Of a stretch of DNA of 64,000 bases, positions 1-64,000 are shown piece after piece. The translations under genes were made by a program, and so were the position numbers. Position 1 is the first letter of the stretch. Every line of letters begins with the position of its first letter. The notes under the pieces were generated by a model. That model saw only the letters and a program-made list of their open reading frames with translations. It did not search any database and was not told where the DNA came from. This DNA is from Paramicrobacterium agarici (GTDB taxonomy: Bacteria; Actinomycetota; Actinomycetes; Actinomycetales; Microbacteriaceae): NCBI RefSeq assembly GCF_002563955.1, contig NZ_PDJE01000001.1, forward strand, positions 2,232,001 to 2,296,000. The letters run 5' to 3'.

Positions 1-2474
1 CTGCCTCCGCAGTTCTCGAGGCCGCACTCGCCATCGCTCGGACACGACTCACGGCACCGGATGTCGGGCGAGCCCTCTTCCCGAGAGCAGATGTTGAACT
101 CACGCGATTCGCCGTGATCGGCATGGGAAAGGCGGGCGCCCGGGAGCTCAACTATGTCAGCGACGTCGATGTCATATACGTGGCCGAGGGCGATGGCGAA
201 CTCAGCCAAAGTCGCGCGATCGACGTCGCAACGCGGCTGGCAATGCACATGCAGCGGATCGTCGATGAACCGGCCGTCGAACCGGGTCTCTGGGAAGTGG
301 ATCCGAATCTGCGCCCTGAAGGCAAAGATGGCGCTCTCGTTCGCAGTCTGGATTCGCACCTGGCGTACTACGAACGCTGGGCGAAGAGCTGGGAGTTTCA
401 GGCACTGCTCAAGGCGCGTCCCCTCGCGGGTGACACGGTGTTGGGCCGCGAGTACGTCGACGCGGTATCACCGCTTGTCTGGGACAGTGCGCACCGGAGT
501 GACTTCGTCGAGTCCGTCCAGGCCATGAGAGGACGTGTGACCGCGAACATTCCTGCAGACGAGGTGCAGCGCCAGATCAAGCTCGGACCGGGCGGTCTCA
601 GGGACGTCGAGTTCACCGTGCAGCTGCTGCAGCTTGTTCACGGTCAGGCCGATGAAAGCGTGCGCCATGGTGGCACGCTTCCTGCTTTGAGCGCGCTCTC
701 TGATGCTGGCTACATCGGCAGGCAGGAGGCAACAGACTTCGCCGATGCCTATCGGTACCTCCGCGTTCTCGAGCATCGACTTCAGCTCGCGCGTCTACGA
801 CGCACGCACCTGATGCCACGCGAAGAGGAGAACCTTCGGGTTCTCGCACGCTCCGCTCGGCAGTCCGGCGGCGCTTCTTCGCTCGTGCGCACGTGGGAGA
901 AGACGAAGCACGACGTCCGTGAACTGCATGAACGCCTCTTCTTCCGACCGCTCCTGAGCGCAGTGGCGGCGTTGCCTGAAGACGAGCTCACCCTGAGCAC
1001 GGATCAGGCGAAGGCGCGACTCACCGCGATCGGATTCCGGGACCCGCGCGGTGCGCTCGGTCACATCGCCGCCCTCACTGCGGGAGTGTCTCGCCGCGCG
1101 ACGATCCAGCGGCATCTTCTGCCCGTCATGCTTCGCTGGTTCGCTGAAGGCGCAGACCCCGACTATGGCCTCCTGGCATTCCGCCGCCTGAGTGACGCGC
1201 TCGGTTCGTCTCACTGGTTCTTGAGGATGCTGCGCGATTCATCGATGGTCGCCGAGCGGTTGACGCGGGTGCTTTCGAGCTCACGCTATGTGGGAGAGCT
1301 CCTTGCCGCATTCCCCGAGTCTTCGGCCTGGCTCGAAGACGACACGGAGCTTCGCCCCATCGGGTTCCCGGCACTCCGCGACGAGATGCGGGCCATCTTC
1401 TCACGGCACGAATCTCTCGAGCGTGCGGCGAAAGCCGTGCTCCGAGTGCGCCGCCGCGAGATTCTGCGGCTTGCCCTTGGCGCGATTCTCGACATCGACG
1501 GTGTCACTGAGCTCGGTCCAGCGCTTGCAGACGTCACGGACGCGACGCTCCAGGGAATGCTGCGTCAGATTCGTGCGACAGTTCCCGGCGGTGAGCTCCT
1601 CGAGTTCGCAATTGTCGGCATGGGGCGATTCGGGGGAGCAGAACTCGGCTTCGGGTCGGACACCGACGTTATTTACGTTTTCCGACCGCTGACTGAAGAC
1701 ACGGCGAAGGCACAAGACGTCGCGCAGAAGTATGTTGCGGAACTCACCCGGCTCACCGACGACCCCGTGCTGCCTTTGGACCTCGATGTTGATCTCCGCC
1801 CGGAGGGCAAAAACGGCCCCGTCGTCAGGTCGCTCGAGTCGTATCGCGCGTACTACGCGCGATGGTCGCTCACCTGGGAGGCACAGGCTCTCCTGCGAGC
1901 TCGAGGTGTCGCGGGCGATGAAGGCCTCATCCGCGACTTCATCGAGCTTGCGGACACCGTCCGCTATCCCGCGCAGATCAGCGAGAACGATGTTCGCGAG
2001 GTCAAACGAATCAAAGCGCGTGTCGAGAACGAGCGGCTGCCGAGGGGCGCCGATCCATTGCGACACGTCAAGCTGGGTCGCGGCTCGCTCAGTGACGTCG
2101 AGTGGTTTGTGCAGCTCATCCAGTTGCAGTACGCCCACGAGGTCGTCTCTCTCCGGACCACGTCGACTCTCACGGCGCTTGAGGTGGCGGTCGAGTCCGG
2201 GCTCGTCAAGCCCGATGAAGCCGAGCAGCTGCGTGAAGCGTGGACTTTTGCATCACGGGCGCGCTCGGCGATGACGCTGTGGCTGAACCGCACGACGGAC
2301 GTCCTGCCGATCGAGCGCAGGCAGCTCGAAGGTATCGCACGCATACTCGAGTACCCTCCGGGTTCCGCCGGCGCTCTCGAGGAGGACTATTTCGCCATCA
2401 CACGTCGCGCCCGTCGCGTCTTCGAGCAGTCGTTCTACGGACGCCCCGACGTACCTCACACGCGAGCGTTCTGA
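1..2474 (+). CDS. glnE: Bifunctional glutamine synthetase adenylyltransferase/adenylyl-removing enzyme (5' partial)
   Basis: This enzyme adds AMP to, and removes it from, a tyrosine of glutamine synthetase, setting its activity by nitrogen status. The reading frame is open from the window edge, so the start codon and roughly the first 200 of about 1000 residues are missing. Two nucleotidyltransferase cores are visible: an N-terminal one (GMGKAGARELNYVSDVDV near base 120) and a C-terminal one (GMGRFGGAELGFGSDTDV near base 1615). Each is followed by a DxDxxLRPEGK-type metal-binding segment (LRPEGKDG, LRPEGKNG). The duplicated architecture is diagnostic of GlnE. Its substrate gene glnA lies directly downstream in convergent orientation, the same pairing as in Mycobacterium. 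Confidence 0.97.
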   Translation, partial: ASAVLEAALAIARTRLTAPDVGRALFPRADVELTRFAVIGMGKAGARELNYVSDVDVIYVAEGDGELSQSRAIDVATRLAMHMQRIVDEPAVEPGLWEVDPNLRPEGKDGALVRSLDSHLAYYERWAKSWEFQALLKARPLAGDTVLGREYVDAVSPLVWDSAHRSDFVESVQAMRGRVTANIPADEVQRQIKLGPGGLRDVEFTVQLLQLVHGQADESVRHGGTLPALSALSDAGYIGRQEATDFADAYRYLRVLEHRLQLARLRRTHLMPREEENLRVLARSARQSGGASSLVRTWEKTKHDVRELHERLFFRPLLSAVAALPEDELTLSTDQAKARLTAIGFRDPRGALGHIAALTAGVSRRATIQRHLLPVMLRWFAEGADPDYGLLAFRRLSDALGSSHWFLRMLRDSSMVAERLTRVLSSSRYVGELLAAFPESSAWLEDDTELRPIGFPALRDEMRAIFSRHESLERAAKAVLRVRRREILRLALGAILDIDGVTELGPALADVTDATLQGMLRQIRATVPGGELLEFAIVGMGRFGGAELGFGSDTDVIYVFRPLTEDTAKAQDVAQKYVAELTRLTDDPVLPLDLDVDLRPEGKNGPVVRSLESYRAYYARWSLTWEAQALLRARGVAGDEGLIRDFIELADTVRYPAQISENDVREVKRIKARVENERLPRGADPLRHVKLGRGSLSDVEWFVQLIQLQYAHEVVSLRTTSTLTALEVAVESGLVKPDEAEQLREAWTFASRARSAMTLWLNRTTDVLPIERRQLEGIARILEYPPGSAGALEEDYFAITRRARRVFEQSFYGRPDVPHTRAF

Positions 2475-2489
2475 CTCCGATGACGTGAG

Positions 2490-2515
2490 GGGCCGGCGGT
2501 TGTCACCGCCGGCCC
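2490..2515. terminator. Bidirectional stem-loop between glnE and glnA
   Basis: A perfect 10-bp G+C stem (GGGCCGGCGG paired with CCGCCGGCCC) with a 6-nt loop lies in the 49-bp gap between the convergent stops. There is no clear T-run, as is common for actinobacterial terminators. Confidence 0.6.
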
Positions 2516-2523
2516 TCCACGCT

Positions 2524-3948
2524 CTAAACGCCGTAATACAGCTCGAACTCGAACGGGTGCGGTCGCAGGGCGAGTGGTTTCAACTCGTTCTCGCGCTTGT
2601 AGTCGATCCACGTGTCGATAAGCTCGCGAGTGAAAACGCCTCCTTCGAGAAGGAAGTCGTGGTCGGCTTCGAGAGCATCGAGAGCTGCACCGAGTGAGGC
2701 CGGAACCTGAGGAATGCCCTTTGCCTCCTCTGGCGGAAGCTCGTAGAGGTCCTTGTCGATCGGCTCGAGCGGTTCGATTCGATTCTTGATGCCGTCGAGC
2801 CCGGCCATGAGCTGTGCCGCGAAAGCCAGGTACGGGTTCCCCGATGCGTCCGGAGCACGGAACTCCACCCGCTTCGCCTTTGCGTTCGTGCCCGTGATGG
2901 GGATGCGAATGGACGCAGAACGGTTTCCAGCCGAATACACGAGATTCACCGGTGCCTCGAACCCCGGCACGAGCCGGTGATACGAGTTGACCGTCGGGTT
3001 CGTGAATGCGAGCACCGCGGGCGCGTGCGCGAGGAGCCCGCCAATGTACCACCGTGCGACGTCAGAGAGCCCGCCATAGCCGTTCTCGTCATAGAACAGC
3101 GGCTGATCCCCGTTCCAGAGCGACTGGTGGGTGTGCATTCCCGATCCGTTGTCGCCGAACAGCGGCTTCGGCATGAACGTCGCCGTCTTTCCCCATTGAG
3201 TCGCTGTGTTCTTGACCACGTACTTGAACTTGAGAATATCGTCGGCCGCGTGAACCATCGTGTCGAAACGGTAGTTGATCTCGCCCTGCCCCGCCGTGCC
3301 CACCTCGTGGTGACTGCGTTCGAGCTCGAGTCCGACGTCGGTCAGCTTCAGGCAGATGTCGTCGCGGAGGTCGGCGTGCTGGTCCACTGGGCTGACGGGA
3401 AAGTAGCCGCCCTTGAACGGCGTCTTGTTGGCCAGGTTGCCTCCCGGCTCCTCACGCCCTGAGTTCCATGCTCCTTCGCTGGAATCGACGCTGTGGAAAG
3501 CCGAGTTCTCCTTTACTTCGTACCGAACGTCGTCGAAGATGTAGAACTCAGCTTCCGGCGCGAAGAATGCGGTGTCGGCGACGCCCGTCGACGTGAGGTA
3601 CTTCTCGGCTTTCTTCGCGACCTGCCGGGGGTCCTTCGCGTAGATCTCTCCCGTGCGCGGGTTGTAGATGTCGAAGATCAAGACGAGCGTGCGCTCGCGA
3701 CGAAACGGGTCCACATAGCCGGTCGAGACGTCGGGGATCAGCTGCATGTCCGATTCATGGATGCTGGCGAAGCCACGAATCGAGGAGCCGTCGAACAGCT
3801 GGCCGACCGTGAAGAAGTCCTCATCGACGGTGGACGCCGGAATGTTGAAGTGCTGTTGCACTCCCGGCAGATCCGTGAAGCGGATGTCGACGAACTTGAC
3901 ATCTGTCTCCTTGATGAATTCGAGAACTTCCGTTGGGGAACTGAACAT
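2524..3948 (-). CDS. glnA: Type I glutamine synthetase
   Basis: Makes glutamine from glutamate, ammonia and ATP as a cytoplasmic dodecamer. The 474-residue length and sequence match actinobacterial GlnA1. Visible features include the N-terminal beta-grasp domain, [12 protein letters not shown] and [10 protein letters not shown] metal-site segments, the NRSASIRIP arginine segment, and [11 protein letters not shown] near residue 402. That tyrosine is the usual adenylylation site, so the enzyme should be a GlnE substrate. The start is an ATG. A GAAAC repeat 95-110 bp upstream is a weak GlnR-site candidate. The gene order glnE, glnA, RDD protein, DUF4191 is the same set as in Mycobacterium tuberculosis. 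Confidence 0.97.
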
Positions 3949-4041
3949 TCGTAGGTCACTCCAGATGTCTGACTCTGATCACGCTGCACCGTGCAACGAC
4001 ATCACCATAGGTCGAGGCGATTTCTCGTCGATATCGCTCAT

Positions 4042-4057
4042 GTTTCCACGATGTTTC
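4042..4057 (-). promoter_or_regulatory. Candidate GlnR half-site pair upstream of glnA
   Basis: Read toward glnA, two GAAAC pentamers are spaced by exactly 6 nt. The Streptomyces GlnR consensus is gTnAC-n6-GaAAC, so the b-site is perfect and the a-site is degenerate. It also lies just upstream of the RDD gene. Much weaker than the amtB site. Confidence 0.3.
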
Positions 4058-4073
4058 GTCCAGACGGCGCAGC

Positions 4074-4079
4074 TAGAAT
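4074..4079 (+). promoter_or_regulatory. -10 box (TAGAAT) of a leaderless RDD-protein transcript
   Basis: TAGAAT ends exactly 6 nt before the GTG at 4086, so transcription would begin at or near the start codon. No Shine-Dalgarno sequence is present. Confidence 0.5.
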
Positions 4080-4085
4080 GGCGTG

Positions 4086-4541
4086 GTGCCACCTTCCAAC
4101 ATACCCGGTCAGACTTTCGGGGACCTCGCTCCCAGCGCCTATCCGGGTGAAAGACTCGGTCTCCCGCGCGAAGGGCACGGAAGCGTGGCCCGCTTCGGAC
4201 GCCGGCTTATGGCGCTGGTGATCGACTGGGCGATCGCGTCGCTCGTCGTCTCTGGGATCGCTGCGCTGGTGCCGGCGTGGAACGCTGTCTCACAGCATCC
4301 GGCGACGATTCCCCTCGTCTTTGCGGTTCTGCAGATCGTCTTCATCTCGACGATCGGGGGGAGTATGGGGCACCGCCTGCTCGGCCTGCGAATCGTCCCG
4401 CTCGCCGGCGGGTATGTCGGGCTGTGGCGCCCCGTCGTGCGCACGGTGCTGTTGTGCCTCGTCGTGCCCATCCTGGTCTGGGATTCAGATCAGCGCGGAT
4501 TTCACGACAAGATCGCGGGTACGATGCTGATTCGCGGGTGA
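4086..4541 (+). CDS. RDD family membrane protein
   Basis: A 151-residue protein of unknown biochemical role. The RDD signature is seen near residue 40 (ARFGRRLMALVIDW), where an Arg and an Asp lie in or next to the first membrane helix. About three hydrophobic helices follow (roughly residues 44-62, 70-90 and 115-132), and the family motif G.S.GHRLLGLRIV lies between helices 2 and 3. Two adjacent GTG codons (4083 and 4086) could start it. I chose 4086 because a TAGAAT box ends 6 nt before it. The homologous gene in M. tuberculosis also lies between glnA1 and the DUF4191 gene. It converges on DUF4191 with a 4-bp gap. Confidence 0.88.
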   Translation: MPPSNIPGQTFGDLAPSAYPGERLGLPREGHGSVARFGRRLMALVIDWAIASLVVSGIAALVPAWNAVSQHPATIPLVFAVLQIVFISTIGGSMGHRLLGLRIVPLAGGYVGLWRPVVRTVLLCLVVPILVWDSDQRGFHDKIAGTMLIRG

Positions 4542-4545
4542 TGAA

Positions 4546-5253
4546 TCAGCGCGCCCGCTGCGGTCGAACCTTGAACGGGTCGACGCCTTTCGGGATGGGC
4601 AGCTGGTTGTTCAAGGAGCCAAGGCGATTCGTTACCGCGAGAACTTCTGCCTTCGTCAGTTCGCGCTTGACCTTGCGCATGGACTTGGCGAGCTTGTACA
4701 GAGGAATCGAGTTTTCATCGGGGCCGACGTGGAACACAGAGATCGGCACGTTGGGGAGCACGCGCTTGACCTTGCGCCGCTCGTCTTCAAGCATCTTCTT
4801 TGTGCGAGACGCAGGACCTTCCGCGACGAGTGCGACGCCACCGCGGCCGACGGCGCGGTAGATGGCGTCTTGCGTGCGCCCATTAACGTTTACCGGCATT
4901 TCGCTTCCCGCCCAGCCTCGAGGAAGAGAGCTCTTGAACACCGCGCCAACGGCACCTGCCTGGCCGCTGATCTGGCCGTATGCCGCACGTTCCGCGCGAC
5001 GTCCCAGAATGATCATGGCGACAAGCAGCCCTGCGAGCACGCCCGCGAGAATCCACATGATCATCATAAAGACGTTTCCGCCAGCCAGGAACACGGCGAG
5101 CAGTACGCCAGCGGCGACGGGGAGCACGAAGCCCAGCAGCATCCACCATTGCGCCATGGAGTCGTAGCGGCGCGTCATCTGGAAGACCTGCCACATCTGC
5201 TTCAGGCGACCGGGTTCCTTTGGTGCTTTCGCGCGCTTTGACTCTCGTGCCAT
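4546..5253 (-). CDS. DUF4191 domain-containing membrane protein
   Basis: A 235-residue conserved actinobacterial protein of unknown function. Its basic N-terminus (MARESKRAKAPKEPGRLKQM) precedes two membrane helices at roughly residues 38-57 and 62-84. A long cytoplasmic tail rich in Lys/Arg (KKMLEDERRKVKRVLP) follows. DUF4191 genes lie next to glnA and lipA in many actinobacteria, although lipA is not here. TATCCT (5261-5266 on the minus strand) sits 7 nt upstream of the ATG, so the mRNA may be leaderless. Confidence 0.88.
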   Translation of the reverse strand: MARESKRAKAPKEPGRLKQMWQVFQMTRRYDSMAQWWMLLGFVLPVAAGVLLAVFLAGGNVFMMIMWILAGVLAGLLVAMIILGRRAERAAYGQISGQAGAVGAVFKSSLPRGWAGSEMPVNVNGRTQDAIYRAVGRGGVALVAEGPASRTKKMLEDERRKVKRVLPNVPISVFHVGPDENSIPLYKLAKSMRKVKRELTKAEVLAVTNRLGSLNNQLPIPKGVDPFKVRPQRAR

Positions 5254-5405
5254 GACATCAAGGATACGTCACCGCGCATGCTGGTTTCTCCGCCCGCTAC
5301 CGGTCTCCGATGTTTCTTTCGCCCACAGCGGACAGTTTGCACGCGCTATGCACAGCGGGCACGTGCTTCGGTCTGATTGCAGTGCAGACGGGGCACACTC
5401 GTCTC

Positions 5406-6786
5406 ATGACACGATCTGACACGACCGAGGCGAACCTGACCCAGCGTTCCGTGTCCCATGACGACGTCGTCTGCGGTTTTCGTGTGCTTCGTCGATTGCA
5501 CACGGGGGAGCGGACACACGCATTCCTGGCCAGTGATGCGCAGAGCAGGCACGTTGTTCTTCGAGTCTTTCTCGGCTCTGAAGGTCCTGCACGCTCGCGT
5601 GAGGAACTCGAGCTCGCGGCACGCGTCGCTAACGATCACGTGCAGTCCGCCGACGATGTCGGTGCTGCCGCGCTTGACGAGCCCGTTCTCGTGTGCGAAC
5701 GACTGGGACGACGGCTCAGTGAGTTGCTCGAGAACGCCGGATTTGTCGCTGCCGGCTCAATCGTGACGCTCGCAGCACCCCTCGCGTCAGCGTTGAAGGA
5801 GCTTCATTTCGCCGGTATCGCACATGGATCCGTGGATGTCGCCCATGTGCGATTCGCCGGAGACGGGCGTCCTGTGCTTGTCGGTGCAGACGGAGGTCTG
5901 CCCGCGACCCCCGGCAACGATCAAGGCCGACCTGGAGGGACTCGCGTATGTCGTCGCCTCTGCGCTGCACCACAGCGATGAGCGAACACGTTCCCAGGGG
6001 GCGTCCCAGGTCACGTCGTGGCTGCAGGATCAATGCTCGGGGCCCGAGAAGCCACCAGGCGAACTGTACGACGATCTCGAGTGCCGCATCTTTGCGCTCG
6101 CCCCGCCTCTGCCTTTCGCCGTCGGCCGTGAAGCGACGTCCAACGAGTATCACGGTGAGGGGCGTCGTTCACGTCAACTGCGCGAACGGCACCGTGACAG
6201 CACGCTGTCCGCGCTTCTCGAGGGGGAGCTGTCATTCTCACTACCCGCTGCCGTTGCGGTGCTGCGCCGTATCCGCGAAGGGATGCGGGCGAGGAGCAGA
6301 GCGGCAAGGCTCGCGGGCGTGGCGGCTCTGGTCTTCGTGGTCTGCCTGGTCGGTGCCTTCTTGCTCCTGCCGCAATCGACGTCAGCGCGTGAACCCGCGC
6401 ACGGCACCCCTGTGCGAACGACTGCGCCGGCCGCCGTCGTCCCTGCCGCCTCTCCGGATCTGCCACCAATCGATGCTCTCGACGCACTTCTCGATGCTCG
6501 CACCGAGTGTCGCCATTCCGCGCAGGTTTCGACATGTCTTGGCGAGCTGTATGAGCCCGATTCTCCCGCGCTCGACGCAGACCTGTCAGCGGCCGAATCT
6601 CACAAGGCTGATCCGTTTCCCACCCTCAGCCTCCCGGCCACCGCCCGCACGTATTCGAAGCCCGAGACGAGTGGCGGAGCTGTCGTAGTCACGATCGGCG
6701 ACGCGCAGAGCACGCAAAAGCCGGTCTCCGTCCTCATGATCAGGACGGAGACCGGCTGGCTGCTTCGCGACGTGTTCGCCGTTTAG
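5406..6786 (+). pseudogene. Frameshifted pseudokinase-like membrane protein gene
   Basis: Two overlapping frames make one protein if a single base is skipped at the C5 run at 5908-5912. Frame one (from ATG 5406) encodes a kinase-like fold: FRVLRRLHTGE resembles the glycine loop and IAHGSVDVAHVRF replaces the HRDxxxxN catalytic loop. DFG is replaced by VGADGG, so this is a pseudokinase. Frame two resumes at ATIKADLEGL and continues to 6786. It has one membrane helix (LAGVAALVFVVCLVGAFLLL) and an extracytoplasmic domain with two cysteines that looks like a small SnoaL/NTF2-type fold. Without the shift the first frame ends at 5981 after unrelated residues. It could be a true inactivating mutation or a sequencing error in a homopolymer. 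Its 3' end contains the terminator of the convergent E2 gene. Confidence 0.7.
6715..6757 (-). terminator. Intrinsic terminator of the E2 acyltransferase gene
   Basis: A perfect 16-bp stem (6719-6734 with 6742-6757) and a 7-nt loop, followed on the minus strand by a short T-run. It lies 25-70 bases past the stop of the leftward E2 gene. It falls inside the last codons of the convergent pseudokinase-like gene. Confidence 0.85.
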
Positions 6787-8213
6787 AGACCGAGCTGACC
6801 TTCGAAATCCTCGGTTTCCAGCGCATTCGTCATGGACGCGAGGAACCTCGACGCGTCCGTGCTGTCGATGATGCGCTGGTCATACGAGAGAGACAGGTAG
6901 ACGACGGACCGAATGGCGATTGCGTCAGTCCCCGCAGAGTCGACGACAACCGCGCGCTTCGACACTGCACCGACGCTGAGCGCGGCAGACTGCGGCAGAA
7001 ACACCAGTGGCGTCTCGATGAGCGTGCCACGAGCGTCCGAGCTCGCGATCGTGAACGTTCCGCCAGACAGCTCGTCTGGCTTCAAGCTGTTCGACCGGGT
7101 GCGTTCTGCGAGGTCGTCAATTGCCGCGGCAAGTCCGGCGACGTCAAGCGACGACGCGTTCTTGACCACGGGGCTGAGCAGGCCACGATCGGTGTCAACA
7201 GCAACGCTCAGGTTCTCGTCCGACGGGTACACAATCTGGTCCCCGTCGACGGTCGCGTTGATGACGGGCTGCTCCTGCAGCGCTTGAATCGCCGCCTTTG
7301 CAATGAACGGCAGGATCTCGAGGGCTTTGCCCGTCTTCTTTGTGAACGCGTCCTGCACCCGATCGACGAGCTGCGTCACAGTTGTGATGTCGGCCTCGAT
7401 GACCGTCGTCACCTGCGCGGTTGCCTGACGCGACGAGACCGCCTGTTCGGCGGCGACCTTGCGCAGACGCGTCATCGGCTGCGTCGTGCCGCGCAACTCG
7501 GAGACAGTGGCAGGAGCTGGAGTTTTCGCGGACGACGTGTCATTGCGCGACGCAGCCTCGAGGACGTCCTCCTTGCGAATGCGTCCGCCCACGCCCGTTC
7601 CCTCGACTGTAGAGAGGTCGACGCTGTGCTGGTTGGCCAGGCGCCGCACGAGGGGCGTCACGTAACCCGCATTGCCAGAGACGTCAGCGGACTCCTGCTG
7701 CGAGGATGCGGTGTCGGCTTCGCTCTGGGACGACGACGATGTTTCTGCGCCACGCTGTGTGGAGGACTCAGCGGAAGCCGGCTCGGACTCCGCCTGTTCT
7801 GAATCGGTGTCACCGCCCTGGTCATCAGATTCGTCGGACGATTCACCGCTCGAGGAGGCCGGCGGCTGCGCTGGCGACTCTTCTTCTGCTTCGGGCTCCG
7901 GCTCGGGAGCTTGAGACTCTGGCTCGCTTTCCTGAGCCTCCGGCTCCGCTGGAGCATCAGAGCCGCTGGTTCCTGAGCCGTCGCCGACCTTCGCGAGTGG
8001 CGCACCAACGTCGATTGTGTCGTCTTCTTGAGCGAGGATCTCCTCAAGGACACCCGCTACAGGCGACGGGATCTCCGTGTCGACTTTGTCGGTTGACACC
8101 TCGAGAAGCGGCTCGTCGACGTCGACGTGATCGCCCACGCTTTTCAGCCAGCGGGTGACCGTTCCTTCAGTGACACTCTCGCCGAGTGCCGGAAGGTTCA
8201 CCGTTTCGCTCAT
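6783..8213 (-). CDS. sucB: 2-oxoacid dehydrogenase E2, dihydrolipoamide acyltransferase (variant catalytic motif)
   Basis: E2 transfers the acyl group from lipoyl-lysine to CoA in a 2-oxoacid dehydrogenase complex. The 476 residues comprise one N-terminal lipoyl domain (lipoylated lysine in STDKVDTE, about residue 43), an unusually acidic Glu/Ser/Asp linker (about 80-180), a peripheral subunit-binding domain (YVTPLVRRLANQHSVDL...GGRIRKEDV) and a catalytic domain (about 245-476). The usual DHRxxDG active-site motif reads DQRIIDS, with Gln446 at the histidine position. Substrate cannot be assigned from sequence; sucB is the usual label for this neighbourhood. The E3 gene lpdA lies 44 bp upstream in the same direction, so the two are probably co-transcribed. 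E1 is outside the window. Confidence 0.85.
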   Translation of the reverse strand: MSETVNLPALGESVTEGTVTRWLKSVGDHVDVDEPLLEVSTDKVDTEIPSPVAGVLEEILAQEDDTIDVGAPLAKVGDGSGTSGSDAPAEPEAQESEPESQAPEPEPEAEEESPAQPPASSSGESSDESDDQGGDTDSEQAESEPASAESSTQRGAETSSSSQSEADTASSQQESADVSGNAGYVTPLVRRLANQHSVDLSTVEGTGVGGRIRKEDVLEAASRNDTSSAKTPAPATVSELRGTTQPMTRLRKVAAEQAVSSRQATAQVTTVIEADITTVTQLVDRVQDAFTKKTGKALEILPFIAKAAIQALQEQPVINATVDGDQIVYPSDENLSVAVDTDRGLLSPVVKNASSLDVAGLAAAIDDLAERTRSNSLKPDELSGGTFTIASSDARGTLIETPLVFLPQSAALSVGAVSKRAVVVDSAGTDAIAIRSVVYLSLSYDQRIIDSTDASRFLASMTNALETEDFEGQLGL

Positions 8214-8257
8214 GACCTAGTCTCCTTTGAAAGCAATTCGTACTCCTAGCGTACCGA

Positions 8258-9631
8258 TCAGAGAGCGTGAAGCGGCTTGCCCGCGAGCGCGAGGAATGCT
8301 TCGCCGAGGGCCTCGTTCTGCGTGGGGTGGGCGTGGATGAGAGGCGCGACGTCCTCCGGGTATGCCTCCCAGTTCACCGCGAGCTGAGCTTCTGCGATGA
8401 GTTCGCCGACGCGTGCACCGATCATGTGAACACCGACAACAGGCCCGTCGTTGACACGCACGACCTTGATGAGGCCGCTCGTGTCGATGATCTCGCTCTT
8501 GCCGTTGCCTGCGAGGTTGTAGTCGTACGCCGTGATCTTGTCGTCGCCGTACTCTTCCTTTGCCTTCGCCTCCGTGAGTCCGACCGATGCGACCTCCGGG
8601 TCACAGTAGGTGACCTTGGGAATGCTCGAGTCGGGAATGATGACAGGATTCTGGCCGGCGATCTCTTCAGCGACGAAGATTCCCTGCTGGAACCCGCGGT
8701 GTGCGAGCTGAAGGCCCGGGACGATATCTCCGACGGCGTACACGCCCGTGACGTTCGTCTCGAGACGATCGTTCGTGAGCACGAACCCGCGGTCCATCTC
8801 GACACCGACCTCGTCGTATCCGAGGCCTTCCGTCACGGGGCCGCGACCCACCGCGACGAGGAGCAGGTCCGCGTCGATCGTCTCGTCGTTCTCGAGCGTG
8901 ACGTGAACGCCGTTGTCGTTTTGCTCAACGTCTTTGAACTTGACACCAATCTTGTAGTCGATGCCACGACGGCGGAACTGGCGCTCCAGCAGCTTACTAA
9001 TCGTCTCGTCTTCGTTCGGTACGAGGTGCGGGAGTCCTTCGATAATTGTCACCTCGGCCCCGAACGAACGCCACACACTGGCAAACTCGACGCCGATGAC
9101 GCCTCCGCCGAGAACAGCGACCTTCTCGGGCACGTAGTCGAGCTGCAGCGCCTGCTCACTCGTGATCACGCGGCCGCCGATCTCAAGCCCAGGAAGCGAG
9201 CGGCTGTATGACCCCGTGGCGAGAATGATATTCTTGCCCGTCACCGTCGTGTCACCGACCTGCACCGTCGTCGGGGACGTCAGGCGTCCCTCGCCCTCGA
9301 TGGTCGTGATCTTGCGAGCCTTGACGAGGCCCTGAAGCCCCTTGTACTTCTTCGCGACAATTCCCTCGCGGTACTTCGTCACTCCCTCAATGTCGATTCC
9401 ATCGAGTGACGTCTTCACTCCGAACTTTGCGGAGTCGCGTGCGTAGTCAGCAACTTCGGCGGCGTGCAAAAGGGCCTTCGTTGGGATGCACCCGCGGTGG
9501 AGGCATGTGCCGCCGACCTTGTCCTTTTCGATCAGCGCGACAGAGAAGCCGAGCTCGCTCGCTCGGAGCGCCGCTGCGTATCCGCCACTTCCGCCGCCGA
9601 GTACGACGATGTCAAAATTCTGCTCCGACAC
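8258..9631 (-). CDS. lpdA: Dihydrolipoyl dehydrogenase (E3)
   Basis: The FAD/NAD-dependent E3 subunit reoxidises dihydrolipoamide in 2-oxoacid dehydrogenase complexes. The N-terminus has the FAD-binding VLGGGSGGYAAA motif. The redox disulfide is in GGTCLHRGCIPTK (CxxxxC). A second dinucleotide fold (AVLGGGVIGVEFA) and the C-terminal HAHPTQNEALGE histidine-glutamate pair complete the family pattern. The frame stays open well upstream, but GTG at 9631 is preferred: the protein (457 residues) then begins just before the FAD fold, and a GGGAG ribosome site lies 8 nt before it. The E2 gene follows after a 44-bp gap. Confidence 0.97.
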   Translation of the reverse strand: MSEQNFDIVVLGGGSGGYAAALRASELGFSVALIEKDKVGGTCLHRGCIPTKALLHAAEVADYARDSAKFGVKTSLDGIDIEGVTKYREGIVAKKYKGLQGLVKARKITTIEGEGRLTSPTTVQVGDTTVTGKNIILATGSYSRSLPGLEIGGRVITSEQALQLDYVPEKVAVLGGGVIGVEFASVWRSFGAEVTIIEGLPHLVPNEDETISKLLERQFRRRGIDYKIGVKFKDVEQNDNGVHVTLENDETIDADLLLVAVGRGPVTEGLGYDEVGVEMDRGFVLTNDRLETNVTGVYAVGDIVPGLQLAHRGFQQGIFVAEEIAGQNPVIIPDSSIPKVTYCDPEVASVGLTEAKAKEEYGDDKITAYDYNLAGNGKSEIIDTSGLIKVVRVNDGPVVGVHMIGARVGELIAEAQLAVNWEAYPEDVAPLIHAHPTQNEALGEAFLALAGKPLHAL

Positions 9632-9729
9632 TGAGCTTCTCCCTTTGCCGATTGTTGATGCGGTTTCGATCGTCCGCCGGTGTGCAGCAAGCGACCGTTC
9701 GGTTGCGCTGAAGCGCCTCTTCGACCTTA

Positions 9730-11208
9730 CTACGCAGCGGCCTGCTGTTCGGCTAGCGCAAGGAGGGTTCGCACCGTCACGCCGGTCGCGCCCTTTCCGT
9801 TGTATCCGTATGTCGCCGACCCGTTGTCCCCGGGACCGGCGATGTCGAGGTGCACCCACGAAATCTGCTCGTCTGAGCCCTCACGTGTGCCCACGAACTC
9901 GGCCAGGAAGTGGCCAGCGAGAAGCATCCCGCCCTCTCGCCGTGACAGGTTGGCGTTCACGAGATCCGCGACGTCGGAGTCGAGGTTTGCGCGAAGCTCG
10001 CTCGGGAGCGGCATCCGCCAGAATTTCTCACCAATGCTGTCGGCAAGGGCGACGACATCTGAGGCGCGCTCGTCGTTACCCATCACTCCTGTGTAGCGCT
10101 TACCGAGAGCGATCACGGCTGCGCCCGTCAGGGTTGCCACATCGACGATCAGGTCGGGCTGCTCTTCGCTCGCAACAGCGAGTCCGTCGGCCATGACGAG
10201 GCGTCCCTCGGCGTCGGTGTTCGTGACCTCGACCGTGCGTCCGCCGTACATCTTCAGAACGTCGCCGGGACGCGTCGCGGACCCGGACGGCATATTCTCG
10301 GCAAGGCACAGCCAGGCCGTCATGCGCGTCTTAATGCCGATGCGGGCCGCGGCGGTGATCGTTGCGAGAGCGGTCGCGGCGCCGAGCATGTCGTACTTCA
10401 TGCCCATCATGCCGTTCGCGGGCTTGAGCGAGAGCCCACCCGTGTCGAAGGTGATCCCTTTGCCCACAAGAGCGATGTGTGAAGTCGCACCATCGGGCGC
10501 GTACTCAAGCTTGACCAGGCGCGGTCCGTGAACCGATCCACGACCGACCCCGAGGATTCCTCCGAAACCGCCTGCTTCGAGCTTCGGAACGTCCCACACC
10601 GTCACGTCGATCGGGAGCTCCGAAGCCGAGTCCACGGCGGCGTCTGCGAAAACCTCTGGTGTCAGCTCCGACGCCGAGGTGTTCCCGAGGTCACGAACCA
10701 GGTGTACAGCGCGAGCAGTCTCGAGCACGCGCTTCGCTTCGTCATCGGAAAGCGGCTCTGGCGCAACGATCGTCACGGACTCCACAGCGGTCTTACGCTC
10801 GCTCAGCCCCTTCTCGCGGGTGTAGCTGTATGCCCCAATCGCCGCTCCTTCTGCGACGGCCACCACGTCGGCGTGGGCGCTCAGACCAAGAGCCAATCGA
10901 ACGGATGCTGTTCCAGCAAGCTGCCTGACCGCGGAACCGGCAGCCGCACGAAGCGTCTCGGGCGTCACCTCGCGTCCGATTCCGATAACGGCGACGACGG
11001 TCGACGGCGCGTCGGGAAGGATGACCCTCGCGAAAGAATCAGGCGAACCGGTCACACCGAGCTGCGTCAGAACCTCTTCCAGGCTCTCGAAGCCGGGTGC
11101 TGCATGGAGTCGGGGGCCGTCTTTTGTGGAGACGGCGCCGACCACCGTGACGTCTGCGGCGGAGTGACCCGCGGAATCCGATACGAAGTCAAGCGAGATT
11201 GTGCTCAT
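9730..11208 (-). CDS. pepA: Leucyl aminopeptidase (M17)
   Basis: Cytoplasmic dimetal exopeptidase that removes N-terminal residues, especially leucine, during peptide turnover. The 492-residue length is normal. The catalytic domain shows GKGITFDTGGLSLKP (metal-binding Lys and Asp) and the family signature NTDAEGRL, with a downstream LTGAAVIALG segment. The N-terminal macro-like domain (about residues 1-170) is more divergent. The ATG start is supported by the divergent promoter region shared with the PAC2 gene (84 bp). It lies upstream of lpdA with a 98-bp gap, so it may have a separate transcript. Confidence 0.95.
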   Translation of the reverse strand: MSTISLDFVSDSAGHSAADVTVVGAVSTKDGPRLHAAPGFESLEEVLTQLGVTGSPDSFARVILPDAPSTVVAVIGIGREVTPETLRAAAGSAVRQLAGTASVRLALGLSAHADVVAVAEGAAIGAYSYTREKGLSERKTAVESVTIVAPEPLSDDEAKRVLETARAVHLVRDLGNTSASELTPEVFADAAVDSASELPIDVTVWDVPKLEAGGFGGILGVGRGSVHGPRLVKLEYAPDGATSHIALVGKGITFDTGGLSLKPANGMMGMKYDMLGAATALATITAAARIGIKTRMTAWLCLAENMPSGSATRPGDVLKMYGGRTVEVTNTDAEGRLVMADGLAVASEEQPDLIVDVATLTGAAVIALGKRYTGVMGNDERASDVVALADSIGEKFWRMPLPSELRANLDSDVADLVNANLSRREGGMLLAGHFLAEFVGTREGSDEQISWVHLDIAGPGDNGSATYGYNGKGATGVTVRTLLALAEQQAAA

Positions 11209-11280
11209 CCCCTCATGCTATCGGCGCGTGCGTTCGCTCTGGGCGCGACGAAAGAGAGCCCTGGCGCGCCGACGCGCGAA

Positions 11281-11286
11281 TAGCAT
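11281..11286 (+). promoter_or_regulatory. -10 box (TAGCAT) of a leaderless PAC2 transcript
   Basis: TAGCAT ends 6 nt before ATG 11293. The GGAGG at 11287-11291 is only 1 nt from the ATG, too close to act as a ribosome site. Confidence 0.5.
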
Positions 11287-11292
11287 GGAGGT

Positions 11293-12210
11293 ATGAGCAT
11301 CCCTGAAGACCTCGTGCGTTTCACGGAGTCGGCGTCAGCCGTCCCCGAGGGGCTTCCGCTGGTCATCGGTCTGACCGGGTTTGCCGACGCCGGCAGCACG
11401 ATCGCTCAAGCGGTCACCTACTTGCGCGACAGCCTGAGCTATGAAGACGTCGCGATATTCGACAACGATGCGCTGCTGGACTATCGAGCGCGTCGTCCCA
11501 TCATCCAGTTCGAGCACGATCATCTCACCGACTACGAACCGGCCCGGCTCGCTCTGTCGCTGGCGTACGACGAGCTGCACCGGCCTTTCCTGCTGCTCAC
11601 GGGCTACGAGCCGGACTTTCGGTGGGAAGCATTCACACAGACCATCGTCAGTCTCGTCGAGAAGTTCAAGGTCACTCACACGACGTGGGTTCACGGCATC
11701 CCGATGCCGGTTCCGCATACGCGACCGCTTGGTGCCGCGGTGAGTGGCAATCGTGAGGAGCTCATCGACGCCCTCTCAATCTGGCGTCCGACGACGCAGG
11801 TTCCCGCGAATGTCCTGCACGTGCTCGAGTACCGGCTTCAGCAGGCGGATCACGCTGTCGCGGGGTTCGCGCTCCTGGTGCCGCACTACCTGACCGAGAC
11901 GGAGTATCCCGCTGCCGCCCTCACAGCGCTTGAACTCTACAGCGCGGCTTCCGGACTTGTGTTCCCGAGCGACGAGCTGCGCGAAGACGGCCGCCAGTTC
12001 GTCGCGCGAGTGGATGAACAGGTCGCCGAGAACGGCGAGCTGAACAAACTCGTGTCGTCCCTTGAAACGCGGTACGACACCTATATGGAGGGCACCGAGC
12101 AGAGGCCGCCGCTCACCATGGATGAACAGGATCTGCCGTCTGCCGATGACATCGCGGCGGAGCTTGAGCGCTATCTTGCGGGAAGGCGCCCGACCGACGG
12201 CGATGCGTGA
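11293..12210 (+). CDS. PAC2 family protein
   Basis: A 305-residue cytoplasmic protein of the PAC2 (proteasome-assembly-chaperone-like) family, common in actinobacteria including those without a proteasome. The N-terminus (LPLVIGLTGFADAGSTIAQAV) carries the family's glycine-rich start, and LLLTGYEPDFRWEAF is the conserved core strand-turn. The acidic C-terminal tail (about 250-305) is probably helical. Function is not established; family membership is clear. The gene diverges from pepA and is followed 34 bp later by the MFS gene. Confidence 0.88.
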   Translation: MSIPEDLVRFTESASAVPEGLPLVIGLTGFADAGSTIAQAVTYLRDSLSYEDVAIFDNDALLDYRARRPIIQFEHDHLTDYEPARLALSLAYDELHRPFLLLTGYEPDFRWEAFTQTIVSLVEKFKVTHTTWVHGIPMPVPHTRPLGAAVSGNREELIDALSIWRPTTQVPANVLHVLEYRLQQADHAVAGFALLVPHYLTETEYPAAALTALELYSAASGLVFPSDELREDGRQFVARVDEQVAENGELNKLVSSLETRYDTYMEGTEQRPPLTMDEQDLPSADDIAAELERYLAGRRPTDGDA

Positions 12211-12232
12211 CGTCCCGCTTCAATACGGCCGA

Positions 12233-12238
12233 TAGCAT
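12233..12238 (+). promoter_or_regulatory. -10 box (TAGCAT) of a leaderless MFS-gene transcript
   Basis: TAGCAT ends 6 nt before GTG 12245, and no ribosome site precedes the GTG. Confidence 0.5.
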
Positions 12239-12244
12239 TCACAT

Positions 12245-13564
12245 GTGAATTCTCGTCGCTCCTGGATCATCTTCGTCGTCGGAGTGGCGGCCTATGTCGT
12301 AGCGATTCTTCAGCGCAGCACGCTCGGAGTCTCCGGTGTCGCAGCTGTCGAGCGATTCGACATTACCGCGGCAGCGCTCTCGTCTCTCGCCGTCGTTCAG
12401 CTTGTCGTCTATGCGGCCATGCAGATTCCGATCGGCCTGCTCATCGACCGCTGGGGTCCGCGACGATTGCTCGTGCTCGGACTCATTTTGATCAGTCTCG
12501 GGCAGGCGGTCCTCGCTGTGGCTCCGGATCTTTCTATCGCGGCGCTCGGTCGCGTCTGCGTCGGGATCGGAGATGCAGGGATCTTCGTGTCGGTGCTTCG
12601 CCTTGTCAACTATTGGTTCAGCGGCCCGATCGTCCCGTCGCTGAGCCAATGGACGGGCAACATCGGACAGCTCGGTCAGGTGCTCTCTGCCGTTCCATTC
12701 GCTGCGCTGCTCAACACTGTCGGATGGGAGAGCGCGTACCTCGCCGCCGCATCCCTCGGCGTTCTCATGCTGATCGTCGTGTTCATCTGTATCGCCGATC
12801 GTCCCGTCGACGACTCGACGGGACCCGTGCAGCGATCGTGGGGGAGCTCTCTCGACATCCTCCTCGACTCACTCAAGCGGCCAGGAACCCGGCTCGGATT
12901 CTGGGCCCACTTCATCACTCAGTCAAGCGGCACTGTCTTTTCGCTCCTCTGGGGATATCCGTTCATGGTCTTCGCCCTCGGCATCCCCGAATCGGCCGCC
13001 GCAGCATTGCTCCTGGTGATCGTCTTCTCCGGGGTCGTATTCGGGCCGATCCTCGGTGTCCTCACCGCGCGGTTCCCAACACGACGCAGCAACCTCGTGC
13101 TCGGCGTCGTCTCTGTCATGGGTATCGTCTGGACGACGTTCCTCGCATGGCCGGGGCACCCGCCGATGTGGCTGCTCATCGTTCTTCTCATCTCTATGGG
13201 CATCGGCGGACCCGGCTCACTGATCGGCTTCGACTTCGCCCGCACGTTCAACCACAGCCGTGCTCTCGGCTCTGCAAATGGCATCGTCAACGTCGGCGGG
13301 TTTCTCGCAAGCTTCACGATGATGTTTGTCATCGGCTTCGTTCTCGACGTTCTGAGCGCCGGGGCCACGTCCCCAGACGAGACGTATTCGCTCTCATCAT
13401 TCAAAATCGCCTTCCTCGTGCAGTACATCGTCATCGGCTTCGGAGTCGTGATGCTGTTTCTTGCACGCCGCACGACACGCTCACGCCTGGCTGAACAGGA
13501 GGGAATAAAAGTGGCCCCTCTGTGGGTTGCATTGGTGAGATGGATGCGACGTGACCGCTCGTGA
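12245..13564 (+). CDS. MFS transporter
   Basis: A 439-residue major facilitator with about twelve hydrophobic helices in two six-helix halves. The first helix (SWIIFVVGVAAYVVAILQRS) starts near residue 5. The helix 2-3 loop has the MFS signature GLLIDRWGPRRLLVLG (GxxxDRxGxR). The polar mid-loop lies near residues 185-215. The substrate cannot be told from sequence; the layout resembles drug or metabolite efflux and nitrate/nitrite-type members. A GTG start is supported by a -10 box 6 nt upstream. Confidence 0.92.
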   Translation: MNSRRSWIIFVVGVAAYVVAILQRSTLGVSGVAAVERFDITAAALSSLAVVQLVVYAAMQIPIGLLIDRWGPRRLLVLGLILISLGQAVLAVAPDLSIAALGRVCVGIGDAGIFVSVLRLVNYWFSGPIVPSLSQWTGNIGQLGQVLSAVPFAALLNTVGWESAYLAAASLGVLMLIVVFICIADRPVDDSTGPVQRSWGSSLDILLDSLKRPGTRLGFWAHFITQSSGTVFSLLWGYPFMVFALGIPESAAAALLLVIVFSGVVFGPILGVLTARFPTRRSNLVLGVVSVMGIVWTTFLAWPGHPPMWLLIVLLISMGIGGPGSLIGFDFARTFNHSRALGSANGIVNVGGFLASFTMMFVIGFVLDVLSAGATSPDETYSLSSFKIAFLVQYIVIGFGVVMLFLARRTTRSRLAEQEGIKVAPLWVALVRWMRRDRS

Positions 13565-13763
13565 GGGAGACGTGTCACGCAGCGAGGGAAATCCATGACA
13601 TAATAGGTAGTGGACCCATTGTGGCCCGACGTATGTCTGCACAGGCTTGACTGTCTGTTTGGGTGTGCGGCGGGACTTGACATGGGTCTTAGTACTGTCC
13701 GAAATCGATACACGTCGGTGATTCCGCGCTACCCGGCGCGCCACGGACCGAAAGGGTGCTCGC

Positions 13764-15029
13764 ATGGCCAGCAAGCCTGCACAGAAAACGGACGCCACAC
13801 GAGAGGCCGACCAGGCGGAGGCGACGTCGACAGCCAGCGCGCCGAAAACGAAGGGCGCAACGGCGAAGAAGACAGCCGCGTCTGCACCAGCGAAGAAGTC
13901 GGCAGCGCCGAAGTCCGCAAAGGGCAAGAAGAAGGCCGTCGATCCTGTCGCCGAAGTTGAGGCGGAGGAGACAGCTGCCGAAGCACCGACGGATGCCCAG
14001 GCGCCCAAGAAGACGTCCACCGCGAAGGACGAGCCGCTGCCCAAGGGGGCTCTCGTTCTGTCGCAGGGTGACGACGAAGACGAGATGCCCGTCTACTCGA
14101 CGACGATCACGGGCGCGACGGCCGACCCCGTCAAGGACTACCTGAAGCAGATCGGCAAGGTTCCGCTGCTGAACGCCGCCGAAGAGGTCGAGCTTGCAAT
14201 GCGCATTGAAGCCGGCCTGTTCGCCGAAGACAAGCTCAGTCAGATGACTGACGCCGAAAAGCGGCAGAAGCTCGGCCGGGAGCTCCAGTGGGTCTCACGC
14301 GACGGTCAGCGCGCGAAGAGCCACCTCCTGGGTGCCAACCTCCGTCTCGTTGTGTCGCTCGCCAAGCGCTACACCGGTCGCGGAATGCAGTTTCTCGACC
14401 TGATTCAAGAGGGAAACCTGGGTCTCATTCGCGCGGTCGAGAAGTTCGACTACACGAAGGGCTTCAAATTCTCGACGTACGCGACGTGGTGGATCCGCCA
14501 GGCCATCACTCGCGCGATGGCCGATCAGGCTCGCACGATCCGCATTCCCGTCCACATGGTCGAGGTCATCAATAAGCTCGCCCGCGTGCAGCGGCAGATG
14601 CTGCAGGATCTCGGACGTGAGCCGACGCCGGAAGAGCTCAGCAAAGAGCTCGACATGACGCCGGAGAAGGTCGTCGAAGTTCAGAAGTACGGTCGCGAGC
14701 CGATTTCTCTCCACACCCCGCTTGGCGAAGACGGCGACAGCGAGTTCGGTGATCTGATCGAGGACACCGAGGCAGTGGTTCCCGCTGACGCCGTGGGATT
14801 CACAATGCTGCAGAAGCAGCTCGAGTCGCTTCTCGATTCTCTCTCTGAGCGCGAGGCCGGGGTGATCCGCATGCGCTTTGGTCTCGGTGATGGAATGCCG
14901 AAGACCCTCGACCAGATCGGCGATACTTTCGGAGTCACGCGCGAGCGCATTCGCCAGATCGAATCGAAGACGATGGCGAAACTGCGTCACCCCAGCCGGT
15001 CGCAGTCCCTGCGCGATTATCTCGAGTAG
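13764..15029 (+). CDS. sigA: RNA polymerase primary sigma factor
   Basis: The housekeeping sigma factor (SigA/HrdB/RpoD class) recognises -10/-35 promoters for most genes. The 421 residues have a long Lys/Ala/Glu-rich N-terminus (about 1-110) typical of actinobacterial group 1 sigma factors. Region 1.2 begins near [16 protein letters not shown]. Region 2 ([29 protein letters not shown], then [15 protein letters not shown]) is the core-binding and -10-reading part. Region 4 ends with [23 protein letters not shown], the -35-reading helix. The preceding 199 bp contain TTGACA at 13677-13682, but no convincing -10 follows it. CATAAT at 13599-13604 is another weak candidate. Confidence 0.98.
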
Positions 15030-15067
15030 TCTCGGCTCGCTGACGACACTCGACGAAAGGCAGGGGT

Positions 15068-15769
15068 ATGGCCGCGGAGGCAAACGAAGGCAAGGCGCTC
15101 GAAACGACCGTTGACGGCATCAGCTACCAGCGGATACCGGTAAAGACGCGCCTCGTCGGTCCTGATGATGACATCGTGGAGGTCGTGACGACGTTCGCGC
15201 GCGAGCACATCGTCGACGGCGATATCGTCTTCGTCACAGAGAAGATCGTAGCGATCACGCAGGGCAGGGCCTACCCGGTCAATTCCATCAAGACACGGCC
15301 GCTTGCCCGTTTCCTCTCGAAGTACGTCACCAAAACGTCGTACGGGATCGGTCTCGGCATGCCCGAGACAATGGAGATGGCTCTTCGCGAGTGCGGAACA
15401 CCGCGCATTATGTTTGCCGCGGCCGTCTCCGTCGTATCCAAGCTGCTCGGCCGATCGGGCGATTTCTACCGCATCGCGGGGGAGAAGGCGCGCGCCATCG
15501 ACGGCCCGACCCGACACACGATACCGCCGTACAATTCGCACGTCGTACTCGGACCGGAGCGCCCAGACGACGTTGCCAACGAGCTCAAGACGGCACTTGG
15601 CGGGCGGGTCGATGTCATGGTCGTCGACATCAACGACCTCGGCGGAAACATCCTCGGCAACACTCTCGGTCACAGCAAGGATGACCACATGGTTCGCGTG
15701 CTGAAAGACAACCCACTCGGTCAGAAGCACCAGAGCACGCCTATTGGCATCATCCGCACGATCGCGTAG
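15068..15769 (+). CDS. Coenzyme F420-0:L-glutamate ligase-like protein (CofE family)
   Basis: A 233-residue protein of the CofE/F420_ligase family, whose best-known members use GTP to add glutamate to F420-0. Supporting segments are the N-terminal DDIVEVVTTFAREHIVDGDIVFVTEKIVAITQGR, split here at residues 30-65, the PYNSHVVLGP segment and VVDINDLGGNILGNTLGHS near residue 190. No other F420 biosynthesis gene is visible, so the substrate may differ. A purine-rich ribosome site (GAAAGG) precedes the ATG. It lies 38 bp after sigA and is followed by a strong terminator. Proximity to an ATP-grasp gene and split racemase hints at an amide-ligation role. Confidence 0.8.
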   Translation: MAAEANEGKALETTVDGISYQRIPVKTRLVGPDDDIVEVVTTFAREHIVDGDIVFVTEKIVAITQGRAYPVNSIKTRPLARFLSKYVTKTSYGIGLGMPETMEMALRECGTPRIMFAAAVSVVSKLLGRSGDFYRIAGEKARAIDGPTRHTIPPYNSHVVLGPERPDDVANELKTALGGRVDVMVVDINDLGGNILGNTLGHSKDDHMVRVLKDNPLGQKHQSTPIGIIRTIA

Positions 15770-15777
15770 CACCATGC

Positions 15778-15817
15778 AACGGCTCTGGCCCCGCCTCGGC
15801 GGGGCCAGAGCCGTTTT
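15778..15817 (+). terminator. Strong intrinsic terminator of the sigA-cofE-like transcript
   Basis: A perfect 17-bp stem (15778-15794 with 15799-15815), a 4-nt loop and TTTT at the 3' edge. It also separates the convergent ATP-grasp gene. Confidence 0.92.
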
Positions 15818-15831
15818 CCGGGACGGTCCGG

Positions 15832-16869
15832 TCAGAAACCGATGATGCTCTGAAACCGCGGTCGGCTTCCCGTGCGGATGCCCGTGACACTCGGCTTGTT
15901 CTCGTAGACGCCGGCAGCCCAGTTTCCCTCAACGAGAACCGGCCCCTCCTCGCTCATCACGATGTCCCATCCGATGTACCTCATATCGGGAACCACGCGA
16001 GCGACGTCGTCGAAGAACGGCTGCACGGTCTCGACGAGCGGCAACTCGAAGTCGGGAATCGAGACGCCCGATTCAGGATGCGTGGCATGCACATTGTCAT
16101 GCGAGTCGTATCCGCGGCCCATCGACTTCCCGTCGAGGCTCAGCATTGTGTAGAAGCCGCCGAACGTCTGCTGGTCGCTCGCCTGCCCGCGCCCGAACTT
16201 CTGCGCCATCGAGAGAATATGCGTCTTCTCGCCGTCAAAATAGGTAGTGACACGGGTCGTGTTCGCTGTCCCGGCACACACGGCGGCAAGTGTCGGATGC
16301 TGCTGGATGACCTCTTCGAGCAAGAACTGTCCTTCATCGAGCAGTCGCGTGCGAAACCCCTCCCAGTCCGTCACGTCGTCTGCAGTGTGGCGGTGCACTC
16401 CGTGCCCGGCACTGCTGAACGGCACCTTCCCGATGACCGTGCCCGCACGCTGCACGAAGTCGCGAACCTCATCGACTGACGCCTCGCGCACATCGAGCCA
16501 CTGCCGCTTAAGAAACGCGTTGAAGACCTTGTTGAATTCGATCTTGTCGTGGAAGATCCCGCGGTGCGCCTCGGCGTCATGCTCCATCGCGATGTGATTC
16601 GAAATGGAGTGCGTCATGAACGTCTCGCGCTCAGCACGACTCAGAATCGCGTAGTCCCAATCCACGTAGTCCTGAAAAGCCGTCTGGCGGAATGCGGCAG
16701 ACCACAGCATGTCGACCATGATGACCGGCAGCGCCTTGTGATGCTGCGCCGAAACGTCCTTCGCACGCTCGACGAGGGAAGAGATATCGATGCGCCGCGC
16801 ACGATTCTTAATGTAGTCGAGGCGGATCTTGAGGCGATTTGCCTTCGGCATGGCGCGGGGCACTCCCAT
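15832..16869 (-). CDS. Sugar-transfer-associated ATP-grasp protein
   Basis: A 345-residue protein resembling the ATPgrasp_ST family, proposed in the literature to ligate amino acids or similar groups during cell-surface polysaccharide synthesis. The N-terminal 60 residues are basic and helical. The ATP-grasp core is suggested by GKVPFSSAGHGVH (nucleotide-binding loop), FLLEEVIQQHP, and the C-terminal metal-binding acidic segment YIGWDIVMSEEGPVLVEGNW. The ATG at 16869 has no ribosome site; the in-frame ATG at 16851 has GGGAG about 11 nt upstream and may be the real start. A TATAAT at 16892-16897 (minus) lies just upstream. The gene diverges from the split alanine racemase pair. Confidence 0.75.
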   Translation of the reverse strand: MGVPRAMPKANRLKIRLDYIKNRARRIDISSLVERAKDVSAQHHKALPVIMVDMLWSAAFRQTAFQDYVDWDYAILSRAERETFMTHSISNHIAMEHDAEAHRGIFHDKIEFNKVFNAFLKRQWLDVREASVDEVRDFVQRAGTVIGKVPFSSAGHGVHRHTADDVTDWEGFRTRLLDEGQFLLEEVIQQHPTLAAVCAGTANTTRVTTYFDGEKTHILSMAQKFGRGQASDQQTFGGFYTMLSLDGKSMGRGYDSHDNVHATHPESGVSIPDFELPLVETVQPFFDDVARVVPDMRYIGWDIVMSEEGPVLVEGNWAAGVYENKPSVTGIRTGSRPRFQSIIGF

Positions 16870-16891
16870 CGTCGTGTGGTCGGAACATCCA

Positions 16892-16897
16892 ATTATA
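16892..16897 (-). promoter_or_regulatory. Candidate -10 box (TATAAT) for the ATP-grasp gene
   Basis: A perfect TATAAT on the minus strand, 22 nt before ATG 16869. No good -35 is seen at 16-18 nt upstream. Confidence 0.4.
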
Positions 16898-16970
16898 GAG
16901 AGACGCCGCCTGAGCGCCGTCTTGGTCGCACCGCGCTAGACTGTGCTCGCGCATTCGCTCGGGGAGGAAA

Positions 16971-17516
16971 GTGGTCTTGTTGACGTCTGAGTCTCAGACA
17001 GCCGGCACTCGTGTTCTGCACCTCTCTTCGGCGCAGCTCGCTCGTGTCTCCAGAGCTTTAGACGGCGACGAGGCAGCTGCCGCCGAGTTCGATTCGGCGC
17101 TGTCGTCAGATCCAGTCCGGCTGCTCGTCGAGGTGCTTTCGACGAAGTCTGTGCCCGCGGGGTCAGGGGTGTCGTACGGACACACCTTCGTCACGCAGCA
17201 TCCCACTGTGCTCGCACGTGTGGCGATCGGGTATGGCCATGGCCTGCCGCGCAAGGCGGGGAATCGTGCATGGGTCACGTGGTCTGCCGCCGGAGGGCCT
17301 GCGGTGCGGCTGCCGATCGTCGGACGCGTTGCGATGGACGAATTCGTCGTGGATGTCGGCAGGACTCCGGTCGAACCAGGACAGCTCATGTGCGTATTCG
17401 GAGATTCCGATGAGGGCGAGGTACCCCTGGGTGACTGGGCCGCCGCGATCGGGGAGTCTCCGGTGTCAGTCATCGCCTGCCTCGACCGGCGAGTGACGAG
17501 GAGCGTCGTCGAATGA
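16971..17516 (+). CDS. Stand-alone alanine racemase C-terminal domain protein
   Basis: A 181-residue protein whose last ~135 residues are an alanine racemase C-terminal domain without the PLP barrel. Visible family segments are VPAGSGVSYGHTF (catalytic-tyrosine motif; Tyr69), AIGYGHGLPRKAG, and GRVAMDEFVVDVG (the CMD substrate loop, here AMD). The first ~45 residues match nothing I recognise. GTG 16971 has GGAGG only 3 nt upstream, so TTG 16977 (9-nt spacing) may be the real start. It overlaps the next gene by ATGA, so the two are translationally coupled. In canonical racemases this tyrosine acts on the partner subunit's active site; the downstream protein has lost it. Confidence 0.88.
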   Translation: MVLLTSESQTAGTRVLHLSSAQLARVSRALDGDEAAAAEFDSALSSDPVRLLVEVLSTKSVPAGSGVSYGHTFVTQHPTVLARVAIGYGHGLPRKAGNRAWVTWSAAGGPAVRLPIVGRVAMDEFVVDVGRTPVEPGQLMCVFGDSDEGEVPLGDWAAAIGESPVSVIACLDRRVTRSVVE

Positions 17517-18583
17517 CCGCCAGTGTGCGCGCACGCGCGGTCATCTCGCGCCGTGCTCTCGTCGATAATGCTCGACGCGTCGCCGAGCGCGTCGCCCCTG
17601 CGCAGCTCGCGATCGTCGTCAAGGACGACGCCTACGCGCATGGCGTACCTGAGGTCGTCTCGACGCTCATCGCAGCCGGATTCCATCGTTTCGGCGCCCT
17701 CGATCTCACGACCGCGCTCACCGTTCGCGAGCTTGCGCCTGACAGCATGATCTTCACCTGGGTGTTCGGCGAGCACGACGATCTCGACGTCGCTCTCAGG
17801 GAACGGCTCGATCTTGGCGTTTCGTACCCGTCGATGCTCGAGCGGGTCGCCGAATCAGCAAAGCGCACGGGACAGCGTGCAACTGTGCACCTCAAGATCG
17901 ATACAGGGCTGCATCGCGCCGGCGTTCTCGCCGACACGTGGCCGCGTTTCGTCGCACGCGCAGCCGAGTTGCAGAAGGCGGGCGCGATCGATGTCACAGG
18001 CATCTGGACGCACATCGCCGAAGCCTCGTACGAGCGCGACAGCGCGGCAATCCTGCGCTTTGAGCAGGCGATCCAGATTGCCCAGGAGGCGGGACTTCAC
18101 CCTCGCGTGCGTCACCTTGCGGCAAGCGCTGCATCGTTCGAACGTGCGGACGCCCGCTTCGACATGGTGCGCGTCGGCGCGTTCGTGTACGGCATCGCTC
18201 CCGGCGACGGCATCGGACCTCACGAGCTCGGGCTGACTCCCGCCTTGACGCTCTCGACCACGGTCACGCACATCGAGCGGGCCAACGGCCGTTCACACGC
18301 GCAGATACCCATCGGGCACGTGCACGGTCTCTACAGCGACGCCGTGAACGGTGTCACGGTGGCCGTGCGCGGGGAGCGCTTCCCGATCGTCAGCGTCGAC
18401 CGCACGATGGCGCGCATCGACGTCACGGGATCGTCCATTGCGACCGGCGACGCTGTTCACCTGTTCGGCGACGGCGCACACGGCGAGGACTCGCTGCAGG
18501 TGTGGGCTGACGCCATGGGGACGATCGGCGAAGAGGTGGCGATCCGGCTGGCGCGAGCAGCGGAACGCCATTACGTGGACTGA
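17513..18583 (+). CDS. Alanine racemase-like protein with degenerate C-terminal domain
   Basis: A 356-residue PLP enzyme of the alanine racemase fold, expected to interconvert L- and D-amino acids. The barrel is intact: Lys37 in VKDDAYAHG (usual VKANAYGHG), HLKIDTGLHRAG, GIWTHIAEA and RVGAFVYGI (arginine facing the PLP nitrogen). The C-terminal domain (about 240-356) is shortened and altered. The expected VSYG tyrosine segment is replaced by HAQIPIGHVHG, and the CMD loop reads VDRTMARID. A stand-alone C-terminal domain with both segments is encoded immediately upstream. The enzyme may therefore work as a heteromer, use another amino acid, or have lost racemase activity. It is followed by a perfect stem-loop. 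Confidence 0.85.
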   Translation: MTASVRARAVISRRALVDNARRVAERVAPAQLAIVVKDDAYAHGVPEVVSTLIAAGFHRFGALDLTTALTVRELAPDSMIFTWVFGEHDDLDVALRERLDLGVSYPSMLERVAESAKRTGQRATVHLKIDTGLHRAGVLADTWPRFVARAAELQKAGAIDVTGIWTHIAEASYERDSAAILRFEQAIQIAQEAGLHPRVRHLAASAASFERADARFDMVRVGAFVYGIAPGDGIGPHELGLTPALTLSTTVTHIERANGRSHAQIPIGHVHGLYSDAVNGVTVAVRGERFPIVSVDRTMARIDVTGSSIATGDAVHLFGDGAHGEDSLQVWADAMGTIGEEVAIRLARAAERHYVD

Positions 18584-18603
18584 GCGCCGCGCGGGCGAAC
18601 GAC

Positions 18604-18640
18604 AGAGCGGGTGGATGCTGTGACAGCATCCACCCGCTCT
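18604..18640. terminator. Bidirectional terminator between alr-like gene and DUF7455
   Basis: A perfect 17-bp stem (18604-18620 with 18624-18640) with a TGA loop between convergent genes. The arms contain the genome-abundant octamer GGATGCTG and its complement. No T-run on either side. Confidence 0.75.
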
Positions 18641-18650
18641 GCTCTGGGCG

Positions 18651-18875
18651 TCAGGCGCGCGTGTCTTCGAGGAGCCGGTCAGACTCGTCGTGCCAGCTCT
18701 CGGCAACAGCCATGAGCTTCTCTTCGTATTTCTTTCCGTGATGTGCGCAGAACAGCAGCTCCCCGCTGTTGACGACAGCACGAATGTACGCTTGCGCGCC
18801 GCAGCTATCGCATCGATCGGCCGCGGTCAGCTGGGGCTGAACGGCGTCGACAGTCTGTGTACCGGTGTGCGACAT
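18651..18875 (-). CDS. DUF7455 small zinc-ribbon protein
   Basis: A 74-residue actinobacterial protein of unknown function. Two paired-ligand clusters (DRCDSCGAQ near residue 22 and FCAHHGKKY near 43) suggest a single zinc site. The C-terminus is acidic and helical. A good ribosome site (AGGAGGAGCTC before the ATG) supports the start. DUF7455 genes are often found between sigA and the topoisomerase IV genes in actinobacteria, which matches here. Confidence 0.85.
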   Translation of the reverse strand: MSHTGTQTVDAVQPQLTAADRCDSCGAQAYIRAVVNSGELLFCAHHGKKYEEKLMAVAESWHDESDRLLEDTRA

Positions 18876-19046
18876 GAGCTCCTCCTGACCTCACGGAGCG
18901 CCCTTTACGCCCCTCTTGTCCCTATGTAACCACGCCTCGCCTGAATACCTTCCTCATGTGCGGCGAGTTCGCTCACCGCGTAGCGTCGCAGCGCGGAGGG
19001 GTGTCGATGCCTGATCCCTGGCGGGGAGCGAACTAATGTTGGGGTC

Positions 19047-21143
19047 GTGAGTTCTGATTATTCCGCGCGCCATCTCTCCGTTCTCGAGGGTTTGGAGGCC
19101 GTGCGCAAGAGGCCAGGCATGTACATCGGCTCGAACGGCTCCCGCGGCCTCATGCACTGCCTCTGGGAGATCATCGACAACGCCGTCGATGAGGCTCTCG
19201 CCGGATACGGCGATCACATCGAAATTCGCTTGAGAGACGACGACAGCGTCGAGGTCATCGACCACGCACGCGGCATCCCCGTTGATATCGAACCCAAGAC
19301 CGGGCTCACCGGCGTTGAGGTCGTGTTTACGAAGCTGCACGCGGGAGGAAAATTCGGAACAGGCTCCTACGCATCGTCGGGAGGACTACACGGCGTGGGA
19401 GCATCCGTCGTCAATGCCCTCTCTGAACGCCTTGATGTCGAAGTCGATCTCAACGGCAAGACATGGGCGATGTCGTTCCACCGCGGTGAGCCGGGAATCT
19501 TCGATGACGGGGGCCGTGAACCGAGTCCCGACGCTCCGTTCACTCCGTTCAAAGAGAAGAGCGAACTGCGCGTCGTCGGCAAGGTGAAGAAGGGCGTCTC
19601 GGGTTCGCGTGTGCGCTACTGGGCCGACCGGCAGATCTTCGAGAAGGGCGCGACATTCAACGTCGACGATTTGCAGGGTCGCGCCCGCCAGACGGCCTTC
19701 CTCGTTCCAGGGCTCACGATCCGCATCGATGACGAGCGCGCTGCTTCCGCTGATTCGAACGAGATCGTGACCTCGGAGTACCGCTTCGATGGGGGCATCT
19801 CGGAGTTCGTTGAGTATCTTGCGGCCGACGTGCCTGTGACCGACATATGGCGGGTCTCCGGATCGGGAAGCTTCACCGAGACGGTGCCGACGCTCCAACC
19901 CGACGGATCGATGGTCTCCGCCGAGGTCGAGCGCACGTGCGAGGTGGACGTCGCCCTGCGCTGGGGGACCGGCTACGACACGACTGTGCGGTCGTTCGTC
20001 AACATCATCGCCACCCCGAAGGGTGGCACGCATCTCGCCGGGTTCGAGCAGGGCTTGCTCAAGGTCGTGCGCAAAGAGGTGGAGAAGAACGCACGACGTC
20101 TGAAGGCCGGAAACGACAAGATCGAGAAAGACGACGTGCTCGCGGGCATGACGGCCGTGCTCAATGTTCGCATTCCCGAGCCGCAGTTCGAAGGGCAGAC
20201 CAAAGAGGTACTCGGCACCCCGGCCGCGCGAACGATCGTCTCGAAGGTGCTGACCGACGCCCTGACCGAGAAGTTCTCGTCGAACAAGCGCGAAGACAAG
20301 AACCAAGCATCTGTCGTTCTCGACAAGGTCGTCGCCGAGATGAAATCGCGCATCTCTGCCCGCGCGCACAAAGAGACCCAGAGGCGCAAGAATGCCCTCG
20401 AGAACTCCACGCTGCCTGCGAAGCTCGTCGACTGCCGGTCCAGCGACGTGGAGCAGAGCGAGCTGTTCATCGTCGAGGGCGACTCTGCGCTCGGAACAGC
20501 CAAGCTCGCGCGCGACAGCAGCTACCAGGCACTTCTTCCCATCCGGGGAAAGATCCTCAACGTGCAGAAGGCTTCCGTCAGCGACATGCTCTCGAACGCC
20601 GAGTGCGCCGCGATCATCCAGGTTCTCGGCGCGGGCTCTGGGCGCACGTTCGATCTGGACGCCTCACGCTACGGCAAAGTCATCTTCATGAGCGACGCCG
20701 ACGTCGACGGTGCCCACATTCGGATGCTGCTGCTCACGCTGTTCTTCCGTTATATGCGCCCCATGATCGAAGCCGGGCGCGTGTACGCTGCCGTGCCGCC
20801 GCTGCACAGAATCGTCGCGATCAACGGAGGCTCAAAACCGAACGACGTTCTGTATACGTATTCGGAGCAGGAACTCCACGGCGTGCTGAAAGGCCTCGAA
20901 CGCAGCAAGAAGCGTTACAAGGAGCCGATTCAGCGCTACAAGGGGCTTGGGGAGATGGATGCCGACCAGCTCGCCGAGACCACGATGGACAGGCGCAACC
21001 GCACGCTTCGCCGCGTTCGCGTCGAAGACGCCGAAGCGGCCGATGCGATCTTCGAGCTGCTGATGGGAAACGACGTACCCCCGCGCAAGGAGTTCATCGT
21101 CGACAACTCCCGCAACCTCAGTCAGGACCGCATCGACGCGTGA
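19047..21143 (+). CDS. parE: DNA topoisomerase IV subunit B
   Basis: The GHKL ATPase subunit that pairs with ParC to decatenate daughter chromosomes. The 698 residues include the N-terminal ATPase (YIGSNGSRGLMHCLWEIIDNAVDEAL, Glu-Asn for Mg-ATP; GGKFGTGSYASSGGLHGVG), the transducer domain, and the TOPRIM segment (IVEGDSALGTAK and MSDADVDGAHIRML). The C-terminal signature is QRYKGLGEMDADQL. GTG is the start, with TAATGT ending 7 nt upstream. A second type II pair, GyrB, usually exists elsewhere, so ParE rather than GyrB is inferred from length and neighbour. It converges on parC with a 24-bp gap. Confidence 0.93.
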   Translation: MSSDYSARHLSVLEGLEAVRKRPGMYIGSNGSRGLMHCLWEIIDNAVDEALAGYGDHIEIRLRDDDSVEVIDHARGIPVDIEPKTGLTGVEVVFTKLHAGGKFGTGSYASSGGLHGVGASVVNALSERLDVEVDLNGKTWAMSFHRGEPGIFDDGGREPSPDAPFTPFKEKSELRVVGKVKKGVSGSRVRYWADRQIFEKGATFNVDDLQGRARQTAFLVPGLTIRIDDERAASADSNEIVTSEYRFDGGISEFVEYLAADVPVTDIWRVSGSGSFTETVPTLQPDGSMVSAEVERTCEVDVALRWGTGYDTTVRSFVNIIATPKGGTHLAGFEQGLLKVVRKEVEKNARRLKAGNDKIEKDDVLAGMTAVLNVRIPEPQFEGQTKEVLGTPAARTIVSKVLTDALTEKFSSNKREDKNQASVVLDKVVAEMKSRISARAHKETQRRKNALENSTLPAKLVDCRSSDVEQSELFIVEGDSALGTAKLARDSSYQALLPIRGKILNVQKASVSDMLSNAECAAIIQVLGAGSGRTFDLDASRYGKVIFMSDADVDGAHIRMLLLTLFFRYMRPMIEAGRVYAAVPPLHRIVAINGGSKPNDVLYTYSEQELHGVLKGLERSKKRYKEPIQRYKGLGEMDADQLAETTMDRRNRTLRRVRVEDAEAADAIFELLMGNDVPPRKEFIVDNSRNLSQDRIDA

Positions 21144-21148
21144 CCGGC

Positions 21149-21196
21149 GCGTGGCAGCGCACCCGGGTCAGATGTGGTGCCCGAGCGCTGCCACGC
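21149..21196. terminator. Stem-loop shared by parE and parC ends
   Basis: A perfect 12-bp stem (21149-21160 with 21185-21196) and 24-nt loop. The right arm and part of the loop are inside the parC coding end. A weak TTCC follows on the plus side. Confidence 0.5.
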
Positions 21197-23627
21197 TTCC
21201 CTCGAGCGGCTCGCCTGACCCATCGCGCTTCGCTCCCGCCGCGGGCAGAACGCGTGGCGTCCCGTCGGCAGCCACGGCGAAAGCGGGGGCTGGCCCGACC
21301 CACGCGGCAGAAAGCTGATCCTCACCCTTGAGCAGTCGCTGCGCACGGACGCCGCCCGTCGCACGCCCCTTGACGGGGAAGTCCGCCAGGTACGAGACTT
21401 TCGCAGATCCGGGATCCGTCCCCGTGAGCATCTGCGAGTTCACCGCCACCGTCGCGACGACGTGCCTGCCTGCATCTGCCTTCGCCACGCCGAAGAAGAT
21501 GGCAGATGAGCCAGCGCCGAGTTTAATGCCTGCGACTCCGGATGCTGTCCGCCCCTGAGGGCGAACGGACGACGCCGCGTAGGTGAGCAATTGTGTGTCA
21601 GACGAGATGAAGACCAGCTGATCGTCATCTGTGGCGAGAGCGGCGCCCACAACACTGTCGCTGTTTTTGAGACTGATGATCTCGAAGTCCGGCTTGTTCG
21701 GCCACGCGCCCATCTGAAGACGCTTGACCGTTCCCTGCGCCGTCCCCAACGCAAGCGTGCGCGTCTCGTCGAGCGCGATGATCGCAAGCACGCGCTCACC
21801 GCGGTCGCCGAGCGCGAGATACTCGCCGATTCGCACGCCGGCTCGCATCTGGATGCTGGAGGGCGGAACGGACGGCAGGTCGACCGGTGTGAAGCGCACA
21901 AGGCGGCCCGTGCTGGTCACCGCCCCGAGCTCGCTGCGCGTCGTGGTGTCGAGAGCAGTGAGAATCGCGTCGTGCTTGCTCCGTCTCGTTGGATGGGTGA
22001 TCTCAGTACCTTCGGCGAGATCGACTCGCACCGCCCGACCGGTTGCGCTGAGATACACACGGCAGGGCGCATCTTGGATCTCGAGAACGGGCGAGGCACC
22101 CTTGCTTCGCCCAGTCGCTGCAATGCTCGGCTTGGCCTCTGTGAGCAGCGTACGTCGTGGCGTGCCGAACTGCTCAGCCGCCTCGTCGAGCTCGCTCGAG
22201 ACCTGCGCGCGGAGAAGGGCTTCTGACGCAAGCAGCTGCTCGAGCTGCTCGATCTCCCGCTTCAGCTCGTCACGCTCGGACTCGAGCTCGATTCTCGAAA
22301 ACTTGGTGAGCCTGCGCAGGCGCAGTTCAAGGATGTACTCCGCCTGCAGCTGCGTGAGGTCGAAGACATCCATGAGCCGTGTGCGCGCTTGCTCGGTGTC
22401 GTCGCTGGTGCGAATGACCTGAATCACTTCGTCGATGTCGAGAATCGCAATCAGAAGGCCCTCGACCAGGTGCAGCCGTTCCTGGCGACGCGCCAGGCGG
22501 TACTGCGACCGCCTCGTGACGACATCGACCCGATGGTCGATGTACACCTGAAGGAGCTCCTTGAGCCCGAGTGTCCGCGGGCCCCCCTCGACAAGCGCCA
22601 CGCTGTTGATGCTGAACGAGCTCTCGAGCGGCGTGTATCGGTAGAGCTGCTCCAGGACAGCTTCCGGGCTGAATCCTGTCTTCAGCCCGATGACGAGACG
22701 CAAGCCATGAGCGCGGTCCGTCAAGTCCGTCACGTCCGAAATGCCGCTGAGTTTCTTCGACTGCACACCGGTCTTGATCTTCTCAATGACCTTTTCAGGG
22801 CCGACAAGGTACGGAAGCTCCGTGACGACCAGGCCGTTCTTGCGCGCCGTGATCGGCTCGATGGAGACGCGGGCACGCGTCTTGAACGCTCCGCGACCCG
22901 TCGCGTACGCGTCTTTGACGCCGTCGAGACCGACGATCGTTCCGCCGGAGGGAAGATCTGGTCCAGGCACGAATGCCATCAAATCGTCGAGCGTCGCATC
23001 GGGGTTGTCGATCAGGTGCCGTGCGGCACCCACCACCTCGATGAGATTGTGCGGTGCCATGTTCGTCGCCATTCCGACGGCGATTCCGGTGGTTCCGTTG
23101 ACGAGGAGGTTGGGAAAGGCCGCGGACAGAACGGCGGGCTGCTGAAATTGGTTGTCGTAGTTCGGGACAAAATCGACGACGTCCTCGTCGAGGCTCTCGG
23201 CGAGGGCAAACGCGGCCGCGGCGAGGCGGGCCTCGGTGTAGCGCTGTGCTGCCGGCCCGTCATCGAGCGAGCCGAAGTTTCCGTGCCCGTCGATGAGCGG
23301 AAGCCTCATGGTCCAGGCCTGCGCCATGCGCACGAGCGCATCGTAGATTGCGGTGTCTCCGTGGGGGTGCAGCTTTCCCATCACCTCACCGACAACGCGC
23401 GCGGACTTGACGTGACCGCGATCGGGGCGAAGCCCCATCTGCACCATCTGATAGATGATGCGCCGCTGTACCGGTTTCAGCCCGTCACGCGCGTCAGGCA
23501 GCGCACGGGAGTAGATGACGGAGTACGCGTACTCAAGAAACGACCCCTGCATCTCGGAGGAGACATCGATATCCTCGATGCGTTCGGCGATCTGGTCAGG
23601 GGGCGTTGAGTCTTTCGAGCGGGCCAT
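21168..23627 (-). CDS. parC: DNA topoisomerase IV subunit A
   Basis: The DNA cleavage-rejoining subunit of topoisomerase IV. Coding begins at ATG 23627, giving 819 residues; the frame is open further upstream, but the family N-terminus begins here. Visible features are FLEYAYSVIYSRALPDARDGLKPVQRR split at residues 30-56, the GEVMGKLHPHGD helix, and catalytic Tyr130 in GPAAQRYTEA. The GyrA-box QRRGGRG is absent, consistent with ParC. The C-terminal half carries repeated beta-pinwheel blades. Its start diverges by 68 bp from the phosphodiesterase gene. Confidence 0.93.
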   Translation of the reverse strand: MARSKDSTPPDQIAERIEDIDVSSEMQGSFLEYAYSVIYSRALPDARDGLKPVQRRIIYQMVQMGLRPDRGHVKSARVVGEVMGKLHPHGDTAIYDALVRMAQAWTMRLPLIDGHGNFGSLDDGPAAQRYTEARLAAAAFALAESLDEDVVDFVPNYDNQFQQPAVLSAAFPNLLVNGTTGIAVGMATNMAPHNLIEVVGAARHLIDNPDATLDDLMAFVPGPDLPSGGTIVGLDGVKDAYATGRGAFKTRARVSIEPITARKNGLVVTELPYLVGPEKVIEKIKTGVQSKKLSGISDVTDLTDRAHGLRLVIGLKTGFSPEAVLEQLYRYTPLESSFSINSVALVEGGPRTLGLKELLQVYIDHRVDVVTRRSQYRLARRQERLHLVEGLLIAILDIDEVIQVIRTSDDTEQARTRLMDVFDLTQLQAEYILELRLRRLTKFSRIELESERDELKREIEQLEQLLASEALLRAQVSSELDEAAEQFGTPRRTLLTEAKPSIAATGRSKGASPVLEIQDAPCRVYLSATGRAVRVDLAEGTEITHPTRRSKHDAILTALDTTTRSELGAVTSTGRLVRFTPVDLPSVPPSSIQMRAGVRIGEYLALGDRGERVLAIIALDETRTLALGTAQGTVKRLQMGAWPNKPDFEIISLKNSDSVVGAALATDDDQLVFISSDTQLLTYAASSVRPQGRTASGVAGIKLGAGSSAIFFGVAKADAGRHVVATVAVNSQMLTGTDPGSAKVSYLADFPVKGRATGGVRAQRLLKGEDQLSAAWVGPAPAFAVAADGTPRVLPAAGAKRDGSGEPLEGSVAALGHHI

Positions 23628-23695
23628 TCGGGTATGCGGGATCTCTCTGGTGTGCTGACGGCTCGTCTTCACACCCGTGTGGAAGACTGGCCACG

Positions 23696-24826
23696 ATGAC
23701 GACAATGCTACCCACGGAAGGCGCCCAATCCCGGAGCCTTGCCGTACTTGCCCATGATTTCCTCGCCACGCTGCGCGGGCACCAGGGCGGCCTGGGTCTC
23801 GCACCCGTCACATCCGTCATTGTCGTCGTCGTCGACGGGCTTGGAACATCAAACCTCGCCGAACGAGCGGGACACGCGCGATTCCTCACGGCCCACCGTG
23901 GCCGTTCCCTGCGCGCTCCCATTCCCTCGACAACCGCTGCGGCTCTGCCCACGCTTCTCACCGGTGCTCGGCCCGGGGAGCACGGGATGCTGGGCTACAA
24001 GGTCCGCGATCCGGCCTCAGGTCGCCTTGTCAACCAGCTCACGGGGTGGGATGAGCTCGCGAACCCCGAAAGCTGGCAACGGTCGTCGACGGTCTTTGAG
24101 ACGATAGCGGCGGCGGGAATCGGCGCCGCAGCCGTCGGGCCGCGGAAGTTCGCTGACTCCGGATTCACCCGCGCCGTGTTGCGCGGCGCCCGTTACGAAG
24201 CGGCAGACGGCATCGGCGATCGAGTGGATGCTGCCGCGCATCTCGTGAGCTCGAGCGAACCGCAATTCGTGTACCTGTACATTCCCGAGCTCGACAAAAT
24301 CGCCCATAAGCACGGCTGGCGCAGCGAAAGGTGGATCGCCGCCCTCGAAACCGTGGATTCCGAGCTGTCACGGCTTCACGCGCTCGTCGATACGAGGCGT
24401 ACGGGAATCCTCGTGACAGCCGACCACGGCATCATCGACGTTCCGCCTGAAGACCAGGTTCTCTACGACGCGATTCCCGGGCTTCTCGACGGCGTCGAAG
24501 CGGTTGGGGGAGAGCCGCGCTTCGTGCAGCTCTATGCAGACGACCATGTGCCCGTCGACGAGATCGCGACCCGCTGGCGCGAATCGCTCGGCCAGAGCGC
24601 CATCGTTGCGACGCGTGACGAAGCAATCGCTGCCGGATGGTACGGACCCGCCGTGCCCGCCACCGCTGCGAGAATCGGTGACGTCCTTGTCGCGGCACGC
24701 ACTCGCGTGGCCTTCTATGACAGCGCCCCGCAGTCCGCGTCGTCACGAAAGATGATCGGACAGCACGGCTCGCTGTCTGACGAAGAACGGAGCGTGCCGT
24801 TCATTCGCCTTGGAGCGTGGGTGTGA
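23696..24826 (+). CDS. Alkaline phosphatase superfamily nucleotide pyrophosphatase/phosphodiesterase
   Basis: A 376-residue metal-dependent phosphodiesterase of the type I nucleotide pyrophosphatase family. The metal and nucleophile segment is VIVVVVDGLGTSNL followed by PSTTAAALPTLLTG (Thr nucleophile). LVTADHGIIDVP carries the conserved Asp-His pair and the late IGQHGSL segment carries a further histidine. No signal peptide is evident, so it is probably cytoplasmic. The substrate is unknown. ATG 23696 was chosen because residues further upstream are not conserved-looking and would overlap the divergent parC start; the ATG at 23705 is also possible. Confidence 0.87.
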   Translation: MTTMLPTEGAQSRSLAVLAHDFLATLRGHQGGLGLAPVTSVIVVVVDGLGTSNLAERAGHARFLTAHRGRSLRAPIPSTTAAALPTLLTGARPGEHGMLGYKVRDPASGRLVNQLTGWDELANPESWQRSSTVFETIAAAGIGAAAVGPRKFADSGFTRAVLRGARYEAADGIGDRVDAAAHLVSSSEPQFVYLYIPELDKIAHKHGWRSERWIAALETVDSELSRLHALVDTRRTGILVTADHGIIDVPPEDQVLYDAIPGLLDGVEAVGGEPRFVQLYADDHVPVDEIATRWRESLGQSAIVATRDEAIAAGWYGPAVPATAARIGDVLVAARTRVAFYDSAPQSASSRKMIGQHGSLSDEERSVPFIRLGAWV

Positions 24827-24830
24827 CGGG

Positions 24831-25898
24831 TTAGTCGTCGGAGTCGGATCGTGCTCCGAAGACGATCTCGTCCCACGACGGCATCGACGCCCGGCCTCGC
24901 TTGCTGCGTCCGGTCGCGCGCTTCTCATCTGGAGCGGGAGCCGATTCTGAGCTCTGCTCCTGATCCGGTGTGATCGAACCGAAATCGAGCGGAGTGCTCA
25001 CGTCATCGCCTGCCGCATCCTCGGATTCGACAGGTTCAGCGGCGGGAGGCCCTTCGCGCCGCCCTCGGCGTTTCCGGAGAGCCTCAAGCAAGTCGGCCGT
25101 CTGATTCGACGAATCGCTCTCGTTCGCGCCGGCACCGCGATTGATCGCCGCTTGAGAGGCTGCCGATGGATGCCGAGGCGAGAGCGCAGCGGGTTCAAGC
25201 TGCGCGATCGTCTGGGGAGCCTCAGTCTCTACCGGACGAAAGCGAAAAGCGCCGCTGTCAAATCGTGACTCATCAGTCTCGTGCGGTTCTGGCTCAGTGT
25301 GCGAGTGGTCTTCGACTGCCCGCAGCCGCGGAATCATTCCGTGAGGCAGGTCGCCTTGCTTGGAGAGCAGGATCGCCTCTTGGTTCAGTGGTGCGAGAGT
25401 GTGCTTCTTCGGCTCATAACTCCAGCGGGCGTCATGATCGATCGTCGCAGCGGTGAATGAGAGTTTCACGATCCAGCCGTCCGCCGGGTCCTTCCAACTG
25501 GTCCACCGCTCCCCGGTGGCGGCAAGACCTTCGAGGCGTGCGGCGATGGCTGCACCGAATGTCGGTTCGTCACCGTGCACATCGATCGCAGAGAGGACGG
25601 GGACGCTTAATGCTGCTCCCACGATGTGTTCGCGCTCGGCAAGCACAGGCCCCTCGAAACGACGAACATACTCCACGCTGACCCCTGTGAGTTCGGCGAC
25701 CTCGGCCGCCGACAGTCCGGAGCGAATGTGTGACTGAACCTCGCGAGGACTTAGCCGACGCTCTTCGACGTGAGACTCCTTCGGCGGCTTCAGATGCGAG
25801 AGCAGAACCTCGTTGATGACGATGCGGAAACGTTGCCCCTGCTCTGTGGCAGCGACGAGGGCACCGTCCTCGACCCCGATGACCTTCAGATCTTGCAT
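24831..25898 (-). CDS. sepH: Septation protein SepH
   Basis: Actinobacterial cell-division protein (DUF3071) that stimulates FtsZ assembly at sporulation or vegetative septa, known from Streptomyces. The 355 residues have the N-terminal HTH-like domain (LSPREVQSHIRSGLSAAEVAELTGVSVEYVRRFEGPV, residues about 48-85) and WTSWKDPADGWIVKL. A long disordered acidic linker follows, then a basic C-terminal block and the terminal SMPSWDEIVFG motif typical of the family. The start ATG has an AAAGG ribosome site about 10 nt upstream; the longer frame upstream is not conserved. It diverges from the DUF4193 gene across 231 bp. Confidence 0.92.
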   Translation of the reverse strand: MQDLKVIGVEDGALVAATEQGQRFRIVINEVLLSHLKPPKESHVEERRLSPREVQSHIRSGLSAAEVAELTGVSVEYVRRFEGPVLAEREHIVGAALSVPVLSAIDVHGDEPTFGAAIAARLEGLAATGERWTSWKDPADGWIVKLSFTAATIDHDARWSYEPKKHTLAPLNQEAILLSKQGDLPHGMIPRLRAVEDHSHTEPEPHETDESRFDSGAFRFRPVETEAPQTIAQLEPAALSPRHPSAASQAAINRGAGANESDSSNQTADLLEALRKRRGRREGPPAAEPVESEDAAGDDVSTPLDFGSITPDQEQSSESAPAPDEKRATGRSKRGRASMPSWDEIVFGARSDSDD

Positions 25899-26129
25899 GA
25901 GCGAAACGCCTTTCCGGCTGGCTACTTCTTCAGGGACATCGTCACACGGGAATGCCCGATTTCGCGGGAATAACGTGGGCGTGCCGTGAGTTGGTCCAGA
26001 GACGCAGCCGCGACCGCCCATATCACTCGATCGCGGTGAGCGGAAAGCGGTTTGCTCTTTGCAGTTCGATGGTGCAAACTGTGGCCGCCGATTTTGTTTG
26101 GCCCCCCTGAAAGCGAGAAGTGGAAAAGA

Positions 26130-26423
26130 ATGGCAACGGATTACGACGCTCCCCGTAAGTCGGAGGAAGACTCCGACTCCATTGAGGCACTCAAGGAGCG
26201 TGTTCCCGACAAGATGTCGGGCACCGTTGACGTCGAAGACGCGGATAACCCCGGTGGATACGATCTCCCGGGTGCAGACCTCTCCGACGTCGACTTGGAC
26301 GTGGTCGTCCTGCCTCCTCAGGCAGACGAGTTCACGTGCGTCAGCTGCTTCATCGTGAAGCACCGCTCACAACTCGATCACCAGGAGAAGCTTGGTCCTG
26401 TGTGCATCGAGTGCGCCTCCTGA
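26130..26423 (+). CDS. DUF4193 domain-containing protein
   Basis: A 97-residue acidic protein conserved in actinobacteria, with unknown function. The C-terminus has two CxxC pairs (FTCVSCF and PVCIECAS), predicted to bind one zinc or iron. The start ATG follows a purine-rich stretch (GTGGAAAAGA). A longer in-frame extension upstream is not supported. Its stop abuts the DUF3093 stop with no gap. The 231-bp divergent region toward sepH holds a GTTTGC/GCAAAC pair that I do not trust as an operator. Confidence 0.9.
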   Translation: MATDYDAPRKSEEDSDSIEALKERVPDKMSGTVDVEDADNPGGYDLPGADLSDVDLDVVVLPPQADEFTCVSCFIVKHRSQLDHQEKLGPVCIECAS

Positions 26424-26888
26424 TTATTCGCTCTCAAAAGAAGCAGCCGGCCGCCGCGCATCGTTGATCGCGGCGGCTAGTTCATGTGCGGAGCGCGTCG
26501 ACAGCAGCCAGTAGGGCGTCGGATCGTCCTCGTCCGTCACAGGCACCCGCACGACGTCTTTCACCCCGCCGCGAATCATGAGCCACGCTCGCGGGTCGAG
26601 GTCCCTGCCTCGTGCCGCGAAAGCATCCTCGGCATAAAGGGCATGCGCCTCGCCGAGAAAGCCGACATCGATCGTCGCGCGCCCCGCCGACAGCATCCCG
26701 TCGCGGAGCTCCAGAGTTCCGGCCGCTGCGAACCAGAGAGCCAAGCACGCAACGTAGAGAATCACGCCCGTTCCCACTCCGGCGATCCATGACACGGGCA
26801 GCAGCACGAGAAGCGACGCCGGAATAACGAGCAGAAGCGCCCAGGGGATCCATTTGGCTGGCCAGACGCGTTCGTGGTAAGTGGTCAC
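26424..26888 (-). CDS. DUF3093 domain-containing membrane protein
   Basis: A 154-residue conserved actinobacterial protein of unknown function. Two adjacent hydrophobic helices (roughly residues 15-32 and 36-57) are followed by a soluble domain (LMIRGGVKDVVRVPV...PYWLLSTRSAHELAAAI). The GTG start at 26888 is family-like; the frame continues upstream but lacks family resemblance there. It converges with the DUF4193 gene and diverges from dut, an arrangement seen in several actinobacteria. Confidence 0.85.
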   Translation of the reverse strand: MTTYHERVWPAKWIPWALLLVIPASLLVLLPVSWIAGVGTGVILYVACLALWFAAAGTLELRDGMLSAGRATIDVGFLGEAHALYAEDAFAARGRDLDPRAWLMIRGGVKDVVRVPVTDEDDPTPYWLLSTRSAHELAAAINDARRPAASFESE

Positions 26889-26915
26889 TGTCCCTCTTCG
26901 ATCAGGTTTCTGCAC

Positions 26916-26921
26916 TACTCT
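26916..26921 (+). promoter_or_regulatory. -10 box (TACTCT) of a leaderless dut transcript
   Basis: TACTCT ends 6 nt before GTG 26928; no ribosome site precedes the GTG. Confidence 0.45.
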
Positions 26922-26927
26922 CGATCT

Positions 26928-27386
26928 GTGACTGAAAGCGCAGACATACCCATTATCGCGCCCCAGCCTCCGAGCTACGCCCATCCCTACGACGCGGGGG
27001 CCGATCTCATGGCGGCCGAGGCCGTAACGCTGGAACCAGGGGAGAGGGCGCTCGTCGGCACGGGAGTCTCTCTTGCTCTACCCGACGGCTTCGCCGCATT
27101 CGTCGTTCCCCGCAGCGGTCTCGCGGCCAAGCATGGGATCACGATCGTCAACAGTCCCGGAACGATCGATGCCGGCTATCGGGGAGAAGTGAAGGTCATC
27201 CTTCTCAACACAGACAGACACGAAAGCTACAGCGTCGCCGTCGGTGACCGGATCGCTCAGATGATCATCATGCCCGTGACCCAGGCGAGGTTCGTCCCCG
27301 TGGAGGTGCTGCCGGAGAGCGCACGAGGAGCATCCGGTTTCGGTTCTACCGGCTATCAGGCACGCCAGACAGGAGCAGAGTCATGA
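26928..27386 (+). CDS. dut: dUTP diphosphatase
   Basis: Hydrolyses dUTP to dUMP, keeping uracil out of DNA and feeding thymidylate synthesis. A 152-residue trimeric dUTPase. All five motifs are seen: AGADLMAAE, PRSGLAAKHGI, NSPGTIDAGYRGEV (catalytic Asp), RIAQMII and RGASGFGSTGY (glycine-rich tail). GTG 26928 begins the family N-terminus. The stop overlaps the next gene by ATGA, starting a three-gene operon with DUF3710 and DUF3159. Confidence 0.97.
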   Translation: MTESADIPIIAPQPPSYAHPYDAGADLMAAEAVTLEPGERALVGTGVSLALPDGFAAFVVPRSGLAAKHGITIVNSPGTIDAGYRGEVKVILLNTDRHESYSVAVGDRIAQMIIMPVTQARFVPVEVLPESARGASGFGSTGYQARQTGAES

Positions 27387-28075
27387 TCTTGCGAAAGAAG
27401 AAGAACGACGCACGGGACGTCCCGGCCGATGAAGACGTCACGGTTGATGAGGGCGCGGATGCTGTTGAGGATGCTGAGCCGGAAGACGCCGAGTTTGACG
27501 CTCTCGAGAAGTCGGCGCCGGAAGACCGAGACGAAAACGGCCCCTTCGATGAGAAGGAGGCGAATCCGGTGCGCCCCTACATCGATCTGGGTGGTGTCAA
27601 GGTTCTGCCTCGGGAGGGCCTGAATCTTCGATTGGAAGTCGAAGAGTCGTCAAAGCGCATCGTCGCCGTCGGGCTCGACTACGCCGATTCGACACTCCAA
27701 GTGCAGCCATTCGCGGCTCCGCGAAGCAGAGGGCTCTGGCACGAGACGCGTGACCAGATCCGTGATCAGATCGACAAGCAGGGCGGCACGACTGAAGAGC
27801 TCGACGGTCCGTTCGGTCCAGAACTCATCGCGCGCGTTCCCGTCGCCGCACAAGGCGACAGCGCGAAAACCCGCGATGCGCGCTTCATCGGAGTCGACGG
27901 GCCTCGGTGGTTTCTTCGGGGTGTCGTTGCGGGCGCTGGCGCGCGCGCGGGCGACGCTGCTGACAAGGTCGACGACCTCTTCCGCAGCATCGTCGTCGTG
28001 CGCGGCGGACAGGCGATGCCGCCGCGCGACCTGATTCCGCTCAAGATGCCCGAGCAGCCTGGCCAAGCGACATAA
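27383..28075 (+). CDS. DUF3710 domain-containing protein
   Basis: A 230-residue actinobacterial protein of unknown function. The first 65 residues are very acidic and low-complexity. The DUF3710 core follows (RPYIDLGGVKVLPREGLNLRLEV, split at residues 68-90, and VGLDYADSTLQVQPFAAPRS). WFLRGVVAGAGARAG is a conserved glycine-rich segment. No membrane helix is seen. It overlaps dut by 4 bases and DUF3159 begins immediately after its stop, so the three are almost certainly co-translated. Confidence 0.9.
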   Translation: MILRKKKNDARDVPADEDVTVDEGADAVEDAEPEDAEFDALEKSAPEDRDENGPFDEKEANPVRPYIDLGGVKVLPREGLNLRLEVEESSKRIVAVGLDYADSTLQVQPFAAPRSRGLWHETRDQIRDQIDKQGGTTEELDGPFGPELIARVPVAAQGDSAKTRDARFIGVDGPRWFLRGVVAGAGARAGDAADKVDDLFRSIVVVRGGQAMPPRDLIPLKMPEQPGQAT

Positions 28076-28816
28076 ATGAGTTCTGACGCAACGCCGTCCG
28101 GCGACGAGAAGCCATCACCGAGCGACGCTCTATCTGCTGAACTTCGGAAGGCGGCCGCCAGATCGTCTCTGTCTGCACTCGGGAACACAGAGTCGCTTGA
28201 TGCCAAAGCGCTGATCGCCGCAATGGGCGGCGTCCGCGGCATCCTTGAGGCGATCCTGCCCGGGCTGATCTTCCTCGTCGCCTACACAATCACTCGCCAA
28301 CTCGTTTTTGCGATCGTCGCTGCGGGGATTGTGGGGGTTCTGTTCACGATCGTGCGCCTCATTCAGCGGCAGACTCTCATGCAGGCGGTGACCGGACTCA
28401 TCGCGATCGGCGTCTCGGCGGCACTCGCCGCACTGACCGGAAACGCCGAGGACTTCTACCTTCCCGGGTTCTGGACGAACGGGATCTATCTTGTTGCGCT
28501 CGCTGCGTCGATCTTCGCCCGCTGGCCTCTCGTGGGAGTCATCGTCGGGCTGATCACCGGGGACGGAAACAGATGGCGCAATGATCGTGCTCTCCGGCGC
28601 ACGTACGCCGGACTCACCTGGATGTGGGTGGCGATGTTCGCCGTCCGGCTCGCTGTACAGCTTCCGCTCTATTACACCGATAGTTTCGTGGCTCTCGGCA
28701 CCTTCAAGCTGGTTCTGGGCATTCCCCTGTACGCCCCGCTTCTGGTTGTGACCTGGCTCACTGTCACCGCGCTCCGCAAGCGGCGCGCCGCCGCGGAGCA
28801 GCATCCTCGAACCTGA
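28076..28816 (+). CDS. DUF3159 domain-containing membrane protein
   Basis: A 246-residue integral membrane protein with about six helices between residues 55 and 235. The DUF3159 pattern is visible in LIAAMGGVRGILEAILPGLIF and FARWPLVGVIVGLITGDGNRWRND. Function is unknown. ATG follows the DUF3710 stop with no spacer. The acnA operator region starts 5 bp after its stop. Confidence 0.9.
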   Translation: MSSDATPSGDEKPSPSDALSAELRKAAARSSLSALGNTESLDAKALIAAMGGVRGILEAILPGLIFLVAYTITRQLVFAIVAAGIVGVLFTIVRLIQRQTLMQAVTGLIAIGVSAALAALTGNAEDFYLPGFWTNGIYLVALAASIFARWPLVGVIVGLITGDGNRWRNDRALRRTYAGLTWMWVAMFAVRLAVQLPLYYTDSFVALGTFKLVLGIPLYAPLLVVTWLTVTALRKRRAAAEQHPRT

Positions 28817-28821
28817 TAGAG

Positions 28822-28841
28822 TTATCTCGACATCAAGATAA
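28822..28841. promoter_or_regulatory. Palindromic operator upstream of acnA
   Basis: TTATCTCGACATCAAGATAA is a 20-bp palindrome with 8 of 10 pairs matching. TAAATT at 28839-28844 could be the -10, so a bound repressor would block the core promoter. I do not assign the regulator. Confidence 0.6.
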
Positions 28842-28849
28842 ATTGTGAA

Positions 28850-28900
28850 CGGCACTCGCCGGCACCTGTTAGGTGCGCCTTGCTAGCTGTGGGAGTGCCG
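28850..28900 (+). promoter_or_regulatory. Structured acnA 5' leader
   Basis: A perfect 8-bp closing stem (CGGCACTC at 28850-28857 with GAGTGCCG at 28893-28900) encloses a perfect 6-bp hairpin (28862-28867 with 28871-28876). It lies between the candidate -10 and the GTG start at 28961. Confidence 0.45.
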
Positions 28901-28960
28901 GGAAGCCAGAATTGACTCTGAGCGTGCGTTGACAGCAAACGCCAATGAAGGAGAGGCAAC

Positions 28961-31774
<2,814 letters not shown>

Positions 31775-31787
31775 CTGACTGAATCGT

Positions 31788-31828
31788 CGCTGCCCCCGAG
31801 TGCTCTCTGCGAGTGCTCGGGGGCAGCG
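31788..31828 (+). terminator. Terminator of acnA
   Basis: A perfect 13-bp stem (31788-31800 with 31816-31828) with a 15-nt loop, placed 13 bp after the acnA stop and before dxs. No T-run. Confidence 0.65.
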
Positions 31829-31873
31829 GCGTAGAGTTGGCATTATCGGAATCTTCGTGCGAGGAGCTGCTGC

Positions 31874-33820
31874 ATGACGCTACTTGAGTCCATAGCGGGA
31901 CCGCGGGACCTCGATGCCCTGTCACACGCGCAACTGGAGCAGCTCGCGGAGGAGATCCGCCAGTTTCTCATCGCAGAGGTTTCGCAGACCGGGGGCCACC
32001 TGGGTCCGAATCTCGGTGTCGTCGAGCTCACACTGGCTCTGCATCGCACATTCGATTCGCCGCGCGACGCCGTGATTTTCGACACGGGACATCAGTCGTA
32101 TGTGCACAAGCTGCTCACAGGCCGTCACGATTTCAGGCGTCTGAGGCAGCGTGGTGGACTCGCGGGCTACCCGCAACGCTCCGAGTCCGAGCACGACATC
32201 GTCGAGAGCTCGCACGCGTCGAGCTCGCTCAGCTGGGCCGATGGGATCTCGCGCGCCTTCGAGCTCACGGGCCAGCACGACAGATGCGTTGTCGCCGTTG
32301 TCGGCGATGGCGCACTCACGGGCGGTATGACGTGGGAGGCCCTCAACAACATCTCCGACGACAACACGCGTCGACTCGTGATCGTCGTGAATGACAACGG
32401 CCGTTCGTATGCTCCAACGATCGGCGGAATGGCACGTTACCTCAACAGCATCCGCACCGGACGCACCTACCGGTCGCTCTACCGCTCGAGTGAGGCGGCC
32501 TTCAACCGAATGGGAAGACCAGGGCGCGCCGTGTATCGCGGCGTTCGAGGAGGCATCCACGGCTTTCTGAGCCGATTCACGAACAACGCAGCGCTGTATT
32601 CGAACCTCGACATCAAATACATCGGACCGATCGACGGTCACGACATCGATGCCATGCGCGAAGCCTTCGAGCAGGCACGCGACTACGCGGCGCCGGTCAT
32701 TGTGCACGCCATCACCGAGAAGGGCCGCGGCTACGCCCCAGCGCGGCACGATGAAGCCGACCAGTTTCACGCCGTCGGCAAGATCGATCCAGTGACGGGC
32801 CGGCCGACGGCAGCGGATGCCGGTGAAACCTGGACGAGCGTCTTTGCCGAGAGTCTTGTGACGCACGGCTCTCAGAACGAGAAGATCGTAGCTATCACGG
32901 CGGCAATGCTGCGGCCGACAGGACTTCATCGGTTCGCGGAGAAGTTTCCGCATCGCGTTCACGACGTCGGAATTGCCGAGCAGCACGCTGTGACAAGCGC
33001 CGCCGGTCTCGCCTACGGAGGGCTCCACCCCGTCGTGGCCCTCTATGCGACGTTCGTCAACAGGGCGTTCGACCAGGTGCTCATGGACGTCGCGCTGCAC
33101 AGGTGCGGCGTGACGTTCGTCTTAGACCGTTCCGGAGTCACAGGTCCTGACGGTCCGTCGCATCACGGCATCTGGGATCTGTCGATCCTGCAGGCCGTCC
33201 CGCACATTCGCATTGCTGCACCACGGGACGCCGAGAGACTGCGCGAAGAACTCGGAGAGGCCCTGAGCATCGACGATGCTCCGACGGTGATTCGTTTTCC
33301 GAAGGGGCCGACGACAGAAGAGCTCCCGGCAGAGCAACGGCGTGCAGACGGTGTCGATGTCCTGCGATCGAGCAGCGAGAACGACGTTCTGATCGTCGCC
33401 GTCGGATCCATGGCGGCGACCGCGCTCGATGTTGCGTCGCGGCTCGAGGCACAGGGAATTGGGGCGACGGTCATTGACCCGCGGTGGGTCGTTCCCGTCG
33501 CTGACAGCATCGTGGACCTCGCCAGAGACCATCGTCTCGTGATCACGATCGAAGATGGAATCAGGGTCGGCGGGATCGGAACGCGCATTCGACAGGTGCT
33601 GCGAGGTGCCGGGGTTGACACCGCCGTCGATGAACTCGGCGTTCCCGACGAATTCATACCCCACGCGTCGCGTGAGCAGATACTCGAAGATGCTGGCCTG
33701 ACAGCGCGCCAGATCGCGAGAGACGTCGTCGCTCAGGTGCTGGGCAGCCGTATTCCGGTCGCACGCCCCGTCTCCGAGGCATCGCTGTCGCCCGAGAAGA
33801 CGACGGAGAATCGGGGCTGA
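31874..33820 (+). CDS. dxs: 1-deoxy-D-xylulose-5-phosphate synthase
   Basis: First enzyme of the MEP isoprenoid pathway; condenses pyruvate and glyceraldehyde-3-phosphate using thiamine diphosphate. The 648 residues are standard. The N-terminal domain has the TPP motif [16 protein letters not shown]. The middle domain has [15 protein letters not shown] (catalytic Glu) and the segment [15 protein letters not shown]. The C-terminal domain begins near RADGVDVL. The ATG at 31874 lies 99 bp after acnA with a terminator between, so it is its own transcript. It converges on the fadB-like gene. Confidence 0.97.
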
Positions 33821-33823
33821 GGC

Positions 33824-33867
33824 ACGGGAGAAGCGGACCGTCCCGAGGATCCGGCCCGCTTCTCGTG
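33824..33867. terminator. Terminator-like stem between dxs and fadB
   Basis: A 9-bp perfect stem (33828-33836 with 33856-33864) extended by a further CACG/CGTG pair across a small bulge, with a 19-nt loop, in the convergent 54-bp gap. The T-run is weak. Confidence 0.45.
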
Positions 33868-33874
33868 TGCTTCC

Positions 33875-36019
33875 TCAGGCGCTCAGTGCCGTCATAGGCG
33901 GGTGATGGAAAGTGTCAGAGAACACCCGCTCGCTCGCACCGACACGATCGAGGTATGGCGTGACGCCGCCCATCTGGAACGGGTAGCCCGCACCGAGAAT
34001 GAGACAGAGATCGATGTCTTCCGGTGCATGCACCACGTCGTCCTGCAGCATCCGATGGATCTCATCTGCCAAGCCGTCTTGCACGCGGCGGAGGATCTCG
34101 CTCTTCGCAAGCGGTGATTTGCCTCCCGAGACGATCTTGAGTGCCTTCTTGTCGAAGCCCTTGATCTTGCCCTTTGAGTCCTTCTCGAACAGGGCGCCGT
34201 AATCGGCGAGCTTGTGCAGGTTCTCTGAGTCGTAGAAGCGATCGGGAAACGCGCGGTGGTGTGTGTCGAGAACGTGGGCTCCGACCCGGAGCCCAACGAG
34301 GTCGAGAAGCTCTGACGGTGCCATCGGCAGGCCAAGAGAGGAAAGGGCCTCGTCGACGTCGGAGAAGCTCGTCCCGTTGTCGACGGCGTACATCGCCTCA
34401 CCGAGAAGCTTCGCCAGAACGCGATTCACGACGAAACCGGGGGTGTCGCGCGTGATGACAGCGTTCTTTCGCAGGTTCTTCGCCGTCGCCATCGCCGTCG
34501 CCAGAGCCACATCGGTGGTTTTCGGGGTGCGCACGACTTCGATGAGCGGCATGACGGCAACGGGATTGAAGAAGTGAAAGCCGACAAGCCGCTCCGGGTG
34601 CTCGAGCTTCGCGCCGATCTGATCGACGGAGAGTGACGAGGTGTTGGTCGCGAGGACGGCTTCGGGCGCGACGTGCTTCTCGACATCGGCAAAGACGTCT
34701 TGTTTGACTCCGAGCTCCTCGAACACGGCCTCGATGACCCAGTCGCAGTCGGCGAAGTCCGCCTTGTCGGTCGTGCCGTGCACGAGAGCCTTGAGGCGAT
34801 TCTGCTCGTCAGACGAAATCCGTCCTTTGTCGGCGAGTTTGTCGATCTCTGCGCGAATGCTCTCGACGCCCTGATCGACGCGTGTCTGGTCCAGGTCTGT
34901 GATGACGACAGGAACCCGGAGCCGACGCACGAACAGCACAGCGAACTGCGTGGCCATGAGGCCGGCACCAATGATGCCGACCTTCGTCACACGCTGAGCG
35001 AGGTCCTTGTCCGGCGCGCCGGCAGGGTGCTTCGCACGCTTCTGCACGAGGTTGAACGCGTACACGGAGGCACGGAACTGCTCACCCGCGATGAGGTCGG
35101 CAAGTGCCGCGTCTTCGAGAGCAAAGCAATCCGCTTTCGAGCCCGATTTGGCCGCTTTCAGCAGCTCAAGAGCCTTGTACGGAGATTCGGGCACCGTGCC
35201 GATCTTCGACTCGAGCATCTTGCGAGCAATGCCGATCGCGGCATCCCACTTCACTGTGCGTTCGATCTTTCCCGGCACATTCTTGCGCTTCGGCTTGATC
35301 GAACCGTCGATCACGTCGGAGGCCCACCGAATGGAGTCCTCGAGAAAGGTCGAGGCTCTGAACATGGCGTCGGCAATGCCCAGTTCGAAGGCCTGGGGTG
35401 CCTTCAGCATCCGGTTCATCTTGAGGGGGTTCTCGATCATCACGGTGAGGGCGTTCTCGATGCCGATGAGGTTCGGCAGCAAATACGATCCTCCCCAGCC
35501 GGGGATGAGCCCGAGGAAGACCTCGGGAAGGGCGATGCCCTGAGCAGACGCGTCGATCGTTCGATAGTTCGCATTGAGCCCGATCTCGAGGCCGCCGCCG
35601 AGGGCGAGCCCGTTGATGAACACGAACGTCGGGGCACCGAGGTCCTCGAGCTTGCCGAAGACGTGGTGGCCCAGCTTGGGCAGAAGTGCAGCGATCTCGC
35701 GCGACGGAATGTCGTTGACCTTCGAGAGATCGGCGCCGGCCGCGAGGATGAACGGCTTGCCCGTAATGGCCACTCCCGCGATCTCTCCCGAGCGTGCACG
35801 CGTTCGCAGGGATTCGATCGTCGCGTCGAGTTCCAGCAGTCCGATGGGACCGAACGTGTTGGGACGCGTGTGGTCTTTTCCGTTGTCGAGGGTCACAAGG
35901 GCGAGTGTCTTGCCCGACGGCATCGTGACGTCACGCACGTAGTTGTGGGTCACGACCTCATCGCGCGACATCTCGACAAGCGGATTGAAGTCGATGTTCG
36001 AGTAGTTCGTCTGAGTCAC
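33875..36019 (-). CDS. fadB: Fatty-acid oxidation 3-hydroxyacyl-CoA dehydrogenase/enoyl-CoA hydratase fusion
   Basis: Catalyses the hydration and NAD-dependent dehydrogenation steps of beta-oxidation in one 714-residue protein. The N-terminal crotonase domain (about 1-280) shows FILAAGADLSKVND (oxyanion hole) and INGLALGGGLEIGLNAN, then LGLIPGWGGSYLLPN. The C-terminal dehydrogenase has VGIIGAGLMATQFA (NAD fold), VGFHFFNPVAVMPLIEVV and NRVLAKLLGEAM. GTG 36019 overlaps the upstream thiolase stop as GTGA, so the two are translationally coupled. The longer frame upstream would lie inside the thiolase and is rejected. Confidence 0.93.
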   Translation of the reverse strand: MTQTNYSNIDFNPLVEMSRDEVVTHNYVRDVTMPSGKTLALVTLDNGKDHTRPNTFGPIGLLELDATIESLRTRARSGEIAGVAITGKPFILAAGADLSKVNDIPSREIAALLPKLGHHVFGKLEDLGAPTFVFINGLALGGGLEIGLNANYRTIDASAQGIALPEVFLGLIPGWGGSYLLPNLIGIENALTVMIENPLKMNRMLKAPQAFELGIADAMFRASTFLEDSIRWASDVIDGSIKPKRKNVPGKIERTVKWDAAIGIARKMLESKIGTVPESPYKALELLKAAKSGSKADCFALEDAALADLIAGEQFRASVYAFNLVQKRAKHPAGAPDKDLAQRVTKVGIIGAGLMATQFAVLFVRRLRVPVVITDLDQTRVDQGVESIRAEIDKLADKGRISSDEQNRLKALVHGTTDKADFADCDWVIEAVFEELGVKQDVFADVEKHVAPEAVLATNTSSLSVDQIGAKLEHPERLVGFHFFNPVAVMPLIEVVRTPKTTDVALATAMATAKNLRKNAVITRDTPGFVVNRVLAKLLGEAMYAVDNGTSFSDVDEALSSLGLPMAPSELLDLVGLRVGAHVLDTHHRAFPDRFYDSENLHKLADYGALFEKDSKGKIKGFDKKALKIVSGGKSPLAKSEILRRVQDGLADEIHRMLQDDVVHAPEDIDLCLILGAGYPFQMGGVTPYLDRVGASERVFSDTFHHPPMTALSA

Positions 36020-37215
36020 TTGCGACGTCCGTTCCACGAGGGGTTCTCCCAGATCACTGTTCCGCCTTGACCAAGGCCGACACACATGGCGGTGACGCCG
36101 TAGCGCACCTCGGGATGCTCGGCGAACTGCGCCGCCAGTTGGATCATGAGGCGAACACCAGATGCTGCCAGGGGGTGTCCGACGGCGATCGCACCGCCCC
36201 ACGGGTTCACCCGCGGATCGTCGTCAGCAATGCCGAAGTGGTCGAGGAACGACAGCACCTGAATGGCAAAGGCCTCGTTCAGCTCGAAAAGTCCGATGTC
36301 GTCGATGCTGAGTCCGGCCTTGCGCAGCGCCTTTTCCGTCGACGGCACGGGTCCAAGTCCCATGATCTCCGGATCGACACCGGCAAATCCGAAACTCACC
36401 ATGCGCATCTTGGGGGTCAGGCCGAACTCCTTCACGGCGTCCGCGCCGGCGAGAAGGCTCACGGTTGCACCGTCGGTCAGGGGAGACGACGTGCCAGCCG
36501 TTACGCGGCCGTGCGGGCGGAACGGTGTCCGCAGCCCGGCGAGCCCTTCCATCGTCGTCTCCGGGCGCATTCCCTCGTCTTGCGTCGCAAGGCCCCAGCC
36601 CGACTCGCTGCGCGTCGCGACGGGAATCAGGTCAGGCTGCAGCTTTCCGTTCTCGTAAGCGGCAGCGACCTTGTGCTGACTCAGCATGCCGAAGCGGTCA
36701 GCGCGTTCCTTCGTCAGATGCGGAAACCGGTCGTGAATGCGCTCGGCGGTCTTGCCCATGTCGAGGGCGTCGGCGCTGACGAGCTTCTCGGCGAGGAATC
36801 GCGGGTTCGGGTCTGCGCCGATTCCCAACGGGTGGCGACCCATGTGTTCGACACCGCCCGCGAGGGCGACATCGTATGCTCCGAACGCGATGCCCCCGCC
36901 GACGGTGGTCACGGCAGTCATCGCACCGGCGCACATGCGGTCGATGGCAAAGCCCGGAACCGACTGCGGCAGGCCCGCCAGCAGCGCGGTCGTGCGACCC
37001 AGTGTCAGACCTTGGTCTCCCTGCTGCGTCGTCGCGGCGATCGCCACGTCATCGATGCGGTCCTTCGGCACATCGGGATTTCGCTCGAGGAGCCCGGTCA
37101 TCGCCTTGACGACGAGGTCGTCGGCGCGCGTCTGCCAGTACATGCCCTTCTCGCCCGCGCGACCGAACGGGGTTCGGACGCCGTCAACGAAATAGACGTC
37201 AGCGTTGCTCGTCAC
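36016..37215 (-). CDS. fadA: Acetyl-CoA acyltransferase (thiolase)
   Basis: Cleaves 3-ketoacyl-CoA to acetyl-CoA and a shortened acyl-CoA, completing the beta-oxidation cycle with the coupled fadB-like partner. The 399 residues have the nucleophile Cys95 in IDRMCAGAM, the histidine in AVGHPLAASG, and the C-terminal cysteine in MCVGLGQGG. The GTG start has a strong ribosome site (AAGGAGG, 5-6 nt upstream). Upstream is RNase D, 69 bp away. Confidence 0.95.
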   Translation of the reverse strand: MTSNADVYFVDGVRTPFGRAGEKGMYWQTRADDLVVKAMTGLLERNPDVPKDRIDDVAIAATTQQGDQGLTLGRTTALLAGLPQSVPGFAIDRMCAGAMTAVTTVGGGIAFGAYDVALAGGVEHMGRHPLGIGADPNPRFLAEKLVSADALDMGKTAERIHDRFPHLTKERADRFGMLSQHKVAAAYENGKLQPDLIPVATRSESGWGLATQDEGMRPETTMEGLAGLRTPFRPHGRVTAGTSSPLTDGATVSLLAGADAVKEFGLTPKMRMVSFGFAGVDPEIMGLGPVPSTEKALRKAGLSIDDIGLFELNEAFAIQVLSFLDHFGIADDDPRVNPWGGAIAVGHPLAASGVRLMIQLAAQFAEHPEVRYGVTAMCVGLGQGGTVIWENPSWNGRRK

Positions 37216-37284
37216 TCTGCCTCCTTAGGGGTTCTTCTCGACCCTACGAGGCGGAGTTGGCGTGATGGAATCCTTTGCTTGTTT

Positions 37285-38484
37285 CTACGATGCAGATTCC
37301 GGCTCGGGCGCGCCGATTTGGGCAGCATCCACAAACGCTTGGGCGATTGATTGTGCGGTCGCTTCACATTGCCACGCACGTGCTCCGGACGCACGGAGCC
37401 TTGCGGCGATTGCCTCGGCGTTCACCGATGCTGGCGGGTGCCAGGCCACCTCCCGCAAGAGCGAGGGTTTCAGCACGTTCTCCACCGGCATGCCAAGTGC
37501 GTCCGCGATCTTCGCGATCGCTGGCTTGGCGCGTTTGAGGCGCGCGTCGGCTTCCGGGTCGCGATCTGCCCACGCGCGCGGCGGTGGTACGTGATCGCCG
37601 TTGCCTCGTCGCACCTCCGGAATGTCGTCGGTCGTGAGTCCGCGTTCGACGGCCGACCACCATCTGTCGAGCTCAGTTCTGCTGGCCCGTCCGGTGAACT
37701 CACGCAGACCGGCGAGTGCTTCCTTGGTCTTAGGCATCGATTTGACGACCGTGACGAGGGAGCGGTCGGGAACGAGTCTGCCCGGTGCGGTGTCAGTCTC
37801 GCGCGCGAGCTCGTCACGCGCGTGCCAGAGCTCGCGTGCAACGGCCAGATGCCGTGAACCGCGAACCGAGTGGATGCCGCTGAGTTTGCGCCACGGATCG
37901 GGGCGGGGCGGCTTCGGCTCCGCATGAAGCTCGGCGTCGAACTCTTCCCGCGCGATGCGCGTCTTGCGCTGATCGACGAGGCGCTGCTCAAGCTCGTCGC
38001 GCACGTCGACGAGCAGCTCGACGTCGAGTGCAGCGTACTCAAGCCATGGTTGCGGCAGGGGGCGCGTCGACCAATCGGCAGCTGAGTGCTCCTTTGCGAG
38101 GTGAACGCCGAGCGTGTCCTCGACGACGGCCCCGAGCCCGACTTTTGACATGCCGAGCAATCGCGCGGCCAGCTCCGTGTCGAAAAGCGTGTGCGGATCG
38201 ATGCCGACGTCGCGCAGGCTGGGCAGATCCTGGCTTGCCGCGTGCAGGACCCATTCGTCGTCGCCGATGGCCTCGTTGAGATCGTCGAATCGGCCGATCG
38301 CTGGCGCATCGAAGAGGAAGACGCCGGAGCCCCGCCGGAACACCTGAATGAGGTAGGCCTTCTGAGAGTAGCGGTAGCCGGAGGCGCGTTCCGTATCGAT
38401 CGCGACAGGTCCTGACCCTGCGGCAATCGAGCGCAGGGAACTGGCGTATTCGGATGCTGTGTCGATGACGTGACGATCAGTCAC
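37285..38484 (-). CDS. rnd: Ribonuclease D
   Basis: 3'-5' exoribonuclease acting in tRNA and stable-RNA maturation. The 399 residues have a DEDDy exonuclease domain: AIDTERASGYRY (Asp, Glu), HAASQDLPSL (Asp) and LEYAALDVELL (Tyr, Asp). An HRDC domain follows at about residues 210-280. The tail is less conserved. Start is GTG 38484, which overlaps the DUF3000 coding end by 8 bp, so the two are co-transcribed. Confidence 0.93.
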   Translation of the reverse strand: MTDRHVIDTASEYASSLRSIAAGSGPVAIDTERASGYRYSQKAYLIQVFRRGSGVFLFDAPAIGRFDDLNEAIGDDEWVLHAASQDLPSLRDVGIDPHTLFDTELAARLLGMSKVGLGAVVEDTLGVHLAKEHSAADWSTRPLPQPWLEYAALDVELLVDVRDELEQRLVDQRKTRIAREEFDAELHAEPKPPRPDPWRKLSGIHSVRGSRHLAVARELWHARDELARETDTAPGRLVPDRSLVTVVKSMPKTKEALAGLREFTGRASRTELDRWWSAVERGLTTDDIPEVRRGNGDHVPPPRAWADRDPEADARLKRAKPAIAKIADALGMPVENVLKPSLLREVAWHPPASVNAEAIAARLRASGARAWQCEATAQSIAQAFVDAAQIGAPEPESAS

Positions 38485-39073
38485 GAGCCGTCCTGCGGGC
38501 GGAAAGCAATGTCACTCCTTCGGTCGTGGGCGGAAGGCCGGCGAGCATGCACAGCAGCTCGGCCCACCCCTCCACGTGGGCGGACACACTCGACTCGAGA
38601 GGTGTCCACGATGCCCTCAATTCAATCTGAGCTCCGTCTCCCTGGTCGGCTAGCTCACCAAACCCCGTCGAGAGGATTCTGGTGGCGGTCCCTGACGCGG
38701 CGGTGTACTTGGCGTCGCGAGCGTCGAGTGCATCGACGAGCCAGGACCAGGCGACATCAGTGAGAAACGGGTCGAGCCCGATCTCTGTCTCAAGCGGCGC
38801 TTGCGCAAAGCAAACAACGCGAAAGCGTCCGTGCCACGACGACGGCTCACTTGGATCGTACAGGATGATGAAGCGACCAGTGCCGAGTTCGGAATCCGTT
38901 CCGTGAGCGCTCGGCCGAACATCCGCCGACAGCGCAAGCGCGTGCGGGGCAAGCTGAGCCGGCGCTGGAATCTCAGAGACGACAAGCTCTTCGCGAAGTG
39001 CAGCAGCGCGCACGGCTGCCGCGGCCTCGGTGAATTCCTGGGGCACGTCTTCGATTTCCGATCGGTCAGCCAC
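38477..39073 (-). CDS. DUF3000 domain-containing protein
   Basis: A 198-residue actinobacterial protein of unknown function, conserved upstream of rnd. Family-like segments are GRFIILYDPSEPSSWHGRFR, VAWSWLVDALDARDAKY and ILSTGFGELADQGDGAQIELRASWTP (split at residues 130-155). No membrane helix. GTG start. It diverges from the alpha/beta hydrolase with only 25 bp between start codons. Confidence 0.9.
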   Translation of the reverse strand: MADRSEIEDVPQEFTEAAAAVRAAALREELVVSEIPAPAQLAPHALALSADVRPSAHGTDSELGTGRFIILYDPSEPSSWHGRFRVVCFAQAPLETEIGLDPFLTDVAWSWLVDALDARDAKYTAASGTATRILSTGFGELADQGDGAQIELRASWTPLESSVSAHVEGWAELLCMLAGLPPTTEGVTLLSARRTARD

Positions 39074-39098
39074 ACCCAGAGACTAGAGTTATTCTGCG

Positions 39099-40271
39099 AT
39101 GAAACGACCGTGCCACGCCGACCGGCGCTCCCGACGACTGTGGCCGCTGAGTGCCTCCGCCCTCGCCGTTGCCGCTTTCGGCGGCTTCGCCGGCGTGACG
39201 GCAGAGGTCGCCCGACGTGTGGTGATTCCCGACGTGTCGCGGGCGAACAACACCAAAGTCGTGCACGTCGACGCTTCTGAGCAGACGATCACGCTCTCAT
39301 CGACTCCAGACACCCGGCTTCCCGGGCGCTACGGCCTCTGGGTCAATCGGCTGAGCGACTACGTGCGTCTTGGCGAGATCGTGGCTGAGACACCGCGCAC
39401 GGTGACCCGTCGCGTGCTCTCCGACCTGCCCGATCCTGTCCGCCACGGAGGAGCGTCGTTCAGCGGCTGGTACTACCGGGATGTCGCGGCTCTCGGTCTG
39501 CCCGTGCAGGACTGGGACGTCCCCACAGAGAACGGGGCAGCACCCGCCTGGTACTTTCCGAGCGACGCCCCGCTCGCGCGAGGGTGCGCAGTGCTCGTGC
39601 ATGGCCGAGGAGTGCAGCGCAACGAGGTGCTGCGCGCCGTGCCGGTCATTCGTGCGCAAGGATACGACTGTCTCGCCATCTCGTACCGCAACGACGGCGA
39701 CGCCGCGGCCTCACGCGACGGTCGCTACATGCTGGGGCAGACCGAGTGGAAAGACGTGGATGCGGCCATGCGCGAAGCCGCGCGCGCCGGTCACACGCGC
39801 TTCGTTCTCATGGGCTGGTCGATGGGCGGCGCCGTGTGCCTTCAGACGGCGGCACGATCGGAACGCACGTCTGACATCGCCGGCCTCATTCTCGAGTCGC
39901 CCGTCGTGGATTGGCGCACGGTGCTGCGGTATCAGGCCCGAGCCTCCCGCATCCCATCTCTCGTTCGCGACGCGGCCATGTGGCTCGTCGGCAGTCGACT
40001 GAGCCGCCTGGTCACGGGGCAGCGAATTCCGATCGATTTCGACCGGCTCGATCGTGTCGCGCACGCGGTCGACCTGCGGCATCCGGTGCTTATTCTGCAC
40101 AGCGACGACGACGGATTCGTGCCGTCGGATGCCTCGCACGCCCTCGCCGAGGCGCGCCCAGACCTCGTGACCCTCGACACCTTCGCGGTCGCGAGGCACA
40201 CGAAGCTCTGGAACTACGACAGCTCGCGCTGGAACCGTACGATCACGCGCTGGCTCGCGTCGCTCAGCTGA
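39099..40271 (+). CDS. Alpha/beta hydrolase, secreted or membrane-anchored
   Basis: A 390-residue serine hydrolase. The N-terminus (SRRLWPLSASALAVAAFGGF) resembles a Tat-type or uncleaved signal segment. The nucleophile elbow is GWSMGGA (Ser near residue 244), the oxyanion loop VLVHGRGVQRNE. A late Asp (LHSDDDGFV) and His (VARHTKLW) complete a plausible triad. The substrate is unknown. The 25-bp gap to the DUF3000 start has TATTCT 3 nt before the ATG, leaving no room for a standard ribosome site. Confidence 0.87.
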   Translation: MKRPCHADRRSRRLWPLSASALAVAAFGGFAGVTAEVARRVVIPDVSRANNTKVVHVDASEQTITLSSTPDTRLPGRYGLWVNRLSDYVRLGEIVAETPRTVTRRVLSDLPDPVRHGGASFSGWYYRDVAALGLPVQDWDVPTENGAAPAWYFPSDAPLARGCAVLVHGRGVQRNEVLRAVPVIRAQGYDCLAISYRNDGDAAASRDGRYMLGQTEWKDVDAAMREAARAGHTRFVLMGWSMGGAVCLQTAARSERTSDIAGLILESPVVDWRTVLRYQARASRIPSLVRDAAMWLVGSRLSRLVTGQRIPIDFDRLDRVAHAVDLRHPVLILHSDDDGFVPSDASHALAEARPDLVTLDTFAVARHTKLWNYDSSRWNRTITRWLASLS

Positions 40272-40272
40272 G

Positions 40273-40716
40273 TCAGCGGGCGTCGGCGCTCTTTTCGCGC
40301 ACCTGGCGCTTGATGCGCGCGAGCATCCCACTCATTCCGCTCAATCGAAGCGGCGAAACCGCTCGGCCGAGACCGAGCATCTGCGGGAAGTCGTCGGGCA
40401 CAGCGAGCACGTCGTGCATGCTGAGCCCCTCGAGTCCCTGGGCGAGGATGCTTGCGAAACCGCGCGTCGTCGGTGCTTCGCGCGGTGCCGATGCGATGAC
40501 CGATACCTCGTCGTCGGCGACCTCGACCGTCAGGAACACGGGCGACTGGCACTCGACGACTCGCTCGAGCAAGTCGGGATGGTCAGCGTATCGATCGGGA
40601 AGCTCGGGCAGCTCGTTCGCGAAATCGAGCAGCAGCAGAAGCCTGTCCTGCTCCTCAAGGTCAAGAAACTCGTCGCGGATCTCCGCGAGCGCTCCCGTCA
40701 CCGGTGCATCGGACAT
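40273..40716 (-). CDS. sufE: SufE family cysteine desulfurase activator
   Basis: SufE accepts sulfur from the cysteine desulfurase SufS and hands it to Fe-S cluster assembly. A 147-residue protein from ATG 40716. The conserved persulfide cysteine is in VVECQSPVFL (Cys56), and TTRGFASILAQGLEG is the next family segment. The longer frame to 40770 lies inside the sulfurtransferase gene and has no ribosome site; ATG 40716 has AGGGA about 9 nt upstream. It lies 16 bp after the rhodanese, so they form a sulfur-trafficking pair. Confidence 0.9.
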   Translation of the reverse strand: MSDAPVTGALAEIRDEFLDLEEQDRLLLLLDFANELPELPDRYADHPDLLERVVECQSPVFLTVEVADDEVSVIASAPREAPTTRGFASILAQGLEGLSMHDVLAVPDDFPQMLGLGRAVSPLRLSGMSGMLARIKRQVREKSADAR

Positions 40717-40732
40717 GCCCTTGGTCCCTTCT

Positions 40733-41644
40733 TCACGCGCGCCGCGGCTGTGGAGCGGCGCCCGGCTCATCGCCGATCACAATAGGAACGCCGACAGAGC
40801 TGCCCCATTCCGTCCACGAGCCATCGTAGTTGCGCACGTTCTGAAGGCCGAGCAGGTGACGAAGCACGAACCACGTGTGGCTCGAGCGCTCTCCGATGCG
40901 GCAGTAGGCGATCACATCGTCGCTTGTGCCAAGCCCTGCCGTTTGCCGGTACACCGCGTCGAGCTCGCTCACAGGCAGGAACGTCCCGTCCTCTGCGACG
41001 GCCTTGCCCCACGGCACGTTCGCTGCGCTCGGAATGTGCCCCGCCCGCAGGGCACCCTCTTCTGGATATGCGGGCGCCGTCGTACGATCGCCGCGGTACT
41101 CCTCGGGGGACCTGACGTCGACGAGCGGCTTTCCGAAGTGCGCAAGCACGTCGTCGCGATAGGCGCGCAAGGTCGAATCATCGCGGGCAACGACGGGGTA
41201 CTCCGTGGCTGATCGCTGTGCAGCATCCGTTGTGAGCGCTCGCCCTTCGGCGATCCATTTGTCTCGCCCGCCGTCGAGAAGACGCACGTCGGCGTGACCG
41301 AAGAGGCTGAAGACCCAGAGCGCATATGCGGCCCACCAGTTGCTCTTGTCGCCGTAGATCACCACGGTGTCGTCGCGCGCGATTCCCTTGCGGCTCAGCA
41401 GCGCGGAAAATCCCTCGCCGTCGACGTAGTCGCGGGTCACCGGGTCATTGAGCTCGGTGTGCCAGTCGATCTTCACAGCTCCGGGAATATGCCCGGACTC
41501 GTACAGCAGAACATCTTCGTCGGATTCGACGACGACCAGACCTGGGGAATCGAGGTGCTCCTGAAGCCAGTCCGTGCTGACGAGACGGCTCGGGTCGGCG
41601 TAACTCGCGAACTTCTCGGTTCCTGCATCGGCCTCAACGGTCAT
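40733..41644 (-). CDS. sseA: Thiosulfate/3-mercaptopyruvate sulfurtransferase (rhodanese)
   Basis: Transfers sulfane sulfur to a thiophilic acceptor. The 303 residues form two rhodanese domains. The N-terminal one has [12 protein letters not shown] (no cysteine in the loop, as usual). The C-terminal one has the active cysteine in [14 protein letters not shown]. Linker and CH2-type motifs ([24 protein letters not shown]) are intact. ATG 41644 is chosen because GGAGG lies 5 nt upstream; the frame continues further upstream without support. Confidence 0.93.
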
Positions 41645-41803
41645 CGTTCCTCCTCTGTACTCATGGCGGGCACGCCGGTTCACGGCGTTAAGCTGGATGC
41701 TGTCATGCCCGACGATACGCTCGCGGGCTGAGTGTTGTCGTGCGCCAGCGTAAGAGTCTGACACAAGCCGACAGCCCGCATTCACGTGAAGGCCCGCCAC
41801 CCG

Positions 41804-42844
41804 ATGAATATTCCCCCGTCACAGACCGGGACCGTCAAACACCTCGTCGACCGCCGTCCCGAGATGTCGGGGGAGGACCTCGCGGCGAACCTCGTGCCGC
41901 CGCCTCAGTTCGCCACGGCGAGCTTTGACTCCTATCGGCCCGACGATGACTATCCCTCGCAAGCTGCCGCCGTCGACTACCTGCGCACGTTCTCTGCAGG
42001 GGCGGTCCCGAAGAAGCCGAAACTGTTCTCTCGCAAGCCAAAACAGGATGCTGTGAAGCCCGGCGTTTACCTGGACGGCGGCTTCGGCGTCGGTAAGACG
42101 CACCTGCTCGCGGCGCTGTGGCACGCCGAACCCGGAACGAGGAAGTACTTCGGGACGTTCATCGAGTACACGGCGCTCGTTGGTGCCCTCGGCTACTCGG
42201 GCACCGTGAAGCTGCTCTCAGGATCGACGCTCATCTGCATCGACGAGTTCGAACTCGATGACCCGGGCGACACCATGATGATGACGCGACTGCTGACCGA
42301 GCTGGCCGCACAGGGCACCCGGCTTGCGGCGACGTCGAACACGCCGCCGAACGCCCTTGGCGAGGGACGATTCGCCGCGCAGGATTTTCTTCGCGAGATC
42401 CATTCGCTCGCGAGCACGTTCGAGACGCTCCGTATCGACGGCGTCGATTACCGCAGGCGCGCCATCGAAGGCCACTGCGCAACAGCGACCGACGCCGAGA
42501 TCGACACGGCGCTCGAGCAGGCGACAGCATCTGGTTCCAGCATGACCGACGACGACTTCTCAGCCTTGATCGAGCATTTAGCCGTCGTGCACCCTTCTCG
42601 GTTCATCCGACTGCTCGACAACGTCGACGAGATCGCCCTCCGCGACGTGACGCAGCTGGACTCGCAGGCCGCAGCTCTGCGCCTCGTGGCATTCATCGAC
42701 CGCGTGTACGACGCACAGCTCCCGATCATCGCGAGCGGCATCCCCCTCGACACGGTCTTCTCAGAAGAGATGCTCTCCGGCGGTTTTCGCAAGAAGTATC
42801 TGCGCGCCATGTCTCGCATGATCTCTCTGACGACGCAGTCCTGA
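41804..42844 (+). CDS. zapE: Cell division protein ZapE (AFG1-like ATPase)
   Basis: A 346-residue P-loop ATPase of the AFG1/ZapE family, which in E. coli destabilises FtsZ under stress. The Walker A is [11 protein letters not shown], Walker B is [10 protein letters not shown], and [16 protein letters not shown] is the sensor segment. The start could be GTG 41786 or ATG 41804; I chose the ATG because GAAGG lies about 10 nt before it. The rhodanese gene diverges from it. A short CCGTTC hairpin follows the stop. Confidence 0.9.
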
Positions 42845-42872
42845 AACGCCCCGTTCACACGCGAACGGTTCT

Positions 42873-42910
42873 GTAACCGGGCCGAAACGCACGGTGTCAG
42901 TCGTCGAAAC
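42873..42910 (+). promoter_or_regulatory. Tandem GlnR-type operator of amtB
   Basis: GTAAC-n6-GAAAC matches the Streptomyces GlnR consensus (gTnAC-n6-GaAAC) exactly at 42873-42888. A second GAAAC (42906-42910) follows with the correct 22-bp period, its a-site being the weaker TGTCA. The block ends 66 bp before the amtB start. Confidence 0.7.
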
Positions 42911-42976
42911 ATTCCCGCCAGATGCTGAGTGCACGGCGACGTCCGTCGCCGGCAGCACTATCGAGAGGCAGGGAAC

Positions 42977-44218
42977 ATGGATACCGGAAGCATTGCCTGG
43001 GCCGTCGTGGCCACAGCGCTTGTGCTCCTCATGACGCCGGGCGTCGCGTTCTTCTACGGAGGGCTCGTCAAAGCGAAGAGCGTCGTGAGCATGATGATGA
43101 TGAGCTTCGGGGCTCTCGCTCTGATCAGCGTGCTGTGGGTGCTCTATGGCGCCAGCATGAGCTCGGTCACGGGCCTCTGGGACTTCTCGGGGAACCCTCT
43201 CACCGACCTCGGTCTCACAAACCTCGCCGCAGGGGAGACGGCGAACACCGACCTGCTGGGATCAGCCTTCGGCGCGACGTTCGCCATTATCACCGTCGCC
43301 CTGATCTCCGGCGCGATCGCCGACCGCGCACGATTCGGCTCATGGATGCTGTTCGCCGGCGTGTGGGCGACGGTCGTGTATTTTCCGGTGGCCGCGTGGG
43401 TGTGGGGCGGCGGCTGGATCCTGCATCTCGGCACCGTGCTCTTCGGCGAAGACAGCACCACAGCCGTGATCGACTACGCGGGCGGAACAGCAGTGCACAT
43501 CAACGCCGGCGCTGCCGCGCTTGCGCTTGTGCTCGTGCTCGGAAAGCGCACGACGTTCGGCACCGTCGCCGACAAGCCTCACAATGTCCCCCTCGTGCTG
43601 CTCGGTGCCGCGCTGCTCTGGTTCGGCTGGTTCGGCTTCAACGCCGGTGCCGAGTGGACAAACGACCTCGCGAACGTAGGGCTCATCACCATCAACACGC
43701 TTGGCGCAACAGCGGCCGCAATCATCGGCTGGCTCATCGTCGAGCGGGTGAAAGACGGCAAGCCGACGTCCGTCGGGGCTGCTTCGGGCGCCGTATCAGG
43801 TCTCGTCGCCATCACGCCTGCGTGCGCGAACCTCACGCCAGGCTGGTCGCTGCTTCTCGGGATCATCACGGGAGCCGTCTGCGCTCTTGCCGTCGAGCTC
43901 AAGTTCCGGCTCGGCTATGACGACGCTCTCGACGTCGTCGGCATTCATCTGGTCGGCGGCCTCATCGGCACCGTATACCTCGGGTTCTTCGCCACAGGCA
44001 CGGGACTGTTTCTCGGGGGAGGGCTTCAACAGCTCACGCTGCAGATGCTCGCCGCCGGTGCCGTGCTCGCATACAGCTTCGGTGTCGCCTGGCTCGTTGC
44101 AACAATCATCGAGAAGACAATCGGCTTCCGTCTCGCACCCGATGCTGAGGTCGCGGGAATCGACAACTCGGTGCACGGAGAAAGTGCCTACGACATGGCC
44201 GTGCGGGAAACGGTCTGA
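42977..44218 (+). CDS. amtB: Ammonium transporter
   Basis: A 413-residue Amt/Mep channel importing ammonium through the membrane. About eleven helices are visible. Family segments include the N-terminal PGVAFFYGGLVKAKSVVSMM (helix 1), AGGTAVHINAGAAALAL (near residue 170) and FNAGAEWTNDLANVGLITINT split at about 220-240. The pore-lining histidines appear at AVHINAGA and in GIHLVGGLIGT. The ATG start follows GAGGCAGGGAAC. No glnK or glnD follows. A tandem GlnR-type site upstream predicts induction on nitrogen limitation. Confidence 0.95.
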   Translation: MDTGSIAWAVVATALVLLMTPGVAFFYGGLVKAKSVVSMMMMSFGALALISVLWVLYGASMSSVTGLWDFSGNPLTDLGLTNLAAGETANTDLLGSAFGATFAIITVALISGAIADRARFGSWMLFAGVWATVVYFPVAAWVWGGGWILHLGTVLFGEDSTTAVIDYAGGTAVHINAGAAALALVLVLGKRTTFGTVADKPHNVPLVLLGAALLWFGWFGFNAGAEWTNDLANVGLITINTLGATAAAIIGWLIVERVKDGKPTSVGAASGAVSGLVAITPACANLTPGWSLLLGIITGAVCALAVELKFRLGYDDALDVVGIHLVGGLIGTVYLGFFATGTGLFLGGGLQQLTLQMLAAGAVLAYSFGVAWLVATIIEKTIGFRLAPDAEVAGIDNSVHGESAYDMAVRETV

Positions 44219-44224
44219 CGTCTC

Positions 44225-44262
44225 GTTTGCCCGTCCCTGTGTGCGTGCGGGGACGGGCAAAC
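44225..44262 (+). terminator. Terminator of amtB
   Basis: A perfect 13-bp stem (44225-44237 with 44250-44262) and a 12-nt loop, 7 bp after the amtB stop. No T-run. Confidence 0.75.
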
Positions 44263-44269
44263 CTCTCGC

Positions 44270-44275
44270 TACGCT
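44270..44275 (+). promoter_or_regulatory. -10 box (TACGCT) of a leaderless 98-residue gene
   Basis: TACGCT ends 6 nt before ATG 44282. There is no ribosome site. Confidence 0.4.
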
Positions 44276-44281
44276 GAGAGT

Positions 44282-44578
44282 ATGACCCGACTTTCCAGCA
44301 GCTATCGCACGACAGAGACCGACCAGATCACTCAGGATGCTGAAGATGTCACTGCCGCACGCGAAATGATCGAAAAGGCGGTTCCCGACGGGTTCGAGAT
44401 CATCCAGCTCGATATCGGCAAGACCGAGGAAGGTGCTCGCGTGACGGGCATTATCCGGTCGACGACGATCACGCCGATTGAGGCGTCTGGACCCGATTAC
44501 CCCAGCGCACTCGAGGCACTGCGCGCACAGGTTCCGGATGGCTGCGTCAGCACGGGCATCCTGATCGTCGAGGAGTGA
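44282..44578 (+). CDS. Small hypothetical protein
   Basis: A 98-residue acidic, soluble protein that I do not recognise. It has no membrane helix, cysteine pair or catalytic motif. The middle (PDGFEIIQLDIGKTEEGARVTGIIRS, split at residues 35-60) reads as a helix-strand-strand unit, and the C-terminus (PDGCVSTGILIVEE) as a strand. It lies alone between the amtB terminator and tRNA-Val. The high G+C and codon use match its neighbours, so it is likely real. A -10 box 6 nt before the ATG supports the start. Confidence 0.7.
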   Translation: MTRLSSSYRTTETDQITQDAEDVTAAREMIEKAVPDGFEIIQLDIGKTEEGARVTGIIRSTTITPIEASGPDYPSALEALRAQVPDGCVSTGILIVEE

Positions 44579-44612
44579 GCCGGGCTCCGCAGCGCGACGA
44601 AGCCCGAACATG

Positions 44613-44642
44613 AAAAAACCCCGACACTCTGAGGTGCCGGGG
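44613..44642 (-). terminator. Terminator of tRNA-Val(CAC)
   Basis: On the minus strand, CCCCGgCAC pairs with GUGuCGGGG (one G-U pair), followed by six Ts. It lies 7 bases past the tRNA 3' end. Confidence 0.85.
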
Positions 44643-44649
44643 CGGAACG

Positions 44650-44723
44650 TGGGCGATACCAGATTCGAACTGATGACCTCTTCCGTGTGAAGGAAGCGCG
44701 CTAACCAACTGCGCCAATCGCCC
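44650..44723 (-). tRNA. tRNA-Val (anticodon CAC)
   Basis: A 74-nt tRNA on the minus strand. The 7-bp acceptor stem (GGGCGAT with ATCGCCC), the discriminator A at 44650 and the D, anticodon and T arms fold normally. The anticodon loop TTCACAC reads CAC, decoding GUG. CCA is not encoded. It is transcribed divergently from the tRNA-Gly/Cys/Val group. Confidence 0.95.
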
Positions 44724-44755
44724 GCATCGGCGGCCTCTGGCCGGTGCGACACTCG

Positions 44756-44786
44756 ATACTAACCGAGAAAGTTTGTCCGCGCACAA
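44756..44786 (-). promoter_or_regulatory. Candidate promoter of tRNA-Val(CAC)
   Basis: On the minus strand TTGTGC (44786-44781) and TAGTAT (44761-44756) are separated by 19 nt, 33 bases before the tRNA 5' end. The spacing is long, so this is tentative. Confidence 0.35.
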
Positions 44787-44839
44787 TCGGCATTAGCGAC
44801 AGCATCCGAAGCCATAAACGACACGCGCGAGATGCGCCG

Positions 44840-44869
44840 GTTTGAACATTCGCGGACTTTTCGGTTACA
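44840..44869 (+). promoter_or_regulatory. Promoter of the tRNA-Gly/Cys/Val group
   Basis: TTGAAC (44840-44845), an 18-nt spacer, and TACAGT (44864-44869), about 29 bases before the mature tRNA-Gly. Confidence 0.6.
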
Positions 44870-44898
44870 GTTTTTGAGCACGCAGAAATGCGAGCAAC

Positions 44899-44970
44899 GC
44901 GGATGTGGCGCAGTGGTAGCGCATCACCTTGCCAAGGTGAGGGTCGCGAGTTCGAATCTCGTCATCCGCT
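44899..44970 (+). tRNA. tRNA-Gly (anticodon GCC)
   Basis: A 72-nt tRNA. The acceptor stem GCGGATG pairs with CATCCGC, discriminator T at 44970. The anticodon loop TTGCCAA gives GCC, decoding GGC and GGU. First of three tRNA genes in one direction; a short gap precedes tRNA-Cys. Confidence 0.96.
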
Positions 44971-45027
44971 CGAGTGCTGAGGATCAGTCTCAAGGCTGGT
45001 TACGGCCTGTGGGCATCACCCACACGC

Positions 45028-45098
45028 GGTGGCGTGGCCGAGAGGCGAGGCAGCGGCCTGCAAAGCCGTCCACACGGGTTCGAATCCCGTCGCCACCT
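45028..45098 (+). tRNA. tRNA-Cys (anticodon GCA)
   Basis: A 71-nt tRNA with acceptor GGTGGCG/CGCCACC and discriminator T at 45098. The anticodon loop CTGCAAA reads GCA. Lies 57 bp after tRNA-Gly and 26 bp before tRNA-Val(GAC), so the three are probably one transcript. Confidence 0.96.
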
Positions 45099-45124
45099 CG
45101 CCTCAAATGAAATAGCCCAAACGG

Positions 45125-45196
45125 GCGCGATTGGCGCAGCGGTAGCGCGCTTCCCTGACACGGAAGAGGTCACTGGTTCGATCCCAGTATCGCGCA
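45125..45196 (+). tRNA. tRNA-Val (anticodon GAC)
   Basis: A 72-nt tRNA with acceptor GCGCGAT/ATCGCGC and discriminator A at 45196. Anticodon loop CTGACAC reads GAC, decoding GUC and GUU. Its D arm and anticodon stem are almost identical to those of tRNA-Val(CAC) on the other strand about 400 bp away. Confidence 0.96.
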
Positions 45197-45199
45197 CAG

Positions 45200-45230
45200 A
45201 AAAACCCTTCGGCTTCGGCCGAGGGGTTTT
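45200..45230 (+). terminator. Terminator of the tRNA-Gly/Cys/Val group
   Basis: An imperfect stem (AAAACCCTTCGGC paired with the GGCCGAGGGGTTTT arm) ends in a four-T tract, four bases after tRNA-Val(GAC). Confidence 0.85.
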
Positions 45231-45316
45231 GTGTTTCTCGAGCGCGGTCCAGGGCACAGCGCAAGGCGACTAAAGTTGACTAGGTCACATGCCAGCCAGC
45301 CAAGGAGTGAAGACCG

Positions 45317-47284
45317 GTGCCAGACGGATTCGATCTGTTTTCTGACCGCTCCGTTGTCGCCATGCGCGTCAACGGCGAGCTCAAAGATCTCGCGACGACG
45401 GTAACGGCGGCAGACGAGGTGGAAGCGGTCGATATCACGTCCGCCGACGGTCTGAACATCCTGAGGCATTCGGCCGCGCACGTGCTCGCGCAGGCCGTAC
45501 AGCAGATCAACCCCGAGGCGAAGCTCGGAATCGGGCCGCCCATCACCGATGGCTTTTACTACGACTTCGACGTCGTGGAGCCCTTCACGCCTGACGATCT
45601 CAAGGCGCTGCAGAAGAGCATGGAACGCATCGTGAAGCAGGGACAGCGCTTCGTCCGTCGCGTCGTGACCGAAGACGAAGCACGCGCAGAGCTCGCATCG
45701 GAGCCGTACAAGCTCGAGCTCATCGGCCTCAAAGGCAACTCGGGCGACAGCGAAGAGAATGAGAACGTCGAGGTGGGCGGTTCGGAGCTCACGATCTACG
45801 ACAACGTCGACCCGAAGACCGGCGAGACGCTGTGGAAAGACCTGTGCCGCGGACCGCACCTCCCGTCAACCCGGCTCATCGGCAACGGCTTCTCACTCAT
45901 GCGCGTCGCCGCCGCATACTGGCGCGGGTCTGAGAAGAATCCTCAGCTGCAACGCATCTACGGCACCGCGTGGCCAACGAAGGACGAGCTGCGGGCCTAC
46001 AAGACGCGGCTCGAAGAAGCGGCGAAACGCGACCACCGTCGTCTGGGGGCAGAACTCGACCTGTTCAGCTTTCCCGATGAGATCGGATCAGGCCTCGCGG
46101 TGTTCCACCCCAAGGGCGGAATCATTCGCGCGGAGATCGAAAACTACATGCGCGAGCGACTCGTCGCCAACGACTACGAGCTCGTCAACACACCGCACAT
46201 CACCAAGGGGCATCTGTACGAGATCAGCCAGCATCTGAACTGGTACAAAGACGGCATGTTCCCGCCCATGCACCTCGACGAGGTCATCGGCGAAGACGGC
46301 GCCGTCGTCAAGCAGGGTCAGGACTATTACCTCAAACCCATGAACTGCCCCATGCACAACTTGATCTATCGAGCGAGGGGACGCAGCTACCGAGAGCTTC
46401 CACTACGACTCGCGGAGTTCGGGACGGTCTATCGATACGAGAAGAGCGGTACCCTCGCCGGGTTGACGCGGGTTCGCGGCCTGACTCAAGACGACGCGCA
46501 CATCTACGTGACCGAGGAGCAGATCCGCCCGGAGGTCGCACGGCAGCTTGAGTTCGTTCTCGAGACGCTGCGCGGCTACGGACTCGACGACTTCTATCTG
46601 GAGCTGTCAACGAGAGACCCAGAGAAGTCCGTCGGCTCTGATGAGGCATGGGAAGCGGCGACGGAGACCCTCAGGCAGGTCGCGCTCGAGTCCGGGCTCG
46701 AGCTGGTCGATGATCCGGGCGGCGCCGCCTTCTACGGTCCGAAGATCTCGGTTCAGGCTCGCGACGCCATCGGACGCACGTGGCAGCTCTCGACCGTGCA
46801 GCTCGACTTCAACCAGCCGGAGCTCTTCGAGCTGGAGTACACGGCTGCAGATGGCAGCCGCAAGCAGCCGACGATGATTCACAGAGCCCTGCTGGGGTCG
46901 ATCGAGCGCTTCTTCGCGATTCTGCTGGAACATTATGCGGGCGCATTCCCGGTATGGCTTTCGCCGGTTCAGGTCGTCGGCATTCCCGTCGCCGACGAGT
47001 TCGGGCCGTACCTTGATGACGTCGCATCGCGCCTCCATGAACGCGGCGTCCGTGTCGAAGTCGACCATTCGGACGACCGCATGCAGAAGAAGATTCGCAC
47101 GCACACCAAGTCGAAGGTTCCTTTTCTGCTCATCGCCGGCGAAGAAGACCGCTCGCAGGGCAGCGTGAGCTTCCGGTTCCGCGACGGCACGCAGCTCAAC
47201 GGCGTTCCGGTCGATGAAGCGGTGTCTCGAATCGTCGCGAGCATTGAAACCCACGAGCATGTCGTAACAGCGTGGGCACAATGA
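45317..47284 (+). CDS. thrS: Threonine-tRNA ligase
   Basis: Class II aminoacyl-tRNA synthetase charging tRNA-Thr. The 655 residues have a short TGS-like domain, the editing-domain zinc histidines in [14 protein letters not shown] (HxxxH), and the segment [12 protein letters not shown]. The catalytic core has [21 protein letters not shown] (zinc cysteine; split at residues 345-365) and [20 protein letters not shown]. The C-terminal anticodon-binding domain begins near [17 protein letters not shown] start with GGAG about 10 nt upstream. It overlaps the HIT gene by ATGA. Confidence 0.97.
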
Positions 47285-47862
47285 CGCACGAGCAGGAACC
47301 CAAGGCCGAGACCCCCCAGGACTTCCACCTGGCGGGCGTGCCCGACGAATTCCAGCGGCTGTGGACGCCGCACAGGATGGTCTACATCCAGCAGGGTGAG
47401 CCCGAAACTGAGGACTGCCCCTTCTGCAGGGCTCCGAGCATGGCGGATGAAGACTCTCTCATCGTCGCTCGCGGTCGGCACGCCTTCGTCATCTGCAATC
47501 TCTTCCCGTACAACTCGGGTCACCTTCTCGTGTGTCCGTACCGTCATATTTCGACGTATGATTTGGCCACGCCAGAGGAAGTTGCTGAGATCGGAGAGCT
47601 GACCCAGATCGCGATGCGCGTGGTGCGCTCCGTCTCAGGCAACCACGGTTTCAACCTCGGGATGAACCAGGGCGCCGTTGCCGGAGCCGGAATCTCGGCG
47701 CACCTGCACCAGCACATTGTGCCGAGGTGGGCGCAAGACGCCAACTTCCTTCCCATCATTGCCAAGACCAAAGCGCTTCCTCAGCTGCTCGGAGAGGTTC
47801 GTGAGACCCTCGCCGAAGCTTGGCCGAAGCCCGAACACACAGAAAATGAGCATCATGACTGA
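47281..47862 (+). CDS. HIT domain protein, Ap4A phosphorylase type
   Basis: A 193-residue HIT-family nucleotide hydrolase or transferase. The histidine triad is [11 protein letters not shown] (HxHxH). The N-terminal CPFCRAP pair may bind zinc, as in the M. tuberculosis homologue Rv2613c, which is also next to thrS and has Ap4A phosphorylase activity. The start ATG overlaps the thrS stop; its stop overlaps pdxS by 8 bases. It therefore sits inside a translationally coupled run. Confidence 0.9.
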
Positions 47863-48757
47863 GAGCAACTCGCAGAACGAATTCGGCACCGGCCGCGTCA
47901 AGCGCGGACTCGCGGAGATGCTGAAAGGCGGCGTCATCATGGACGTCGTCACGCCCGAGCAGGCGCGAATCGCCGAAGACGCCGGAGCCGTCGCCGTGAT
48001 GGCGCTCGAACGCGTTCCCGCCGACATCCGCGCTCAGGGCGGCGTCGCGCGAATGAGCGACCCCGATCTCATTGATGCGATCGTCGCAGAGGTGTCGATT
48101 CCCGTCATGGCCAAGGCTCGCATTGGGCACTTCGTGGAGGCGCGGGTCCTCGAGGCCCTTGACGTCGACTACATCGACGAGTCCGAGGTGCTCAGCCCGG
48201 CCGACTACGTCAATCACATCGACAAGTGGCAGTTCACGGTTCCCTTCGTCTGCGGTGCGACAAACCTCGGAGAGGCACTCAGGCGCATCAACGAGGGCGC
48301 CGCAATGATCCGCTCAAAGGGCGAGGCTGGCACGGGCGACGTGTCCGAGGCCACCAAGCACATCCGCAAGATCACCTCAGAGATCCGCGGCCTCACCGCA
48401 CTGTCGACAGACGAGCTCTACGTAGCCGCGAAGGAGCTTCAGGCGCCTTTCGCACTCGTCGAGGAGATCGCACGCACAGGAAAGCTTCCCGTCGTGCTGT
48501 TCACAGCCGGGGGAGTGGCTACGCCTGCGGATGCTGCCATGATGATGCAGCTCGGCGCCGACGGCGTCTTCGTGGGATCGGGCATCTTCAAGTCAGGCAA
48601 TCCAGAGCAGCGTGCCGCCGCCATCGTGAAGGCGACCACCTTCCATGACGACCCCTCGGTCGTTGCCGACGTCTCTCGCGGCCTTGGCGAGGCGATGGTC
48701 GGAATCAACGTCGGCGATCTTCCTGCACCGCACCGCTTGTCTGAGCGTGGCTGGTAG
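47855..48757 (+). CDS. pdxS: Pyridoxal 5'-phosphate synthase lyase subunit
   Basis: PdxS condenses ribose-5-phosphate, glyceraldehyde-3-phosphate and ammonia to make PLP, receiving ammonia from PdxT. The 300-residue barrel has [20 protein letters not shown] near the start, the catalytic lysine in [10 protein letters not shown] (about residue 85) and [11 protein letters not shown] with the second lysine (about 150). ATG 47855 was chosen; ATG 47846 in the same frame adds three residues and neither has a strong ribosome site. It overlaps pdxT by 11 bases. Confidence 0.96.
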
Positions 48758-49346
48758 ACCCCGGATCGGCGTACTCGCCCTGCAGGGCGACGTCAGAGAG
48801 CACCGGACAGCGCTGAGCCATTTCGACGTTGACGTCGCCTCCGTGCGGACTGCAGAAGAGCTTGCTCACGTCGACGGCCTCGTTCTCCCGGGTGGCGAGT
48901 CGAGCGTCATCGACAAGCTGAGTCGCCTCTTCGGAATCGCCGAGCCGTTGTCGACGGCAATCGGCGACGGGCTGCCGGTCTTCGGAACGTGCGCAGGACT
49001 CATCATGCTCGCTCGACGACTGACGGACGGCATCGCCGGGCAACAGACTTTCGGGGGACTGGACGTGACGGTGCAGCGGAACGCGTTCGGCTCGCAGACG
49101 GACTCGTTCGAAACCGATGTGGACGTTGCCCTTCTCGGAGCTCCGCCCGTGCACGCAGTATTCATCAGGGCACCACTCGTCACGGACGTCGGGCCGGCCG
49201 TTCGGGTTCTGGGCCGCCTCGGTGACGGCAGGGTCGTCGCCGTCGAGGATGGCAACGTGATCGGCACATCGTTCCACCCGGAAGTCTCCGGAGAGCTGCG
49301 CTTTCATGCACGTTTCGTCGAGCGTGTTCATGCCCGTGCGGCGTGA
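48747..49346 (+). CDS. pdxT: Pyridoxal 5'-phosphate synthase glutaminase subunit
   Basis: Glutamine amidotransferase that supplies ammonia to PdxS. A 199-residue class I-like glutaminase: [12 protein letters not shown], nucleophile Cys in [10 protein letters not shown] (about residue 76), and the His-Glu pair in SFHPEVSGE. The frame is open further upstream, but GTG 48747 begins the family N-terminus ([17 protein letters not shown]) and overlaps pdxS by 11 bases, giving tight coupling. Confidence 0.96.
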
Positions 49347-49415
49347 GGCGCCACGCCGCGGAACTCAGCCTGCCGTAGAATGACAGCACGCTAATAAGAC
49401 GCAGTAAGGGAGCAC

Positions 49416-50177
49416 ATGTCAGGGCACTCTAAGTGGGCGACGACAAAGCACAAGAAGGCGATCATCGACCAGAGGCGCGCCAAGTCGTTCGCGAAGCTCA
49501 TCAAGAACATCGAGGTTGCCGCCAAAATCGGTGGAGCAGACCTCGCCGGAAACCCGACCCTCCAGGATGCCATCCAGAAGGCGAAGAAGACGTCGGTTCC
49601 GAACGACAACATTGATCGCGCGGTCAAGCGAGGTGCTGGTCTCACCGGCGAGACGATCGATTACACGACGATCATGTATGAGGGCTATGGCCCCAACGGC
49701 GTCGCCCTCCTCGTCGAGTGCCTCACCGACAATAAGAACCGAGCGGCCGCCGACGTGCGCACGCTGATGACGCGTAACGGCGGCACGATGGCCGACCCCG
49801 GAAGCGTTGCCTACAACTTCGCTCGGAAGGGTGTCATCGTCGTTCCACAGGAGGAGACGACCGAGGACGACATCCTCGCTGCAGTACTAGAGGCCGGAGC
49901 TGAAGAGGTTCAAGAAGAGGGGGACACCTTCGAGATCATCACAGAAGCTACCGATCTCGTGCCCGCGCGTTCTGCCCTTCAAGCGGCGGGAATCGACTAC
50001 AACTCGGCTGATGTCGCGTTCGTGCCCAGTCTCAAGGTCGAGATCGATGCGGACACAGCGCGCAAGGTTTTCAAGCTCATCGACGCGCTCGACGATTCCG
50101 ATGACGTGCAGAATATCTACAGCAACTTCGACCTCAGCGCGGACGTTCGCGCCCAGCTCGAAGACGACGAAGACTGA
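49416..50177 (+). CDS. YebC/PmpR family DNA-binding regulatory protein
   Basis: A 253-residue member of the YebC/PmpR family. Some members bind DNA; others are reported to help ribosomes through proline runs. The N-terminal [20 protein letters not shown] (split after residue 20) and the middle NVGGTMA-type segment ([15 protein letters not shown]) are family signatures. ATG 49416 has GGGAG 5 nt upstream. It lies just ahead of ruvC (3 bp), the usual yebC-ruvCAB order. Confidence 0.95.
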
Positions 50178-50180
50178 CAC

Positions 50181-50759
50181 GTGTCCCTTCGAGTTCTCGG
50201 CATCGACCCAGGGCTCACGCGCTGCGGCATCGGAGTGATCGACGTCGCCTCGAACCGCGAGGCCCAGCTCGTCCACTTCGGGGTGCTTCGGAGTGAGGCC
50301 AATGCCGAGATCGAAGCACGGCTTCTGACGATATCCCGCGGCATCGAAGACGTTCTCGATACGCACGCGCCTCATGCCGTCGCTGTCGAGCGCGTCTTTG
50401 CCCAGCACAACCTGCGCACGGTTATGGGAACGGCTCAAGTCAGCGGAATAGCGCTTGCCGCTGCCGCGAGGCGCGGGCTTCGCGTGGGACATCACACGCC
50501 GTCTGAGGTCAAGGCTGCGATCACGGGATACGGCTCAGCTGACAAAAAGCAGGTGGCGACGATGGTCGCCCGGGTTCTGCGGCTCGAGTCGCCTCCGACT
50601 CCCGCAGATGCCGCCGACGCGCTCGCACTCGCGCTGTGCCATGCCTGGCGCATCGGAAGCCGTGTCACTCCCGCGGGAACCGCGGCCGAAACCCCGGCGC
50701 AGCGCGCGTGGCAGGACGCAGAACGAGCATCGCGTAAGCGGAGCGCGCCGCGAGCCTGA
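50181..50759 (+). CDS. ruvC: Holliday junction endonuclease RuvC
   Basis: Cuts Holliday junctions after RuvAB branch migration. The 192 residues have catalytic acids in VLGIDPGLTRCGIGV (Asp), AVERVFAQHN (Glu) and the late ADAADALALALCHA (two Asp). The GTG start is 3 bp after yebC. A basic tail (RASRKRSAPRA) is typical. ruvA follows after 35 bp. Confidence 0.97.
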   Translation: MSLRVLGIDPGLTRCGIGVIDVASNREAQLVHFGVLRSEANAEIEARLLTISRGIEDVLDTHAPHAVAVERVFAQHNLRTVMGTAQVSGIALAAAARRGLRVGHHTPSEVKAAITGYGSADKKQVATMVARVLRLESPPTPADAADALALALCHAWRIGSRVTPAGTAAETPAQRAWQDAERASRKRSAPRA

Positions 50760-50782
50760 AGCGGTTCGTCAGAGGCACCACG

Positions 50783-50788
50783 TAGGCT
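50783..50788 (+). promoter_or_regulatory. -10 box (TAGGCT) upstream of ruvA
   Basis: TAGGCT ends 6 nt before GTG 50795, suggesting an internal leaderless promoter in the ruvCAB run. Confidence 0.4.
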
Positions 50789-50794
50789 GAGAAC

Positions 50795-51415
50795 GTGATT
50801 TCTTCGGTACGCGGGACTGTGCTCTCGACGCATGACGGCAACGTGGTCATCGAAGTGGGCGGAGTCGGTCTCGCCGTCCAGGTCACGCCAGAGCACGAGC
50901 TTGCGCTCCGTGTCGGAGAACCGGCGTTCGTTCACACGAGCCTGATCGTCCGCGAAGACGCGCTGAGCCTCTTCGGGTTCGAAACCAGTGAGCAGCTCGA
51001 GATCTTCGAACTGCTCCTCAGCGTCAACGGTGTCGGTCCCAAATCCGCACTTGGGGTTCTCTCGACACTCGGTCCGGGTCAAGTTGCTGCGGCCGTCGAG
51101 AATGAGGACGATAAAGCGTTCCGCGCGGTCAGTGGAATCGGCCCCAAGACGGCAAAGCTCATCATCCTCTCGCTCGCAGGCAAGGTGACGAGCCTCGCGT
51201 ACGCAGACGATGCGAGCGCTTCGCCGCGCAGCGGGAGCGGCGAAGACGTGATCGTCGCTCTCACAGGGCTTGGCTGGGCCGAACGCGATGCCGAGAGCGC
51301 CCTGACCGCTGTGCTCACGGCGCAGCCCGACCTCGCGACCGCGCCCGTGCAGACTCTGCTGCGCCTCGCCCTCGCGCAGCTCGGCCCCGCCACGTCGAAA
51401 GGAGGGCGTGCGTGA
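50795..51415 (+). CDS. ruvA: Holliday junction-binding protein RuvA
   Basis: Tetrameric junction-binding partner of RuvB. The 206 residues comprise an N-terminal OB fold ([20 protein letters not shown]), two helix-hairpin-helix units ([18 protein letters not shown] and [17 protein letters not shown]) and the RuvB-binding tail ([16 protein letters not shown]). GTG start; its stop overlaps the ruvB start as GTGA. Confidence 0.97.
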
Positions 51416-52437
51416 GCGAAAACGATTTGACCTCGTCCAACGTGCTCTCCGAGGCAGAACTGGCGTTCGAGGGTGCGCTTCGCCCGTCAAGCCTCTCCGA
51501 GTTTGTCGGGCAGCCCAAAGTTCGCGGTCAGCTGGAGCTTCTCCTGAAGGCCGCCAGCATGCAGAACCGCACGCCGGATCACATTCTGCTCGCGGGACCT
51601 CCCGGACTCGGCAAGACGACACTCGCCATGATCGTCGCCCACGAATCGGGCCAGCCGCTGCGCATGTCGAGCGGCCCGGCCATTCAGCACGCCGGAGACC
51701 TTGCCGCCGTACTCTCGAGTCTCGTGCCAGGCGAAGTCCTGTTCATCGACGAGATCCATCGCATGGCACGGTCCGCCGAGGAGATGCTGTACCTGGCGAT
51801 GGAGGATTTTCGCATCGACATCATGGTCGGCAAAGGAGCGGGTGCAACGTCCGTCCCGCTCGACCTCGCACCATTCACGCTCGTGGGCGCGACAACGCGC
51901 TCGGGACTCCTGCCGAACCCACTTCGCGATCGTTTCGGCTTCACGGCCCACCTCGAGTTCTATGACGACGATGACCTTGCGAAAGTGATCGAGAGGGCAG
52001 CGCCCATGCTCGACTTCTCTCTCGACGGTGAGGGCATCGCGGAGATCGCAGGGCGGTGCCGGGGGACTCCGCGCATCGCAAATAGACTGCTTCGACGCGT
52101 TCGCGACTATTCGCTCGTTCACGGCACGGCCGGCGACGTCACGGCTGTTCGCGAGGCTCTTCGGCTCTACGACGTCGATGAGCTGGGTCTCGACCGTCTC
52201 GATCGCGCCGTCATGAATACGATTCTCACCCGGTTCGGAGGAGGCCCCGTCGGCTTGAGCACCCTCGCCGTCTCCGTGGGAGAGGAGGGTGAGACCATCG
52301 AGAGCGTCGTGGAACCGTTCCTCGTGCGAATCGGCCTGCTGACGCGAACTCCGCGAGGCCGCATGGCGACGCAGCTGGCCTACCGTCACTTCGGCATTGC
52401 CTCCGCCCAGGAGTCGCTCCCACTCGATACCCTATAA
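51412..52437 (+). CDS. ruvB: Holliday junction helicase RuvB
   Basis: AAA+ motor that drives branch migration. The 341 residues have Walker [13 protein letters not shown], Walker B FIDEIHR, sensor [10 protein letters not shown] and the winged-helix C-terminus. [20 protein letters not shown] at the N-terminus is the family signature. GTG start overlapping ruvA. A TATAAT overlaps its stop codon and may drive yajC-secDF. Confidence 0.98.
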
Positions 52438-52438
52438 T
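52433..52438 (+). promoter_or_regulatory. Candidate -10 (TATAAT) for yajC-secDF
   Basis: A perfect TATAAT overlaps the ruvB stop codon, 64 bp before the yajC ATG. The -35 region at 16-18 nt is poor. Confidence 0.35.
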
Positions 52439-52502
52439 CGACTCTGGCCCACCGGCCGTCCCCCAACCAGCGGTATTGCGCCGCGGAAAGCCGTGTATTT
52501 AT

Positions 52503-52871
52503 ATGGACCCGTTAACTCTTGCTATGTTGGCCATCCTGGCCGTTCTGATCTTCTTCATGTTCCGGAACAGCCAGAAGCGCAAGCGCGAGCAGCAGGAGCT
52601 GCAGTCCAAGGTAGCTCCGGGTGCTGACGTCATGACCAACTTCGGGCTCTTCGGCACGATCGTGTCGATCGATGACGAAGACAACAAGGTGGAGCTCCAG
52701 ACCGGGCCCGGTGTTGTGCTCACCGTGCACCGTCAGACGATTGCGCGCGTTGTCGAAGACACAAATGATGCCGCCGACAATGACGATGAGGACGCGACGG
52801 ACGACACGACCGAAACCGACGACGCGCAAGACAGCTCGTCGAATGGCGACAACAAGTCCGACAACGCGTAG
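52503..52871 (+). CDS. yajC: Preprotein translocase subunit YajC
   Basis: Accessory Sec subunit that associates with SecDF. A 122-residue protein from ATG 52503. One membrane helix (LTLAMLAILAVLIFFMF, residues 4-20) precedes the conserved core KRKREQQELQSKVAPGADV and GTIVSIDDEDNKVELQ. The C-terminus is a long acidic Asp/Glu/Ser tail, longer than in many YajC proteins. secD follows after 50 bp. Confidence 0.94.
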   Translation: MDPLTLAMLAILAVLIFFMFRNSQKRKREQQELQSKVAPGADVMTNFGLFGTIVSIDDEDNKVELQTGPGVVLTVHRQTIARVVEDTNDAADNDDEDATDDTTETDDAQDSSSNGDNKSDNA

Positions 52872-52921
52872 GCCCTTCTCGAGGCGCCAGGCATCCCGCA
52901 ACTAGAAAGCTGAGTACATAG

Positions 52922-54640
52922 GTGTCTCCACGCTCCACACCGACCCGACAGGCCACGAGGTCACTTTCGTGGCTGGGCTTCATCATCCTCGTGCTGCTCG
53001 CAGTCCTGACGGGCGGTGTGCTCTGGGGCGGCGCTTCGTTTATCCCGAAGCTCGCGCTCGATCTCGAGGGCGGGACACAGATCATCCTCGAGGCAGAAGT
53101 CGAGGACGGCTCATCTGTGTCGCAGGAGCAGCTTGACCAGGCGGTGTCGATCATTCGACAGCGGGTCAACGCCTCGGGTGTCACGGAAGCCGAGGTGACA
53201 ACGGAGGGCGGACGCAACATCGTCGTCGCGATTCCCGGCGTCGCCGACCAGGAGACTCGCGACCGCGTGACGTCGACAGCAAAGCTCTCTTTCCGACCCG
53301 TTCTCGTTGCGGGTGAGCCGTCGAATGAGTTCGTCGGTGAAGATGGCCAGGCCACACCTTACCCGTCGCCGGAGCCGACGGTGCCAGACGAGCCAACCGC
53401 ATCGCCGACGAATGCCAGCGATGACAGCTGGATCACGCCCCGGCTCCAGCAGGAGTACCAGGCCTTCGACTGCGATGCCGAACGAGCCGAAGCAGCAAAC
53501 GCGCCAGAAGACGAAGCCATTGTTGCGTGCGAGGCCGACGGCACGGTGAAGTACATTCTCGGACCTGTCGAGGTGGAAGGCGCGCACATCAGCGATGCCT
53601 CTGCCGGAATGGGACAGACGCAGACAGGCGCGACAACCGGGCAGTGGGTCGTCAACCTGGAGTTCGACGGCACGGGTGCCAAGGCATTCGCCGACGTGAC
53701 GTCGCGCTTGACGGGTGCCGAGTCGCCGAAGAACCAATTCGCGATCGTCCTCGACGGAGAGGTCATCTCGGCCCCGAGGTCGCAGGCCGTGATCTCCGAC
53801 GGTAAGGCGCAGATCAGCGGAAACTTCACAGAGGACTCAGCTAAGGCTCTCGCCGATCAGCTGAAATACGGCGCGCTTCCCATCAACTTCACGGAGCTCA
53901 GCTCCAACCAGATCTCCGCGACCCTCGGCTCTGCTCAGCTTGAAATCGGCTTTATCACCGGCCTCATCGGACTGCTGCTCGTCGTCATCTACACGCTGTT
54001 CCAATACCGGCTCCTCGGCTTCGTGACGATCTTGTCGCTCGTCATCGCCGCGGCACTGACCTATCTCGTGATCGCGATTCTCAGCTGGCGAGAGGGGTAT
54101 CGTCTGTCGCTCGCGGGCATCGCCGGCCTGATCGTCGCAATCGGCTTCACTGTGGACTCCTTCATCGTCTACTTCGAGCGAATACGCGACGAGCTCCGCG
54201 ATGGGCGAGGGCTCGAATCCGCTGTCGAGGCAGGCTGGAAGCGCGCGGCACGCACGATCTACTCGGCTAAGGGCATCAACCTCCTCGCGGCCGTCGTTCT
54301 CTATGTGCTCGCCGTGGGAAATGTGCGCGGTTTCGCATTCACGCTCGGCGTGACCACGATCATCGACGTCCTTGTCGTCGTCATCTTCACGCACCCCATG
54401 CTGCAGCTTCTTGCAAAGACGCGCTTCTTCTCGAGTGGGCATCCGCTCTCCGGGCTCGACCCAGAAGCGCTCGGTGCGGTGTACCGCGGCAGAGCGCAGT
54501 TTCGAACTCCGGTGTCAGCCAAGCGTTCAAAGATCGCGTCCTCAAGCAAGGAAGCTCAGAAGCGCCAGACGATCGCCGAGCGGAAGAAGGCCGAACTGGC
54601 TTCTACCGGCTCCGCGAAGAACGACGAGAAGGATTCCTGA
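52922..54640 (+). CDS. secD: Protein translocase subunit SecD
   Basis: With SecF, SecD uses the proton gradient to help complete protein export. The 572 residues have a first helix (about 15-40), an extracytoplasmic region with LDLEGGTQIILEA (the family D1 motif), a Pro/Ser/Thr-rich insert (about 140-175), FAIVLDGEVISAPRS, then five C-terminal helices beginning LEIGFITGLIGLLLVVIY. GTG start. The stop overlaps the secF ATG as TGATG. Confidence 0.96.
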   Translation: MSPRSTPTRQATRSLSWLGFIILVLLAVLTGGVLWGGASFIPKLALDLEGGTQIILEAEVEDGSSVSQEQLDQAVSIIRQRVNASGVTEAEVTTEGGRNIVVAIPGVADQETRDRVTSTAKLSFRPVLVAGEPSNEFVGEDGQATPYPSPEPTVPDEPTASPTNASDDSWITPRLQQEYQAFDCDAERAEAANAPEDEAIVACEADGTVKYILGPVEVEGAHISDASAGMGQTQTGATTGQWVVNLEFDGTGAKAFADVTSRLTGAESPKNQFAIVLDGEVISAPRSQAVISDGKAQISGNFTEDSAKALADQLKYGALPINFTELSSNQISATLGSAQLEIGFITGLIGLLLVVIYTLFQYRLLGFVTILSLVIAAALTYLVIAILSWREGYRLSLAGIAGLIVAIGFTVDSFIVYFERIRDELRDGRGLESAVEAGWKRAARTIYSAKGINLLAAVVLYVLAVGNVRGFAFTLGVTTIIDVLVVVIFTHPMLQLLAKTRFFSSGHPLSGLDPEALGAVYRGRAQFRTPVSAKRSKIASSSKEAQKRQTIAERKKAELASTGSAKNDEKDS

Positions 54641-55641
54641 TGGCCAGCTTCGTTCGATTCGGAAACGACCTCTACACGGGAAAGCGCTCCGTCAACTTTG
54701 TCGGAAACCGCCGCGTGTGGTTCTCGATCGCCGCCCTTCTGGTGATTGCGTCGATCCTCACCCCGATCATCAAGGGCGGCTTCAACTTCGGGATCGAGTT
54801 CACGGGCGGCTCCCAATTCTCCATCTCCAACGCTCAGAGCACGAACCAGGATCTTGCGACGGATGCTGTCGCGGAGGTCGTTCCCGACGCCGTGGCACGT
54901 GTCGTGATCGTCGGCGAAGACGGCGTGCGCGTGCAGACCGACCAGCTGACGGCCGACCAAACGCACGAGATCACGAGGATCCTCGCCGAGTCTTACGGGG
55001 TCGACACCTCCGACGTCAATACAAACTTTGTTGGCGCGACGTGGGGCAGCGACGTCACCCGAATGTCTTTGACCGCCCTTGTGATATTCCTCGTGCTGAC
55101 GTTCATCATCATGGCGCTGTACTTCAGAACGTGGAAGATGTCGGCAGCGGCGATCATCACGCTCGCCGACGTGCTCGTGATCACTCTCGGTGTCTACGCA
55201 GCATCCGGTTTCGAGATCACTCCAGCGGCAGTCATCGGATTCCTGACGATTCTCGGGTACTCGCTCTACGACACCGTCGTGGTCTTTGACAAGATTCGTG
55301 AGAACACGCACGAAGACGGTGAGGACTCGCCTCGAACGTTCTCAGAATCTGTGAACCTCGCGGTCAACCAGACGCTCGTGCGGTCGATCAACACGTCCGT
55401 CGTCGCCGCGCTGCCTGTCGCGGCGATCCTCGTGATCGGTGACTTCCTTCTGGGAGCAGAGACCCTGCGCGACATTTCGCTGTCGCTCTTCGTGGGAATC
55501 ATCGTCGCGACGTACTCGACGATCTTCGTCGGAGCGCCCCTGTACGCACTGTTCCGTCAGAACGAGCCGGACATCAAGAAGCGCGATGCGCGCGTGCTCG
55601 CGGCACGAGAGAGGGCATCACGCGCCGAGCCGGTCAGCTAG
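54640..55641 (+). CDS. secF: Protein translocase subunit SecF
   Basis: Partner of SecD. The 333 residues have a first helix (RVWFSIAALLVIASILTPII), the extracytoplasmic FNFGIEFTGGSQF motif, and five C-terminal helices with the family segment LTILGYSLYDTVVVFDKIREN (split at residues 203-225). The 1-bp overlap with secD gives translational coupling. Confidence 0.97.
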   Translation: MASFVRFGNDLYTGKRSVNFVGNRRVWFSIAALLVIASILTPIIKGGFNFGIEFTGGSQFSISNAQSTNQDLATDAVAEVVPDAVARVVIVGEDGVRVQTDQLTADQTHEITRILAESYGVDTSDVNTNFVGATWGSDVTRMSLTALVIFLVLTFIIMALYFRTWKMSAAAIITLADVLVITLGVYAASGFEITPAAVIGFLTILGYSLYDTVVVFDKIRENTHEDGEDSPRTFSESVNLAVNQTLVRSINTSVVAALPVAAILVIGDFLLGAETLRDISLSLFVGIIVATYSTIFVGAPLYALFRQNEPDIKKRDARVLAARERASRAEPVS

Positions 55642-55671
55642 CCCGCTCCGGAGCAGTATCCTTGAGAGCTC

Positions 55672-55682
55672 AAGGAGGTGAT
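55672..55682 (+). promoter_or_regulatory. Perfect 11-nt Shine-Dalgarno for relA
   Basis: AAGGAGGTGAT is fully complementary to the common 3' end of 16S rRNA and stops 5 nt before the relA ATG. No other start in this window has such a long match. Confidence 0.85.
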
Positions 55683-55687
55683 CCGCG

Positions 55688-57931
55688 ATGACAGAGACGA
55701 CGACTCCTCAGTCAGCGTCGCTGCGTCGGCTCGTGCCGCGCATTTTCTCGCGCGCGCAGCCCGTCGGCGCCGTGGATCGGCTTATTCGCACGGTGCGCAT
55801 GCACCAGCCCAAGGCTGACGTCTCGGTCATCGAGCGCGCTTACACGGTGGCGGAGAAGGCGCACAGGGAGCAGAAGCGGCGCAGCGGAGAGCCGTACATC
55901 ACACATCCCGTGGCGGTCGCCCAGATTCTCGCGGATCTCGGCATCGGCTCGAAGACGATAGCTGCTGCGCTCCTGCATGACACCGTCGAAGACACGGAGT
56001 ACACGCTCGACGAGCTGAGGGCGGAGTTCGGCGACGAGATCGCGATGCTCGTCGACGGCGTCACGAAGCTCGACAAGGTCAAGTACGGCGAGGCGGCGCA
56101 AGCAGAGACCGTTCGCAAGATGATCGTTGCGATGTCGAAGGACATTCGCGTTCTGATCATCAAGCTCGCGGACCGCCTCCACAATGCCCGAACCTGGGGC
56201 TTCATGCCGCCGGAGAAAGCAGCGAAGAAGGCGACGGAGACACTCGAGATCTACGCCCCGCTCGCGCACAGGCTGGGAATCCAGGCCATCAAATGGGAGC
56301 TCGAGGATCTGTCGTTCGCAGTTCTGCAGCCGAAAATCTACGCCGAGATCGAGAGCCTCGTCAAGCAGCGCACGCCGCAGCGGGAACACTTCATCCAGCA
56401 GGTCATCGACGCGATCAACGACGACCTCAAGGCCCAGAAGATTCGCGGAAAGGTCGTTGGCCGGCCCAAGCAGTACTATTCGATCTACCAGAAGATGGTT
56501 GTGCGCGGCCGCGACTTCGACGAGATCTACGACCTGGTCGGCATCCGCGTGCTCGTCAACAGCGTCCGCGACTGCTATGCGGTGCTCGGGGCCATCCATG
56601 CGCGCTGGACGCCGATTCCCGGCCGGTTCAAGGATTACATCGCGACACCGAAGTTCAACCTGTATCAGTCGCTGCACACGACGGTGATCGGCCCGGAGGG
56701 AAAGTCCGTCGAGATCCAGATCCGCACCCACGAAATGCACCAGCACGCCGAGTACGGTGTCGCCGCTCATTGGAAGTACAAAGAGCGGATGAACGGGGGC
56801 AAGGGCTCCGGCCCGTCGTCGGACACCGACCTGGCATGGCTCGCCCACATCTCGGACTGGCAGGCAGAGACCGCAGATCCAAGCGAGTTCCTGGATTCTC
56901 TGCGCTTCGAAATCGGCGCCAAGGAAGTTTACGTCTTCACGCCTAAGGGCCGCGTCATCGGGCTTCCGTCCGGCGCGACCCCGGTGGACTTCGCTTATGC
57001 GGTGCACACCGAGGTGGGCCACCGCACCATGGGCGCCCGAGTCAACGGTCGGCTCGTGCCCCTGGAGACCGCTCTCGCCAGTGGGGACGTCGTCGAGGTG
57101 TTCACCTCGAAGAACCCGGACTCCGGCCCGAGCCAGGATTGGCTCGGTTTCGTCAAGAGTCCTCGCGCCCGCAGCAAGATCCGGCAGTGGTTCACGAAGG
57201 AACGCCGAGACGAGGCGATCGAGCAGGGCAAGGATGCTATTGCGCGAGCATTCCGCAAGCAGAACCTTCCGCTGCAGCACTTGGACTCGCTCAACGAGGT
57301 TGTCTCGCAGCTGCACTACAACGACGTCTCTGCGCTGTACGCGGCTGTGGGAGAGGGACACGTCTCCACACAGTCGGTTCTGGAGAAGATCGCGGCGATC
57401 GTGCACGGAGACGCCGAGTCCGAACACACTGTTGTCGACATGCCGGTGCGCGGGCGGCCACGGGGTCGCCAGACGAACAGCGAATCCGGAGTCCTGGTCA
57501 GGGGAGCGCCCGACATCCTCGTCAAGCTCGCCAAATGCTGCACGCCAGTGCCCGGCGACGAGATCGTCGGCTTCGTCACTCGCGGTTCAGGCGTGTCGGT
57601 GCACCGATCCGACTGCCACAACGTCCAGTCGCTTGTGCGGGAGCCGGAACGGATGATCGACGTGGAATGGGCGCCGACCTCCAAGGGGCTGTTCCTCGTA
57701 AACATCCAGGTCGAGGCTCTCGATCGGGCGGCATTGCTCTCGGACATCACTCACGTGCTCAGCGAACATCACGTGAACATTCTCTCGGCGACCGTCACGA
57801 CGTCTAACGCCCGATTGGCGATAAGCCGGTTCGTGTTCGAGATGGGGGATACGACTCACCTCGAGCGCGTGCTGAACGCCGTGAGACGGGTCGATGCCGT
57901 GTACGACGTGTACCGCGTCAACGGAGGCTGA
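55688..57931 (+). CDS. relA: Bifunctional (p)ppGpp synthetase/hydrolase
   Basis: The Rel/Spo stringent-response enzyme, making and degrading (p)ppGpp. The 747 residues show, in order, the HD hydrolase ([22 protein letters not shown] at about 97-103), the synthetase ([29 protein letters not shown]), TGS ([20 protein letters not shown]), the cysteine-containing zinc-finger-like domain ([15 protein letters not shown]) and C-terminal ACT. Intact motifs in both halves suggest a dual-function Rel. It closes the long thrS-to-relA run. Confidence 0.97.
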
Positions 57932-57938
57932 GTCGCTG

Positions 57939-58589
57939 TTACGCCGCTTCAGGGCGTTGCTGGCCTCGTTCAGCAGCAGAGATCACGCGCGCGAAGAACT
58001 CAAGACCTCCCGTCTTTCCCGGTCGACGGCGGGCTGCTGCCAGGTCGTTCGCACAAGCACGCACGACATCTGGATCGTTGTCGCACAGGGAGAGGACGAG
58101 ATCGATGTCATGAACCGTCCGGTGCACATCGATCGCGATGTCGCTGATCGTGCGCGAACGTGTCGTCACGAGAGGACTGCTTTTTCCGAACCGCGTGACC
58201 TCTGACGCATGGACGCTGATCTCCCGATAGCGGACTCCCGCCCTCCACGCCCCTGGGGGCCGTGTCCGGGGCCTCAACTCAAGCGCGCCGATGACAGCGG
58301 TTCCTGCACCGTGCACCCACGCGGCGGTTCTGCCCACGACGATGTCATGCTCGTTCACAGCAGGGGCGAGCGCGAGAGCTCTCAGTTCTGGCCTGTCAGG
58401 TTCGTCGACGGCGCAATATCCCTCATGGACTCCCCACAGCAGACCATCGAGCCTCGCTGCGCTGAGAACGGCGATCGGCAGGTCGGAGCCATAGAGCACG
58501 GGCGGAATCAAACGGGTCACGACTCCATGGTCACTGAATCCCGCCGCTGCAGTGCAGGCACGCCCACGGGTGTGGAGAATGCGCGGCAA
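57939..58589 (-). CDS. Hypothetical protein with weak AbiEi-type antitoxin resemblance
   Basis: A 216-residue protein that I do not firmly recognise. The order of a basic N-terminal part, a VLSAARLDGLLWGVHEGY segment, an ALALAPAVNEHDIVVG segment and RTAAWVHGAG resembles the AbiEi-like antitoxin proteins common in Microbacteriaceae, but no toxin gene is adjacent. No membrane helix is seen. The start codon is TTG 58589 with AGGGCG about 6 nt upstream; later GTG codons are possible. It converges on relA with a 7-bp gap and is read in the same direction as the DUF349 gene, 19 bp after it. Confidence 0.6.
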   Translation of the reverse strand: MPRILHTRGRACTAAAGFSDHGVVTRLIPPVLYGSDLPIAVLSAARLDGLLWGVHEGYCAVDEPDRPELRALALAPAVNEHDIVVGRTAAWVHGAGTAVIGALELRPRTRPPGAWRAGVRYREISVHASEVTRFGKSSPLVTTRSRTISDIAIDVHRTVHDIDLVLSLCDNDPDVVRACANDLAAARRRPGKTGGLEFFARVISAAERGQQRPEAA

Positions 58590-58608
58590 CGACGCCCTCT
58601 GTGGACAG

Positions 58609-59838
58609 CTAGTCGAGCGCCTTCAGCCACTCCCTCTGCGTGCGCAGCGTCTCTGCAACCTCATCGGCGCGCTTGTGGTCTCCGGCCGACTTCGCCTCGT
58701 CGAGCTCTGCCTCGAGTTTCGACAAAGAATCGTGAAGCTGCGACGCGAGCCCCTCGGTGCGCGCCTTCTTCTCGGGGTTGTTCTTTCGCCAGTTGTCTTC
58801 GTCGCGTTTGCGCACGGCCTGCTCGATGCGACGCAGGCGCTCTTCCACGCTCTTCACCTTGTCGCGCGGGACACGGCCGATCTCTTCCCAGCGCCTCTGA
58901 ATGCCGAGCAGCTGCGACTTCGCCTTGTCGAGGTCCTGTTCATCGGCAATCGGCTCAGCTTCTCCGAGCAATTCAAGCTTTTTGTCGTAGTTCTCTTTGT
59001 ACTCGGCGTCGTCTCGCGCGTCGACTTCGGCTTTGGCCGCGTAGATTTCATCTCCAGCCGCCTTGAACCGCGCCCAGAGCGCATCGTCGTGCTTCTTGCC
59101 GGCCCGACCGGCGCGCTTCCAATCGTCAAGCAGACGACGGTACCCAGGAACGCCGTCGACGCCCCGCGGCACCAAGGCTTGGGCCTGTTCGATGAGCTCC
59201 TGCTTACGCTGCCTGGCAGAGCGATGCTGAGCATCGAGTTCAGCGAAAAAGGCGCGTCGTTCTTGCTCGATGGTCGTGCGCGCCGTCCGGAATCGCTTCC
59301 ACAGCGCATTCGCCTGAGCCTTCGGCAGTCGAGGACCGTCTTGCTGATGCGCCTGCCAGCGCGCGAAGAGATCAGCAACCTGAGTTGTCATCTGCTTCCA
59401 CTGCACGCGAGCGGGATCGAGTGCGGCGAGAGCTTCGATCTCTTCGACGATCGACTCGCGCTCGGCGATCGCCTGCTTCTGCGCTTCGTCCGCTTCGGCC
59501 TGCTGCTGTTCACTCAACTCATCGACGGTCGTATCAAGCGCGGCTACTCGTGCACGCAGCGACTCGACGTCTCCGACCGCGCTCGGCTCGCGAAGGTTCT
59601 CGGTCAGATTGGCGACGGCTTTGGCAATATCCTTTGCCGGCGCTCCGCGCTTGGCGCGCTGCTCGAGCAGGGTGACCTGCCCTGCGAGATCGGTGAACTT
59701 GCGCTCAAAGTACGCGAGAGCCTCGTCTGGCGTACCGTCGGGAAACTGCCCGACCTCTCGCCAGGCGTCGCCCTCGCGAACGAACACCGTTCCAGTCTCG
59801 TCTGCGCGACCCCACGGTTGTTCTTGTGTCTCTGCCAC
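58609..59838 (-). CDS. DUF349 domain-containing protein
   Basis: A 409-residue charged, almost entirely helical protein with several DUF349 repeats. Repeats are seen as WKAAGRAGKKHDDALWARFK-like blocks (WKRAGRAGKKHDDALW, QRRWEEIGRVPRDKVKSVEE, WKQMTTQVADLFARWQ). Coiled-coil heptads lie near residues 75-140. Function is unknown. GTG start with TAGAGG just upstream. The order relA, DUF349, peptidyl-prolyl isomerase is conserved in actinobacteria. Confidence 0.9.
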   Translation of the reverse strand: MAETQEQPWGRADETGTVFVREGDAWREVGQFPDGTPDEALAYFERKFTDLAGQVTLLEQRAKRGAPAKDIAKAVANLTENLREPSAVGDVESLRARVAALDTTVDELSEQQQAEADEAQKQAIAERESIVEEIEALAALDPARVQWKQMTTQVADLFARWQAHQQDGPRLPKAQANALWKRFRTARTTIEQERRAFFAELDAQHRSARQRKQELIEQAQALVPRGVDGVPGYRRLLDDWKRAGRAGKKHDDALWARFKAAGDEIYAAKAEVDARDDAEYKENYDKKLELLGEAEPIADEQDLDKAKSQLLGIQRRWEEIGRVPRDKVKSVEERLRRIEQAVRKRDEDNWRKNNPEKKARTEGLASQLHDSLSKLEAELDEAKSAGDHKRADEVAETLRTQREWLKALD

Positions 59839-59930
59839 GTGCCTCTACCTAGTTGTTTCGTGACCGCGCTCACGGTCGTGCGGAACTGAGTTTCCAGCCT
59901 ATTATGCGGTGTGAAGTACCGGGGCGGTCT

Positions 59931-60710
59931 CTACTCAACCGTTATGCCGTTGATGACCGTTTCGACGGCAGGGGGGCCGTCGGCAGAGCCGTCGGCCGTT
60001 CCTTCGTCGACCACCGCCTTCTTGAGTTCGTCGAGTCCGCTCGTCACGGTTCCCAGAACGGTGTATCCACCGGCTTGATCCGACGGGATCGTCGTGTCTT
60101 CGTAGACGATGAAGAACTGGCTGCCCATGCTCTCGCCGTTGTTGCCCTGTCGCGCCATCGCGATCGTGCCCGCGGGGTAGAAGTCATCTTGGGGAGCGTT
60201 CTCGATCGGCCCCCAGCTGTAGCCGGGGCCTCCGGTGCCGTCACCGTTCGGATCCCCGCATTGAAGAACGCCGAAGCCTTCTGTCGTCGTGAGGCGGTGG
60301 CAGCTGAGCCCGGCGTAGAAGCCTTCCTGGCTCAGGTAGATCATGTTGGACACGCCCTGTGGTGCGGCAGCGCCGTCGAGAGTGATGTTCAGCGGGATAT
60401 CGTTGATCGTCATCTGGCCCGTCCACTCGCGGTTCTCTGCGAGAGAGGCGTCAGGCTTCGAATACTGCGAAGCGGATGCTGTCGGCGTCGGCGTCGTGCT
60501 GGCCTCAGGGCTGCCAGGGCCCTCCGCGAAGTAGAACACTTGGGCGAAGCTCACGCCGACAGCCACCAGAACCACGAGCACGCCGGCGATCCAGTTGTCA
60601 CGAACGCGGCGCTTGCGACGGTGGTCGTGCACCGTTTGGCGCGCCTGATACGCGCGAAGCCGATTGCGATCGAGACGTGCCTTCTTCTCGTCCTGCTTGC
60701 TAGGGGCCAC
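59931..60710 (-). CDS. Cyclophilin-type peptidyl-prolyl cis-trans isomerase, membrane-anchored
   Basis: Speeds prolyl isomerisation during folding of exported proteins. The 259 residues have a basic cytoplasmic N-terminus, one membrane helix (WIAGVLVVLVAVGVSFAQVF), a Ser/Thr/Pro linker and a cyclophilin domain (about 90-259). The domain has FYAGLSCHRLTT, QCGDPNGDGTGGPGYSW and GSQFFIVYED, the core substrate cleft. GTG 60710 has GGAGG 6 nt upstream; the longer frame upstream is not conserved. Confidence 0.92.
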   Translation of the reverse strand: MAPSKQDEKKARLDRNRLRAYQARQTVHDHRRKRRVRDNWIAGVLVVLVAVGVSFAQVFYFAEGPGSPEASTTPTPTASASQYSKPDASLAENREWTGQMTINDIPLNITLDGAAAPQGVSNMIYLSQEGFYAGLSCHRLTTTEGFGVLQCGDPNGDGTGGPGYSWGPIENAPQDDFYPAGTIAMARQGNNGESMGSQFFIVYEDTTIPSDQAGGYTVLGTVTSGLDELKKAVVDEGTADGSADGPPAVETVINGITVE

Positions 60711-60852
60711 AGATTCCTCCAACGTGTTGGCCGACGCCCGGGTGCGCGGCCGGTCCGCCGCGAGCGAGACTGCGGCGTTACCCAGAAGAACTTTACTTCG
60801 GGAGCGGTCGCGCGGTGCAAAGCTTACCGTCATGTCTGTCAGGCGGAGCCGA

Positions 60853-60858
60853 TAGCCT
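60853..60858 (+). promoter_or_regulatory. -10 box (TAGCCT) of a leaderless rarA transcript
   Basis: TAGCCT ends 6 nt before ATG 60865, with no ribosome site between. Confidence 0.45.
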
Positions 60859-60864
60859 GACGGA

Positions 60865-62196
60865 ATGGCGAACACCGGTGCGGCGTACCAGCAGTCCAAC
60901 GTGCCTCTTGCCGTGCGCATGCGACCGCGCAGTCTTGACGAGGTCGTGGGACAGAAGCACCTGCTCGCGCCAGGATCACCCCTCGTGGCTCTCGCGAGCG
61001 ACTCCGGAGGAACCTCCGGCTCAGTGTCGGTGATCTTGTGGGGTCCGCCGGGGACAGGCAAGACGACGATCGCGCAGACCATTGCCAATTCGTCCGGACG
61101 CCGGTTCGTTGAACTGTCTGCCGTCACGGCGGGGGTCAAGGACGTCCGTCGCGTTATGGAAGAGGCGCTCAACAGCAGAGACCTCTACGGGCTTTCGACC
61201 GTGCTCTTCCTCGACGAGATCCACCGGTTCACGAAGGCGCAGCAAGACGCCCTGCTTCCGGGAGTCGAAAACGGATGGGTGATCCTCGTCGCGGCGACAA
61301 CCGAGAACCCCTCGTTCTCCGTGATCTCGCCGCTGCTCTCTCGCTCGCTGCTGCTCACCCTTCAGCAGCTCACCGACGACGACCTCGGTGAACTCGTCGA
61401 TCGGGCAACACACGACGAACGGGGGCTCGGCGATCGTGTGAGCCTCGACGACGACGCACGCGACGCGATCATTCGACTCGCCTCGGGCGACGCCAGGCGC
61501 GCGCTCACCGCCCTCGAAGCAGCCGCCGTCTCAGCATCCGCCGACTCAGACTCGCCCGTGATTACGGCCGATACGGTCTCCCAGGCTGTCGATCGCGCTC
61601 TCCTCCGCTACGACAAGAACGGCGACGAGCACTATGACGTCATCAGCGCGTTCATCAAGTCCATTCGAGGTTCCGATCCGGATGCCGCGCTTCACTACCT
61701 GGCACGCATGATCGAGGCCGGCGAAGACCCCCGCTTCATCGCCCGCCGCATCGTCATCTCAGCATCGGAGGACGTCGGCATGGCTGATCCTGCGGCACTG
61801 CAGGTCGCGGTCTCTGCCGCGCACGCCGTTCAATTCATCGGGATGCCGGAAGGGCGGATTCCCCTCGCGGAAGCTGTTGTCTACCTCGCGACCGCGGCGA
61901 AATCGAACGCGGCGTATCTCGGCATCGACGAAGCGATCGCCGATGTTCGAAACGGACGGATCGGTCGAGTGCCACTGCATCTGCGCGACGCACACTACCC
62001 CGGAGCGAAACGGCTCGGACACGGCAAGGGCTACGTCTATCCCCACGATGCAGAACTCGGGGTCGCCCGCCAGCAGTACCTTCCCGATGAGCTCGTCGAC
62101 CGCCAGTATTACCGGCCAACGCAGCACGGCAACGAACGCGACGTCTCGACGCGATTGCAGAAGCTCCTGCGTATCATCCGCGGCTCACAGTCCTGA
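60865..62196 (+). CDS. rarA: Replication-associated recombination protein A (AAA+ ATPase)
   Basis: RarA/MgsA acts at stalled replication forks and interacts with SSB. The 443 residues have Walker [13 protein letters not shown], Walker B FLDEIHRF, sensor [13 protein letters not shown] and the C-terminal tetramerisation region ([19 protein letters not shown], split). ATG 60865 is supported by a -10 box 6 nt upstream. The rpsD promoter candidate overlaps its stop. Confidence 0.96.
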
Positions 62197-62212
62197 CTGC
62201 GCGTGCTAAGCT
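62184..62212 (+). promoter_or_regulatory. Candidate promoter of rpsD
   Basis: CTCACA (62184-62189), a 17-nt spacer and TAAGCT (62207-62212) with an upstream TGC. It overlaps the rarA stop. The leader that follows, about 150 nt, has short inverted repeats (CGTTC/GAACG and GAGC/GCTC). Confidence 0.35.
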
Positions 62213-62369
62213 ATTCGTTGGCCTAAACCGACGAGCACGAGCGGCTGCGAGCTCGATCGCGTGATGGGAGCCGTTCTGTAGCCGAACGACCTGGCCAATC
62301 CCTCTGCCCTGCCGTGCGCTCACGCGCGCTCGCAAAGCACTGTTAGAGATTTCATACCGAAAGGACACC

Positions 62370-62993
62370 GTGTCAAACACGTCCCGTTCAAAGACGCGCC
62401 TCTCGCGCGCACTCGGCGTCGCCCTGACCCCGAAGGCCGCGCGCCACATGGAGAAGCGTCCCTATGCTCCTGGTGAGCACGGCCGCACCAAGCGCAAGGC
62501 AGATTCCGACTACTCGGTTCGCCTGAAGGAGAAGCAGCGTCTCCGTGCCCAGTACGGCATTCGCGAGAAGCAGCTGAAGATCGCGTTCGAAGAGGCACGA
62601 CGCCACAAGGGCCTGACAGGTGAGAACCTCGTCGAGATCCTCGAGTCACGTCTCGATGCCCTCGTTCTGCGCGCCGGCTTCGCACGCTCCACCGCTCAGG
62701 CCCGCCAGATGGTCGTGCACCGCCACATCATGGTCGACGGCAAGATCGTCGACCGCCCCTCGTTCCGTGTCAAGGAGGGTCAGCTCATCCACGTGAAGAC
62801 CCGCAGTGAGTCAAGCGAGCTCTTCCAGGTCGCTGCTGCTGGCGGACACGCCGAGGTGCTTCCGAAGGTTCCCGGCTACCTCGAGGTTGAGCTTGACAAG
62901 CTGCAGGCACGTCTCGTTCGCGCCCCGAAGCGCGCCGAGATCCCCGTGACCTGTGAGGTTCAGCTGGTCGTCGAGTACTACTCGGGTCGCTGA
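62370..62993 (+). CDS. rpsD: 30S ribosomal protein S4
   Basis: Primary 16S rRNA-binding protein. The 207 residues are a complete S4 and use the form without the CxxC zinc motif. EKRPYAPGEHGRTKRK and the S4 domain (ESRLDALVLRAGFARSTAQARQMV, split at residues 93-115) are clear. GTG start with GAAAGGACACC upstream. It stands alone rather than in the alpha operon. A leader of about 150 nt precedes it; a UUCG hairpin terminator follows. Confidence 0.97.
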   Translation: MSNTSRSKTRLSRALGVALTPKAARHMEKRPYAPGEHGRTKRKADSDYSVRLKEKQRLRAQYGIREKQLKIAFEEARRHKGLTGENLVEILESRLDALVLRAGFARSTAQARQMVVHRHIMVDGKIVDRPSFRVKEGQLIHVKTRSESSELFQVAAAGGHAEVLPKVPGYLEVELDKLQARLVRAPKRAEIPVTCEVQLVVEYYSGR

Positions 62994-63006
62994 TCACAGC
63001 ACCATC

Positions 63007-63037
63007 GGAGGGTCACGGTTCGCCGTGGCCCTCCTTT
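63007..63037 (+). terminator. Terminator of rpsD
   Basis: A 12-bp stem (63007-63018 with 63023-63034, one U-G wobble), a UUCG tetraloop and a TTT tail, 13 bp after the stop. Confidence 0.92.
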
Positions 63038-63117
63038 GCGTATGCGGACGCTCTGCGGCAGAGCGCACCGGGTAGGATTGTCGAGGGCTTCGAGGAACAT
63101 TCGACGAGGAGATGAAG

Positions 63118-63351
63118 ATGAAGAACCTGCTGTTGCTTCTCGTGGGCGTCGCGACCGGATTCGTCGTGGCCCACAAGGTCAATCAGACGCAAGGCGGCCG
63201 CGAGTTCTTCGCCGACGTCGATGCCAAGATGCGTGAGTTCACCGACACCGTCGCCGAAGCGTACCGCGAACGCGAGGCAGAGCTGCGAGAGACGATCGAC
63301 TCGCTCGTCGAAGACGCAGAGGCGGCGATCGACGATCTCAACAAGCGGTGA
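63118..63351 (+). CDS. Small YtxH-like membrane protein
   Basis: A 77-residue protein with an N-terminal membrane helix ([15 protein letters not shown]) and an amphipathic, acidic, coiled-coil-like tail. The layout resembles YtxH-type stress proteins, though homology is not proven. I chose ATG 63118, not 63112, because GAGGAG lies 6 nt before the former but touches the latter. It lies between rpsD and alaS. Confidence 0.75.
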
Positions 63352-63385
63352 CAACACTTTTCATCATTCACGAACGAACGGACAT

Positions 63386-64000
63386 ATGAAGACTTCCGAG
63401 ATCCGTCAGCGCTGGCTTGATTATTTCGGGGAGCGGGGCCACACGGTTGTTCCGAGCGCCTCGCTTGTGAGCGAAGACCCAACCGTGATGTTCACGATCG
63501 CCGGAATGGTGCCGTTCATCCCGTACCTGACCGGGCTGATTCCCGCGCCGTATCCGCGAGCGACGAGCGTGCAGAAGTGCATCAGGACGAACGACATCGA
63601 AGAGGTGGGGAAGACCCCGCGGCACGGCACGTTCTTCCAGATGACTGGAAACTTCTCGTTCGGCGACTACTTCAAGAAGGGCGCGATCGAGTACGCCTGG
63701 GATCTGCTGACGACGTCGGAGTCCGACGGTGGGTACGGGTTTTCCGAGAAGGATCTCTGGGTCACCGTCTACAAAGATGACGACGAGGCCATCGCTCTGT
63801 GGAAGAGCATCGCCGGGCTGCCGGACGAGCGCATTCAGCGTCTCGATAAGGACACGAACTACTGGTCGACGGGTCACCCGGGCCCGGCCGGGCCGAGCTC
63901 AGAGATCTTCTTCGATCGCGGGCCGGCCTACGGCCCAGACGGCGGCCCCGCCACCGATGACGATCGTTACGTCGAGATCTGGAATCTCGTGTTCATGCAG
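63386..64000 (+). CDS. alaS: Alanine-tRNA ligase (3' partial)
   Basis: Class II synthetase charging tRNA-Ala. The first 205 residues of about 885 are present before the window ends. Motif 1 lies near residues 38-70 and motif 2 near [16 protein letters not shown], the alanyl-specific segment (usual form [16 protein letters not shown]). [12 protein letters not shown] and [11 protein letters not shown] continue the family. ATG start, 34 bp after the small membrane protein gene. Confidence 0.97.

Follow-up and report, generated by a model that had tools for sequence, protein, structure and literature searches.

A predicted two-subunit racemase in Microbacteriaceae and its putative role in supplying D-diamino acids to group-B peptidoglycan

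Can two adjacent genes, each holding part of an alanine racemase, together encode one enzyme? The question is raised by a locus of Paramicrobacterium agarici lying in the 64,000-nucleotide stretch of DNA analysed here (the window), where a gene for a small protein, U, is followed by a gene for a large one, D. In databases U and D go under the names 'alanine racemase' or 'alanine racemase C-terminal domain-containing protein'. In known alanine racemases, as described in PMC3485190 and PMC3245724, one monomer contributes Lys39 and Tyr354 to an active site, and its partner contributes Tyr265', Tyr284', Arg290' and Met312'. The original prediction held that U supplies a catalytic tyrosine missing from D, and that the substrate may be altered.

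The two proteins

The features of the locus are collected in Table 1. The window genome is a single contig of 3.23 Mb with three racemase C-domain matches, namely U, D and a complete alr. The latter, for which the original prediction had proposed a search, lies apart at C1:3141302-3141682 and retains every catalytic residue tested (L181).

Table 1. Coordinates within the window of the U-D genes, their main features and two neighbouring genes
Feature	Position	Strand	Basis
CofE-like gene, context	15068..15769	+	PF01996, 47.6 bits; same place in relatives
ATP-grasp gene (ATPgrasp_ST), context	15832..16869	-	PF14397, 94.2 bits
U, small protein, 181 aa	16971..17516	+	ORF; PF00842 match
Residues 12-30 of U, probably left over from racemase beta-1/alpha-1 and leading straight into the C-domain	17004..17060	+	Structural alignment; graded barrel loss in relatives
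VSYG, catalytic Tyr69 (equivalent of Tyr265')	17169..17180	+	Sequence; alignment of U relatives
GRVAMD loop (equivalents of Met312', Asp313')	17322..17339	+	Sequence; Met in 49/49 eroded U
ATGA start/stop overlap, U/D	17513..17516	+	Sequence; 4-nt overlap common to 61/67 pairs
D, large protein, 356 aa	17513..18583	+	ORF; full PF01168 barrel and shortened C-domain
Lys37, PLP lysine (equivalent of Lys39)	17621..17623	+	Sequence
Approximate site of the missing VSYG segment (about 15 residues) in D	18287..18298	+	Alignment with the genome's own canonical Alr
Glu340 of D at specificity position Tyr354	18530..18532	+	Alignment; Asp/Glu in 66/66 D copies compared

U had been described as a stand-alone racemase C-domain with VSYG at Tyr69, and this description holds: PF00842 is the only family that matches it (99.3 bits, profile positions 4 to 126), VSYG and GRVAMD are present, and the TIGR00492 score is 69.2 bits (cut-off 168). 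V67, S68, Y69 and G70 show no variation across 33 aligned U sequences, and the TINYE motif is gone from U itself. Because AGGAAAG sits just before 16971, the TTG codons at 16977 or 16980 appear likelier starts than 16971; the database entry for U has 178 aa. The AF2 model of U has a mean pLDDT of 92.1 and a pTM of 0.86, and in VIA-align its residues 12 to 180 align with racemase chains, the matched part of each chain beginning close to the N-terminus and stopping close to the C-terminus, so that the first strand and helix seem to survive in the model, with the barrel cut out between them and the C-domain. Barrel loss is graded among U proteins, from 178 down to 0 aligned columns, and the idea that U is a chance fragment of a single genome was dismissed, as barrel-poor or barrel-free U proteins occur in many genera.

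D matches PF01168 in full (163.6 bits), and its match to PF00842 begins only at profile position 33 (44.3 bits). It contains both the VVKDDAYAHG motif, with K37, and RVGAFVYGI, and Lys37 is invariant in 27 aligned D sequences. The claim of an intact PLP barrel combined with the loss of VSYG and of the CMD-type loop was borne out by alignment with the genome's canonical racemase, in which D has neither VSYG nor the GRVAMD loop and has His at the Tyr284 position. The same alignment places the canonical TIN-Y-E opposite TIG-E-E in D, that is, Tyr354 is replaced by Glu340; absent from the earlier account, this is the most telling change in D. Modelled alone, D gives a pLDDT of 92.8 and a pTM of 0.89, and Foldseek places the model closest to 1xfc_B (TMq 0.90).

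The features of the fold-III PLP racemase superfamily are thus in place: the barrel with the PLP lysine and the racemase fold in D, and a C-domain carrying the catalytic Tyr loop. What is not found is Lys39 and Tyr265 on one chain, the Lys being on D only and the Tyr on U only; nor does the window D have the alanine gate, Tyr at 354. Its TIGR00492 score (155.7 bits) is just below the equivalog cut-off of 168. U-D would work like an alanine racemase, yet it lacks traits by which the family is defined: a single chain with both bases, Tyr354 and a sufficient equivalog score.

Residue losses and trees of the paired genes

Adjacent U-D pairs were found across many genera of Microbacteriaceae. In a comparison of 248 genomes of the order, 18 of them from Microbacteriaceae and including the window's own, the best out-of-family match among those listed was a protein of canonical length at 349 bits, versus 487 bits for window D. 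Sixty stretches were fetched, chosen mostly by match score and hence a non-random sample; other loci came from a contig profile search, which gave at least 80 loci, mostly canonical racemases. One profile was then used for 209 racemase sequences: 77 canonical (9 from Microbacteriaceae), 66 U and 66 D. The 66 pairs correspond to 58 of the 60 fetched stretches, one of which has two pairs, plus 7 named loci; the window's own locus is not among them and shows the same state as the eroded ones. L109 and L113, tandem racemase pairs from outside the family, were excluded from the pair counts and placed with the canonical racemases.

The start/stop overlap at ATGA that had been claimed for the window proved to be a general trait: 61 of 67 pairs have an overlap of exactly 4 nt, a count that takes in the full-length tandems and the window's pair and leaves out L109 and L113. 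As for the catalytic residues, U is without Lys39 and D without Tyr265 in 49 of the 66 pairs, both residues are kept in 17 (the full-length tandems), and mixed pairs do not occur (0/66). Every one of the 49 eroded D has K39, Y43, K129, R136, H166, S204 and R219, and Met312 is gone from all of them; every one of the 49 eroded U has Y265, R290 and M312, with Y or F at 284. The residues kept by each protein match the homodimer subunit that supplies them, and for this reason we favour a heterodimer that has a single active site. Loss in the eroded D is partial: of the 49, 22 still have Y or F at 284, 37 have Asp at aligned position 286, 34 have it at 313 and 7 have Arg290; this incomplete loss of C-domain residues, read from the alignment, counts against a clean picture.

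We propose that U and D pair as a fold-III PLP racemase in which each heterodimer would have a single active site. D would give the barrel, the PLP-binding Lys37 and the position-354 residue, and U would give Tyr69 (Tyr265'), Tyr88 (Tyr284'), Arg94 (Arg290') and the AMD loop; the other half-site, composed of the U barrel and the D C-domain loops, would be dead and has presumably been deleted. The pattern of 49 pairs with both residues lost, 17 with both kept and none mixed, the overlap and the separate alr together lend good comparative support to the proposal that the small protein supplies the Tyr, and we consider it very probable that U-D is a heteromeric racemase, its physical pairing and activity being predictions from sequence.

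A barrel tree of 160 sequences places all 66 D (49 eroded, 17 full) in one exclusive clade (support 0.983); support is weak at some inner nodes, falling to 0.27. Of the 66 U, 64 share a clade with 2 outsiders (support 0.881) in the C-domain tree, which has 208 sequences; there the eroded D group together (48/48, support 0.761) and the full-length D do not join them. Full-length D are present in both deep branches of the D clade of the barrel tree, which implies at least two rounds of complementary erosion, provided that barrels are not regained after loss. Rooting by plain parsimony (3 changes) would make the D clade eroded from the start, which is unlikely since the barrel is deleted. The series from full-length tandem to stripped 181-residue subunit shows how a shared-site homodimer can become a heterodimer.

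Several loci have features of their own. In the full-length tandems L172, L176-L179, L184 and L048, Cys or Val replaces the carbamylated lysine (K129) of U, and its residue 313 is Asn. In L166 and L167 (genomes G034 and G109) the full-length D frame continues into what we take to be TsaE (P-loop motif), giving open frames of 952 and 975 residues. L113, from Neoactinobaculum massilliense (8718-11104), has two full-length tandem racemases with Phe and Tyr at 354, unrelated to the pair as far as compared. Several Microbacterium genomes have a further, more distant racemase-like gene of about 220 bits, for example at G631:C5:96264-97304 and G638:C9:173484-174524.

Position 354, gene neighbours and wall chemistry

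According to PMC3485190 and PMC4517790, Tyr354 and Tyr265' form the gate of alanine racemase, and Tyr354 bears on specificity; in lysine-preferring racemases the position is occupied by Thr (Lyr) or Ala (Bar), as given in PMC3485190. All 66 D have an acidic residue there (Asp in 35, Glu in 31). No acidic residue is found among the 77 canonical sequences (Tyr 68, His 6, Phe 1, Asn 1, gap 1) or the 17 full-length U (Tyr 16, Trp 1). The 49 eroded U, in which the position should no longer matter, are mixed (Ala 17, Leu 10, Val 7; acidic 4/49). An acidic residue at 354 suggests, at the level of sequence, a substrate with a cationic side chain. The replacement of Tyr354 by Glu or Asp would open the alanine gate, and we propose that a diamino acid would bind to the new residue through its side-chain ammonium. 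The altered substrate of the original prediction is therefore retained in part: position 354, gene context and published wall chemistry favour it, and its supposed sign, VKDDAYAHG, was discarded, because (A/G)YGHG stands at that site in 23 of 30 D-type rows. A rule by which Glu or Asp at 354 would go with ornithine or diaminobutyrate was weighed and dropped, as too few genomes are named.

Ligase genes lie beside the pair. Among 48 eroded-pair loci, MurT and GatD occur without a CofE-like gene in 27 and a CofE-like gene without MurT in 18; in L145 a CofE-like gene is accompanied by a weak MurT match (1/48), and L140 and L153 have neither in the stretch examined (2/48). The local MurT is divergent (113.6 bits versus an NCBIfam cut-off of 800). 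In L151 and L182 a diaminobutyrate transaminase gene (EctB) directly follows D and is itself followed by ATP-grasp genes; the L151 protein scores 603 bits on TIGR02407 (cut-off 552.2), and the L182 copy was recognised by its similarity to that of L151. In genome G020, EctB adjoins CofE-like and ATP-grasp genes, and no D-type gene was seen there. EctB is above cut-off in 29 of 150 genomes and, at the positions listed, lies beside the ligases only in G057 and G020.

The neighbourhood was rejected as strong evidence by itself, since ligase genes occupy the same place where the pair is missing: the orders hrdB-MurT/GatD-parE and hrdB-CofE/ATP-grasp-parE occur also without it. The same ligase genes lie next to hrdB in 10 stretches whose genomes show no evident pair (L186-L192, L200-L202), as well as in 4 full-length-tandem stretches (L193-L196) and in L203, whose genome (G006) has its pair elsewhere.

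Three observations on arrangement stand apart. Within the hrdB-parE interval, MurT-GatD and CofE-like(/ATP-grasp) genes are alternatives at one place, only L145 having both, with a weak MurT. L182 (genome G225, 4898-12020) contains two U-D pairs in one cluster, separated by the diaminobutyrate transaminase gene and two ATP-grasp genes, and a CofE-like gene lies upstream. Finally, G009, G084 and G118 each have one in-frame TAG inside an ATP-grasp match.

Within Microbacterium, 17 of 119 genomes have a single racemase match, of canonical length in all 7 positions examined (G599, G650, G667, G695, G698, G717 and G718); one genome, G685, is 81% complete and has a weaker racemase match. The CofE-like gene was found in 17/17 pair-less Microbacterium (16 of the 17 with a single match, G685 being left out, plus G354) and in 17/17 genomes with a D-type gene. 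Its presence in pair-bearing and pair-less genomes alike indicates that the ligase stays while the racemase comes and goes. Among named entries, the racemases of the pair-less genomes are nearest those of M. lacticum, M. laevaniformans, M. flavum and M. telephonicum. We take the walls of M. lacticum and M. laevaniformans to contain L-Lys, and presume the same for pair-less Microbacterium through these nearest relatives. M. oxydans carries the U-D pair. Its wall is taken to contain D-Orn from a statement on neighbours of the strains studied (PMC10757982). Lys has also been ascribed to it.

Published descriptions of the walls are as follows: Paramicrobacterium has peptidoglycan of type B2 with D-ornithine, and Microbacterium species have D-Orn, L-Lys or DAB, with D-Orn in M. 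sufflavum (PMC10757982); in Agreia, L-DAB is linked to D-Orn (PMC5945732); D-Orn is given for Homoserinimonas, D-Lys for Frigoribacterium, Lys and Orn for Salinibacterium, and DAB with type B2gamma for Cryobacterium (PMC7033078). Homologues or loci of D or U were found in Paramicrobacterium, M. sufflavum, Agreia, Homoserinimonas, Salinibacterium and one Frigoribacterium strain; D-type homologues appear under the names Agreia and Homoserinimonas, and Frigoribacterium enters through one named strain. Cryobacterium sp. Y11 has no D-type gene, its two racemase matches (L058, L225) both having Tyr354 and Tyr265, and a D-type gene is therefore not needed in every wall of DAB/B2gamma type. A MAG labelled Cryobacterium (G636, L060) has a D-type match next to a C-domain match.

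On this basis the heteromeric racemase would probably make a D-diamino acid for the wall, substrate and role being read from position 354, context and wall type. The Paramicrobacterium enzyme would make D-ornithine, which the neighbouring CofE-like and ATP-grasp ligases would build into an interpeptide bridge at the alpha-carboxyl of D-Glu (type B2), and relatives with the pair would make D-Orn, D-DAB or D-Lys. Group-B peptidoglycan chemistry has been described for decades, and to our knowledge the genes for its D-diamino-acid bridge are not established. In the open-licence literature we found no genes for this bridge, and nothing on a heteromeric or ornithine racemase in these bacteria. The pair and its neighbours are candidate genes for the racemisation and ligation steps.

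Alternative readings and known systems

The pair might instead be a second alanine racemase, spare or regulated, that is heteromeric and still makes D-Ala. Its nearest families are alanine racemases, D approaching the TIGR00492 cut-off (155.7 against 168 bits), and Cryobacterium sp. Y11 manages without a D-type gene. Moreover, G034, G109, G026 and G011 have two racemase matches each, both of them tandem copies; as these are the only racemase matches in those genomes, one copy must make D-Ala there. We nevertheless find this reading unlikely, given the complete separate alr of the window genome and a context and wall chemistry that point to diamino acids. The residues at 354, Asp or Glu in 66/66 D and Tyr in 16 of the 17 full-length U, are also those expected if U remained alanine-specific and D changed.

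That D acts alone or as a homodimer with another base, U being a regulator or the partner of something else such as the canonical Alr, is improbable. AF2 models D well by itself, which speaks for such independence; on the other side, Tyr265 and Met312 are both gone from all 49 eroded D and are exactly those kept by U, and overlap and gene order are conserved in 61 of 67 pairs.

More improbable still is a changed PLP reaction on a diamino compound, such as decarboxylation, epimerisation or aldol cleavage, in place of racemisation of a free amino acid. The change at position 354 could alter the reaction as well as the substrate, and the adjacency of EctB says only that a diamino acid is involved. 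All 66 pairs, however, retain the Lys on D and the Tyr on U, and the closest folds among those listed are racemases.

A decaying, functionless alr duplicate, suggested by the barrel lost from U and the catalytic segment lost from D, is extremely improbable and was set aside as pseudogene decay, because the frames are intact with a conserved overlap, the losses are complementary and not random, and the catalytic loops are invariant across many genera.

We therefore lean, with reserve, towards the joint prediction of a heterodimeric U-D racemase that makes a D-diamino acid, here probably D-ornithine, for the group-B peptidoglycan bridge. The fullest version may equally hold or fail: an obligate heterodimer, widespread in Microbacteriaceae, with a single composite site. 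It would have come from a tandem duplication of alr whose copies eroded in complementary ways, repeatedly so if barrels once lost do not return. Its sole task would be to supply the group-B bridge with D-ornithine, D-diaminobutyrate or D-lysine, and it would be encoded with the bridge ligases.

Among known systems, U-D is like Alr (TIGR00492; PF01168 and PF00842) in its fold and its set of catalytic residues, with Lys and Tyr from different subunits. It differs in that Alr is described as a homodimer with two sites and Tyr354, whereas U-D has two genes, one proposed site and an acidic residue, Glu or Asp, at 354. The lysine-preferring, broad-specificity enzymes Lyr and Bar (4dza, 4dyj), which were absent from our barrel and C-domain trees, are homodimers with Thr or Ala at 354, unlike the window D with its Glu. 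MurT-GatD, the lipid II isoglutaminyl synthase described as amidating peptidoglycan D-Glu in other bacteria, is related to U-D only as a neighbouring gene pair, in 27 of 48 loci and with a divergent local MurT. Complementary dead sites, as proposed for U-D, are also a feature of heteromeric enzymes such as trypanosome deoxyhypusine synthase, whose fold and reaction are unrelated to those of U-D and which consists of paralogous subunits, each without half of the active sites.
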